In this document: piece after piece, positions 1 to 33,070 of the stretch | Layout: each line of letters opens with the position of its first letter | Numbering within the stretch: the stretch's first letter is position 1 | Source of the DNA: Bifidobacterium breve | GTDB taxonomy: Bacteria > Actinomycetota > Thermoleophilia > Solirubrobacterales > Solirubrobacteraceae | Length of the DNA stretch: 33,070 nt | Assembly (NCBI GenBank): GCA_945901565.1 | Contig: CAMDLG010000006.1 | Location: 1-33,070 of the forward strand | Reading direction: 5' to 3' | Made by a program: the position numbers and the translations under genes | Notes under the pieces: model-generated | What the model saw: the letters and a program-made list of their open reading frames with translations, nothing else | Database searches by the model: none | What the model was told of the DNA's origin: nothing

Positions 1-483
1 CAGCGGGTTGCTCTCGTCATCGGCTGAGAACTGTTTTGCGAGCGCTTCCTTGTGACTACGCATCATCTCTTCGACGATCTCCTTGACGCGGTTCTGCACA
101 GCGCTGTTTGAGTTCTCGCCGAAGTGTTGATCAAGCAACTTCGGTAGTAGGCCAGCGTCGGCATCGAAGGTTTCGTCGATCCGTTCCTTGAAGCTCTCTG
201 TGACCTTCAGGGCGTTTTCGGTGAATTCGGCCTGCAGCTCGCGCGACTGCTTCTCAAACTCGGCTTTGACGAACTCGGTGTCGGCGGCGGTCTGTTCTCG
301 TTCGAGGATCCGCGCTCCGATCTCAATCGTTTGGCGGACTAGGTCGTCGAGGTTTGCGCCAGCCGCCGCCCGCGCCAAAGCCAGGCTTGCGGGATCGGTG
401 ATCGTGAGCCCCTCGATTAGCAGCTCATCATCGAGCAGGGTTACGTGTTCAGCAGTGATCTGGGGGATTGGTTCCACGGACAT
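1..483 (-). CDS. Coiled-coil protein of unknown function (3' end outside window)
   Basis: The reading frame is open from ATG at 483 to the window edge, giving 161 residues with no stop, so the C-terminus is missing. The N-terminus (MSVEPIPQ) leads into an acidic beta-like stretch. From about residue 60 the chain is charged and helical, rich in E, K, Q and R, with heptad-like spacing that suggests a coiled coil. I see no signal peptide, membrane segment or catalytic motif and do not recognise the family. It is transcribed divergently from the acyl-CoA ligase at 549 across a 65-bp gap. A TACGGT hexamer ends 8 nt before the ATG, matching the leaderless promoter pattern used elsewhere in the window. 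The frame is well supported by regular codon use and a clean start; the function is unknown. Confidence 0.75.
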   Translation of the reverse strand, partial: MSVEPIPQITAEHVTLLDDELLIEGLTITDPASLALARAAAGANLDDLVRQTIEIGARILEREQTAADTEFVKAEFEKQSRELQAEFTENALKVTESFKERIDETFDADAGLLPKLLDQHFGENSNSAVQNRVKEIVEEMMRSHKEALAKQFSADDESNPL

Positions 484-491
484 CTAGTCGC

Positions 492-497
492 ACCGTA
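492..497 (-). promoter_or_regulatory. -10 element TACGGT of the coiled-coil gene
   Basis: TANNNT hexamer read on the minus strand, 8 nt before the ATG at 483. No convincing -35 or Shine-Dalgarno is visible. This predicts a transcript starting at or within a few bases of the start codon. Confidence 0.35.
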
Positions 498-548
498 CGC
501 TGCTCTTCTGACAGACCGGCGCAGCGCTAGCGGTGCAGCTCTCTAGTT

Positions 549-2171
549 ATGCTTGCTCTGATGATCGAGCGCCTCAGCGAAACGGGATTTGTTGTCCGGA
601 CATTCGCGAGAGCGGGCCTCATTAAACCGGTCAGTCCAGTACGCCTTGTGAAGACGGCCTCGATTCTCCGCCGCTGGGGAACATCGATCGCTGGCGGCTA
701 CGCCACCGCTGCAGCTCGACAGCCAGATGGGATCGCGCTGATCGATGAAGCAGGTTCGATGACTTACGCCGAGCTAGACCGACGGGCCAATGCTTTAGCG
801 AGGGGGCTGCGTGACGCAGGTATCCGACATGGCGATGGGATTGCTGTGCTAGCCCGCAACCACAGGTATTTCGTTGAGATCACAATTGCCGCAGACCGTA
901 TCGGCGCCGACCTTATTTTCTTAAACACGATGTTTGCCTCGCCTCAGGTCAATGATGTCTGCGAGCGCGAGGAGCCGATCGCAGTCGTCTACGACAGTGA
1001 GTTCAGCGAGGTCGTCCGGGCCGCGAGCAAGGGACGCCAAGCGTTCGTCGCATGGCCAGGGGAGGGTGACTGCGACGGCGTTCCCACTCTCGACCAGCTC
1101 CGCTCTGGCAAGTCAACGGAGCCGCTAGAGCCGCCCCCGTCGCCAGGTCGGATCATCATCCTCACGAGCGGAACGACGGGGACTCCAAAAGGGGCACAGA
1201 GAGAACAGCCGAGCTCACTGGTGCCAGCCGCTTCACTGCTTGATTCGATCCCCCTCAAGGCCGGCGAGATAACACAGATCGCGCCGCCTCTATTCCATTC
1301 TTGGGGGATGGCGCATTTTTCGATCGCTCTGATGCTCGGCTCGACGATCGTCTTGCAGCGGGGGTTTGACCCGCTCAGCTCGCTCAAGACTGCAGCCCGC
1401 CACGGCGCCACCGCGCTGGTCGTCGTACCGGTGATGTTGCAGCGAATGGCCGACCTTCCGGCCGATGCATTGGCTGGGGTCGACCTTTCCAGGCTGCAAA
1501 TCATTGCGGCTAGCGGAAGCGCGCTGCCCGGGGAGCTCGCAGTCCGTGCAATGGATCGCTTTGGCGATTCGCTCTACAACCTCTACGGGTCAACCGAGGT
1601 AGCGTGGGCGACGGTTGCTGGACCGGTGCATCTGCGAGCGGCGCCGGGCACCGCTGGAGTGCCACTCCACGGCACGACGGTGAAGCTTTTCGACGATCAA
1701 GATCGCCCCGTTGTCGCGCAAGGCGAGCACGGCCGGATCTTCGTTGGCAATGGTCTCGAATTCGACGGATACACCGGCGGTGAGACAAAAGAGCAGATCA
1801 CCGGGCTGATGGCGACCGGTGATGTCGGTCACTTCGACGCATCGGGGAGACTCTTCATCGATGGCCGCGATGACGAGATGATCGTTTCGGGCGGCGAGAA
1901 TGTATTCCCGCGTGAAGTCGAAGACCTGATCGCCGACCACCCAGGCGTGACCGAGGCGGCGGTGATCGGGGTTTCCGACCAGGAGTGGGGCCAGCGGCTG
2001 CGAGCGTTCGTTGTCTGTGGGCCCGTCGGCGGACCTGATGAAGGCGAGCTCCAGGAGCTAGTACGGGATCAGCTCGCGCGATACAAGGTGCCGCGTGAAG
2101 TTCTGTTCATCGATGAACTCCCGCGAAACGCGACCGGCAAGGTAGTTCGCCGAGAACTTTCCACGGACTAA
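549..2171 (+). CDS. Long-chain fatty-acid-CoA ligase (FadD-type, ANL superfamily)
   Basis: Activates a fatty acid with ATP to an acyl-adenylate and transfers it to CoA. The 540 residues fit the family. Motifs: the phosphate-binding loop TSGTTGTPKG (residues 206-215), the adenine-binding YGSTE (346-350), the hinge region TGDVGHFDASGRLFIDGR-D (about 423-441), and RNATGK near the C-terminus with the catalytic lysine K531. The N-terminal segment (RAGLIKPVSP, then an RRWG segment) resembles mycobacterial FadD2/FadD12-type ligases, but the substrate cannot be fixed from sequence. No transmembrane segment is apparent. It starts at ATG 549; the next gene begins 4 nt after its stop, so it may lead the yceD-rpmF-plsX-acpP transcript, which would link fatty-acid activation with phospholipid synthesis. 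Class assignment is secure; the chain length is inference. Confidence 0.9.
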   Translation: MLALMIERLSETGFVVRTFARAGLIKPVSPVRLVKTASILRRWGTSIAGGYATAAARQPDGIALIDEAGSMTYAELDRRANALARGLRDAGIRHGDGIAVLARNHRYFVEITIAADRIGADLIFLNTMFASPQVNDVCEREEPIAVVYDSEFSEVVRAASKGRQAFVAWPGEGDCDGVPTLDQLRSGKSTEPLEPPPSPGRIIILTSGTTGTPKGAQREQPSSLVPAASLLDSIPLKAGEITQIAPPLFHSWGMAHFSIALMLGSTIVLQRGFDPLSSLKTAARHGATALVVVPVMLQRMADLPADALAGVDLSRLQIIAASGSALPGELAVRAMDRFGDSLYNLYGSTEVAWATVAGPVHLRAAPGTAGVPLHGTTVKLFDDQDRPVVAQGEHGRIFVGNGLEFDGYTGGETKEQITGLMATGDVGHFDASGRLFIDGRDDEMIVSGGENVFPREVEDLIADHPGVTEAAVIGVSDQEWGQRLRAFVVCGPVGGPDEGELQELVRDQLARYKVPREVLFIDELPRNATGKVVRRELSTD

Positions 2172-2175
2172 AAAA

Positions 2176-2691
2176 ATGGCTAGCGACTCCGACAGTTTCG
2201 ACCTGTCGATCCTCGGGCTCAGCCCGGTCGAAGGGACGCGACTCAACTTAGAGGCTGAGTTGGGTGAGTTCGAGTTCGCCGGCGAGCCCTACCGCCCCGA
2301 GCCGCAACCTTGTCCCGTCGTGATCGACGTAACGAGGATGCATGGCGGTGGTTGGTCGCTAAGAATGCAGTTCGAAACGACGATGCGGGGGACCTGCATG
2401 CGTTGCCTAGGGCCGGCCGAGAGGAAGATCACGGTCGAAGTGCGAGAGGTTGACCAGGTCGACGGCGGCGAGGAGCTAGACAGTCCATACCTGAACGGGA
2501 CGATTGTGTCGCTCAACGATTGGGCGCACGATTCGCTAGCGCTGGCGCTCCCGTCTCAGGTGATCTGCCGCCCGACCTGCCTCGGTCTCTGTCCTCGCTG
2601 CGGCATCGATTTAAACGCCGATCCTGGCCACCAGCACGAAGCCGATAAGGACCCGCGCTGGTCGAAGTTGGACGACCTCAAGTTCGACTGA
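2176..2691 (+). CDS. yceD: YceD/DUF177 family protein
   Basis: 171 residues. In the family this protein is linked to 23S rRNA accumulation and is almost always encoded just before rpmF, as here. The sequence shows the family's cysteine clusters: MRCL in the middle (about residues 75-78) and a C-terminal CRPTCLGLCPRCG stretch that looks like a metal-binding site. The very C-terminus (DPRWSKLDDLK) is the conserved DUF177 ending. It starts at ATG 2176, after an A-run that follows the ligase stop, with no strong Shine-Dalgarno. It is 40 nt from rpmF. The biochemical role in ribosome assembly is not settled in the family; the family call itself is strong. Confidence 0.88.
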   Translation: MASDSDSFDLSILGLSPVEGTRLNLEAELGEFEFAGEPYRPEPQPCPVVIDVTRMHGGGWSLRMQFETTMRGTCMRCLGPAERKITVEVREVDQVDGGEELDSPYLNGTIVSLNDWAHDSLALALPSQVICRPTCLGLCPRCGIDLNADPGHQHEADKDPRWSKLDDLKFD

Positions 2692-2715
2692 AGACGGCGA
2701 TCCTTCGCGGTTCGC

Positions 2716-2721
2716 TATCTT
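2716..2721 (+). promoter_or_regulatory. -10 element TATCTT before rpmF
   Basis: TATCTT ends 10 nt before the rpmF ATG in the 40-nt gap after yceD. It fits the window-wide TANNNT leaderless pattern and would give rpmF-plsX-acpP its own promoter. No -35 match is visible. Confidence 0.35.
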
Positions 2722-2731
2722 TGATCATCGA

Positions 2732-2920
2732 ATGGCCGTTCCAAAGCAACGACAGTCACACAGCCGCACCGCAAAGCGCCGTGCCCAGCACGCGATCGCC
2801 GCTCCTACCGGCGGCGGCTGTCCAGAGTGCGGTGCGCCGCGCCTGGCACACCGCGTCTGCGCTAACTGCGGCACCTACGGCGGCCGTTCAATCGTCGCCC
2901 CGGCCAACGCCGACCAGTAA
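2732..2920 (+). CDS. rpmF: 50S ribosomal protein L32
   Basis: 62-residue L32. The basic N-terminus MAVPKQRQSHSRT is diagnostic. Two CxxC pairs (CPEC and CANC) form the zinc ribbon, so this is the zinc-binding (C+) form. It is encoded between yceD and plsX as in most bacteria, with its stop 5 nt before plsX. Start at ATG 2732 is fixed by the conserved N-terminus. A longer overlapping frame at 2721 is a shadow. Confidence 0.97.
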   Translation: MAVPKQRQSHSRTAKRRAQHAIAAPTGGGCPECGAPRLAHRVCANCGTYGGRSIVAPANADQ

Positions 2921-2925
2921 CCCCG

Positions 2926-3984
2926 ATGAGCGTCACCGTCGCGCTTGACGCGAACGGCGCCGACTTAGGACCAGCTGAAGTAGCCGCTGGCGCAGTGATC
3001 GCTGCGGAGCTTGGCGTCAAAGTAAGGATCTTTGGGCCAGCCGATCAGATCGGCGATCTTCCAGATGGAATCGAAATTGTCGATGCGCCGGTCTCAATCG
3101 CAAAAGACCCCGACCCAGCTCGCGCCGCGCGTTCGACACCGGAAGCTTCGATCGTTCAAGCCGCTCGAGCTGTTGCCGAAGGCCAGGCAGACGCGCTCGT
3201 CAGCGCCGGTGCGACCGGTGCGACGCTGGCGGCAGGACTGTTCGAGATCAAGCGTGCGCGGGGTATCTACCGGCCCGCATTAGCTACGCCGGTCCCGATC
3301 CCCGGCAGCCCAGTCACATTGCTCGACGTAGGCGCCAACGTCGAAGTGCGCAGCGAGCACCTCGTCCAGTTCGCCTTCATGGGCGCCGCGCTTGCAACAA
3401 CCGTGCTCGGTCAGCAGCTCCCACGCGTGGCGCTGCTCTCGAACGGCAGCGAGGCCAGTCGCGGGACGACGGTCGTAGTCGACGCCGGTGAACAGCTTGC
3501 TGCTGGAAGCCATTCAAGCTTCGAGTTCGTCGGCAATATCGAAGGGAACGACCTCGCAGCCGACGTCGCCGACGTGATCGTCACTGATGGATTCACCGGG
3601 AATATCGCGTTGAAGGTGATGGAGGGGATCTCGCAAGCGGTCGTCGGCGGCGTGCGCGACGCCGCGACTAGTTCAGCCCGCGCAAAGCTAGGCGGTGCGT
3701 TGCTTCGTCCTGCGCTTAGGGGCTTCCGCGACGAGATCGATCCGGAAGGCCCCGGCGGCGCGTACATGCTCGGGCTGCGGCAACTCGCGGTCGTCTCGCA
3801 CGGCAGGTTTACGCGCTACGGCTTCTCGCAGGCGATTCTGCTCGCTGCCCGCGCCGTGAACGGCGATTTGGTCGGGCGCACGGAAGCAATGTTGGAAGCT
3901 GGCGGTGCACTACGCAGGGCGGGGGGCGCTGAGGCCGACAGCCCGTCCGGTGGCGTGGCTAGTTTTTCGCCTGATGACTCGTGA
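2926..3984 (+). CDS. plsX: Phosphate acyltransferase PlsX
   Basis: 352 residues, close to the usual 330-356. PlsX converts acyl-ACP plus phosphate to acyl-phosphate, the acyl donor for PlsY in phosphatidic-acid synthesis, and acts at the inner face of the membrane. It begins with the conserved VALDANGAD motif (family consensus ALDAMGGD), has the central LLDVGANVE segment and the C-terminal GFTGNIALKVMEG motif. Start at ATG 2926, 5 nt after rpmF. Its last 11 bases overlap the start of acpP, implying translational coupling with the gene for its substrate carrier. The C-terminal 30 residues are a glycine/alanine-rich tail without motifs. Confidence 0.96.
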   Translation: MSVTVALDANGADLGPAEVAAGAVIAAELGVKVRIFGPADQIGDLPDGIEIVDAPVSIAKDPDPARAARSTPEASIVQAARAVAEGQADALVSAGATGATLAAGLFEIKRARGIYRPALATPVPIPGSPVTLLDVGANVEVRSEHLVQFAFMGAALATTVLGQQLPRVALLSNGSEASRGTTVVVDAGEQLAAGSHSSFEFVGNIEGNDLAADVADVIVTDGFTGNIALKVMEGISQAVVGGVRDAATSSARAKLGGALLRPALRGFRDEIDPEGPGGAYMLGLRQLAVVSHGRFTRYGFSQAILLAARAVNGDLVGRTEAMLEAGGALRRAGGAEADSPSGGVASFSPDDS

Positions 3985-4225
3985 CGACGTCCTTGAATTA
4001 ATCCGCAGGCACCTCGCCGACGAGCTCGACGTCGACCCCGCAACAATCAGCGACGACACGCGATTCAAGGAAGATCTCGAAGCCGACTCACTCGACCTCT
4101 ACACGCTAGTTCAAGAGTTCGAAGACACCTACGGCACAAAGATGTCGGATGAAGAAGCAGCTGAGATTCTCACGGTCGGTCAAGCAATCGACTTTGTCCT
4201 CGCCCAAACCAGCGCCAGCTCCTGA
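3974..4225 (+). CDS. acpP: Acyl carrier protein
   Basis: 83-residue acidic four-helix carrier protein. The phosphopantetheine-attachment serine lies in EADSLDL (consensus DSLD), about residue 38. The start chosen is ATG 3974 (MTRDDVLELI), which fits the family length and overlaps plsX by 11 bp; the longer frame upstream lies inside plsX. It carries growing acyl chains for fatty-acid synthesis and supplies acyl groups to PlsX. Its TGA stop is followed, in the same frame and after one codon, by the coding sequence of RNase III (see next entry). Confidence 0.96.
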   Translation: MTRDDVLELIRRHLADELDVDPATISDDTRFKEDLEADSLDLYTLVQEFEDTYGTKMSDEEAAEILTVGQAIDFVLAQTSASS

Positions 4226-4228
4226 GCC

Positions 4229-4900
4229 CTGCAAGCCCTCACTTCACTCCTCGACGATCTGCCAGCCGACCTATACCGGCAGGTCTTTACGCACGCATCG
4301 TGGGGCGAACGCAGCTCCGATTCGTACGAGAGGCTGGCGTTCCTCGGCGACAGCGTGCTCGGGCTAGCGATCACGGCGCACCTCTATCCGCTACTGGAAG
4401 CCGACCGCTTCGGGGCTGGACGGCTAACGAAGATCAGAGCGCAGACCGTTTCCGGTGCGGCTTGCCGCGAGGTTGCCGTCCGCTTGCAGGTGCCGGAGCG
4501 CTTGGCAGGGGCAGCGCCGGAGGGGACTCCGCTCGCCGACACGCTGGTCAGCGAACGCGTCCTCTCATCGATAGTCGAGGCGATCATTGGCGCCTGCTAT
4601 CTGAATCAGGGGTACGAGGCGACGGCCGCCGCAGTGGTCGAGTGCTTTGCGCCGGAGTTGGCCCTGGCAATCGATCATCCAATCGACTTCAAGTCAGCAT
4701 TGCAGGAGAAGCTCGCGGCTCGCGGCAAGACGGTCGACTACACAATCTCAAGCGAGGATGGGCCGCCTCACGAGCGCACCTTCTCGGTCGCTGCGAGCGT
4801 CGACGGGGAGATCATCGGCGAGGGGACGGGGCGAACCAAGAAGGCCGCCGAGCAGGAAGCCGCACGTGTTGCCCTAGCGCCGTTAGAGGGGGGCGAGTGA
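4229..4900 (+). CDS. rnc: Ribonuclease III with degenerate catalytic centre; probable CTG start
   Basis: RNase III cleaves double-stranded RNA in rRNA and mRNA maturation. The nuclease domain (THASW, ERLAFLGDSVL, SIVEAIIGACYL) is followed by a clear C-terminal dsRNA-binding domain (DFKSALQEKL to TKKAAEQEAA). Starting at CTG 4229 gives 223 residues, the normal size. There is no ATG, GTG or TTG in frame between the acpP stop and GTG 4355, and that GTG is inside the catalytic helix, so it would delete the signature. CTG 4229 sits 3 nt after the acpP TGA in the same frame. Two metal ligands are changed: the second Glu of ERLEFLGD is Ala, and the Asp of the DxxE pair is Ser. The first Glu, the LGD Asp and the last Glu remain. 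Family certain; start and activity uncertain. Confidence 0.85.
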   Translation: MQALTSLLDDLPADLYRQVFTHASWGERSSDSYERLAFLGDSVLGLAITAHLYPLLEADRFGAGRLTKIRAQTVSGAACREVAVRLQVPERLAGAAPEGTPLADTLVSERVLSSIVEAIIGACYLNQGYEATAAAVVECFAPELALAIDHPIDFKSALQEKLAARGKTVDYTISSEDGPPHERTFSVAASVDGEIIGEGTGRTKKAAEQEAARVALAPLEGGE

Positions 4901-4901
4901 C

Positions 4902-7900
4902 GTGCATCTGAAGTCGATCAGCCTGAAAGGCTTCAAGTCCTTCCCAGAACGGACCGTGCTCGAGTTTGCGCCCGGCGTGTCTGTAGTCGTTGGGCCGAAT
5001 GGTTCCGGCAAGTCGAACATCACCGATGCCGTCCTCTGGGCGATGGGCGAGCAGTCGCCGCTCGCGGTCCGTGGGCAGAAGATGCAGGATGTGATCTTCG
5101 GAGGTGGCCACGGCGTCAAAGCGCGCTCCTCGGCGGAAGTTGAGCTGATCATCGATAACTCGGACGGAGCAATTGAGATGCCGCTCGGCGAAATCTCGAT
5201 CTTGCGACGGCTTGACCGAAATGGCGAAGGCGAATATCGCCTGAACGGTGCGCGCTGCCGGCTCGTCGATGTTCTCGAGGTGCTCTCCGACACCGGTCTT
5301 GGCAAGGAGATGCACTCGGTCGTCTCGCAGGGTCGCGTCGAATCAATCGTCACGTCAAAGCCGCGCGACCGCCGTCTACTGATTGAGGAAGCAGCCGGGC
5401 TTGGCAAGCACCGCAAACGCCGTCGTCGCGCTCAGATCAAGCTCGATCGCGCGCAGGAGAATCTCGACCGTTGCCTCGACATCGAACGTGAGGCACGATC
5501 CCAGCTGAAGCCACTGAAGCGCCAAGCTGAGGCGGCCGAGTTGCTGGCTCGCGTCGAGCGGCAGACAACGGAGGCTTCATGGGAATTGGTCCGTGATCGT
5601 TCTCGCCGCAGTCGGGCTGCACTTGAGGCCGCCGAAAAAGCCGCTACGGCCGCCCGTGCAACGCGCGACGAGCTGCAGTCCAAGCTAGGGCAGGTTGATC
5701 TGCGCCGCGAGGAGGCCGAGAAGCAACTGGCGGAGCGGAGCGAGCGGCGTGAAGCGATCGCCCACCGCGGCGAACTTGCACGCAGCGCGGCCGGCAAGCT
5801 TGAGATGAGGAGCGAGCGAACGCGAGAGAACGCTCTGGCTCTCGCCGATCGACTGGAGCAGCGTGAAGCCCAGCTCGAGCGGCTGCGCCCCCAAGTAGCT
5901 GCAGACTCTCCGGATCAGAGTGGTGACCAGCGGATCGCTGCACTGGAGGCCGAGCTGGCACGGCTCGACCGCGAGCGAGACGCCGACCTCGACGCCGAGC
6001 TTGCATCACTGACGACGGCAAGTAGTGAAGCACTCGCTGCGAGTGCTGCGGCCGTCGCAACGGTCGCTGAGCTAAGCGACCAGCGCAAGCTTGCCGAGCA
6101 ATCTGCTGAGGGGCTCCGCGCTGAACTGCGTAGCAGCGAACAAGCTGCCGAGCAGGCAGCCCGTGAAGTCGCCGGCATTAGCGCCGAACTGGCTCGCCTC
6201 GATGATTTCTTGCGTGAACATGTCGAGGCACCCGAGGGGCACGCTTCGCTGGCAGGCAGCCTCGAATTGGAGGACGGCTGTGAAGTCGCCGTTGCTGCAG
6301 TGCTTGGCTCGCGTCTGCGCTCCGCAATCGTCGCCGACCTCCCTAGTGGACAGCAGCTGCTGGGGCGCTTTGGAGAAGAAGGCGGCTCGGCTTTGGTGAC
6401 TGCGAGCGGTGACACTTCACGCGCTGCTGGCGCGCCGCCGGCCGGGGCCCGCGCACTCGCGGATTCGGTGATCGGTGGAATCAACGCCGAGCTTGGGCGG
6501 CGACTACTCGCAAACGTTTGGCTCGTCGACTCGCTGGAGTCGCTGACGACAGGTTTTTCCGGAGTCGCCGTCACTGCGCAAGGGCGGGTTTGGGACGCAG
6601 CCACCGGCGAGCTTCGCCAGAGCGCTAAGGGGAGCGGCGAGGATCTGCTCGCGGCTCGGCAGCGGCGCCAGACGCTGGCGGCTGAACATCAGCAGGCTTC
6701 GCAGATTGCCGCTGACGTCACGAGCTCACTGGCATCCCTTGCTCAGAGCTGCGCTGATGCGCAGCAACTGCTCGCAGCAGCCGATGAGAGTTGCCGCACA
6801 GCAGAGCGCGCCGCCGCAGAGGCCAGCGAATCAGCACGCCGAGCCGAGTGGATCATCGAGCAGCGCCGGCAGGCTCCGGAGCAGGGCCCCGGAGCTGTGG
6901 CACGTGCGCAGATGGAGGGTGAGCTCGCTGCCGAGCGACGCGTCGCGGAGCAGGCAGCTACTGAGCGAAAGCAGCGGAAGCAAACCGTCGCCACGCTGGA
7001 GCAGGCAATCGCCTACGAGGTAGGTCTTGTGCCACTGTACAACGCCTTTGAGCAGGCTCTCGCTAGCGCTCAGGAGGCGGTTACTGCGAGGGTTAAGCTC
7101 TTCGAAACCGAGCTTGAGGCTGATCGTGTTGACAACGCCGGTGTGACCGATGACCTACGCGCCTTCGCCCAATCTGGCGCCGAGCTTCAAGGGTCACTGC
7201 GCGAAGCCGGTGAGGAAGTGACCGGAGCTGAGGTAAGCGCTCAGCAGGAGCGCGACCAGCACGCTGAGACCGAAGCCGAGCTGGTCCGCTTGGCAGCTCT
7301 CCTTGGCCTCGAGGCCGAGCCTTCAGAGGAACTGATTGATGATGAGACGATCGCAGCACTCGAACAGCGGATCATCCGACTGGAACGGCGCCGCGAGCAG
7401 ATCGGGCCGGTTAACCCGCTCGCCAAGGCTCAGTATGAAGAGGCTCTTGAACACGTCGAAACGCTCGAACAGCAGCGCACCGATCTCGAATCAGCAATGC
7501 GCGAGCTACGAACGCTGATCCGCGATACCGACCGTCAGATCCGCGAGGCCTTCGAAGAGACATTCGAGGCTGCGGCGAAGAACTTTGAGGAGCTCGCGGC
7601 ACACTGCTTCCCAGGTGGGCGCGGCCGCCTGAGGTTGGTGCGCGAAGAACACACGCCGAAGTCAGTGCTCGGCGGCGGCGATGACCAAGTCGCGGCGCTC
7701 GAGGCGGCCGAGGATCAAGCCAACGCTGAAGCTGAACGCGAAACAGGAGAGCCGGAAGACGACCTCGGCGTTGAGATTGAGATCACACCGGCCGGTAAGT
7801 CAATGAAGCGCTTGACGCTGCTCTCAGGCGGCGAAAAGTCGATGACCGCGATCGCCTTCCTCTTCTCGGTGTTTCTCGCTAAGCCCTGCCCGTTCTACAT

Positions 7901-8117
7901 CCTCGACGAGGTCGAAGCGGCCTTGGACGACCTCAACATCAGCCGCTTCCTTGAGCTTCTGCGCCTCTACAGAGACCGTGCCCAGTTCATCGTTGTCACC
8001 CATCAGCAACGGACGATGGAGGCAGCCGATGCGCTCTACGGGGTATCGATGGGCGGGGATGGCGTCTCGAAGGTGATCAGTCGCCAGTTGCCCGCTGAGG
8101 TCGTTGAGGCAGCCTGA
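4902..8117 (+). CDS. smc: Chromosome segregation ATPase SMC (short coiled-coil arms)
   Basis: SMC dimers condense and segregate chromosomes together with ScpA/ScpB (not in this window). Walker A GPNGSGKS lies at residues 31-38. An N-terminal arm (about 165-440) is followed by a hinge-like domain (about 445-560), a return coil (about 565-900), and the C-terminal head with signature LSGGEKS (about 973) and Walker B YILDEVEAALDD (about 998). GTG 4902 begins MHLKSISLKGFKSF, the canonical SMC start, 1 nt after the rnc stop. At 1071 residues it is about 110 shorter than the usual 1170-1190, the deficit being in the coiled coils; both heads and the hinge are intact. The arms are rich in A, E, R and Q. 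ftsY and ffh, frequent downstream neighbours, are absent. Confidence 0.96.
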   Translation: MHLKSISLKGFKSFPERTVLEFAPGVSVVVGPNGSGKSNITDAVLWAMGEQSPLAVRGQKMQDVIFGGGHGVKARSSAEVELIIDNSDGAIEMPLGEISILRRLDRNGEGEYRLNGARCRLVDVLEVLSDTGLGKEMHSVVSQGRVESIVTSKPRDRRLLIEEAAGLGKHRKRRRRAQIKLDRAQENLDRCLDIEREARSQLKPLKRQAEAAELLARVERQTTEASWELVRDRSRRSRAALEAAEKAATAARATRDELQSKLGQVDLRREEAEKQLAERSERREAIAHRGELARSAAGKLEMRSERTRENALALADRLEQREAQLERLRPQVAADSPDQSGDQRIAALEAELARLDRERDADLDAELASLTTASSEALAASAAAVATVAELSDQRKLAEQSAEGLRAELRSSEQAAEQAAREVAGISAELARLDDFLREHVEAPEGHASLAGSLELEDGCEVAVAAVLGSRLRSAIVADLPSGQQLLGRFGEEGGSALVTASGDTSRAAGAPPAGARALADSVIGGINAELGRRLLANVWLVDSLESLTTGFSGVAVTAQGRVWDAATGELRQSAKGSGEDLLAARQRRQTLAAEHQQASQIAADVTSSLASLAQSCADAQQLLAAADESCRTAERAAAEASESARRAEWIIEQRRQAPEQGPGAVARAQMEGELAAERRVAEQAATERKQRKQTVATLEQAIAYEVGLVPLYNAFEQALASAQEAVTARVKLFETELEADRVDNAGVTDDLRAFAQSGAELQGSLREAGEEVTGAEVSAQQERDQHAETEAELVRLAALLGLEAEPSEELIDDETIAALEQRIIRLERRREQIGPVNPLAKAQYEEALEHVETLEQQRTDLESAMRELRTLIRDTDRQIREAFEETFEAAAKNFEELAAHCFPGGRGRLRLVREEHTPKSVLGGGDDQVAALEAAEDQANAEAERETGEPEDDLGVEIEITPAGKSMKRLTLLSGGEKSMTAIAFLFSVFLAKPCPFYILDEVEAALDDLNISRFLELLRLYRDRAQFIVVTHQQRTMEAADALYGVSMGGDGVSKVISRQLPAEVVEAA

Positions 8118-8121
8118 CCAG

Positions 8122-8127
8122 TAAGCT
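8122..8127 (+). promoter_or_regulatory. -10 element TAAGCT before the NfeD-like gene
   Basis: TANNNT hexamer ending 7 nt before the ATG at 8135, in the 17-nt gap after smc. It fits the leaderless pattern. A second AT-rich match (TATAAG) overlaps it, so the exact hexamer is uncertain. Confidence 0.3.
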
Positions 8128-8134
8128 ATAAGCG

Positions 8135-8599
8135 ATGTCAATTCCGGTTATTTGGCTACTCATTGCGGCCGCCTTGGCAGTCGCCGAGATCGTCACAGAA
8201 AGCTTCTTCTTGGCGCCGCTTGTGGCGGCCTCGGTCGTGATCGCGTTCGGCAACCTGGTCGGTCTTGACACCGTTCTAATCGGCGCACTGGCTTTCTCTG
8301 TCGCCGTGATGACGCTGCTCGTGCTGCGCCCACTGATACGCCGAGGACGAATGGACTTTGCCGTAGGGGGCGCCGAACACGACTTTGTCGTCGGCCAGAT
8401 AGGCGTAGTTGAGGAGCGCGTCGTCAACCAGGAATCGACGGGCGTCATTCAGATTAAAGGCGAGATTTGGACCGCCCGCGCTCAGGATGACTCCCAGACT
8501 TTCGCACCCGGAGCAGAGGTCGAGGTGGTCGGTGTCCGCGGCGCCGTAGCGCTCGTTGAAGAGCGCCGCAATCGATCTCGCCATAGCGTCCCCGCCTAA
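8135..8599 (+). CDS. NfeD-like membrane protein
   Basis: 154 residues: two hydrophobic segments (about 5-25 and 30-68) followed by a soluble beta-rich C-terminal domain (about 85-145) containing VGQIGVVEE and a GEIWTARAQDD segment typical of the NfeD OB-fold. NfeD proteins usually pair with an SPFH/stomatin partner in membrane-domain organisation; no such partner is encoded here, so this is an orphan copy. It sits between smc and rpsP, where ftsY/ffh are often found. Start at ATG 8135 places the first membrane helix directly after the initiator. The family call rests on domain architecture. Confidence 0.8.
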   Translation: MSIPVIWLLIAAALAVAEIVTESFFLAPLVAASVVIAFGNLVGLDTVLIGALAFSVAVMTLLVLRPLIRRGRMDFAVGGAEHDFVVGQIGVVEERVVNQESTGVIQIKGEIWTARAQDDSQTFAPGAEVEVVGVRGAVALVEERRNRSRHSVPA

Positions 8600-8657
8600 T
8601 GGGCGGCCGCAGCGCTACCCTCTGACGCTGACGTTCTGTGCAATTTGAGAGGAACCT

Positions 8658-8903
8658 GTGGCCGTACGACTTAGGCTCACGCGAGTGGGCGGCAAGAAAA
8701 ATCCGATCTGGCGAGTAGTTGTCGCCGACCAACGTTCACCGCGCGACGGTCGCTTCATCGAAGTCGTGGGTCAGTACAACGCCCAGACAAACCCTTCGAC
8801 GATCACGCTCGATGAGGATCGGATCAAGGGCTGGCTCGACAAGGGCGCTCTGCCAACTCCGCAGGTCCGCAAGCTTCTGCACACCCAAGGCATCGCCGTC
8901 TAG
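8658..8903 (+). CDS. rpsP: 30S ribosomal protein S16
   Basis: 81 residues beginning MAVRLRLTRVGGKKNP, the diagnostic S16 N-terminus. Start is GTG 8658, with a good Shine-Dalgarno (GAGAGG) upstream, unlike many genes in this window. It heads the classical rpsP-khpA-rimM-trmD-rplS operon. A TACCCT hexamer about 40 nt upstream could be its -10. S16 binds 16S rRNA in early 30S assembly. Confidence 0.97.
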   Translation: MAVRLRLTRVGGKKNPIWRVVVADQRSPRDGRFIEVVGQYNAQTNPSTITLDEDRIKGWLDKGALPTPQVRKLLHTQGIAV

Positions 8904-8912
8904 GTCGATTCA

Positions 8913-9146
8913 GTGCGTGATCTGCTCGAGTACTTGGCACGCGCGTTAGTTGACGATCCTTCGGCCGTCGCGGTCGAGCAGTTTGATGACGACGATGGAA
9001 CGCTAGTCCTTGAGCTAACTGTCGGTGAGGATGATTACGGCAAAGTGATCGGTCGAGGTGGGCGCACGGCTAACGCACTGCGCACCGTGCTGAAGGCCGC
9101 AGCGGTGCGCGAAGAACGCCGTGTGCTTGTCGACATCGTCGACTGA
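8913..9146 (+). CDS. khpA: KH-domain RNA-binding protein KhpA
   Basis: 77 residues, a single KH domain with the GKVIGRGGRTANALR stretch containing the GxxG RNA-contact loop (around residues 46-52). In Gram-positives KhpA pairs with KhpB/Jag and binds many small RNAs and mRNAs; KhpB is not in the window. Start GTG 8913 gives the usual MRDLLEYLARALVDDP N-terminus. It lies between rpsP and rimM, the conserved position, 9 nt after rpsP and 1 nt before rimM. Confidence 0.95.
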   Translation: MRDLLEYLARALVDDPSAVAVEQFDDDDGTLVLELTVGEDDYGKVIGRGGRTANALRTVLKAAAVREERRVLVDIVD

Positions 9147-9147
9147 C

Positions 9148-9660
9148 GTGGCTGAGTCGCAGGAGCAGTCGCAGGAGCGGTGGCTGCAAGCTGGCCGGAT
9201 CGGTCGGCCGCACGGCCTCGATGGGAGCTTCTACGTCACCCGACCACGGTCAGTGCTGCTCGAGGTCGGCGCAGCGATGCGGGTAGAGCAACAGGACCTG
9301 ATCATTGAACGGCGCGCCGGCACCGATGTAAAGCCGATTATTCGCTTCGCGTCTGTCTCAACCCCTGAAGCCGTCGAGGCGATTCGCGGTCAAGCGCTGT
9401 TCTGCGAATTGGCGCAGGCTCCTTCGCTAGGAGACGACGAGTGGTGGTCAGAAGAACTTGAAGGCTGCTCCGTCGTCGACGGCGACACGGCTATCGGCGC
9501 GGTATCGAGGTTGCTTGTTTTGCCCTCATGCGAAGTCCTCGAGGTGACCCGCAGTGACGGCAGTGAGCTGCTGATCCCGATGGTCCGTGACGCGATCCGC
9601 TCTGTTGACGTCGGCGACCGCAAGATCGACGTTAATTTGGCCTTTGTAGGAGCGAGCTGA
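9148..9660 (+). CDS. rimM: 16S rRNA processing protein RimM
   Basis: 170 residues. RimM assists maturation of the 30S head and binds S19. The N-terminal RimM domain shows AGRIGRPHGLDG; the C-terminal PRC-barrel contains WWSEELEGCSVVD and the closing LLIPMV segment. The start chosen is GTG 9148, 1 nt after the khpA stop. An upstream in-frame ATG at 9121 lies inside khpA and would add nine low-complexity residues. The stop is 4 nt before trmD. It is part of the rpsP-rplS operon. Confidence 0.95.
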   Translation: MAESQEQSQERWLQAGRIGRPHGLDGSFYVTRPRSVLLEVGAAMRVEQQDLIIERRAGTDVKPIIRFASVSTPEAVEAIRGQALFCELAQAPSLGDDEWWSEELEGCSVVDGDTAIGAVSRLLVLPSCEVLEVTRSDGSELLIPMVRDAIRSVDVGDRKIDVNLAFVGAS

Positions 9661-9664
9661 CGCA

Positions 9665-10360
9665 ATGCAACTAGACGTCGTCACGTTGTTCCCGCAGTGG
9701 TTCGAGTGGTTCGCAGAGCAGCGCCACATCTCTAACGCGGTTGCGCAGGGAAATCAGCTGCGCGCGCTGGACCTGCGCGAGCACACGCCGCTCAGCGGTG
9801 GGCAGGTTGACGACACGCCATTTGGCGGGGGAAGCGGGATGGTGCTCCGCGTCGATGTGATGGATGCTGCGCTGCGCGCGTTCTACGGCGTCGACCCGGT
9901 CGAACTGCCTCGCAAGCGCCGCGTCATAGCGTTGACCCCGGGCGGACGCGTCCTCGATGAGGCGCTCGTCAACGAGCTTGCCGCGGAACCTGAGGTGACT
10001 TTGATCTGCGGTCGCTACGAAGGCTTTGATGAACGCATCGTCCAGCACTTCTGCAGCGATGCCGTCTCAATTGGGCGCTACGTGATCGCTGGCGGAGAAT
10101 TGGCCGCGATGGTTGTCTGTGACGCAATTATGCGCAAGCTGCCGGGCGCACTCGGCGACGCTGAGTCCGCCGTCGAAGAGTCATTCAGCGAGGCGCTCGA
10201 GGGCGACCCCGAATACCCGCACTACACGAGGCCCGCTCAGTACCGTGACTGGGGGGTGCCGGAAGTCCTTCTTTCGGGTCATCACGAGGAGATACGGCAG
10301 TGGCGCAGGGCCCGCAGCCGCGAGCGCGGAGCGGCTTCCGGCGACGCTTCGCTATCCTGA
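9665..10360 (+). CDS. trmD: tRNA (guanine-N1)-methyltransferase TrmD, catalytic Asp replaced by Glu
   Basis: TrmD methylates G37 of tRNAs to prevent frameshifting. 231 residues with the SPOUT trefoil knot: MQLDVVTLFPQ start, ICGRYEGFDERI, SIGRYVIAGGELAAM, and the C-terminal PHYTRP and LLSGHHEEI motifs. Two positions differ from the textbook enzyme. The Asp of SIGDY is Arg here (SIGRY), and the catalytic base (Asp169 of the H. influenzae/E. coli enzymes, in the loop EDSF) is Glu (VEESF). The tRNA-binding Arg154 equivalent is kept (AIMRK). Start ATG 9665. The C-terminal tail is Arg/Ser/Gly-rich. Function as TrmD is very likely; activity with Glu as base is inference. Confidence 0.95.
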   Translation: MQLDVVTLFPQWFEWFAEQRHISNAVAQGNQLRALDLREHTPLSGGQVDDTPFGGGSGMVLRVDVMDAALRAFYGVDPVELPRKRRVIALTPGGRVLDEALVNELAAEPEVTLICGRYEGFDERIVQHFCSDAVSIGRYVIAGGELAAMVVCDAIMRKLPGALGDAESAVEESFSEALEGDPEYPHYTRPAQYRDWGVPEVLLSGHHEEIRQWRRARSRERGAASGDASLS

Positions 10361-10431
10361 GCTAACTCGCTAGGCCGCTGCACTCCAGTGCCGCTTGAAG
10401 TTAGGCCCCAAAGATGCGAGTCCCCTTCGCT

Positions 10432-11055
10432 ATGAGCACAGTCATCGACAATCTTGAACGCGCACAATTGCGCCGCGTACCAAATTTTGATCCGGGCGAC
10501 CGAGTCAAAGTCCACTTTCAGGTGGTTGAAGGTGGCCGTCGTCGTACCCAGGTCTTCGAGGGCGTTGTAATCGGCCGCCAGGGCAATGGCGCCCGTGAGA
10601 CATTCATTGTCCGCAAGCAGTCGTTTGGTGTTGGTGTCGAGCGAACCTTTCCGCTCCACTCGCCAAAGATTGAAAAGATTGAGGTCACGTCGAGGGGCGA
10701 TGTGCGCCGCGCCAAGCTTTATTACCTGCGCGACAGGGTCGGCAAGGGTGCGAGGGTTCGCGAGCGTGATTACTTTGGCCCTGAGGAAGAGGTTGCGTCA
10801 GGGCTCGTGCATGAGCCGGCGGTGGCCGCTGAGCAGCCAGATGCCGAGGACGCCGCGCCCGAGGCCGTTGACGAAGTAGCTGGCGAGGACGCTCCGATTG
10901 CAGATCAGCCAGACGCTGAGGCCGCCGAGGAGCAGCCAGAGGCTGAGGCCGCCGAGGAGCAGCCAGAGGCAGCGGAAGATGTGGCGCCAGTAGCCGAGGG
11001 GGATTCTGAGCAGCCGTCCGACGGCAGCGACGAGCCCTCTGGCGACGCGGCGTGA
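10432..11055 (+). CDS. rplS: 50S ribosomal protein L19 with 92-residue acidic tail
   Basis: L19 sits at the subunit interface. Residues 1-115 are a normal L19 ([43 protein letters not shown]). Residues 116-207 are an extra tail of Ala, Glu, Pro, Asp and Gln that contains a 9-residue tandem repeat and almost no basic residues. ATG 10432 gives the family-standard [11 protein letters not shown]; an in-frame ATG at 10414 would add six residues. Neither has a clear Shine-Dalgarno. Its TGA overlaps the lepB GTG. The tail would project from the ribosome; its function is unknown, and codon usage does not differ obviously from the core. Confidence 0.95.
10918..10971 (+). repeat. 27-nt tandem repeat inside the L19 tail
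   Basis: Two head-to-tail 27-nt units (10918-10944 and 10945-10971) differ at a single base. Each encodes [10 protein letters not shown] degenerate related unit (DQPDAE) precedes them. The near-identity at DNA level suggests recent slippage expansion of the acidic tail. Confidence 0.85.
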
Positions 11056-11687
11056 GCGCCGGCACGGAGAAAACGTCGAAATCGACCGGCAGTTCAGTCC
11101 TTGAGCTGATAGTGATTGTTGCTGTGGCGCTCGGCTTAGCGCTGCTGATTCAAGCGCTGCTCGTCAAGCCGTACCGCATCCCTAGCGAGTCGATGGTGCC
11201 GACGCTGCAGGTCGGACAACGCGTTCTTGTGAACCGACTCTCACCACGCTTCGGGGACCCCACTGTTGGTGACATCACCGTCTTCCATCCGCCGGTCGGC
11301 TCCGAGGAGATGCCGCTCAATCAGTGCGGCGAGCGTCCCGCGCCACGAGCTGCCTGTGACAAACCAACGCCGCAAGCCTCCGACGTCAACTTCATTAAGC
11401 GGATAGTCGCCGGCCCGGGCGACACGATTTCGATTCGCGACGGGCGCGTCATCCGCAACGGTAAACCGACCAGCGAGCCGTTCATCAGCGATACCTGCGC
11501 CGATAACCTCGGAGCGCAGTGCACGCTGCCTCGGCCGATCACGATTCCGCCCGATCACTGGTTCATGATGGGCGACAACCGTGGAGAGTCCGACGACAGC
11601 AGGTTCTGGGGACCCGTCCCAACCGCTTGGATCATCGGACCGGCCTTCGCAACCTACTGGCCCCCGAACCGGATCAACCTCTTCTAA
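11052..11687 (+). CDS. lepB: Type I signal peptidase
   Basis: 211 residues. It removes signal peptides from exported preproteins at the outer face of the membrane. A single N-terminal transmembrane helix spans about residues 17-38. The catalytic serine is in PSESMVPTL (Ser47) and the general-base lysine in [12 protein letters not shown] (Lys116). The C-terminal [17 protein letters not shown] box completes the set. GTG 11052 overlaps the rplS stop, indicating translational coupling. An insert of about 25 residues with two Cys between the Ser and Lys boxes ([14 protein letters not shown]) could form an external disulfide. Its 3' end overlaps the only conventional start available to rnhB. Confidence 0.95.
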
Positions 11688-12366
11688 GAAGTCAGGCCCA
11701 AAGCGAGCTAAGCGAAAGAGTCCGGGTCGCGGCTCAAGCGGTGCGAGGCTAATCGCCCACGACCGCTCCGTCGGCGGGCGCTGGGTGGCAGGGGCCGACG
11801 AGGCTGGTCGAGGCTGTCTCGCAGGACCGCTAGTCGCGGCCGCCGTGTTGCTCGACCTCGGTTCGATCGGCGTTGCTGAGGTTCGCGCGCTCGGTGCGTT
11901 GAATGATTCAAAGCAGCACGATCACGCAGCTCGCGAAGCGCTGCTGCCGATCGTGATGCAGACTGCCCAGCGCGTCGTCGTTGTCTCGCGCAGCGCGCGC
12001 GGTATCGACGAGCGTGGACTGCACAAGACAAACCTCGCCGCGCTGCGAGAGTCGCTGATACGCGTCGCCCGTCCGGGCTGCATCTGCCTTATCGACGGTT
12101 TCGAAGTGCCTGCGTTCGAATATGAACAGCGAGCCGTAGTTGGCGGTGACGGACTGAGCGCAGCGATTGCGGCGGCTTCGATCGTCGCGAAGGTGACACG
12201 CGATCGTCTGATGGCGCGTGCCGGCGAGCTTATGCCGGAGTGGGGGTTCGAAGAGCACTTTGGTTACGCCACGCCTGCTCACCGCGAAGCAATCATCGCG
12301 AACGGCGTTTCGCCGATTCACCGCCTCTCGTTCAAGTCCTCTGCCTACGAGCAGATCGCGCTATAG
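11581..12366 (+). CDS. rnhB: Ribonuclease HII (start uncertain, long overlap with lepB)
   Basis: RNase HII cuts RNA in RNA/DNA hybrids and at single ribonucleotides in DNA. The core starts at VAGADEAGRGCLAGPLVAA (catalytic Asp, Glu), with CLIDGFEVP (Asp) and KVTRDRLM (Asp), and ends with the GYATPAHREA/SPIHRLSFK region. The block before the core (LIAHDRSVGGRW) looks like genuine RNase HII N-terminus. The only conventional starts are GTG 11581, which overlaps lepB by 107 bp and adds about 50 low-complexity residues, and GTG 11785, which lies immediately before AGADEAG and would remove that block. I give the longer frame. The true start may be an unusual codon after the lepB stop. The gene is convergent with yraN, 4 nt apart. 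Confidence 0.85.
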   Translation: MESPTTAGSGDPSQPLGSSDRPSQPTGPRTGSTSSKKSGPKRAKRKSPGRGSSGARLIAHDRSVGGRWVAGADEAGRGCLAGPLVAAAVLLDLGSIGVAEVRALGALNDSKQHDHAAREALLPIVMQTAQRVVVVSRSARGIDERGLHKTNLAALRESLIRVARPGCICLIDGFEVPAFEYEQRAVVGGDGLSAAIAAASIVAKVTRDRLMARAGELMPEWGFEEHFGYATPAHREAIIANGVSPIHRLSFKSSAYEQIAL

Positions 12367-12370
12367 CTAG

Positions 12371-12751
12371 TCAAAAGGCATTCTCGATGTGGTCGAGGCA
12401 GATCAGCTTGCCGCGGCCGTCAAGCAGAATCCCAATCGCGTCAAAGCGCACATCCAGGGAATGCGGCCGTTGTTGGACTTCGCTGAGGAATGCCGCGGCG
12501 AGTCGTCGGACTTGTTGACGCTTATGGGCATGCAGGCTTTCCCACGGCGCGTCGAAGTTGCGCGATCGTCGCGTTTTGACCTCAACGAAGACGAGCGTTG
12601 AAGAGCTGTGCACAACGAGATCAATTTCGCCGGATCGAGTTCGGTAGTTGCGCGCGACTAAACGGTAGTCGAGCCGCTCGAGGTGTTCGAGCGCGAGCCG
12701 CTCTCCTGCTCTACCTAAGACGTGACGCGGGTCGGGGGCAGTTGGTCTGAT
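12371..12751 (-). CDS. yraN: YraN/UPF0102 endonuclease-like protein (no standard start codon; probable ATC start)
   Basis: A small predicted nuclease-fold protein, always near rnhB/comM/dprA in actinobacteria. The frame contains the whole family pattern: GRAGERLALEHL, ARNYRTRSGEIDLV, LVFVEVKTRR and the closing RFDAIGI region. The GEID and EVK residues match the restriction-endonuclease-like site. A GTG at 12613 would remove the first half including GEID. Between the upstream in-frame TAG (12763-12761) and 12613 there is no ATG, GTG or TTG. ATC at 12751 gives 126 residues (IRPTAPDPRHVLG), the normal length, and a TAGGTT -10-like hexamer ends 6 nt before it, matching the window's leaderless spacing. 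Family certain; start inferred. Confidence 0.8.
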   Translation of the reverse strand: MRPTAPDPRHVLGRAGERLALEHLERLDYRLVARNYRTRSGEIDLVVHSSSTLVFVEVKTRRSRNFDAPWESLHAHKRQQVRRLAAAFLSEVQQRPHSLDVRFDAIGILLDGRGKLICLDHIENAF

Positions 12752-12821
12752 CGTCGCAACCTAAACCGACCTGAGTGGCGCTAGTGCGCAGCTCTGTTGC
12801 GGTTCAGGAGCACCTCTAATC

Positions 12822-12844
12822 GACTGCGCCCCTAAGTCGCAGTC
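12822..12844. promoter_or_regulatory. Inverted repeat between yraN and comM
   Basis: GACTGCG (12822-12828) and CGCAGTC (12838-12844) form a perfect 7-bp inverted repeat with a 9-nt spacer in the 157-bp divergent gap. It could be an operator for the comM-dprA competence genes or a weak hairpin. No U-run typical of a terminator follows, only TTGT. Three GTCGC direct repeats overlap and follow it. The rest of the gap shows a Shine-Dalgarno-like AAGGT before comM and nothing else I can name. Confidence 0.3.
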
Positions 12845-12908
12845 TTGTCGCAATGTCGCCACGCTAGGGCGCTGACAGTCGACAAAGTTGACCGTAAGGT
12901 CGCCGCCG

Positions 12909-14414
12909 ATGGTGGTCCACGCACTCAGCTTCGCAATAGACGGCCTCGAGCCGCGGCTCGTGACGGTCGAGGCAGACCTGCGTCGCGGTCTGCCGAGCTT
13001 CGCGATCGTCGGGCTGGCCGATCGCGCAGTTGCCGAGGCACGAGAGCGAGTTCGCGCTGCACTCGTCAACTCGGGTTATGAGTTCCCGCTGCGACGGCTG
13101 ACCGTCAACCTAGCTCCGGCCTATCTCAGGAAAGCCGGACCAGGCTTCGACCTTGCAATCGCCTGCGCGATCCTCGCAGCAAGCGGCCAGGTCGACGAGA
13201 ATGCGATCGCTGGCTGCGCGTTCTACGGGGAGCTTTCGCTCGGTGGTCAGCTGCGACGCTGCCGCGGTGTCTTAGCGGTGGCTGAAGGTGCGCGGCGCGC
13301 GGGGCTGAAGAGACTGATTGTCTCCCCAGATAGCGCATCTGAAGCGACGCTTATCGACGGGCTCGACGTTGGGCCCCTAGCCTCGCTCGATCGCCTAGCT
13401 GAGGTGCTGAGCGGCAGGGGAGAGCCGGCAACCGAGAGGCCATCGACACCCCGCCCGGTGTCAGACAGCAGTCAGTTTCCCGACCTCGCCGACGTACGCG
13501 GGCACCGGGCCGCGATAGAGGCGATAACGGTTGCTGCTGCAGGCGGCCATAACCTTCTCCTGAGCGGTCCGCCTGGTACCGGCAAGACGATGCTGGCACG
13601 TCGTTTGGCCGGTCTACTCCCGCCATTGACGTCATGTGAGGCGCTGGAGGTGACTCGCATCCAAAGCATTGTTGGCCTCGGCGTCGAGGGCTTGCTGGCA
13701 ACTGAGCGCCCATTTCGCGCGCCGCACCACTCAATCTCCGCAGCCGGCCTCGTCGGCGGTGGCACTCCACCTTCAGCCGGAGAGGCGACTCTTGCTCATC
13801 GCGGCGTGCTCTTTCTCGACGAGCTGTCGGAGTTCAATCGGGGGGCCTTGGAGGCGCTGCGCCAGCCGCTTGAAGACGGCGAAGTGACGATCGTCCGAGG
13901 ACAGCAGACAGTCACTTTTCCAACACGGTTTGCGTTGGTCGCGGCGACCAATCCCTGCCTCTGTGGACGGAGTGGAGGCGCGTGCCGCTGCAGTGAAGTC
14001 GAGCTGACACGCCATCGTCAGCGGCTCTCGGGTCCTCTGCTCGACCGGCTAGACATCGTCGTCGGCGTTGAACGGCCGTCTTCCGATGCACTAGAGGCTC
14101 CCCCTGTAACCAACACGGCCTCGGTCGCCGCCCGCGTCGAAGCGGCTCGCAATCTGCAACTAGAGCGTGGCGGTCGGCCAAACTCCCAGTTGGTTGCGCG
14201 AGATTTGTTAGCGGCCGTGAACTGCAGCAGGGACGCTGCGCGTGCGCTCACGCAAGCCTATGACCGCGGCGGATTAAGCGCCCGCGGTCGCGATCGTGCG
14301 TTGCGCGTTGCTCGCACTGTCGCCGATCTCGCGGGGGAGGATCAGGTCATGACAGCCGCGTTGGCGCAGGCGCTCGGATACCGCCACGAGAATGAACGGC
14401 TGGGCAATCGATGA
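12909..14414 (+). CDS. comM: YifB/ComM family Mg-chelatase-like AAA+ ATPase
   Basis: ComM is a hexameric helicase promoting branch migration during natural transformation; many non-competent bacteria also carry it. 501 residues. The N-terminal ChlI-like domain (HALSFAIDGLEP, GLPSFAIVGLADRAV, LTVNLAPA) is followed by the AAA+ core with Walker A SGPPGTGKT (about 219-227) and Walker B VLFLDEL (about 300-306), then the cysteine-containing NPCLCGRSGGACRC segment and the C-terminal Mg_chelatase_C domain. ATG 12909 is preceded by an AAGGT Shine-Dalgarno; an in-frame TTG at 12888 is less likely. It overlaps dprA by 4 bp (ATGA), so the two are co-translated. Confidence 0.95.
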   Translation: MVVHALSFAIDGLEPRLVTVEADLRRGLPSFAIVGLADRAVAEARERVRAALVNSGYEFPLRRLTVNLAPAYLRKAGPGFDLAIACAILAASGQVDENAIAGCAFYGELSLGGQLRRCRGVLAVAEGARRAGLKRLIVSPDSASEATLIDGLDVGPLASLDRLAEVLSGRGEPATERPSTPRPVSDSSQFPDLADVRGHRAAIEAITVAAAGGHNLLLSGPPGTGKTMLARRLAGLLPPLTSCEALEVTRIQSIVGLGVEGLLATERPFRAPHHSISAAGLVGGGTPPSAGEATLAHRGVLFLDELSEFNRGALEALRQPLEDGEVTIVRGQQTVTFPTRFALVAATNPCLCGRSGGACRCSEVELTRHRQRLSGPLLDRLDIVVGVERPSSDALEAPPVTNTASVAARVEAARNLQLERGGRPNSQLVARDLLAAVNCSRDAARALTQAYDRGGLSARGRDRALRVARTVADLAGEDQVMTAALAQALGYRHENERLGNR

Positions 14415-15517
14415 TCGAAGCCTGTGATCGCTGCACGCGCCGCAGTTGGCTGGTCGGCCGTCTGGCAGCCAATCTGGAACAGATCCGCGGCAACAGGCCT
14501 GCGGTCCGCGGTGTGCTCGCGCTCAGCGATCGGAAGCTAATCGCCGCGCTAGGCGGCCGCGAGAAGTCGAAGATAACGGCGCACTGGTCGGAGCTCGATC
14601 CGGACAGGCAGCGCCGTGAATGGAGGAGTGGTTCGACTTCGGCAATCTGTCGCCACAATGCGAGTTTCCCGCGGTCGCTCGCCGATCTCCCTGATCCGCC
14701 CGCTGTGCTCCACATCTACGGCGAACTAGCAAGACTCGACGAACTGCTCGCGCCTTCGCCAGTGGTCGCGCTGGTCGGCGCGCGACGGGCATCGGCCGAC
14801 GGTCTCGAGCTCGCACGCGAGCTGGGTCGCACGCTCTCGCTCTGCGGCGTGACGGTCGTCAGCGGCATGGCGCTCGGGATCGACAGCGCCGCGCACGAAG
14901 GTGCGCTTGCTGGTGGCGCGAGAACGATTGCTGTGCTGGCCTGCGGACCGGAGCGCGCCTACCCGGCGCGGCGCAAGCGACTGCACGGCGAGTTGGCAGA
15001 GAGGGGAGTGGTCATCTCCGAGTTGCCACCAGGAATCCCGCCGTTTCGCTGGGCCTTTCCGGCGCGTAACCGGATAATCGCGGCATTGGCGCGGATGGCC
15101 GTCGTTGTCGAAGCAGCAGAGCGCTCGGGCTCGCTGATCACGGCTGAGATCGCCGCCGACCTCGGTCGCTCCGTTGGCGCCGTGCCTGGCCACCCAGGCT
15201 CTTGGCACAGTTGCGGCGCCAACGCGTTGCTGCGTGACGGCGCCCATTTGATTCGCGACGCGCGCGACATCCTCGACGATGCGTTTGGTGTTGAGGCGGC
15301 TCCCAGCGCCGTAAGGAACCGCGAACCGCTGCCGCTGCCGTCTAGCCTGAGTGACGACCAGGCGGCTGTCGTTGCTGCTGTCGAGGCCGGCTTTATGACT
15401 GCGGCGAGCGTCGCGGAATACTGCGGCGGCTCCGTTGAGGTCCTCGGGCCACTGACTGAACTGGAGCTGCTCGGCGTGATCGAGCGACGTGCGGACGGGG
15501 GCTATCGCCGGCTTTAA
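14411..15517 (+). CDS. dprA: DNA-processing protein DprA
   Basis: DprA loads RecA on incoming single-stranded DNA. 368 residues: a helical N-terminal region (1-95), a Rossmann-like core with VALVGARRAS, VSGMALGIDSAAHEGAL, ACGPERAYPARR, ISELPPG, FPARNRIIAAL and EAAERSGSLITAEIA motifs (about 118-265), and a C-terminal winged-helix (SDDQAAVVAAVE to GGYRRL). Starts at ATG 14411 inside the last codons of comM. Together comM-dprA suggest a DNA-uptake capacity or its remnant; the com pilus genes are not here. All core motifs are intact. Confidence 0.95.
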   Translation: MIEACDRCTRRSWLVGRLAANLEQIRGNRPAVRGVLALSDRKLIAALGGREKSKITAHWSELDPDRQRREWRSGSTSAICRHNASFPRSLADLPDPPAVLHIYGELARLDELLAPSPVVALVGARRASADGLELARELGRTLSLCGVTVVSGMALGIDSAAHEGALAGGARTIAVLACGPERAYPARRKRLHGELAERGVVISELPPGIPPFRWAFPARNRIIAALARMAVVVEAAERSGSLITAEIAADLGRSVGAVPGHPGSWHSCGANALLRDGAHLIRDARDILDDAFGVEAAPSAVRNREPLPLPSSLSDDQAAVVAAVEAGFMTAASVAEYCGGSVEVLGPLTELELLGVIERRADGGYRRL

Positions 15518-15540
15518 CTCCGTCCCCCCCATCTGTCGGT

Positions 15541-15570
15541 TTGTCCGCCGATCCAGCGGGGTGGCATAAT
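15541..15570 (+). promoter_or_regulatory. Probable ilvD promoter
   Basis: TTGTCC (15541-15546) and CATAAT (15565-15570) are separated by 18 bp, a conventional sigma-70-like layout. GGAG at 15606-15609 is a plausible Shine-Dalgarno 10 nt before the ATG. ilvD therefore appears to have a leadered transcript, unlike the leaderless pattern at many other genes here. No leader peptide or T-box fits in the roughly 40-nt leader. Confidence 0.5.
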
Positions 15571-15619
15571 CCTTGCCAGTACGCGTTTTCCTCGATCTCA
15601 TTAACGGAGCCCCGCTTAG

Positions 15620-17311
15620 ATGACCGACACCGTGACCTTCGACATGAAACACCGCAGCGCCGCACTCACCGAAGGCCCGGAGCGCGCTGCAGCCCGCGCT
15701 TACCTGAAGGGGATTGGTTACGACGATGAGGCTCTCGCGAAGCCGATCATCGGCGTCGCCTCAACCTGGATTGAGACGATGCCGTGCAACTTCCACCTGC
15801 GCGCCTTGGCGGCGAAGGTCAAAGAAGGCATCCGCGCCGCCGGTGGCACGCCGATGGAGCTGAACACGATCGCGATCTCAGATGGAATCACGATGGGCAC
15901 GCCCGGGATGAAGACTTCGCTCGTTTCACGCGAGATCATCGCCGACTCAATTGAGCTCGTCGGTCGCGGCCATCTCTTCGACGGAGTCGTTGCGCTTTCT
16001 GGCTGCGACAAAACAATTCCCGGCACGGTGATGGCGATCGCACGGCTCAACGTTCCGTCGGTGATGCTCTATGGCGGCTCGATCCCCCCAGGCCGCTTCC
16101 AGGGCCGTGATGTAACTATCCAAGACGTCTTCGAAGCGGTCGGTGCGCACTCAGCCGGCAAGATGAGCGACGCGGAGCTGCACGAACTCGAAGGCGTCGC
16201 AAGCCCTGGTGCTGGTGCCTGCGGCGGGCAGTTCACGGCCAACACGATGGCGATGGCCTACGAGATCATGGGTATCTCGCCGATGGGCTCGGCAATGGTT
16301 CCAGCCCAGCACGCGAGTAAGGCCGACGTCGCCTTCTCGATAGGAGAACTGGTGATGGACGTTCTGCGCCGTGGCGTCATGCCAAGCGAGATCATCACGC
16401 GCAAATCGATTGAGAACGCGATTGCCGGCGTGGCGGCCAGCGGCGGTTCCACAAACGCGGTTCTTCACCTTTTAGCGCTGGCGCGCGAAGCGAAGGTTGA
16501 ACTCGACATCGATGACTTCGACAGGATCAGCGAGGCGACTCCGCTGCTTTGCGACCTAAAGCCGGGCGGAAAGTACGTCGCCGTAGACCTGTACGAGGCG
16601 GGCGGAGTGCCGCTCGTTGCTAATCGACTGCTCGAGGCAGGCCTGCTGCACGAAGACGCGCCGACGGTTACCGGCTTGACGATCGGCGAAGAAGCCGCCA
16701 AGGCGACCGAGGCTGACGGGCAACAGGTCGTCAGGCCTCTCGATAACCCAGTCAAGGCGTCCGGCGGTCTCGCAATCCTGCGCGGCAACATCGCGCCGGA
16801 GGGGTGTGTCGTCAAACTCGTCGGCCACGAACGTCGCCACCACGAAGGCCCGGCACGAGTCTTCGAGAGTGAAGAGCTCGCGATGGAAGCCGTAACAAAC
16901 GGCAAGATCGAAAAAGGCGATGTAGTGATCATTCGCAACGAAGGGCCGGCCGGTGGCCCGGGGATGCGCGAGATGCTTGCCGTAACTGCAGCGATCAATG
17001 GAGCAGGCCTGGGCGAGCACGTAGCGCTATTGACCGACGGCCGATTCTCCGGCGCTACCTACGGCTTCATGGCAGGGCACGTCGCTCCGGAGGCCTTCCG
17101 GGGTGGTCCAATCGCAGCTGTCCGCGACGGCGACACGATCACGATCGATGTCGACAAGCGCAGCCTTGACGTTGACCTCACAGTCGCTGAGATCGATCAG
17201 CGCGTCGCGGCATACGTGCCGCCCGAAAACCCTGACCGCACCGGCGTCCTAGCGAAGTACGCCGATCAGGTAGGGAGCGCCTCGGAAGGCGCTGTGACTC
17301 TCGTTGACTAG
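15620..17311 (+). CDS. ilvD: Dihydroxy-acid dehydratase
   Basis: Dehydrates 2,3-dihydroxy-3-methylbutanoate and its homologue in valine, leucine and isoleucine synthesis. 563 residues. The three iron-sulfur-cluster cysteines are present: Cys56 in TMPCN, Cys129 in SGCDKT and Cys201 in [29 protein letters not shown] and [10 protein letters not shown] are the conserved substrate/metal segments. ATG 15620 has a GGAG Shine-Dalgarno. It stands alone from the other ilv genes; the next gene, a nucleotidase, is 18 nt downstream and may be co-transcribed. No anomaly in length or motifs. Confidence 0.97.
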
Positions 17312-17329
17312 CGTGGATGAATCGTCTAC

Positions 17330-17890
17330 ATGCGCATAGCAATCGACATCGATTCGACCCTCCATCACTACTGGGAGCAGCTCGCTGAGGTAGTACGGCT
17401 GCGCTACGGAGTCGTTCTTCCATATGAACAGCAGCACACTTGGGGAATCTCCGAGCTTGAGCAGGAGGAGCTCGCGGAGACGATCGCCGTCACGCACAGC
17501 GAGGAGTGGATCAGCGCAGCGGAGCCGTATCCAGGCGCCGTTGAAGTAGTTAACAGTTGGGCGCAGGCCGGTCACTTCATCCACATCACGAGCCACCGCG
17601 ACGTCGCCGCTGCAGCGCCTACAGAGCGCTGGTTGGAGGCGATCGGGCTGCGCTACGACGAGCTCTATTGCTCCTACGACAAGATCACTCGCTGCCGCGA
17701 ACTAGAGATCGATCTGTTGGTTGATGACAGCCCAGTCAACCTGACGAGCGCAATCGATGAGGGGATCCGCGGCGCGACGATCTTGCACCCCTGGAACGCT
17801 GAGGTCTGCCGCTCTGAGGAGGTCACGAGCGCTGAGGATTGGCCTCAGCTTGGGATCTTGCTGGCGCCGTTACTTGCAGCGAACCAGTAG
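17330..17890 (+). CDS. HAD-superfamily 5'-nucleotidase (NT5C/YqfW-like)
   Basis: 186 residues. HAD motif I is IDIDST (nucleophile Asp5 and acid/base Asp7), motif II is ITSHR, the lysine motif is in SYDKITRC and the terminal acidic motif is LLVDDSP. This set and the small size match the deoxyribonucleotidase-like family (NT5C, B. subtilis YqfW). The likely activity is dephosphorylation of a nucleoside monophosphate or related small phosphate ester; the substrate is unknown. ATG 17330 lies 18 nt after ilvD. There is no signal peptide, so it is cytoplasmic. Confidence 0.8.
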   Translation: MRIAIDIDSTLHHYWEQLAEVVRLRYGVVLPYEQQHTWGISELEQEELAETIAVTHSEEWISAAEPYPGAVEVVNSWAQAGHFIHITSHRDVAAAAPTERWLEAIGLRYDELYCSYDKITRCRELEIDLLVDDSPVNLTSAIDEGIRGATILHPWNAEVCRSEEVTSAEDWPQLGILLAPLLAANQ

Positions 17891-17936
17891 CTGCCTCGGC
17901 AGGGAGATAGCCTCGCACGGCGAAAGTTTGTAACAG

Positions 17937-17952
17937 CGCGCTAACTAGCGCG
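17937..17952 (+). terminator. Hairpin after the ilvD-nucleotidase pair
   Basis: CGCGCT and AGCGCG form a perfect 6-bp stem with a 4-nt AACT loop, about 50 nt after the nucleotidase stop. No U-tract follows, so it would be a non-canonical terminator at best. Confidence 0.35.
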
Positions 17953-17971
17953 ATCGGTCTTTCAAACCGCG

Positions 17972-17977
17972 TATGTT
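17972..17977 (+). promoter_or_regulatory. -10 element TATGTT of the L,D-transpeptidase gene
   Basis: TATGTT ends 9 nt before the ATG at 17987. There is no Shine-Dalgarno between them, as expected for a leaderless transcript. Confidence 0.4.
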
Positions 17978-17986
17978 TAACCGTTC

Positions 17987-19024
17987 ATGCCCCGTAAGTT
18001 TCTAATACCCCTAGTAGCGGTCGGTGCATTCCTCATTCTGATAGTTGGCGGCGCCTTTGCTTACGACAGCGCGACCTCCCAAACGATCGCTCCCGGGGTC
18101 GAGGTTGGCTCCGTCGACGTTGGCGGATTAACAGCGGACGAGGCACGCGTCAAGCTTCACCGCGAACTGCGCGCCAGCGTAGAAGAGCCGCTGGTCGTGC
18201 AGCGCGGTAAGCGCTCTTGGAAGCTAGGCCCCGAGCAGTCAAAGGCTTCGGTGGACATCGATGGCAGTGTTGGTGAAGCGTTGGCGACGAGTAACAGCGG
18301 CAATTTTCTCGTCCGCGCCTACCGCAAAGTCACCGGTAGCGAAATGAGCGCGACTGTCGCTCCGGAGATCACTTATTCGAAGCCCGCAGTGGCCAAGATG
18401 GTTAAGCGCGTCACGAAAGCCGTCGACCGCCCTGCAAAAGATGCTTCTCTGAGCATCACGGCTAATGCAGTTGCGCCGGTCGCGGCGAAGCGCGGAGTCA
18501 AGGTGCGCCGCGTTCGCTTGCTGCGCTCGCTGAGCACAGCGCTCACCACTCCGGGTGCCCGTCACACCGTGCCGCTCGTCGTTCAATCGCTCCAGCCAAA
18601 AGTCACCACCGGGCAGCTAGCGTCGAAGTACCCAACGCTAATCACGGTTGACCGCACGAACTTCAAATTGACGCTCTTCAAGGATCTAAAGCCGGTCAAG
18701 ACGTACATTGTTGCCGTTGGCCAAGCAGGACTCGAAACACCCGCGGGCCTGTACTCAATCCAGGACATGCAGGTAAACCCCAGCTGGCACGTTCCGAATA
18801 GCGCCTGGGCAGGTGACTTAGCTGGACAGGTAATCCCACCTGGGCCTAACAACCCGATCAAGGCACGCTGGATGGGGATCGCGGATAGTGCAGGCATCCA
18901 CGGAACCGCAGATCCCGGCTCGCTTGGTTCAGCGGCCTCGCACGGCTGTGTTCGGATGGACATCCCCGACGTGATCGATCTTTATGACCAGGTCAGCGTC
19001 GGCACGCCTGTCTTCATCGCTTAG
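17987..19024 (+). CDS. Secreted L,D-transpeptidase (PG_binding_4 + YkuD)
   Basis: 345 residues. An N-terminal membrane helix/signal anchor (about 5-26) is followed by a YoaR-type PG_binding_4 region (GVEVGSVDVGGLTADEA, about 37-53) and a helical linker. The C-terminal YkuD catalytic domain (about 215-345) carries GIHGTAD (His305) and SHGCVRM (His319, nucleophile Cys321). It would form 3-3 cross-links in peptidoglycan or attach peptides to it outside the membrane. Start ATG 17987 places positive residues (MPRK) just before the helix. It is monocistronic, with its own -10 element and a convergent neighbour 3 nt downstream. Confidence 0.92.
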   Translation: MPRKFLIPLVAVGAFLILIVGGAFAYDSATSQTIAPGVEVGSVDVGGLTADEARVKLHRELRASVEEPLVVQRGKRSWKLGPEQSKASVDIDGSVGEALATSNSGNFLVRAYRKVTGSEMSATVAPEITYSKPAVAKMVKRVTKAVDRPAKDASLSITANAVAPVAAKRGVKVRRVRLLRSLSTALTTPGARHTVPLVVQSLQPKVTTGQLASKYPTLITVDRTNFKLTLFKDLKPVKTYIVAVGQAGLETPAGLYSIQDMQVNPSWHVPNSAWAGDLAGQVIPPGPNNPIKARWMGIADSAGIHGTADPGSLGSAASHGCVRMDIPDVIDLYDQVSVGTPVFIA

Positions 19025-19027
19025 CGC

Positions 19028-19303
19028 TCAGCGACCAAGGATCTCATCAACGGGAATTTCCTCCCAGCCTTGCTCGATTAGCAGGGCATGATGGTCGCTA
19101 TGGCGAAAGACCAATGATCCAAGAACGACCCCCCGCATCGACTTACGTAGCACTGCGTACCACATCGTGGTTGCGTCGTCTGAGCCCCGAACGCGGTGCC
19201 ACGGCGCCGGTGGGTCCTCACCAAGCGTCGCGATTCCGCGGGCATCGAGGCCTGCAGCGGTAGCGGCCTGACCATCGTCGGTATTTATGAAGAAGAGCGC
19301 CAC
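19028..19303 (-). CDS. Small protein of unknown function
   Basis: 91 residues if started at GTG 19303 (MALFFINTDDG). A longer version to 19402 lies inside the recombinase gene and is unlikely. The sequence looks protein-like: a WYAVLRKSM segment, then LVFRHSDHHALLIEQGWEEIPVDEI. It has no membrane segment, cysteine cluster or catalytic motif I recognise. It fills an otherwise empty 260-bp gap between the transpeptidase and the recombinase, converging with the former (3-nt gap) and overlapping the recombinase start by 17 bp head-to-head. I do not recognise the family. Moderate confidence that it is translated. Confidence 0.5.
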   Translation of the reverse strand: MALFFINTDDGQAATAAGLDARGIATLGEDPPAPWHRVRGSDDATTMWYAVLRKSMRGVVLGSLVFRHSDHHALLIEQGWEEIPVDEILGR

Positions 19304-20222
19304 AGCCAACGAGGATACGAAGCCACCGCTATCGGTGCCCTGGAGCGACGCGCTGCAGATGGTTAGCGACGACCTGGCGCGGCGCGGCAGCGCGGAACGC
19401 ACTGCGAGCGCATACCTCGGTGATCTAACTCAGTTTGCACAGTGGGCGATGGCCTCGGATCTGACGCCGGTGGACGTCGATTCTCGTCAGATAAGACGCT
19501 ATGCAGCGCTCTGTGGCGAACGCGAGCTGGCTGCTGCGACGGTCGCTCGGAAACTCGCGTCGCTGCGGGCCTGCTTCAGGACGCTTCGTGAGCACGGCGT
19601 CGTCACGCAGAATCCAGCCGATTTGGTTGCCGCGCCGAAGCGAGCATCGGCTTTGCCGCGCGTCCTGCGCCGCAGCGAACTAACCAAGCTGATCGATCGC
19701 ATCCCCGGAGCGACAGCACTAGAGATTCGTGACAAGGCGCTGATCGAGCTGGCATATGGTTCCGGGCTGCGAGCCGAGGAGCTGATCGACGTTAACGTTG
19801 AATCGGTTGAGCTCGACGCCGAACAGATTCGAGTCGAAGGTAAGGGTTCTAAGTCCAGATTCGTGCCAATTGGCGAGTACAGCCGCCGCGCACTGATCGC
19901 TTACCTCGAACGGGGACGGCCGGCGCTCCTTTCTGACCCAGAACAGGCTGCCCTCTTCCTGTCTAAGTCAGGGAATCGTTTGCAGAGTTCTGACGTGCGC
20001 CGCCGACTGCGGCTCTGGGCGAGGGCCGCCGACCTACCTGGCCGCATTTATCCGCACGCACTGCGCCACTCGTTTGCAACGCATCTTTTGGATGGAGGTG
20101 CAGATCTGAGGGCGATCCAAGAGCTACTCGGACATGAGCACCTATCCAGCACTCAGATCTATACAAAGGTTGAGTCTGCGCGTCTGCGCGCGGCTTATAG
20201 CGCCAGCCATCCTCGCGCTTGA
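19287..20222 (+). CDS. Tyrosine recombinase, XerC/XerD type
   Basis: 311 residues. The N-terminal SAM-like core-binding domain (about 30-110) is followed by the catalytic domain. The active site is complete: Arg162 (GLRAEEL), Lys in EGKGSKSRFVP, His257 and Arg260 (HALRHSFATHL), His283 (LLGHEHLSS) and nucleophile Tyr292 (IYTKV). Xer recombinases resolve chromosome dimers at dif; this length and motif set fit XerC/D better than a phage integrase. ATG 19287 is the start used. Which Xer it is, and whether it is the sole one, cannot be told from here. The downstream genes begin 54 nt later. Confidence 0.88.
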   Translation: MKKSATANEDTKPPLSVPWSDALQMVSDDLARRGSAERTASAYLGDLTQFAQWAMASDLTPVDVDSRQIRRYAALCGERELAAATVARKLASLRACFRTLREHGVVTQNPADLVAAPKRASALPRVLRRSELTKLIDRIPGATALEIRDKALIELAYGSGLRAEELIDVNVESVELDAEQIRVEGKGSKSRFVPIGEYSRRALIAYLERGRPALLSDPEQAALFLSKSGNRLQSSDVRRRLRLWARAADLPGRIYPHALRHSFATHLLDGGADLRAIQELLGHEHLSSTQIYTKVESARLRAAYSASHPRA

Positions 20223-20263
20223 GCCAAGGCGAGCGGCGCTTTTGCGGCTCTCCGCTACCTTTC

Positions 20264-20269
20264 TACTTT
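20264..20269 (+). promoter_or_regulatory. -10 element TACTTT of the CxxC protein gene
   Basis: TACTTT ends 6 nt before the ATG at 20276. An overlapping alternative TACCTT (20256-20261) is 14 nt from the ATG. This is again the short-spaced leaderless arrangement with no Shine-Dalgarno. Confidence 0.35.
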
Positions 20270-20275
20270 GTGGCT

Positions 20276-21025
20276 ATGAGACAGATATCGACGGTTCGCG
20301 AGTCGCAGATCTGTGAGATCTGCCAGCGCAACCTGTTGGCCGGCGAGCGCCATGACGTCTTTCTGCATGCCGGCGCACGCCGAATCGTCTGCGAACTTTG
20401 TACCGAGCGCGCGACTCAGCAGGGCTGGCTACGAGAGTCGGGTGACCAAGCTCCTGCGACCGGGAAGCTCGGCTGGATTCGCCGTTCGCAAGGCCGCGTG
20501 AGGCCGGGCCGCCTCTCACGCCGCAGTCCGGAGCCAGAGGTCGACCTACTGGTGCCGCCTGAAGCGCAAGGTCTAGTAAATGAAAATGAAGCTTCGTTCT
20601 CCGACGTGGTTGAAGAGTCGGAGGTAGTTGAACCCTCGGAGTTTGATCTCCCCGAGATTGCTGAGCTGGCCGTCAACGAGCATGCTGTGCGCGCTGTTCC
20701 TACTCATTCCGACATGAAGGGCGCGCGCGCCGTAGCTGTCTTCAATGCAGGTGAGAATCCACGAACGGTCTCTAGCCTTTCTCGGACGCTCGGTGCCCCA
20801 GTAGTCAGCGTTCGACCGTCTGCAACTGAGGGCAGCATCGTTTCGATCGTTGTCGCCTGGGAGCTCTCCTGGTACGGATTTGAGGTTGACCTAGCCGATG
20901 AAGGGTCAGGCGCTCGGCTGATCGCTCAAGGTTCAGAGCTTGCCGAGTTAGACGAGCGCGATCGTGTCCCCAATGCCGTTGCCGATTCGCTCGGGATGCT
21001 TCATTCGGCGGTTGAATCGCAGTGA
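20276..21025 (+). CDS. CxxC-containing protein of unknown function
   Basis: 249 residues from ATG 20276 (MRQISTVRES); a TTG at 20219 overlaps the recombinase and is rejected. Two CxxC pairs (CEIC at about 13-16 and CELC at about 42-45), separated by a short basic stretch, look like a zinc ribbon. An arginine-rich segment (about 70-100) and an acidic, Glu/Val-rich linker follow. The C-terminal domain (about 150-245) includes ARAVAVFNAGENPRTVSSL, a hydrophobic SIVSIVVAWELSWYGFEV segment and an acidic end. I do not recognise the family. The GTGA overlap with the following RNase H-like gene implies the two are made together, so a nucleic-acid-linked role is possible but not shown. Confidence 0.8.
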   Translation: MRQISTVRESQICEICQRNLLAGERHDVFLHAGARRIVCELCTERATQQGWLRESGDQAPATGKLGWIRRSQGRVRPGRLSRRSPEPEVDLLVPPEAQGLVNENEASFSDVVEESEVVEPSEFDLPEIAELAVNEHAVRAVPTHSDMKGARAVAVFNAGENPRTVSSLSRTLGAPVVSVRPSATEGSIVSIVVAWELSWYGFEVDLADEGSGARLIAQGSELAELDERDRVPNAVADSLGMLHSAVESQ

Positions 21026-21426
21026 AGCTGACGCTGCACGTCGATGGCGGTTCACGCGGTAACCCAGGGCCCGCCGCGGCCGGCGCGGTCGCTTCGAACG
21101 ACGCCGGCGAAATTATTGCTGAGCGAGGCGAGCTGATCGGCGAAGCCAGCAACAACGTCGCCGAGTACCGAGCTGTACTGCTCGGCGCCACGTTGGCCGC
21201 CGAGCTCGGCGCTACGGAGATTGAACTGGTTAACGATTCAGAGCTGATTGCCTACCAGCTAAGTGGTAAATACAAAGTCAAACACCCTGACATGAAGCCG
21301 CTTTACGCAGAGGCGATCGCCGCGCTCCAAGACTTCGATAGCTGGTCAATCCGCTGCGTGCGCCGCGAAGAGAACGTTGAAGCCGATCTGCTCGTCAACC
21401 AAACGCTCGACGCCGGCGCGCTCTAG
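21022..21426 (+). CDS. Ribonuclease HI-like protein
   Basis: 134 residues. The RNase H fold active site is complete: Asp8 (HVDGGSRGNPGP), Glu48 (NNVAEYRA), Asp72 (NDSELI) and Asp122 (VEADLLVN). NPGPAA and the KHPDMKPLY handle-like segment match the short actinobacterial/Bacillus YpdQ-like RNase HI group. GTG 21022 overlaps the previous stop (GTGA). It would degrade RNA in RNA:DNA hybrids. The window therefore encodes both an HII and an HI-type enzyme. No N-terminal hybrid-binding domain is present. Confidence 0.88.
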   Translation: MKLTLHVDGGSRGNPGPAAAGAVASNDAGEIIAERGELIGEASNNVAEYRAVLLGATLAAELGATEIELVNDSELIAYQLSGKYKVKHPDMKPLYAEAIAALQDFDSWSIRCVRREENVEADLLVNQTLDAGAL

Positions 21427-21433
21427 AGCGCCG
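21414..21433. terminator. Palindromic hairpin at the rnhA-like/amidase convergence
   Basis: A perfect 14-bp palindrome (21418-21431, centred on the TCTAGA of the RNase H-like stop) is extended by imperfect CGGC/GCCG arms. It lies between two convergent genes and could stop transcription from both sides. There is no U-tract. Confidence 0.35.
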
Positions 21434-21453
21434 CGCTGAGGGCTGGAACGCTG

Positions 21454-22887
21454 CTACGCGCCGAACGTGGGTCTGTGGCCTGGGCTGTCTAGCCAGGGCC
21501 GAACTTGCTCTAGAGCTGCTCCGATTCGGAAGACCGTCTCGTCGTCGTAGGTTCTCCCTGCAATCTGAACACCGGTGGGTATTCCGTTCTCGGCGAACCC
21601 GGACGGGACGTTGAGCACGGGGCAGCGGCTGAGAACGTTGAAGGGCGAGGTGAGTAGCGCATCGAAGTAGAACTCTAGGTCGACGCCGTTAACACGGATT
21701 CCGTGTCCGACGTAGTCATCATCGGCTAGCAGTCCGCTCATCCCGTTCGTCGGACAGATAAGCGCGTCATAGTTCTCCAGCAGGCCGCCGATCGGTTCGT
21801 AGATCTTTGCTTCCAGGAGGAGCGCCTCGAGTAGCGAGGAACCGCCACCGGCGTCAGCGGCCCAGCGGGCGAACTCAACCGCGTAGTCGGTTACCAGTGC
21901 GCGGTTCTCGTCGATTGTCTGAGCCACCGCTTCGCCGAAGATGAGACGGAAGTGAATCGCGCTGGCGCGCGCCACATCGGCCTGAAGTACTTGCGCGTCG
22001 ACCTCATCAACGATCGCTCCGGCTTCGCGTAACGCTTCGCCGACGGCGAGAGTGTTACTGATGATCTCGGGTTCGACCGGCCAGCCGCCAAGGTCGACTG
22101 AGAGCGCGATGCGCATCCCGCTTAGCGCTTCAAAGTCATCTGGCAAGACGAATTTCGGACGCAGTGTCGTGACGTCGCTCGGGTCGGGGCCAGCGATCTG
22201 GTTTTGGTAGAGCGCGCAGTCGGCGATGGTTCGCGCAAGCGGGCCGTTGTGGCAGAAGGTGTCGAGGTTGAATGGCGGGTCGAGCGGAACACGGCCGTAA
22301 GGCGGTTTGAAACCGACAACACCGCAGAACGCAGCGGGGATTCGGATCGAGCCGCCAATGTCTGAGCCACTGGCGAGCGTGGTCGTACCACTCGCGAGCG
22401 CGGCCGCCGAGCCTCCGGAAGATCCCCCCGGTGAGTACTTTGGATTCCAGGGGTTGCGCGTTACGCCCCAGATCCTTGACTGTGTGAACGCGGAGCAGGA
22501 GAACTCTGGCGCCGTCGTCCGAGCGTGGATGATTGCTCCGCTGTCAAGTTGGCGCTGCGCGAAGGCAGAGCTGTGATCGGCAACCAGGTCCTTGTAGATC
22601 AGCGAGCCCTGCGTCCACGGCTGCCCATCCACCGCTTCTTCTTCCTTCACTGCCAAAGGGATTCCTTCTAGAGGCCGAGGCGCGTTGCCTCTGCCGGCGT
22701 ATCGCTGCTCGGCGCCGCGAGCCTTTTCTAGCGCCTCATCAAAGAATTGGTGGCAGAGCGCGTTGACGACAGGTTCTACCCGCTCGGCTTGCTGGATAGT
22801 CGCCTCCATCAGCTCGACCGGCGAGAGACTCTTCTCTTTGAATAGCTTTATCGCCTGCGTCGCGGAGATATAGCTGAGCTCGCTCAT
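21454..22887 (-). CDS. Amidase signature-family hydrolase
   Basis: 477 residues. It hydrolyses an amide bond by the Ser-cisSer-Lys mechanism: Lys in PLAVKEEEAVDG, cis-Ser in SPGGSSGGSAAA and nucleophile Ser in GSDIGGSIRIPA, followed by CGVVGFKPPYGR. These fit the amidase signature family. It lacks features fixing it as GatA: no gatC/gatB is nearby, and the C-terminal region resembles general aliphatic or aryl amidases. ATG 22887 (MSELSYISATQ) is the natural start; the longer frame to 22983 runs into bioY. The gene is 49 nt downstream of bioY on the same strand and may share its transcript. Substrate unknown. Confidence 0.9.
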   Translation of the reverse strand: MSELSYISATQAIKLFKEKSLSPVELMEATIQQAERVEPVVNALCHQFFDEALEKARGAEQRYAGRGNAPRPLEGIPLAVKEEEAVDGQPWTQGSLIYKDLVADHSSAFAQRQLDSGAIIHARTTAPEFSCSAFTQSRIWGVTRNPWNPKYSPGGSSGGSAAALASGTTTLASGSDIGGSIRIPAAFCGVVGFKPPYGRVPLDPPFNLDTFCHNGPLARTIADCALYQNQIAGPDPSDVTTLRPKFVLPDDFEALSGMRIALSVDLGGWPVEPEIISNTLAVGEALREAGAIVDEVDAQVLQADVARASAIHFRLIFGEAVAQTIDENRALVTDYAVEFARWAADAGGGSSLLEALLLEAKIYEPIGGLLENYDALICPTNGMSGLLADDDYVGHGIRVNGVDLEFYFDALLTSPFNVLSRCPVLNVPSGFAENGIPTGVQIAGRTYDDETVFRIGAALEQVRPWLDSPGHRPTFGA

Positions 22888-22936
22888 TACGTCGCAACCC
22901 GGATCGCTTTGCGGCGCTGCGAGGCTAACGTCAGGG

Positions 22937-23593
22937 CTAGAGGATCCCAGCCTTTGGGCCGTCGTCCTCGTTCTTGCGGCCAACGCCGGTCTTCTGAAGC
23001 AGCGCCCATCCGGCTGGCAGCAATGCGGCGGCGAAGGCCAACTTCACGAGGTCGCCGAGGATGAACGGCTGGACCCCAGTCTTATAGGCCTGTGACCATC
23101 CGAATGCGACGCCGTCGCCGGCAGGATCCCAGCTCGCAAGCCACGGAACACCGATGGCGTAGATCAGGATGTTGCCCAGCAGCAGCGCCCCGATCATCGA
23201 CATCACGCGCCGGTCTGCGCCGCGTTCGGCGAGCCAGCCGACTACGCCTGCAGCGAGGACGAATCCGAGGATGTAGCCGCCGGTTGCGCCGCTGATGATC
23301 TCCCAGCCGCCCGACTGGTCGGTGAAGATCGGCGCACCGAGCGCGCCGATGATGAAGTAGACGGCGAGAGCGAGCGCCCCGCGCGTTGATCCGAGGACGC
23401 CGCCTACTAGTAAGACGGCGAGCGTCTGACCAGTGAACGGGACCGGATACCAAGGGATCGAGATCTGTGCGAGCCCAGCAACTAGGGCAGTTCCACCGAG
23501 GACCAGTACGAGGTCTCGAAGGAGCGCGACGCTGCGCTCCTGCGAACGTGGCATTAGTCGATCAGCGATAGTCCCGTAGCGCGCGGTGTGCAT
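22937..23593 (-). CDS. bioY: Biotin transporter substrate-binding component BioY
   Basis: 218 residues, six hydrophobic segments. BioY is the S-component of ECF-type biotin uptake. The hallmark stretch is PWYPVPFTGQTLAVLLVGGVLG (residues about 47-68, given in part) and the GGYILGF segment. No EcfA/EcfT genes are next to it, so it uses shared ECF modules or acts alone. ATG 23593 has a strong AAGGAG Shine-Dalgarno 9 nt upstream, one of the clearest in the window; the longer frame to 23617 includes that site and is rejected. A TAGGAT hexamer lies about 40 nt upstream. I could not recognise a biotin-repressor operator. Confidence 0.93.
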   Translation of the reverse strand: MHTARYGTIADRLMPRSQERSVALLRDLVLVLGGTALVAGLAQISIPWYPVPFTGQTLAVLLVGGVLGSTRGALALAVYFIIGALGAPIFTDQSGGWEIISGATGGYILGFVLAAGVVGWLAERGADRRVMSMIGALLLGNILIYAIGVPWLASWDPAGDGVAFGWSQAYKTGVQPFILGDLVKLAFAAALLPAGWALLQKTGVGRKNEDDGPKAGIL

Positions 23594-23710
23594 CTGGAGG
23601 TGCTCCTTAGTCGGCAATTTACCCGAGCGATCCTACGCGATCGACGTCGACGCCGCAGGGCGGCGTCCCGCTGCCTTTAGGCCGTAGGCAGCCCGTGATA
23701 CAAACAGAAC

Positions 23711-24928
23711 ATGAAAACTTCATTCGCTCTGACGATGTCAATTGCCGCCTCGGCTCTACTTGTCGCCTGTGGGGGCTCAAGCAGCTCCGACACCGCGTCG
23801 ACGACGACAGCGAGTAATACGGTTCGGATCGGGATGGAGGGTCCTCTCTCGGGGGATCAGAAGGTGACTGGCGTAGGGATGCTCAACGGCGCGAAGCTCG
23901 CCGCCGATAAGCTCAACGCCAAGGGTGGTCTGCTCGGCAAGCAGATCGAGATCGTCTCGATCGACGATGCTGCCGATCCAACGACCGGCGTAACGGCAGC
24001 AAACGCCGCTATCAAGACAGGCCTTGACGGCGTCGTCGGCCCGTACAACTCGGGCGCTGGAATCAAGACGCTGCCGCTCTACGAAGCCGCCGGGCTAACG
24101 CCGGTCCGTCTCACCTCCGACAGCGCCACGAATGGCATGGGGTACACGCTTCAGCCGATGGATTACCAGATCGCTCCAGTCGCCACGACGGCGCTGACCG
24201 ACTGGCTCGGCGCGAAGTCGGTGGCGATTGCTTACGACCCAACGCCGGGATACACCGCAACGGTCGGCGCCCAGATGAAGAAGCTGCTTGAAGAAGCAGG
24301 CGTCACAGTTACGGCTTACGAGGCTGTGAAGCCCGGTGCGTCGAGTTACGCGAGCACCGTTTCAAAGCTCGAGGCAACCAACCCTGACGCGATCTACTCT
24401 GTTGTCTACTTCCCTGAAGGCGGGCTGATTGCAAAAGCAATGGACGCCAGTTCCTCGAAGGTCAAGTGCATGGCCGATTACGCCTCAGATGACCCCGGCT
24501 TCGTTACGACCGCCGGCAAGGCCGCGGCCCAGAACTGCCCTGTTGTTGGCGTCCCGTCGCCGGGAGATTTCCCTAACGGCGGCTCGTTCGATGCGGCCTA
24601 TCAGAAAGAATTCGGCGAGGGCCCTGGCACCTGGAGCTCTTATGTTTACGACTCGGTCAACCTCCTCGCCACGTGCGTGAAGGAAGCGGGCGGCTTCGAC
24701 AACACACCAAACGCCGACGGCTCAACGACGGCTCAGGTCGACGGCTCGACAGCTCTGACGAAGTGCCTCAACGCCACGAAGGATTGGAAGGGCGTAACCG
24801 GCTCCGTCACGATTGATGCGGCCAACGGCAACCGTGATCCTGCGACCGTCGTCGTACTCGCAACGGACAACAACGGTGCCTTGCACGTCGATAGCTCTTG
24901 GGCCAACGCTGTAAACGCTCCGTACTAA
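23711..24928 (+). CDS. Branched-chain amino-acid-type ABC substrate-binding lipoprotein
   Basis: 405 residues. A lipoprotein signal peptide ends in LLVAC with the lipidated Cys20, followed by a Ser/Thr-rich linker. The mature part (from about 38) begins VRIGMEGPLSGDQ and continues with GAKLAADKLNAKGGLLG, typical of LivJ-like periplasmic-fold proteins (Peripla_BP_6). It would capture amino acids or related small ligands outside the membrane. No permease or ATPase genes lie beside it, so it is an orphan binding protein. ATG 23711 is the start. The stop overlaps the convergent zip gene by 4 bp. Base composition matches its neighbours. Confidence 0.9.
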   Translation: MKTSFALTMSIAASALLVACGGSSSSDTASTTTASNTVRIGMEGPLSGDQKVTGVGMLNGAKLAADKLNAKGGLLGKQIEIVSIDDAADPTTGVTAANAAIKTGLDGVVGPYNSGAGIKTLPLYEAAGLTPVRLTSDSATNGMGYTLQPMDYQIAPVATTALTDWLGAKSVAIAYDPTPGYTATVGAQMKKLLEEAGVTVTAYEAVKPGASSYASTVSKLEATNPDAIYSVVYFPEGGLIAKAMDASSSKVKCMADYASDDPGFVTTAGKAAAQNCPVVGVPSPGDFPNGGSFDAAYQKEFGEGPGTWSSYVYDSVNLLATCVKEAGGFDNTPNADGSTTAQVDGSTALTKCLNATKDWKGVTGSVTIDAANGNRDPATVVVLATDNNGALHVDSSWANAVNAPY

Positions 24929-25665
24929 GCGCCTAGCAGCAGCGCAAGCGCAGCCATCACCAACATTGAGCCGGCTATGCCGACGATTGCCAGGGGCCGG
25001 CCGTCGCGTGGGCCGAGAGCATCGGGGAGTAGCTCCAGGACGACCAACGCGAGCATTGCGCCGGCTGCAAAACCGAGCGACCACGGTAGGAGCACTGTGA
25101 TCTGCTCGACCAGTAGGAAGGCGATGACGGCGCCGATTGGCTGAGGAATACTCGTACCCACAGCCGCCCAGAATTGCTGTGAGCCACTGAAGCCCGCCTG
25201 CGCCATAGGGATCGCTGTCGCTGTTCCTTCAGGCACATTCTGCAACGCGATTGCAATGAATACGAATACCCCGAGGGCGTTGTCTGCCGACCAAGACGAG
25301 CCGAGCGCGAACCCTTCGGGAAGGCTGTGGACAAAGAGCACGGCGAATACGAGCGCCGAGCGCCTCACGTGAACGCCGCTTAGCTGACCGACCTGCATCT
25401 CACGACCAGCCATCGCCCTCTGGCCGATTAGAAGAAAGGCCACGCCGATTACTCCGCCGACGATCAGCGGGAGCCACTGCGCATTACTGATCGGCTCGAT
25501 AATGAGCCCGATTGATGCGGCTGTCATCACGCCGGCCGCGATTCCCCAGAGAAGCGGGCGCCATCGCTCGGTCCGCGTAGGGCCGAGCCAGGCGACTGGA
25601 AGCACGCCTAGGCCGGTGGCAAGCGCGGTCACGCAGGCCAGTAAGAAAACGGTAAATAACGCCAC
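24925..25665 (-). CDS. ZIP-family metal transporter
   Basis: 246 residues, about eight membrane segments. ZIP proteins import zinc, iron or manganese. The metal-site motifs are HSLPEG (His113, Glu117) and QNVPEG (Gln142, Asn143, Glu146), as in ZupT/GufA-type proteins. The start is GTG 25665, with TAACCT ending 6 nt upstream, so the transcript is probably leaderless. It was originally divergent from efp: a truncated second copy of its first roughly 30 codons lies at 29423-29521 next to the intact efp. No zinc-uptake-regulator box was recognised. Confidence 0.9.
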   Translation of the reverse strand: MALFTVFLLACVTALATGLGVLPVAWLGPTRTERWRPLLWGIAAGVMTAASIGLIIEPISNAQWLPLIVGGVIGVAFLLIGQRAMAGREMQVGQLSGVHVRRSALVFAVLFVHSLPEGFALGSSWSADNALGVFVFIAIALQNVPEGTATAIPMAQAGFSGSQQFWAAVGTSIPQPIGAVIAFLLVEQITVLLPWSLGFAAGAMLALVVLELLPDALGPRDGRPLAIVGIAGSMLVMAALALLLGA

Positions 25666-25671
25666 CGTCGC

Positions 25672-25677
25672 AGGTTA
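25672..25677 (-). promoter_or_regulatory. -10 element TAACCT of zip
   Basis: TAACCT on the minus strand ends 6 nt before the GTG start. The counterpart in the right repeat is TAGCCT with 7 nt spacing. Confidence 0.45.
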
Positions 25678-25727
25678 CGACAGCCGACGGCGCTGCAGTC
25701 TGCCCACCTCACACTCTCTCACCGCGC

Positions 25728-25733
25728 TAACCT
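25728..25733 (+). promoter_or_regulatory. -10 element TAACCT of the truncated efp copy
   Basis: Identical in sequence and spacing (10 nt to ATG) to the promoter of the intact efp. It sits in the same inverted repeat, CCGCG-N7-CGCGG. It may now drive the start of the inserted segment. Confidence 0.45.
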
Positions 25734-25743
25734 CGCGGCTCCG

Positions 25744-25911
25744 ATGATCTCAACCAATCAGCTCAGTCAGGTCCTGTCAAGCACACCGCGGCGCTGGCAG
25801 ACCGTGAGATCGGGACGGCAGGCCGGCCGCGCTGGCCCGACGCTCGTGTCGAGCACGTCGCTTATGGTCATGCGATGCGCCTTTCGAGGGTTTTCTGTCT
25901 GTCGCTTCTAG
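25744..25911 (+). pseudogene. Truncated efp copy (first 7 codons only)
   Basis: The frame starts MISTNQL exactly as the intact efp at 29599, then diverges completely (SQVLSSTPRR...) and ends at TAG 25909. The gene was cut at about codon 8, marking the left boundary of the inserted or duplicated segment. No EF-P domain remains. Confidence 0.7.
25863..25868 (+). promoter_or_regulatory. -10 element TATGGT of the pentapeptide gene
   Basis: TATGGT ends 6 nt before ATG 25875; no Shine-Dalgarno. Leaderless arrangement. Confidence 0.4.
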
Positions 25912-26096
25912 CGGTTGCGCTGCTCGCTGGCTCAGCGCAGGCCCGCATCGCCAAGGGCTGCGTAATCAAAGCTAAGACGAACTGCGTCGGCGAGAACCTC
26001 AGCGGGCAGAACCTGCGCGGAGCGAAGCTCCAGGGAGCAAAGCTTCACTACTACACCGCACCAAAGAAGAAGGGCGTTGACCCATGGATTTCCTGA
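25875..26096 (+). CDS. Short secreted pentapeptide-repeat protein, probably 3'-truncated
   Basis: 73 residues. A clear Sec signal peptide (MRLSRVFCLSLLAVALLAGSAQA) is followed by two Cys and about three pentapeptide units (ENLSG, QNLRG, AKLQG, AKL). Full pentapeptide-repeat proteins form right-handed beta helices of many more units, so this one ends abruptly. Its final residues (YYTAPKKKGVDPWIS) run into the start of the acyltransferase gene (overlap 26084-26096), where base composition changes. The simplest reading is a gene whose 3' part was lost when the GC-rich module joined. It could still yield a small secreted peptide. Confidence 0.55.
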   Translation: MRLSRVFCLSLLAVALLAGSAQARIAKGCVIKAKTNCVGENLSGQNLRGAKLQGAKLHYYTAPKKKGVDPWIS

Positions 26097-27874
26097 CCGC
26101 CGCCGACGCCGAGCAGCTTGGAGGGGAGTGCTACCGCCTGATCATCGCCCTCGTGCGTCTGAACAAGCGCCCCGATGGCACCGTCCCCTCCTGCGAGGAG
26201 GTTCGCGGGCTGATCGAGGAGCGCGTGCAGCGCTCGCCGCGCTTTCGCCAGTTCCCCTACCAGCCCCCCGGCTACAGCGGCCTGCCGGCCTGGGCCGACT
26301 GCCAGGACTTCGACATCGACGACCACCTGGTCAGGGCCGACACCGACGGCCCGGCCGACCGCCACCAGGTCGAAGAGCTGCTGGCCGAGTGGATGACCAC
26401 CCCGATCGACGAGACGAAGCCGCTGTGGCGCATCCAGTACGTGGAGACCGAGGACGGCGCCGCGCTCCTGTGGAAGTCCGGCCACGCGATCGCCGACGGC
26501 GTGGGCACCCTTGCCCTGCTCGCGATGCTCCTCTTTGACGTAACCGGGGAGCCGGTTCGCGAGGAGGCCGCCCGCTGGGAGCCGGCCCCGCTGCCGACCG
26601 CCGCCGAACTCAAGGAGGCCGCCCGCGCCGCGGGAGCCGAGGAGGAGGTCGTCGTCGAGACCCCGCTGCAGAAGGCGATGGCCGTCTTCTCCAGCCCTGC
26701 CTCGATCAAGGAGGCCGCGGCCGGCACGGCGCAGATGAGCCGTTACCTGCTGCGCAAGGCCCGTACCGACTTCGCACCCAGCCCGCTCTGGGCCGGTAAC
26801 GGGCCGCCGGTCGACCTGCGCACCCTCGAGTACCCGCTGGAGCGCCTCAAGCTCCTGGGCCGCGGGCTAGGCACCGGCGCGACGATGAACGACGTGATCC
26901 TCGGCATGACCGGCGGCGGCCTGCGCCGGTGGTGCCTGGAGAACGGCCACCCGCTCGACGAGCTGGCGGTCCGCGTGCCGGCCGCCACCGGCCGGGGCAG
27001 CAGTACCGGGACGATCGCGCCGATGATCGTTCCCGTGCCGCTTGCGGAGGAGGACCCGGTTCGCCGCGTGAGGATGATCCGCGAGCGCACCGAGGCGGTC
27101 AAGTCCTCCGGTGAGCTGGAGGTGGCGGTGCAGGCGATGGCCCTGGCCCGCGAGGTCCCCGGCCCGGTGGGCGAGCGCCTCAACAACCTGATCTTTGGCA
27201 AGGGGCAGGCCAACGTGGAGATCCACAACGTGCCCGGCCCGTCGCTCGAGCTCTACGTGCTCGGCGCGCCGATCGCCTCCTTACACAGCTTCAGCCTCCC
27301 GCGTCCGCAGGTGGCGATTCAGGTGAACCTCGTCTCGATCGGTGGCCTGGTCACGATCGGGCTGGCCGCCGACACCGCGGTGGTCGGCAGCCTCGACCCG
27401 TTCGTGCGCGGGATGGCCGAGACCGAAGAGGCCCTGGCCCGCGGCGTGGCCAACCTTGACCTCGTTCGCCGCGTGCCGATCTTCGCCCCGCTCGAGGACG
27501 AGCTGCAGGAGGACCTCGCCGCCCGCATGGCCTCACGCGAGGTCGAGGCCGGCGAGGTGCTGGTCAAGCAGGGCGACGCGGCCGACGACTTCTTCCTCAT
27601 CGTCCAGGGCAGCTTCGACACCGAGGTCGACGGCGAGTCGGTCCGCCAGATGGGCCCGGGCGACTCGTTCGGGGAGATTGGCCTCCTGCGCGACACCGAG
27701 CGCACCGCCACGGTCACCGCCGAAGCCGACGGCGTGGTGATGGCCCTCAGCCGCGAGGACTTCCTCAATGCGGTCGCCGCCGACCCGGCGAGCATGGTCG
27801 TGGCCGATGCGATCATCAACACCCGCCTGGGTGACCTGGGCCGCTACCGGGCCTTCAGCGAACCGCCGGGTTGA
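26084..27874 (+). CDS. Wax ester synthase/DGAT-type acyltransferase fused to a cyclic-nucleotide-binding domain
   Basis: 596 residues. Residues 1-455 are a WS/DGAT domain, which esterifies fatty alcohols or diacylglycerol with acyl-CoA to make neutral lipid. The active-site motif is GHAIADG (133-139): the second His and the DG of HHxxxDG are kept and the first His is Gly. PLWR, the NVPGP segment and the C-terminal NLVSIGG stretch are family marks. Residues about 462-596 form a cNMP-binding domain: RRVPIFAPLEDE, EVLVKQGD, and the phosphate-binding cassette FGEIGLLRDTERTATV with the key Glu531 and Arg540. No membrane helix. It overlaps the convergent exporter by 20 bp. Composition is foreign-looking. 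Both domains are clear; allosteric control by cAMP/cGMP is inference. Confidence 0.88.
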   Translation: MDFLTAADAEQLGGECYRLIIALVRLNKRPDGTVPSCEEVRGLIEERVQRSPRFRQFPYQPPGYSGLPAWADCQDFDIDDHLVRADTDGPADRHQVEELLAEWMTTPIDETKPLWRIQYVETEDGAALLWKSGHAIADGVGTLALLAMLLFDVTGEPVREEAARWEPAPLPTAAELKEAARAAGAEEEVVVETPLQKAMAVFSSPASIKEAAAGTAQMSRYLLRKARTDFAPSPLWAGNGPPVDLRTLEYPLERLKLLGRGLGTGATMNDVILGMTGGGLRRWCLENGHPLDELAVRVPAATGRGSSTGTIAPMIVPVPLAEEDPVRRVRMIRERTEAVKSSGELEVAVQAMALAREVPGPVGERLNNLIFGKGQANVEIHNVPGPSLELYVLGAPIASLHSFSLPRPQVAIQVNLVSIGGLVTIGLAADTAVVGSLDPFVRGMAETEEALARGVANLDLVRRVPIFAPLEDELQEDLAARMASREVEAGEVLVKQGDAADDFFLIVQGSFDTEVDGESVRQMGPGDSFGEIGLLRDTERTATVTAEADGVVMALSREDFLNAVAADPASMVVADAIINTRLGDLGRYRAFSEPPG

Positions 27875-29276
27875 CCGGCTGGACGGCCTCTTCGGCCTGC
27901 TCCAGGGCGATGGCGTCCCCGGTGCCGGCGCCCGGGTTCCTGAACATCCTCAGCAGCCAGGCGGCCAGCAGGGCCAGGACGACGATCCCCGCCCCGATCA
28001 GCGAGACCTGCGCAATGCTGTCGGAGAAGACCCGAAGGCCGGTGTCCAGGTCGCCGGCGGGCAGCGTCGAGCTCTCAGCCGGGTGCTGGATCTGCGAGTC
28101 GATCTTTTGCCCCTCGCTGGAGCCGACGCCGGCGGTCAGCGCGCTACGGACCAGTGCGTTCGTGACCGCGCCGAGAAAAAGCGATCCGGCGGCAAGGCCG
28201 GACTGGACCGCGACGGTCATCGTGCCGGAGATCATCCCGCGCTCTACCGGGTCGGCGTCGGTTATGGCCAGCACGTTCACCGGCGTGGAGGCGAGGTTCA
28301 TGCCGACTCCCAGCAGGAACATCGGGATCACGATCTGCGCGTAGGACTCCAGCGTGAAGGCGTAGGCGATGACCGCCAGGCAGGCGGCAACCGTCACGTA
28401 ACCGGCGATCGTCGGCGAACGCCAGCCGACCCTGTCCTTCAGGCGGCCGGAGACCACGCCGCCGATGCCCATTCCCAGGACGCCGGGGAGTAACGCCAGG
28501 CCAGCCCGCAGGGCGTCGTAGCCCAGGACGGTCTGGAGGTAGGTACCGGTGTAGATGAAGATCCAGATCAGGGGGACGTGGATCCAGAAGACTAGGAAGA
28601 GCCCGCTGCGCAGGGAGGGACGCCTGAGCATCTCCCAGCTGATGAACCGCTCCCGGTTGCGGTCGGGTCCCTCGCCGGCGCCGCGCAGGTAGACGTGGCC
28701 GAGAAGGAGGAGCGGTCCGACGATGATCGGGTTGATCAGGAAGATCCAGTTCCAGCTGACTGCGTCGACGATCACGCCGCCGACCAGCGGGCCGATTGCC
28801 ATCCCGACTGCGCCGACGGCGATGTAGACGCCGAAGGCGACGCCGGTCTTGTCCGGGGGCGCCACGCGGGTAACTAGCGCCTGCAGGCAGGGCAAGAGGA
28901 CGGCGGCGCCCAGGCCCTGCACCACGCGGCCACCGATGATCAGCTCGAAGCCACCGGCAAGGCCGCACATCAATGAACCGATCGCGAAGACGACCATGCC
29001 GATGTTCATTCCCCTGATCTGGCCCACCCGGTCCCCGAACATGCCGCCCGGGATCAGCATCAGCGCGAAGACGATCAGGTAGGCGTTGACCACCCACTGG
29101 GCCTGCGACGGCGCCAGGCCCAGGTCGTCCTCGATGGTCGGCAGGGCGACCGAGATGATCGTCAGGTCGATCGAGGTGACCAGGCTCGCGGTGCCCAGCA
29201 CGAGGATCGCAACCTTCCACCCGCGCGAGGGGATACCGGCGCCCCCGCCGCCAGCGGCGGAATCTGTCCCACCCAT
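27855..29276 (-). CDS. MFS exporter, DHA2 (14-TM, EmrB/QacA-like) family
   Basis: 473 residues with about 14 hydrophobic segments. Motifs: the DLTIISVALPTIEDDLG segment at the end of TM1, GDRVGQIRG (motif A, loop 2-3) and GPLVGGVIVDAVSWNWIF (motif C, antiporter signature in TM5 and following). Such proteins expel drugs, lipids or amphiphiles using the proton gradient. ATG 29276 (MGGTDS) is chosen over TTG 29282; TAGTCT ends 8 nt before it. It shares the GC-rich composition of the acyltransferase and meets it tail-to-tail with a 20-bp overlap, so the pair probably arrived together. Whether it exports an acyltransferase product is speculation. Confidence 0.9.
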   Translation of the reverse strand: MGGTDSAAGGGGAGIPSRGWKVAILVLGTASLVTSIDLTIISVALPTIEDDLGLAPSQAQWVVNAYLIVFALMLIPGGMFGDRVGQIRGMNIGMVVFAIGSLMCGLAGGFELIIGGRVVQGLGAAVLLPCLQALVTRVAPPDKTGVAFGVYIAVGAVGMAIGPLVGGVIVDAVSWNWIFLINPIIVGPLLLLGHVYLRGAGEGPDRNRERFISWEMLRRPSLRSGLFLVFWIHVPLIWIFIYTGTYLQTVLGYDALRAGLALLPGVLGMGIGGVVSGRLKDRVGWRSPTIAGYVTVAACLAVIAYAFTLESYAQIVIPMFLLGVGMNLASTPVNVLAITDADPVERGMISGTMTVAVQSGLAAGSLFLGAVTNALVRSALTAGVGSSEGQKIDSQIQHPAESSTLPAGDLDTGLRVFSDSIAQVSLIGAGIVVLALLAAWLLRMFRNPGAGTGDAIALEQAEEAVQPVNPAVR

Positions 29277-29284
29277 GGGCAAAG

Positions 29285-29290
29285 AGACTA
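29285..29290 (-). promoter_or_regulatory. -10 element TAGTCT of the MFS gene
   Basis: TAGTCT read on the minus strand, 8 nt before ATG 29276. The 322-bp stretch 29277-29598 has no intact gene: it holds this promoter, a palindrome, the zip remnant and the efp promoter. Confidence 0.4.
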
Positions 29291-29303
29291 CCCCGAGGAC
29301 GGT

Positions 29304-29320
29304 GGTCGTGGCCGACGACC
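29304..29320. promoter_or_regulatory. Palindrome over the MFS -35 region
   Basis: GGTCGT and ACGACC form a perfect 6-bp inverted repeat with a 5-nt spacer, 14-30 bp upstream of the MFS -10 hexamer. The position suits an operator for a TetR- or MarR-type repressor. No regulator gene lies in the window. Confidence 0.35.
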
Positions 29321-29422
29321 GTTCCCGTCGCTGTATACGCGTACGGCGATGGTCGACGAGCGCGTTAACGACCTGAGCAGCCCTGGTGCTCGGTAGATCC
29401 GGTGGAAGATGCCGGTACAGCT

Positions 29423-29521
29423 CTCCGTTCCGTCCGTCCCCAACCAGGCGACCGGCAGCGCCCCCAGTCCGGTCGCGAGCGCAGTCGCGCAGGCGAGTAG
29501 AAAAACAGTCGGCAAGACCAC
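29423..29521 (-). pseudogene. Truncated zip copy (first ~30 codons)
   Basis: From GTG 29521 the frame reads MVLPTVFLLACATALATGLG and continues with ALPVAWLG, matching the intact ZIP transporter start at 25665 in 24 of 28 residues. It then runs into unrelated sequence (CTGIFHRIYR) and ends by about 29288. Only the first membrane helix remains. It marks the right boundary of the inserted segment. Confidence 0.75.
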
Positions 29522-29576
29522 GTGGCGCAGGCTACGACAGTCCGCGGCGCGAGCCTCGAGGCGGCCCCCGGCCTTG

Positions 29577-29593
29577 CCGCGCTAACCTCGCGG
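29577..29593 (+). promoter_or_regulatory. efp promoter within an inverted repeat
   Basis: The -10 hexamer TAACCT (29583-29588) ends 10 nt before ATG 29599 and is embedded in CCGCG-N7-CGCGG (29577-29581 and 29589-29593). The arrangement is conserved in the left repeat. The inverted repeat could be an operator or, in the transcript, a hairpin cut by the start site. Confidence 0.45.
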
Positions 29594-29598
29594 CTCCA

Positions 29599-30159
29599 AT
29601 GATTTCAACCAATCAGCTTAAGAACGGCAATCACATCGAGGTCGATGGAACGGTCTTCAAGGTCGTTGACTTTCAGCACGTCAAGCCAGGCAAGGGGCCA
29701 GCGTTCGTGCGCACGAAGCTGCGCCGTACTTCCGATGGCAACGTGATCGACAAAACTTTCCGCGCCGGCGAAAAGTTCCGATCGGTTCGCTCTGAAGCCC
29801 GACGGATGAGTTTCCTCTACTCCGACGGGAGCGAAGCGCACTTCATGGATTCTGAGTCGTTCGAGCAGATAGCGCTGCCGCTCTCGCTCGTTGAGGAAGA
29901 GCTGCGTTGGACTAAGCCGAATGACGATGTCGACATGCTGTTCATCGACTCGGAGCCGAGCACGCTCCAGCTCCCCGCCTCGGTCGAGCTAGAGGTGACC
30001 GAAACGGAGCCTGGACTACGCGGCGACACAGCTTCTGGCGGCGGCAACAAGCCAGCGACGCTTGAGACTGGTGCCGTGATTCAGGTGCCACTTTTCGTCA
30101 ATATCGGCGACAAGATCAAGGTTCAGACCGATACCGGCGACTACATGTCGCGCGCGTAG
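29599..30159 (+). CDS. efp: Translation elongation factor P
   Basis: 186 residues. EF-P rescues ribosomes stalled at polyproline. The N-terminal KOW domain holds the loop VKPGKGPAF with the tip lysine (modified in some species); no epmA/epmB-like modifier is visible here. The middle and C-terminal OB folds follow, ending VPLFVNIGDKIKVQTDTGDY, the EF-P signature. ATG 29599 (MISTNQLKNG) is confirmed by the family start; a frame reaching up to 29386 is spurious. It leads efp-nusB-xseB-like-ispA, with nusB starting 15 nt downstream. Confidence 0.97.
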   Translation: MISTNQLKNGNHIEVDGTVFKVVDFQHVKPGKGPAFVRTKLRRTSDGNVIDKTFRAGEKFRSVRSEARRMSFLYSDGSEAHFMDSESFEQIALPLSLVEEELRWTKPNDDVDMLFIDSEPSTLQLPASVELEVTETEPGLRGDTASGGGNKPATLETGAVIQVPLFVNIGDKIKVQTDTGDYMSRA

Positions 30160-30174
30160 AACAGCGGGCTCGGC

Positions 30175-30591
30175 GTGTCACGTCGCAGCGAGCAGCGCCG
30201 TGATGCAGCCTTCATCCTTTATGAGGCTGAGATCGCGGGCGCACCGGTCAGCGACCTGCTCGAGCGCGGCGCTGGCTCGCTGACGCGTTCGCTCGTTCAT
30301 GCAGCCGACGACCGCAGCGAGCAGTTAGACGAGATAATCGGCAGATACGCGATCGATTGGCGGGTCGAGCGAATCGCGATGCTTGAGCGCTGCATCATGC
30401 GCGTCGCATTAGTCGAGATGTTGTATCCCGACGCGGTCCCGTCGGATAGCCCAATCCCGCCCGCCGGCGCGATCGACGCGGCCGTCGAAGTGTCGAAGGA
30501 ATACTGCGGCGCGCAGTCTCCCGCCTTCATCAATGGAATACTCAACGCCGCAATGGTCGAGATCGAGGAGAGCGAGCCCGCAGATGAGTGA
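30175..30591 (+). CDS. nusB: Transcription antitermination factor NusB
   Basis: 138 residues. NusB with S10 (NusE) binds boxA in rRNA leaders. The all-helical pattern is intact: SRRSEQRRDAAFILYEAE at the start, WRVERIAMLERCIMRVALVEML in the middle and AIDAAVEVSKEYCGAQSPAFINGIL at the end (positions about 95-122, quoted in part). GTG 30175. It follows efp as in many Firmicutes and actinobacteria and overlaps the next gene by 8 bp. Confidence 0.95.
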   Translation: MSRRSEQRRDAAFILYEAEIAGAPVSDLLERGAGSLTRSLVHAADDRSEQLDEIIGRYAIDWRVERIAMLERCIMRVALVEMLYPDAVPSDSPIPPAGAIDAAVEVSKEYCGAQSPAFINGILNAAMVEIEESEPADE

Positions 30592-30796
30592 CTTGGATAC
30601 GTCAGCAATCGATTCGTTGGTCGAGCGTCTCGAACGAGCCGCTCAGCAGCTCCGCGGAGGCGACCTTTCGAGCGATGCCGCTGCTTCCTTGGTAGAGGAC
30701 TGCGCCGCAATTGCGGGCCAGGCGTCAGCTGAGCTGGATCGCCTTGCTAGGGAGACTCCCGCCGAGCCACCGCCTGGGCAGGACACGCTGCTGTGA
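30584..30796 (+). CDS. Small helical protein, XseB-like (exonuclease VII small subunit candidate)
   Basis: 70 residues from ATG 30584 (MSDLDTSAID), overlapping nusB by 8 bp and ispA by 4 bp (GTGA). The body is a helical hairpin: LVERLERAAQQLRGGDLSSD, then LVEDCAAIAGQASAELDRLAR, resembling XseB (…L..GDL..EEAL…). In many bacteria xseB sits directly before ispA, the position seen here. XseA, the required partner, is not in the window. Similarity is in pattern rather than strong identity, so the call is tentative; the gene itself is well supported by its coupling on both sides. Confidence 0.6.
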   Translation: MSDLDTSAIDSLVERLERAAQQLRGGDLSSDAAASLVEDCAAIAGQASAELDRLARETPAEPPPGQDTLL

Positions 30797-31665
30797 GCTA
30801 CCCGGACGAGCTGCGCGAGCAGGTCGAGGAGTACCTCCAGCAGCTCCGCTTCAGCGAAGGGCCTGCGACGGAGGGGATTGAAGAGGCAATGCTCTACTCG
30901 CTCCTTGCGGGAGGTAAGCGGATTAGACCTGTGCTCGCTCTCGCGACCGCCGGAGCGCTAGGTGTTGAGCCGCAGAGCGTGTTACCTCTTGCTGCGGCGC
31001 TGGAGATGATCCACAGCTATTCGCTAATCCACGATGACCTACCGGCGATGGACGACGACGAATTGCGGCGTGGCAAGCCGTCATGTCACGTCGCATTCGG
31101 TGAGGATGTCGCGATCCTCGCTGGAGACGCGCTCTATGCCGAGGCTTTCAGGCTGGTCTTAACCAAGCAAGAAGCTGAGCCGCTGCGCTTGCTCGCCGCG
31201 GCCGGCGAACTGGCCGCGGCGACCGGTGTCAACGGCATGGTCGGAGGCCAGTACATCGACGTCGAGGGGGTCTCCGTGGCTGGGCCTGAAGGTCTCCGCG
31301 AACTTCACTCACGCAAGACCGGGAAGTTGATCAACGCTTCGGTCGAGTCGGTCTGCTTGCTCGAAGGTGTAGATGAGGAGAGGCTCGTCAACTTCCGTGC
31401 ATTTGCGGTCGAGCTGGGGGTCCTCTTCCAGATCGTCGACGACATTCTCGACGTGACCGGCTCGGATCAGGAGTTAGGAAAGCCATCCGGAAGCGATCAG
31501 CGACAGGGAAAGCGCACCTACGTCAGCGAGTTTGGACTGGAAGAGGCAACGGCGCTCGCCGGCGTGTCGCATCAGCAGGCTCGGGAGGCGCTCGCGAAGG
31601 CTGCGCCATCTGGCGCCCCGCAACTTGAGCAGATCACCGACTTCATCGCGAAGCGCGAAAGCTAA
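30793..31665 (+). CDS. ispA: Short-chain polyprenyl diphosphate synthase (farnesyl/geranylgeranyl)
   Basis: 290 residues. Condenses isopentenyl diphosphate with allylic diphosphates to C15 or C20. First aspartate-rich motif DDLPAMDD (81-88, the bacterial DDx4D form) and second DDILD (216-220). LLAGGKRIRP near residue 38 and RRGKPSCH after the first motif are conserved. Tyr76-Ser77 before the first motif match E. coli IspA, hinting at farnesyl diphosphate, but product length is uncertain. GTG 30793 overlaps the preceding stop. It is convergent with the acyltransferase, sharing a hairpin over the stop. Confidence 0.93.
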   Translation: MSYPDELREQVEEYLQQLRFSEGPATEGIEEAMLYSLLAGGKRIRPVLALATAGALGVEPQSVLPLAAALEMIHSYSLIHDDLPAMDDDELRRGKPSCHVAFGEDVAILAGDALYAEAFRLVLTKQEAEPLRLLAAAGELAAATGVNGMVGGQYIDVEGVSVAGPEGLRELHSRKTGKLINASVESVCLLEGVDEERLVNFRAFAVELGVLFQIVDDILDVTGSDQELGKPSGSDQRQGKRTYVSEFGLEEATALAGVSHQQAREALAKAAPSGAPQLEQITDFIAKRES

Positions 31666-31701
31666 GCCGCCTATCTGCGGACCGGGCGTCAGCGGCTAAG
31701 C
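31661..31701. terminator. Bidirectional hairpin between ispA and the acyltransferase
   Basis: GCTAAGCCGC (31661-31670) and GCGGCTAAGC (31692-31701) pair over 9 of 10 positions with a 21-nt loop, spanning both convergent stop codons. The loop is long and there is no U-tract, so strength is uncertain, but placement suits transcription ending from both sides. Confidence 0.45.
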
Positions 31702-33070
31702 CACTGGCCGCGGTCTAAAGCGCGCAGCAGGTATGGCGCCAGCGTGCGGCTCCAAAGTTCGGTCACGTGGTGTTCGTCGGAGTGCACTAGGACGCCGCCG
31801 ACAACCTCGTAACAGAGCCTGCTGCTGCAGTAGAAGGGGGTTAGGTCGACGACACCGATGTTCGGACGATTGAGTTCAAGCGCAGCGACCGCTGCTGGAT
31901 CTGGAATCAGCGCGGCTGAGCGCTTGCGTGCGCAGGCTGGGCCAGCCGGCTTGGAAGCGGAGACAGCCCGTTCAACGCAGTCGAGAGTGTCTGCGGCGGC
32001 ACGTGGGTTATCGCGCAGCACGACGATGTGTTTGATCGACGGCGGGAACTTGTCGAATCCGGCTTTGTAGCCAGCGACCTGTTCGCGGAAGTTGCTCGGG
32101 TCTTTACCTGTGCCGCTCGATTGGGCGATGAACACTGTGTCGATCTGCGGATGTTTCGCGAGCCAGATTGGCAGCTGACGCTTCCATGTGCCGCACCCTT
32201 TTCGCTCCTGGGCTTTGCCTTTGGCAAACGGGCTGAACGGGCAGCTTCGTCGCACGATTGAGGTGATTCGCCAACCCTGCTGCAGGGCAGCCAAGTTGAG
32301 CCCAGGTCGCCAGCGCCGCGCGTGGCTGTCGCCGATCGAGACGATCTGCCGCTTGGCGCGCTCGGCAGGTACGCCGAAGGTACAGAGCTCGAGCATCCCA
32401 ACGATCTTCAGTCCGCCCTGACAGAGAGGGCTGCGGTTGGCCTCTGTGCCGTCATGCGGCGTCACTAGCTCACGCGCAGTGGCCGGAGACGGCGACACGG
32501 ATAGACGCAGCCGCGGATTGATGCATGGTTGATTTTCTGGATCGCGCGACGCTGCTCCTAAGCAGCGTTCACCATGGGCCAGCAGCCTCGCAGTGAGTGC
32601 CCTGTCCGCGGCTTGGCGGTCGCGGAGCACGCTCAGGCCGACAAAGCTTGCAAGTAGCACGATCGCAGTTGCAGCGAGCGCGAAAACGAAGGTCTTGAGT
32701 GGACGGCGCCCGGCCAAGAGTGGGCCCGAGCGCAGTGGGTCCTCAACCAAGCGCTTAGTGAGGCCAGCGAGCACCAATGTCAGCCCAATCAGAATGACCT
32801 TAATCGGTGCGGTCAGGTCTCTAACGAGCACAAATGGCGTGAGAATCAGCAGCGGCCAGTGCCAGAGGTAGATTGAATAGGAACAGTCACCGACCCATTG
32901 AACGGGCCGCAATTTCATCCAGCCGACGGGCGCCCAGCGCAGCAGCGGCGCGCCCGCCCAGATGACGGCCAGCGTGCCGAGTATCGGCAGCAGCGCCGCG
33001 GCCCCGGGGAAGGGCGTATCTGGCGTGTAGAAAAACGATGCGACGAGGATCGCCGCAATGCCAATCCATG
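31689..33070 (-). CDS. Acyltransferase-3 / SGNH membrane protein (5' end outside window)
   Basis: About 459 visible residues; the N-terminus lies beyond the window edge because the frame stays open to 33070 (SFFYTPDTPFPG, LLPILGTLAVIWAG). The visible first part is the end of an acyltransferase-3 (OafA-like) membrane domain with SYSIYLWHWPLL and VEDPLR. After a last membrane helix comes an extracytoplasmic SGNH hydrolase-like domain: block I IVSIGDSHARR and the C-terminal SDEHHVT (Asp/His). Such proteins O-acetylate or acylate cell-surface sugars. Several Cys (CLGAAS, CTFGV, CPFSPF, CGTW) suggest disulfides outside. An internal ATG at 32918 is not the true start. Confidence 0.9.
   Translation of the reverse strand, partial: WIGIAAILVASFFYTPDTPFPGAAALLPILGTLAVIWAGAPLLRWAPVGWMKLRPVQWVGDCSYSIYLWHWPLLILTPFVLVRDLTAPIKVILIGLTLVLAGLTKRLVEDPLRSGPLLAGRRPLKTFVFALAATAIVLLASFVGLSVLRDRQAADRALTARLLAHGERCLGAASRDPENQPCINPRLRLSVSPSPATARELVTPHDGTEANRSPLCQGGLKIVGMLELCTFGVPAERAKRQIVSIGDSHARRWRPGLNLAALQQGWRITSIVRRSCPFSPFAKGKAQERKGCGTWKRQLPIWLAKHPQIDTVFIAQSSGTGKDPSNFREQVAGYKAGFDKFPPSIKHIVVLRDNPRAAADTLDCVERAVSASKPAGPACARKRSAALIPDPAAVAALELNRPNIGVVDLTPFYCSSRLCYEVVGGVLVHSDEHHVTELWSRTLAPYLLRALDRGQWLSR

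Follow-up and report, generated by a model that had tools for sequence, protein, structure and literature searches.

Site-specific integration appears to target the 5′ end of efp, the gene for elongation factor P (EF-P), and the cargo that lies there in the window would be, or would have begun as, a small integrative element without an integrase of its own; we assign this reading a probability of roughly 0.55. The window, that is, the whole stretch of DNA analysed, is an entire contig of 33,070 bp from a 1.56-Mb draft assembly of 154 contigs. A fixed break within efp, element-specific sequence next to it, and kindred cassettes bordered by direct repeats at the ends of tRNA genes together point to site-specific integration and tandem accretion.

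Structure of the duplicated zip/efp junction

The zip/efp junction is present twice in direct orientation, at positions 25588–25763 and 29444–29618, as copies of approximately 180 bp that are 73% identical (E 6.5e-23). The left copy comprises intact zip and seven codons of efp, the right copy comprises ~28 codons of zip and intact efp, and ~3.65 kb of cargo lies between them, from 25764 to ~29425. This duplicated junction around a cargo segment had been described in the first-pass annotation, and the alignment bears it out. Searched against the complete assembly, the left junction matched itself and the right junction, and there was no third copy. The parts of the locus are as follows.

24925–25665, minus strand: intact zip (ZIP-family transporter), host copy (Pfam Zip, 1e-18)
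25588–25763: left zip/efp junction copy
25722–25763: left copy of a 42-bp block, comprising the promoter region and efp codons 1–7; candidate crossover or attachment core
25744–25764, plus strand: truncated efp, codons 1–7 (MISTNQL); same break in loci L052 and L164
25769–25785, plus strand: AGGTCCTGTCAAGCACA, candidate element-end sequence common to the window and genome G020 (pattern search, shuffles)
25806–25874, plus strand: leader common to pentapeptide-repeat elements at tRNA genes (sequence matches)
25875–26096, plus strand: 5′ fragment (73 amino acids) of a secreted pentapeptide-repeat gene (Pfam Pentapeptide, 2.4e-4)
26084–27874, plus strand: wax ester synthase/diacylglycerol acyltransferase (WS/DGAT) with a cNMP-binding domain (Pfam; GC3 0.93)
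27855–29282, minus strand: MFS transporter, convergent with WS/DGAT (Pfam; GC3 0.905)
29438–29521, minus strand: truncated zip, ~28 codons (open reading frame (ORF) list, alignment)
29444–29618: right zip/efp junction copy
29577–29618: right copy of the 42-bp block (segment alignment)
29599–30159, plus strand: intact efp (Pfam EFP domains)

The two repeats are unevenly conserved. In a base-by-base segment alignment, 60 of 83 columns are identical in the zip-start segment and 39 of 48 in the intergenic segment, versus 40 of 42 in the promoter/efp-start block (25722–25763 against 29577–29618), in line with the greater divergence of the zip half noted earlier. The contrast in identity between this block and the remaining repeat segments has a Fisher p of 0.004.

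Cargo-free form of the locus

The efp locus was compared across 14 genomes of the same genus. Five of them (G005, G007, G008, G013 and G014) have a divergent zip–efp pair separated by 76 bp and without cargo, which agrees with the ancestral spacing of ~80 bp that had been predicted. The window zip is 86.5–88.2% identical to the efp-adjoining zip of these five genomes, and the window EF-P is 98% identical to that of G005. EF-P matches of 67% to two Solirubrobacterales MAGs suggest a placement near that order. The G012 gap between zip and efp measures ~1.1 kb and contains a 256-residue ORF. In G011, the gene directly upstream of efp resembles, as read from translations, the cargo gene that precedes efp in G020, and a zip start was found at the end of a different contig. 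No zip was detected by tblastn at the efp locus of G001, G002, G003, G004, G006, G009 or G016, the contigs of G001 and G006 being cut within efp itself, and EF-P had no match in the same-genus genomes G010 and G015. The position equivalent to the zip/efp gap is thus variable, with different cargo in each of the window, G012 and G020. In a comparison of whether DNA upstream of efp travels with the element, that of G012 gave similar scores with G020 (36) and with G005 (33), which lacks cargo.

When the comparison is confined to the 180 nt that are homologous, identity to the five intact junctions is 74–80% for the left junction and 72–76% for the right, and the two window copies are 74% identical to each other. 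On these identities, the right copy could derive from a related species, so that the earlier proposal of a related-strain donor keeps part of its footing; no donor of the right zip fragment was found among 201 genomes (best three candidates per genome).

Recurrent break at codon 7 of efp

A pattern for the efp start (at most one mismatch) matched 47 of 201 genomes, with a double match only in the window genome. Among the 29 of 48 matching places that were read, the window left copy, G020 and G029 depart from EF-P after MISTNQL, the matches in G193 and G199 are unrelated, and the remainder are intact EF-P. Two places labelled otherwise by script (L136 and L138) look like EF-P by eye. The broken starts lie 1.3 kb (G020) and 1.8 kb (G029) upstream of the real efp, and these two genomes represent two genera other than that of the window. 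In all three cases efp similarity ends at codon 7, plus or minus a base or two.

The upstream regions of efp were scanned on the same strand in three frames for up to 6.5 kb. An additional efp start that breaks off after MISTNQL was present at 3 of the 57 usable loci (window, G020 and G029; 307 kb scanned), in a set that is biased, as L164 and L255–L261 were chosen through the earlier efp-start pattern matches, and that includes eight loci with less than 3 kb upstream; 61 loci were tried and four were unusable. A corrected exact pattern gave six matches in 399 genomes of the class, namely the window, G020, G029 and three unrelated places.

The real efp starts of both other genomes are altered upstream of the Thr-Asn-Gln codons, reading GTG TAC GTA AAT ACT AAC CAG in G020 and CTG ATA AGC ACA AAC CAG in G029, as a model of site-specific integration expects. 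In both, the DNA directly before the real efp is unlike that before the broken copy. The window departs from this pattern, with a host-like right copy that retains zip codons. Since the MISTNQL break recurs in two other genera, the left break is probably not the arbitrary end of homology with a donor, and a lone homologous-recombination accident at the window was rejected; the extended zip homology on the right speaks for a break position set by the donor.

Element end next to the break

The sequence after the break is AGGTCCTGTCAAGCACA in the window and AGGTTCTGTCAAGCACA in G020. With one mismatch allowed, 3 of 121 genomes carry this 17-mer: that of the window, G020 and G092, whose single copy lies in an unrelated context. 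The 111-nt left end of the window aligns over 85 nt with the end that precedes the second pentapeptide gene of G020 (score of 70, against a best score of 29 in 2,000 Markov shuffles). At the other G020 junction, before a different gene, the 17-nt arm alone is common (0 of 2,000 shuffles), and hence the arm goes with different cargo. Of the leader, 49 nt align with tRNA-Met-associated copies (0 of 2,000 shuffles).

The G029 element end has no similarity to that of the window (372 of 2,000 shuffles as good), which would make it an independent system or one too diverged. The left end of G012 is also without similarity (383 of 2,000 shuffles) despite the cargo between zip and efp, and that of G011 gives a weak match (31 of 2,000 shuffles as good). 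The common break, the element end shared with G020 and the leader indicate an attachment-site scar, and we infer that the window junction is of this type.

Pentapeptide-repeat cassettes at tRNA genes

The leader and the 5′ part of the pentapeptide gene match six other genomes at E < 1e-20 (G008, G011, G012, G013, G020 and G101), of which G101 belongs to another family. Matches at E 1e-3 or better occur in 22 of 121 genomes (best six candidates per genome), several of them consisting of the efp start or short stretches alone. No second pentapeptide leader was present among the best six candidates in the window genome. The homology of the pentapeptide family stops at 26074–26076 in most matches and at 26085 in one.

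A tRNA scan covered 11 of 14 fetched stretches (L089, L097 and L099 were left out) and the G020 efp locus, L052. One intact tRNA was found in nine of these 12 loci, and none in L088, L098 and L052. The nine carry the following genes.

tRNA-Thr(TGT): L086, L087 and L090
tRNA-Met(CAT): L091 and L094
tRNA-Thr(CGT): L093, L095 and L096
tRNA-Thr(GGT): L092

At all nine tRNA loci (9/9), the tRNA is followed by pentapeptide genes that share its orientation. The last 42 nt of the tRNA recur as extra copies at five of the nine, with five copies in L086, six in L087 and one each in L090, L092 and L094; none was seen within the stretches examined of L091, L093, L095 and L096. In L094, two identical 42-nt copies, 929 nt apart, flank a pentapeptide ORF. 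Further genes of the arrays include NHL/beta-propeller proteins. The 3′ half of tRNA-Thr(TGT) occurs seven times in G008, five times in G013, twice in G020 and once in each of ten others; the other 108 of the 121 genomes have none, and the genome of the window is among those without a tRNA-Thr(TGT) match.

The repeated tRNA 3′ ends are likely scars of small integrative elements without an integrase. Direct repeats of the end of the target gene border the cassettes in both settings, as the 42-bp efp start in the window and as the 42-nt tRNA 3′ end at five of the nine tRNA loci. The target in the window is efp and not a tRNA gene, and tRNA targets are confined to the family relatives.

Foreign WS/DGAT–MFS block

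The WS/DGAT and MFS part of the cargo is foreign. The GC3 values of its genes are 0.93 and 0.905, versus 0.67–0.73 in nine other window genes, the pentapeptide fragment included. Of 121 genomes, 7 contain WS/DGAT relatives at E ≤ 1e-60, and the window genome is one of the 7; the closest, at 70%, is in G115 of family f3, and a second copy in the window genome stands at 62%. An eight-sequence tree pairs the window WS/DGAT with that of G115 on a long branch (100/98), and the window, G115 and G101 (f3) split from five same-genus copies (100/100). Convergent WS/DGAT and MFS genes with other DNA between them occur in G115, G101, G010, G001 (where the MFS gene lies partly outside the stretch) and on contig C5 of the window genome; the G002 and G004 stretches showed no such pair. 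The coding start of the window WS/DGAT resembles that of G115 from ~26080, and with pentapeptide homology reaching 26074–26076 the two blocks nearly abut.

Searches for an integrase and for phages

No recombinase family was matched by Pfam among the three cargo ORFs, as the first-pass annotation had stated of the segment; other sizeable ORFs were not taken as genes. G008, G011, G012 and G013 have two tyrosine-recombinase matches each, of lengths that fit XerC and XerD, and these are presumably those two proteins. An efp-specific integrase was not found among the tyrosine recombinases of these four genomes or the cargo ORFs. As the matches in the array genomes are only of XerC/XerD length, a helper acting in trans is assumed.

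A phage that carries the efp site was sought among viral contigs and rejected. Six contigs agreed with a first pattern, none with efp context: two are near-identical and match inside a coding region, and the other four have no EF-P and nothing efp-like upstream. This pattern excluded A as the first base of efp codon 8, where the three true broken copies have A; its 52 matches among genome contigs, two of them intact EF-P genes with Arg at codon 8 and the others without EF-P similarity, are therefore uninformative. The corrected pattern returned one viral contig, which is unrelated. The element-end 17-mer returned three, unrelated by context, and the exact tRNA-Thr 3′ fragment matched no viral contig. 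An arm-like repeat, GTGNCARCAAAGTGNCARCA, occurs in 40 viral contig stretches, 12 of which have a tyrosine-recombinase box within 2 kb; it was given no weight.

Proposed history of the locus

Under site-specific integration at efp, the left copy would be the displaced host end (attL-like), in which host zip, host promoter and efp codons 1–7 are followed by the element end, and the right copy would be attR-like, with a 5′ end and promoter given by the element to the rest of efp. The element would be one of a family of short cassettes that typically consist of a conserved leader followed by a gene for a secreted pentapeptide-repeat protein; other members of the family would sit at the tRNA 3′ ends of relatives and accrete there in tandem. 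The pentapeptide gene would then have been cut at ~26076 and joined to the WS/DGAT–MFS block, from a donor that, by WS/DGAT, is nearest to f3. The junctions would have been made by a tyrosine integrase supplied in trans by a phage or mobile element, and the right-hand zip fragment may have come from an earlier related host through aberrant excision of a circle or homologous recombination.

The ~28 zip codons of the right copy exceed the needs of an attachment core, which counts against this model and suggests a homologous step or an aberrant excision. Homologous recombination may thus still have delivered the window copy: this genome may have acquired the junction either through an integrase or by recombining with a homologous donor circle in which the scar was already present.

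More tentatively, short integrase-less cassettes that encode secreted proteins behind a common leader may move between genera and families of the order. They would use at least five landing sites (the efp 5′ end and four kinds of tRNA 3′ end), each arrival at efp replacing its promoter and start.

Alternative explanations

The route favoured in the first-pass annotation was the single-crossover homologous insertion of a circular donor, which would have carried 28 codons of zip, the promoter and seven codons of efp from a related species. The geometry, the cargo-free ancestor and the foreign cargo agree with this, as do the zip codons retained in the right copy (72–76% identical to, and about equally distant from, the five intact congeneric junctions), the location of the crossover block in the most similar stretch (40/42), the lack of a recombinase in the scanned cargo genes, and the uptake genes comM and dprA, named from translations, inside the window. 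Alone, however, a single crossover predicts neither the codon-7 break in G020 and G029, nor the common element end, nor the tRNA-associated leader, and we regard it as rather unlikely. Its most plausible form is one in which the donor junction was already an attL scar, moved by uptake and homologous recombination.

Two other explanations are far less probable. An assembly chimera in this draft, probably metagenome-assembled, genome of 154 contigs would account for the leap of GC3 from ~0.7 to >0.9, which coincides with the two large cargo genes, but both flanks belong to the same host locus in conserved order, such that the assembler must leave and return at one spot, and like junctions occur in G020 and G029 on contigs of 200 and 232 kb; we consider it very improbable. 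A tandem duplication of the zip/efp junction within one genome, with foreign DNA captured later between the copies, fits the direct-repeat geometry and the presence of CTCGCGGCTCC inside the 42-bp block of both window copies and its absence from six aligned relatives. Identity of 60/83 in the zip halves would make such a duplication old, yet the promoter block is near-identical; moreover, the copies are mutually 74% identical, no nearer than each is to other species, and recurrence in other genera is left unexplained. This origin seems very improbable.

Comparison with known elements

Additive flexible genomic islands, which gain cassettes at one spot and bear a tRNA segment repeated in direct orientation as their mark, are described in the cited portions of reports on Alteromonas (PMC5217437), Ca. 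Actinomarinales (PMC7771536) and Methylophilaceae (PMC10872708); in the last of these, the final 20 bp of tRNA-Lys recurs (PMC10872708). Such islands are thus known from aquatic bacteria, streamlined actinobacteria included. The arrays described here are alike in their repeat-marked cassettes at one spot; they differ, as far as those portions go, in that the same family is also found at the efp 5′ end and in that many of their genes encode secreted pentapeptide-repeat proteins and share one leader. A literature search on pentapeptide repeats and Solirubrobacter, and on islands of Solirubrobacterales, found nothing.

Insertion at efp is recurrent at one 5′-end position, codon 7, in three genera, and leaves a broken start. 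Integrative elements of the dusA/prfC type are larger than the ~3.65-kb cargo. The elements at the 5′ ends of dusA and prfC (IMEVchUSA3 and SXT) likewise insert at the 5′ end of a gene and, by the part of the report cited, encode an integrase (PMC8409611); the ~3.65-kb cargo here has none, and its target is another gene, efp. Hitcher elements and CALINs, as outlined in part of PMC11389934, resemble the elements described here as integrase-less cassettes that need a helper; they would differ in their sites, which here are tRNA 3′ ends and efp instead of known attC sites. Tycheposons share a cargo bordered by tRNA genes; their size of 4–200 kb and, in Methylophilaceae, their xerD recombinase, as given in the cited parts of PMC10872708 and PMC11389934, distinguish them from the elements here.

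Implications

Cassette islands at tRNA genes are known; as far as the partly covered literature was searched, the 5′ end of a core translation gene would, if the reading is true, be a new landing site. The arrays, in which a unit can span only 929 bp between exact borders of 42 nt, offer a clean system for asking who mobilizes integrase-less cassettes, a question that concerns small-genome bacteria and the helper on which such cassettes depend. Because each arrival at efp would replace the promoter and start, accretion could retune the expression of EF-P, and gene gain would, on this analysis, be tied to EF-P expression.

Cargo at the efp junction

In a third genus, the cargo that separates the broken efp (the start copy ending after codon 7, MISTNQL) from the real efp is an RmuC-family gene.

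RmuC-family gene: L164:3422-4381 (G029:C2), Pfam 3.3e-75

In the window, the two large cargo genes, WS/DGAT and MFS, overlap by 20 bp and lack the DNA that separates such pairs elsewhere. Their convergent arrangement is a repeated neighbourhood within the order (window 26084-29282; stretches L108, L109, L110, L112 and L114 from other contigs). The window's contig carries genes that, from reading their translations, we take to be comM- and dprA-like, and a xerD-like tyrosine recombinase gene matching PF00589.

comM- and dprA-like genes, and xerD-like gene: window 12888-15517 and 19287-20222

Pentapeptide-repeat units at tRNA genes

Behind tRNA-Thr(TGT), genes for secreted pentapeptide-repeat and NHL beta-propeller proteins stand in tandem arrays, where one intact tRNA is followed by five to six additional tRNA-Thr(TGT) 3' ends.

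Tandem array: L087:75-10771 (G008:C181)
Tandem array: L086:2650-11681 (G013:C2)

Arm-like repeats (GTGGCAGCAAAGTGGCAGCA, GTGGCAACAAAGTGGCAACA) lie just 5' of the pentapeptide leader in stretches L098 (G008:C21) and L088 (G020:C8), within which ARAGORN detected no intact tRNA. A short unit at tRNA-Met comprises a pentapeptide ORF flanked by two identical 42-nt tRNA-Met 3' ends, and is a candidate minimal element.

929-nt unit with pentapeptide ORF: L094:2832-3834 (G008:C56)

Follow-up and report, generated by a model that had tools for sequence, protein, structure and literature searches.

The window, by which we mean the whole stretch of 33,070 nucleotides analysed here, carries a gene for a predicted acyltransferase of the wax ester synthase/DGAT (WS/DGAT) family fused to a cyclic-nucleotide-binding domain (CNB). 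The gene, its parts and its 3' neighbour are as follows.

26084..27874, + strand: CNB-fused WS/DGAT-family acyltransferase, 596 aa (ORF, Pfam, orthologues)
26156..26899, + strand: WS_DGAT_cat (PF03007), residues 25-272 (Pfam, 97.4 bits, cut-off 23.6)
26483..26500, + strand: HxxxDG active-site motif HAIADG, residues 134-139 (motif alignment)
27014..27421, + strand: WS_DGAT_C (PF06974, formerly DUF1298), residues 311-446 (Pfam, 74.8 bits, cut-off 20.7)
27395..27472, + strand: one predicted helix (residues 438-463) that continues from the acyltransferase half into that of the CNB (AlphaFold2 model)
27536..27781, + strand: cNMP_binding (PF00027; the CNB), residues 485-566 (Pfam, 70 bits, cut-off 27.5)
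27668..27715, + strand: phosphate-binding cassette FGEIGLLRDTERTATV, residues 529-544, with Glu531 and Arg540 (alignment)
27855..29282, - strand: DHA2-type MFS exporter gene, convergent with the fused gene, the last 20 nt of which it overlaps

The fused gene is a single unbroken ATG-to-TGA frame of 596 residues. An in-frame TGA lies 6 nt (two codons) 5' of the ATG; therefore, a more upstream start of the protein is impossible, and the start residue is common to the protein and its closest orthologues. A preliminary description of this DNA had placed a WS/DGAT domain and a complete cNMP-binding domain in one frame, and had proposed a domain search with WES_acyltransf, DUF1298 and cNMP_binding profiles. 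The architecture is borne out, as all three domains (PF03007, PF06974 and PF00027) exceed their Pfam gathering scores within the one 596-residue frame, and FGE (529-531) and Arg540 stand where that description had put them.

The same domain order was found at full length in nine of the 232 genomes of the order, at identities of 59-70%, and six loci with the fused architecture are present in GTDB contigs. The carriers are some freshwater actinobacteria and fall into two genera: five of the 17 genomes of the window's genus, and four genomes of g33, which belongs to another family. Contig 5 of the genome from which the window comes holds a further copy, 62% identical to the window copy, so that the survey of the architecture across genomes that had been suggested at the outset yields carriers both among relatives and within one genome. 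A sequencing-error or assembly fusion of adjacent genes, against which the preliminary description had cautioned, is ruled out by the nine genomes and by the two copies in one genome. Substitutions between copies amount to 0.43 at codon position 3 vs 0.22 and 0.14 at the other two, an excess of the kind that selection on a coding gene produces. An apparent second copy in one genome (G002, locus L013) has its first 60 residues identical to the other copy and sits at a contig end, and is probably assembly redundancy. No independent fusions were found in a phylum sample of 396 genomes, where scoring was applied to three candidates from each genome and would overlook any other domain order; all other matches end by model position 476 of 609.

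In an AlphaFold2 model of the full-length protein built from 21 sequences (pLDDT 79.9, pTM 0.79), the first 457 residues superpose on the WS/DGAT of Marinobacter (6chj_A; Z 33.1, rmsd 2.8 over 357) and on AbWSD1 of Acinetobacter (7nxg; Z 30.0), and NRPS condensation domains and PapA5 follow at about Z 17-20, well under the WS/DGAT matches. The active-site sequence [SG]HA[IL]ADG is found in all ten fused proteins, in which the second His, the Asp and the Gly are kept; the first His of HHxxxDG is absent, its place being taken by Gly in the window copy (SGHAIADG) and by Ser or Gly in the orthologues. Against TIGR02946, the curated WS/DGAT subfamily, the protein scores 219 bits and does not reach the cut-off of 309.95, and by these profile scores it is a divergent lineage of the WS/DGAT fold family that lies outside TIGR02946. 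Since this cut-off is missed and the first His is lost, the acyl acceptor cannot be assumed. The earlier assignment as a WS/DGAT acyltransferase thus stands with regard to the Pfam domains and the fold, but not with regard to the curated subfamily or a complete HHxxxDG. The Marinobacter and Acinetobacter enzymes share both Pfam domains, the fold and HxxxDG with the fused protein; nevertheless, they are without a CNB and their HHxxxDG is complete. Identity between the present clade and ordinary WS/DGATs, which also occur in the window's genome, is about 30%.

The fold matches listed for the full-length model were filled by the acyltransferase, with none to a CNB, and the CNB was therefore folded separately. 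Modelled alone (pLDDT 80.6), it superposes on CNB-B of PKG I (5l0n; Z 20.4, rmsd 1.2 over 118) and on the CNB of MlotiK1 (1u12; Z 20.2). The preliminary description had named a structural model lacking the cNMP pocket as evidence against its proposal; the model of the CNB superposes on cAMP/cGMP-binding domains at Z about 20. The phosphate-binding cassette reads FGE[IV][AG][LM]LR[DE][TS]ERTATV in all ten fused proteins; its Glu and Arg are invariant in these ten and in nine of nine CNB-patatins (see below), and the Gly is likewise kept in all. Through the predicted helix 438-463, movement of the CNB upon ligand binding could be passed on to the acyltransferase. In NCBIfam, the best partial match of the CNB part is a Pat model (NF058543, 49 bits vs 460), over the CNB stretch only, and a Pfam search of the fused protein gave no GNAT match. 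For the CNB, the family 2B encapsulin shell ranks among the better NCBIfam hits, and an encapsulin CNB occurs among the fold matches. CNB folds without cyclic-nucleotide binding exist, as in family 2B encapsulins and Trypanosoma PKA-R.

The second copy on contig 5 (locus L014) lies in a cluster with chemosensory genes, which is arranged as follows.

14155-15237, - strand: REC-class III cyclase
12160-14124, - strand: Cache-MCP
about 11742-12158, - strand: CheW
9649-11742, - strand: CheA with REC
7950-9662, + strand: CNB-patatin phospholipase (CNB, then patatin)
6067-7890, - strand: second copy of the CNB-WS/DGAT
beyond the CNB-WS/DGAT: CysNC and CysD (+ strand), then a sulfotransferase, an MFS exporter and a second sulfotransferase

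The cyclase, MCP, CheW and CheA-REC genes all point the same way and are at most about 30 nt apart, and about 59 nt separate the divergently oriented CNB-patatin and CNB-WS/DGAT genes. The four-gene operon is conserved (L014 9649-15237, L070, L071, L072 and L079) and is an apparent chemosensory system with the cyclase as its output. The stretch from cyclase to WS/DGAT is found on a single contig in six genomes (G000 contig 5, G004, G010, G089, G104 and G115) and is split by contig ends in three; the REC-linked class III cyclase is about 6-8 kb from the cluster copy of the fusion on the same contig, likewise in six genomes. According to Pfam, CheA (Hpt, dimerisation, ATPase and CheW-like domains), CheW, MCP and a REC-bearing output occur in one cluster, which by this predicted content is a chemosensory pathway with an alternative, non-motility output. 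CheR and CheB were not seen within the clusters examined. The catalytic signatures of CheA (HSLKG, N-box and GxG), those of the cyclase (FTDLRGFT, MGDG and YTALGDTTNTAARLEG), the MCP hairpin, and GGGGARG, GxSxG and DGG of the patatin are all present, with a few of these patterns unmatched in single genomes by a strict motif search. We take the cyclase set with YTALGDTTNTAARLEG to be that of class IIIb, and because of this signature cAMP is the likelier product. The CNB of the patatin retains the Gly-Glu and Arg (VGELALVTGD[PV]RSASV). This partner presumably resembles the CNB-patatin phospholipases of the Rv2565 and NTE types; in contrast to those, it is divergently paired here with a CNB-acyltransferase and linked to cyclase and Che genes. 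CysD/CysNC occur in the cluster in one genus only. In g33, a sulfotransferase gene lies 12-16 nt downstream of the WS/DGAT gene, and in G115 another lies 10 nt before it. At L079 (7571-11062), a sulfotransferase, the CNB-WS/DGAT and a sulfotransferase form a tight operon with gaps of 10-16 nt, an arrangement that suggests a sulfated lipid product. A cytochrome P450 gene, assigned by eye, is found beside the cyclase in the g1 clusters (L071 13717-14985; L014 15280 onward).

The same nine of the 232 genomes, several of which are incomplete MAGs, carry the CNB-WS/DGAT, the CNB-patatin (at least 62% identity) and the MCP (at least 47%), and the next-best patatins elsewhere in the order reach 40% or less. 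The chance of two nine-genome sets coinciding would be about 2e-16 if the genomes were independent, which, belonging to two genera, they are not, and the figure is no guide; because the carriers fall into two genera, the co-occurrence represents few independent events. This shared distribution shows that the predicted fusion, patatin and MCP genes travel or are lost as a unit. Among the distant CNB-patatins (about 38-40%), tandem pairs occur at G079:C28:31771-36788 and G191:C154:2304-7271. The window's genome has no MCP besides that of the cluster, a point in favour of a dedicated role other than motility. Further cyclases besides that of the cluster are present in this genome, and most relatives have a CRP-sized CNB protein; the messenger is thus probably shared. 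The idea of a genome without CRP, in which the lipid enzymes would be the sole cNMP targets, was dropped in view of these CRP-sized proteins and of the completeness of G000, which is only 87%.

The best explanation, to which we assign a probability of about 0.6, is that the fused protein is a cyclic-nucleotide-gated acyltransferase of the WS/DGAT fold, and that the cluster copy of the family ends a chemosensory pathway together with the CNB-patatin. Architecture, intact motifs, clustering, co-occurrence, selection and predicted folds all enter this explanation as direct observations. The presence of a REC-linked class III cyclase near the cluster copy in six genomes makes the cyclic-nucleotide switch more plausible. 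The reaction steps may be pictured as follows, where the ligand, the direction of regulation, the phosphotransfer to the cyclase and the substrates are what we infer. A ligand would be sensed by the Cache-MCP, and CheW/CheA would, as an assumed step, bring about phosphorylation of the REC domain on the class III cyclase, which would then produce a cyclic nucleotide, most likely cAMP. Binding of the nucleotide at the C-terminal CNB would move the B/C helices and, through the joining helix, change the activity of the acyltransferase. The nucleotide would thereby set the balance between acyl transfer by the CNB-WS/DGAT and acyl-ester cleavage by the CNB-patatin. With sulfotransferases and an MFS exporter at hand, the setting of the pathway would be envelope- or sulfo-lipid metabolism. 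The window copy would be a second, dispersed gene of the family, with its CNB nearly unchanged and its acyltransferase half diverged. In its full form, this amounts to a receptor-to-lipid pathway, in which the array acts on the REC-cyclase and the resulting nucleotide directly, without transcription, gates the opposing CNB-WS/DGAT and CNB-patatin to make or remodel an exported, possibly sulfated lipid, the window containing an additional diverged copy; we put this forward tentatively, at slightly less than even odds.

The nature of the product separates the best explanation from its own sub-case, in which cyclic nucleotides would control the synthesis of storage wax esters or triacylglycerols and the CNB-patatin would be the matching hydrolase. 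The WS/DGAT domains and fold agree with such a role, as does a synthesis/hydrolysis pair bearing the same sensor domain; nevertheless, we regard it as rather unlikely, given the missed TIGR02946 cut-off, the lost first His, the ordinary WS/DGATs coexisting in the genome, and a cluster copy near sulfotransferases, an exporter and, in one genus, CysD/CysNC, none of which storage lipids need. Taken on gene content, a sulfated or otherwise exported lipid appears as likely a product as a storage lipid. Sensing itself is denied by a second reading, according to which the CNB is a structural or oligomerisation module on an ordinary constitutive WS/DGAT-type acyltransferase. Such a role would fit the existence of CNB folds without a proven ligand and the encapsulin matches in both NCBIfam and the fold search, but it is made unlikely by the cassette Glu and Arg, invariant in 10/10 fused proteins and 9/9 CNB-patatins, by a CNB that is more conserved than the acyltransferase half, and by the physical linkage of a class III cyclase to the cluster copy. 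A Pycsar-like anti-phage system, with a cyclase making cyclic pyrimidine nucleotides, a membrane-damaging CNB-patatin effector and the WS/DGAT as an accessory, is very improbable, because the PADLOC matches that point to it (PycTIR to the CNBs, PycC models to the cyclase) span the shared CNB or cyclase domain only, the cyclase bears a REC domain and directly adjoins the genes for MCP, CheW and CheA, an effector of the TIR or transmembrane type is lacking (neither CNB protein has a TIR domain), and the cluster, which has biosynthetic neighbours, is conserved as a trait of the lineage.

In bacteria, cyclic nucleotides are known above all for transcriptional control through the CRP family, and the direct gating of enzymes has rarely been shown (KATmt). 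KATmt and MsKat (Rv0998 and MSMEG_5458) are cAMP-activated Pat acetyltransferases with an N-terminal CNB (PMC5861322). As an actinobacterial acyl-transfer enzyme fused to a CNB, KATmt resembles the protein described here, but it is a GNAT protein acetyltransferase with the CNB at its N-terminus, whereas the present fusion is a predicted lipid acyltransferase of the WS/DGAT fold with the CNB at its C-terminus. The Pil-Chp system of Pseudomonas aeruginosa raises cAMP through CyaB (PMC12632253) and is likewise a chemosensory array controlling an adenylate cyclase, as proposed for the cluster; it differs in that PilG is a separate response regulator and Vfr the output, whereas the cyclase of the cluster carries its own REC domain and enzymes are the predicted outputs. 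Encystment of Rhodospirillum centenum involves a Che-like cascade and cGMP/CgrA (PMC4681086), both of which steer a developmental change; however, the output there is CRP-type transcription, and no CNB-fused lipid enzymes are described. The sulfolipid-1 pathway of M. tuberculosis (Stf0, PapA2, PapA1, Chp1 and MmpL8; PMC9989471) similarly brings together a sulfotransferase, an acyltransferase of the same fold superfamily (PapA5, Z 17.6) and an exporter, but it has no CNB or Che control and its exporter is of the MmpL type, whereas the cluster has an MFS exporter and no polyketide synthase was seen in it. A literature search, which covered few subscription papers, returned nothing joining wax ester synthase or DGAT with cNMP-binding domains, and the papers that it gave on CRP and lipid production do not, by title and abstract, concern a fused enzyme. 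We know of no description of a combined system of Che proteins, a cyclase and CNB-lipid enzymes, and the cluster suggests an undescribed route from an outside signal through a cyclic nucleotide to lipid chemistry. One cluster supplies a candidate signal source, the messenger enzyme and two opposing lipid effectors, and direct cyclic-nucleotide control of bacterial lipid acyl transfer becomes testable with a few purified proteins. If true, the chemosensory output would be lipid chemistry, neither movement nor transcription.

The cluster itself being on another contig, an exporter gene is the only counterpart of its genes that adjoins the window copy. The MFS gene of the window and the exporter gene of the chemosensory-lipid cluster are homologues (58-67%), the identity being 65-67% to g33 vs 60% to contig 5, and the fused protein of the window is nearest to the g33 fusions (70%), among which it is nested in the tree (99/99). 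The ilvD gene of the window shares 94-97% identity with that of several congeners, as opposed to 66-68% with g33, and the closeness to its own genus rules out a foreign or mis-binned contig. The affinity of the window fusion to g33 suggests transfer or an old paralogue, and the fusion and the MFS gene probably moved or were duplicated as a pair. Where the other nine proteins are invariant, the window copy departs from them at 43 of 229 columns in the acyltransferase half vs 2 of 64 in the CNB (Fisher p 0.0013). It seems to have retained the sensor and altered the catalyst, as an enzyme would on taking up a new substrate while obeying the original signal, and such a change of substrate is probable; alternatively, the acyltransferase half may be under relaxed selection. 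A promoter scan of the fused-gene region gave nothing useful. On the 5' side, a 73-residue frame (25875-26096, + strand) shares the first 13 nt of the fused gene, to which it is possibly translationally coupled; its start resembles a signal peptide, and one stretch of it (NLSGQNLRGAKLQGAKL) is pentapeptide-like.
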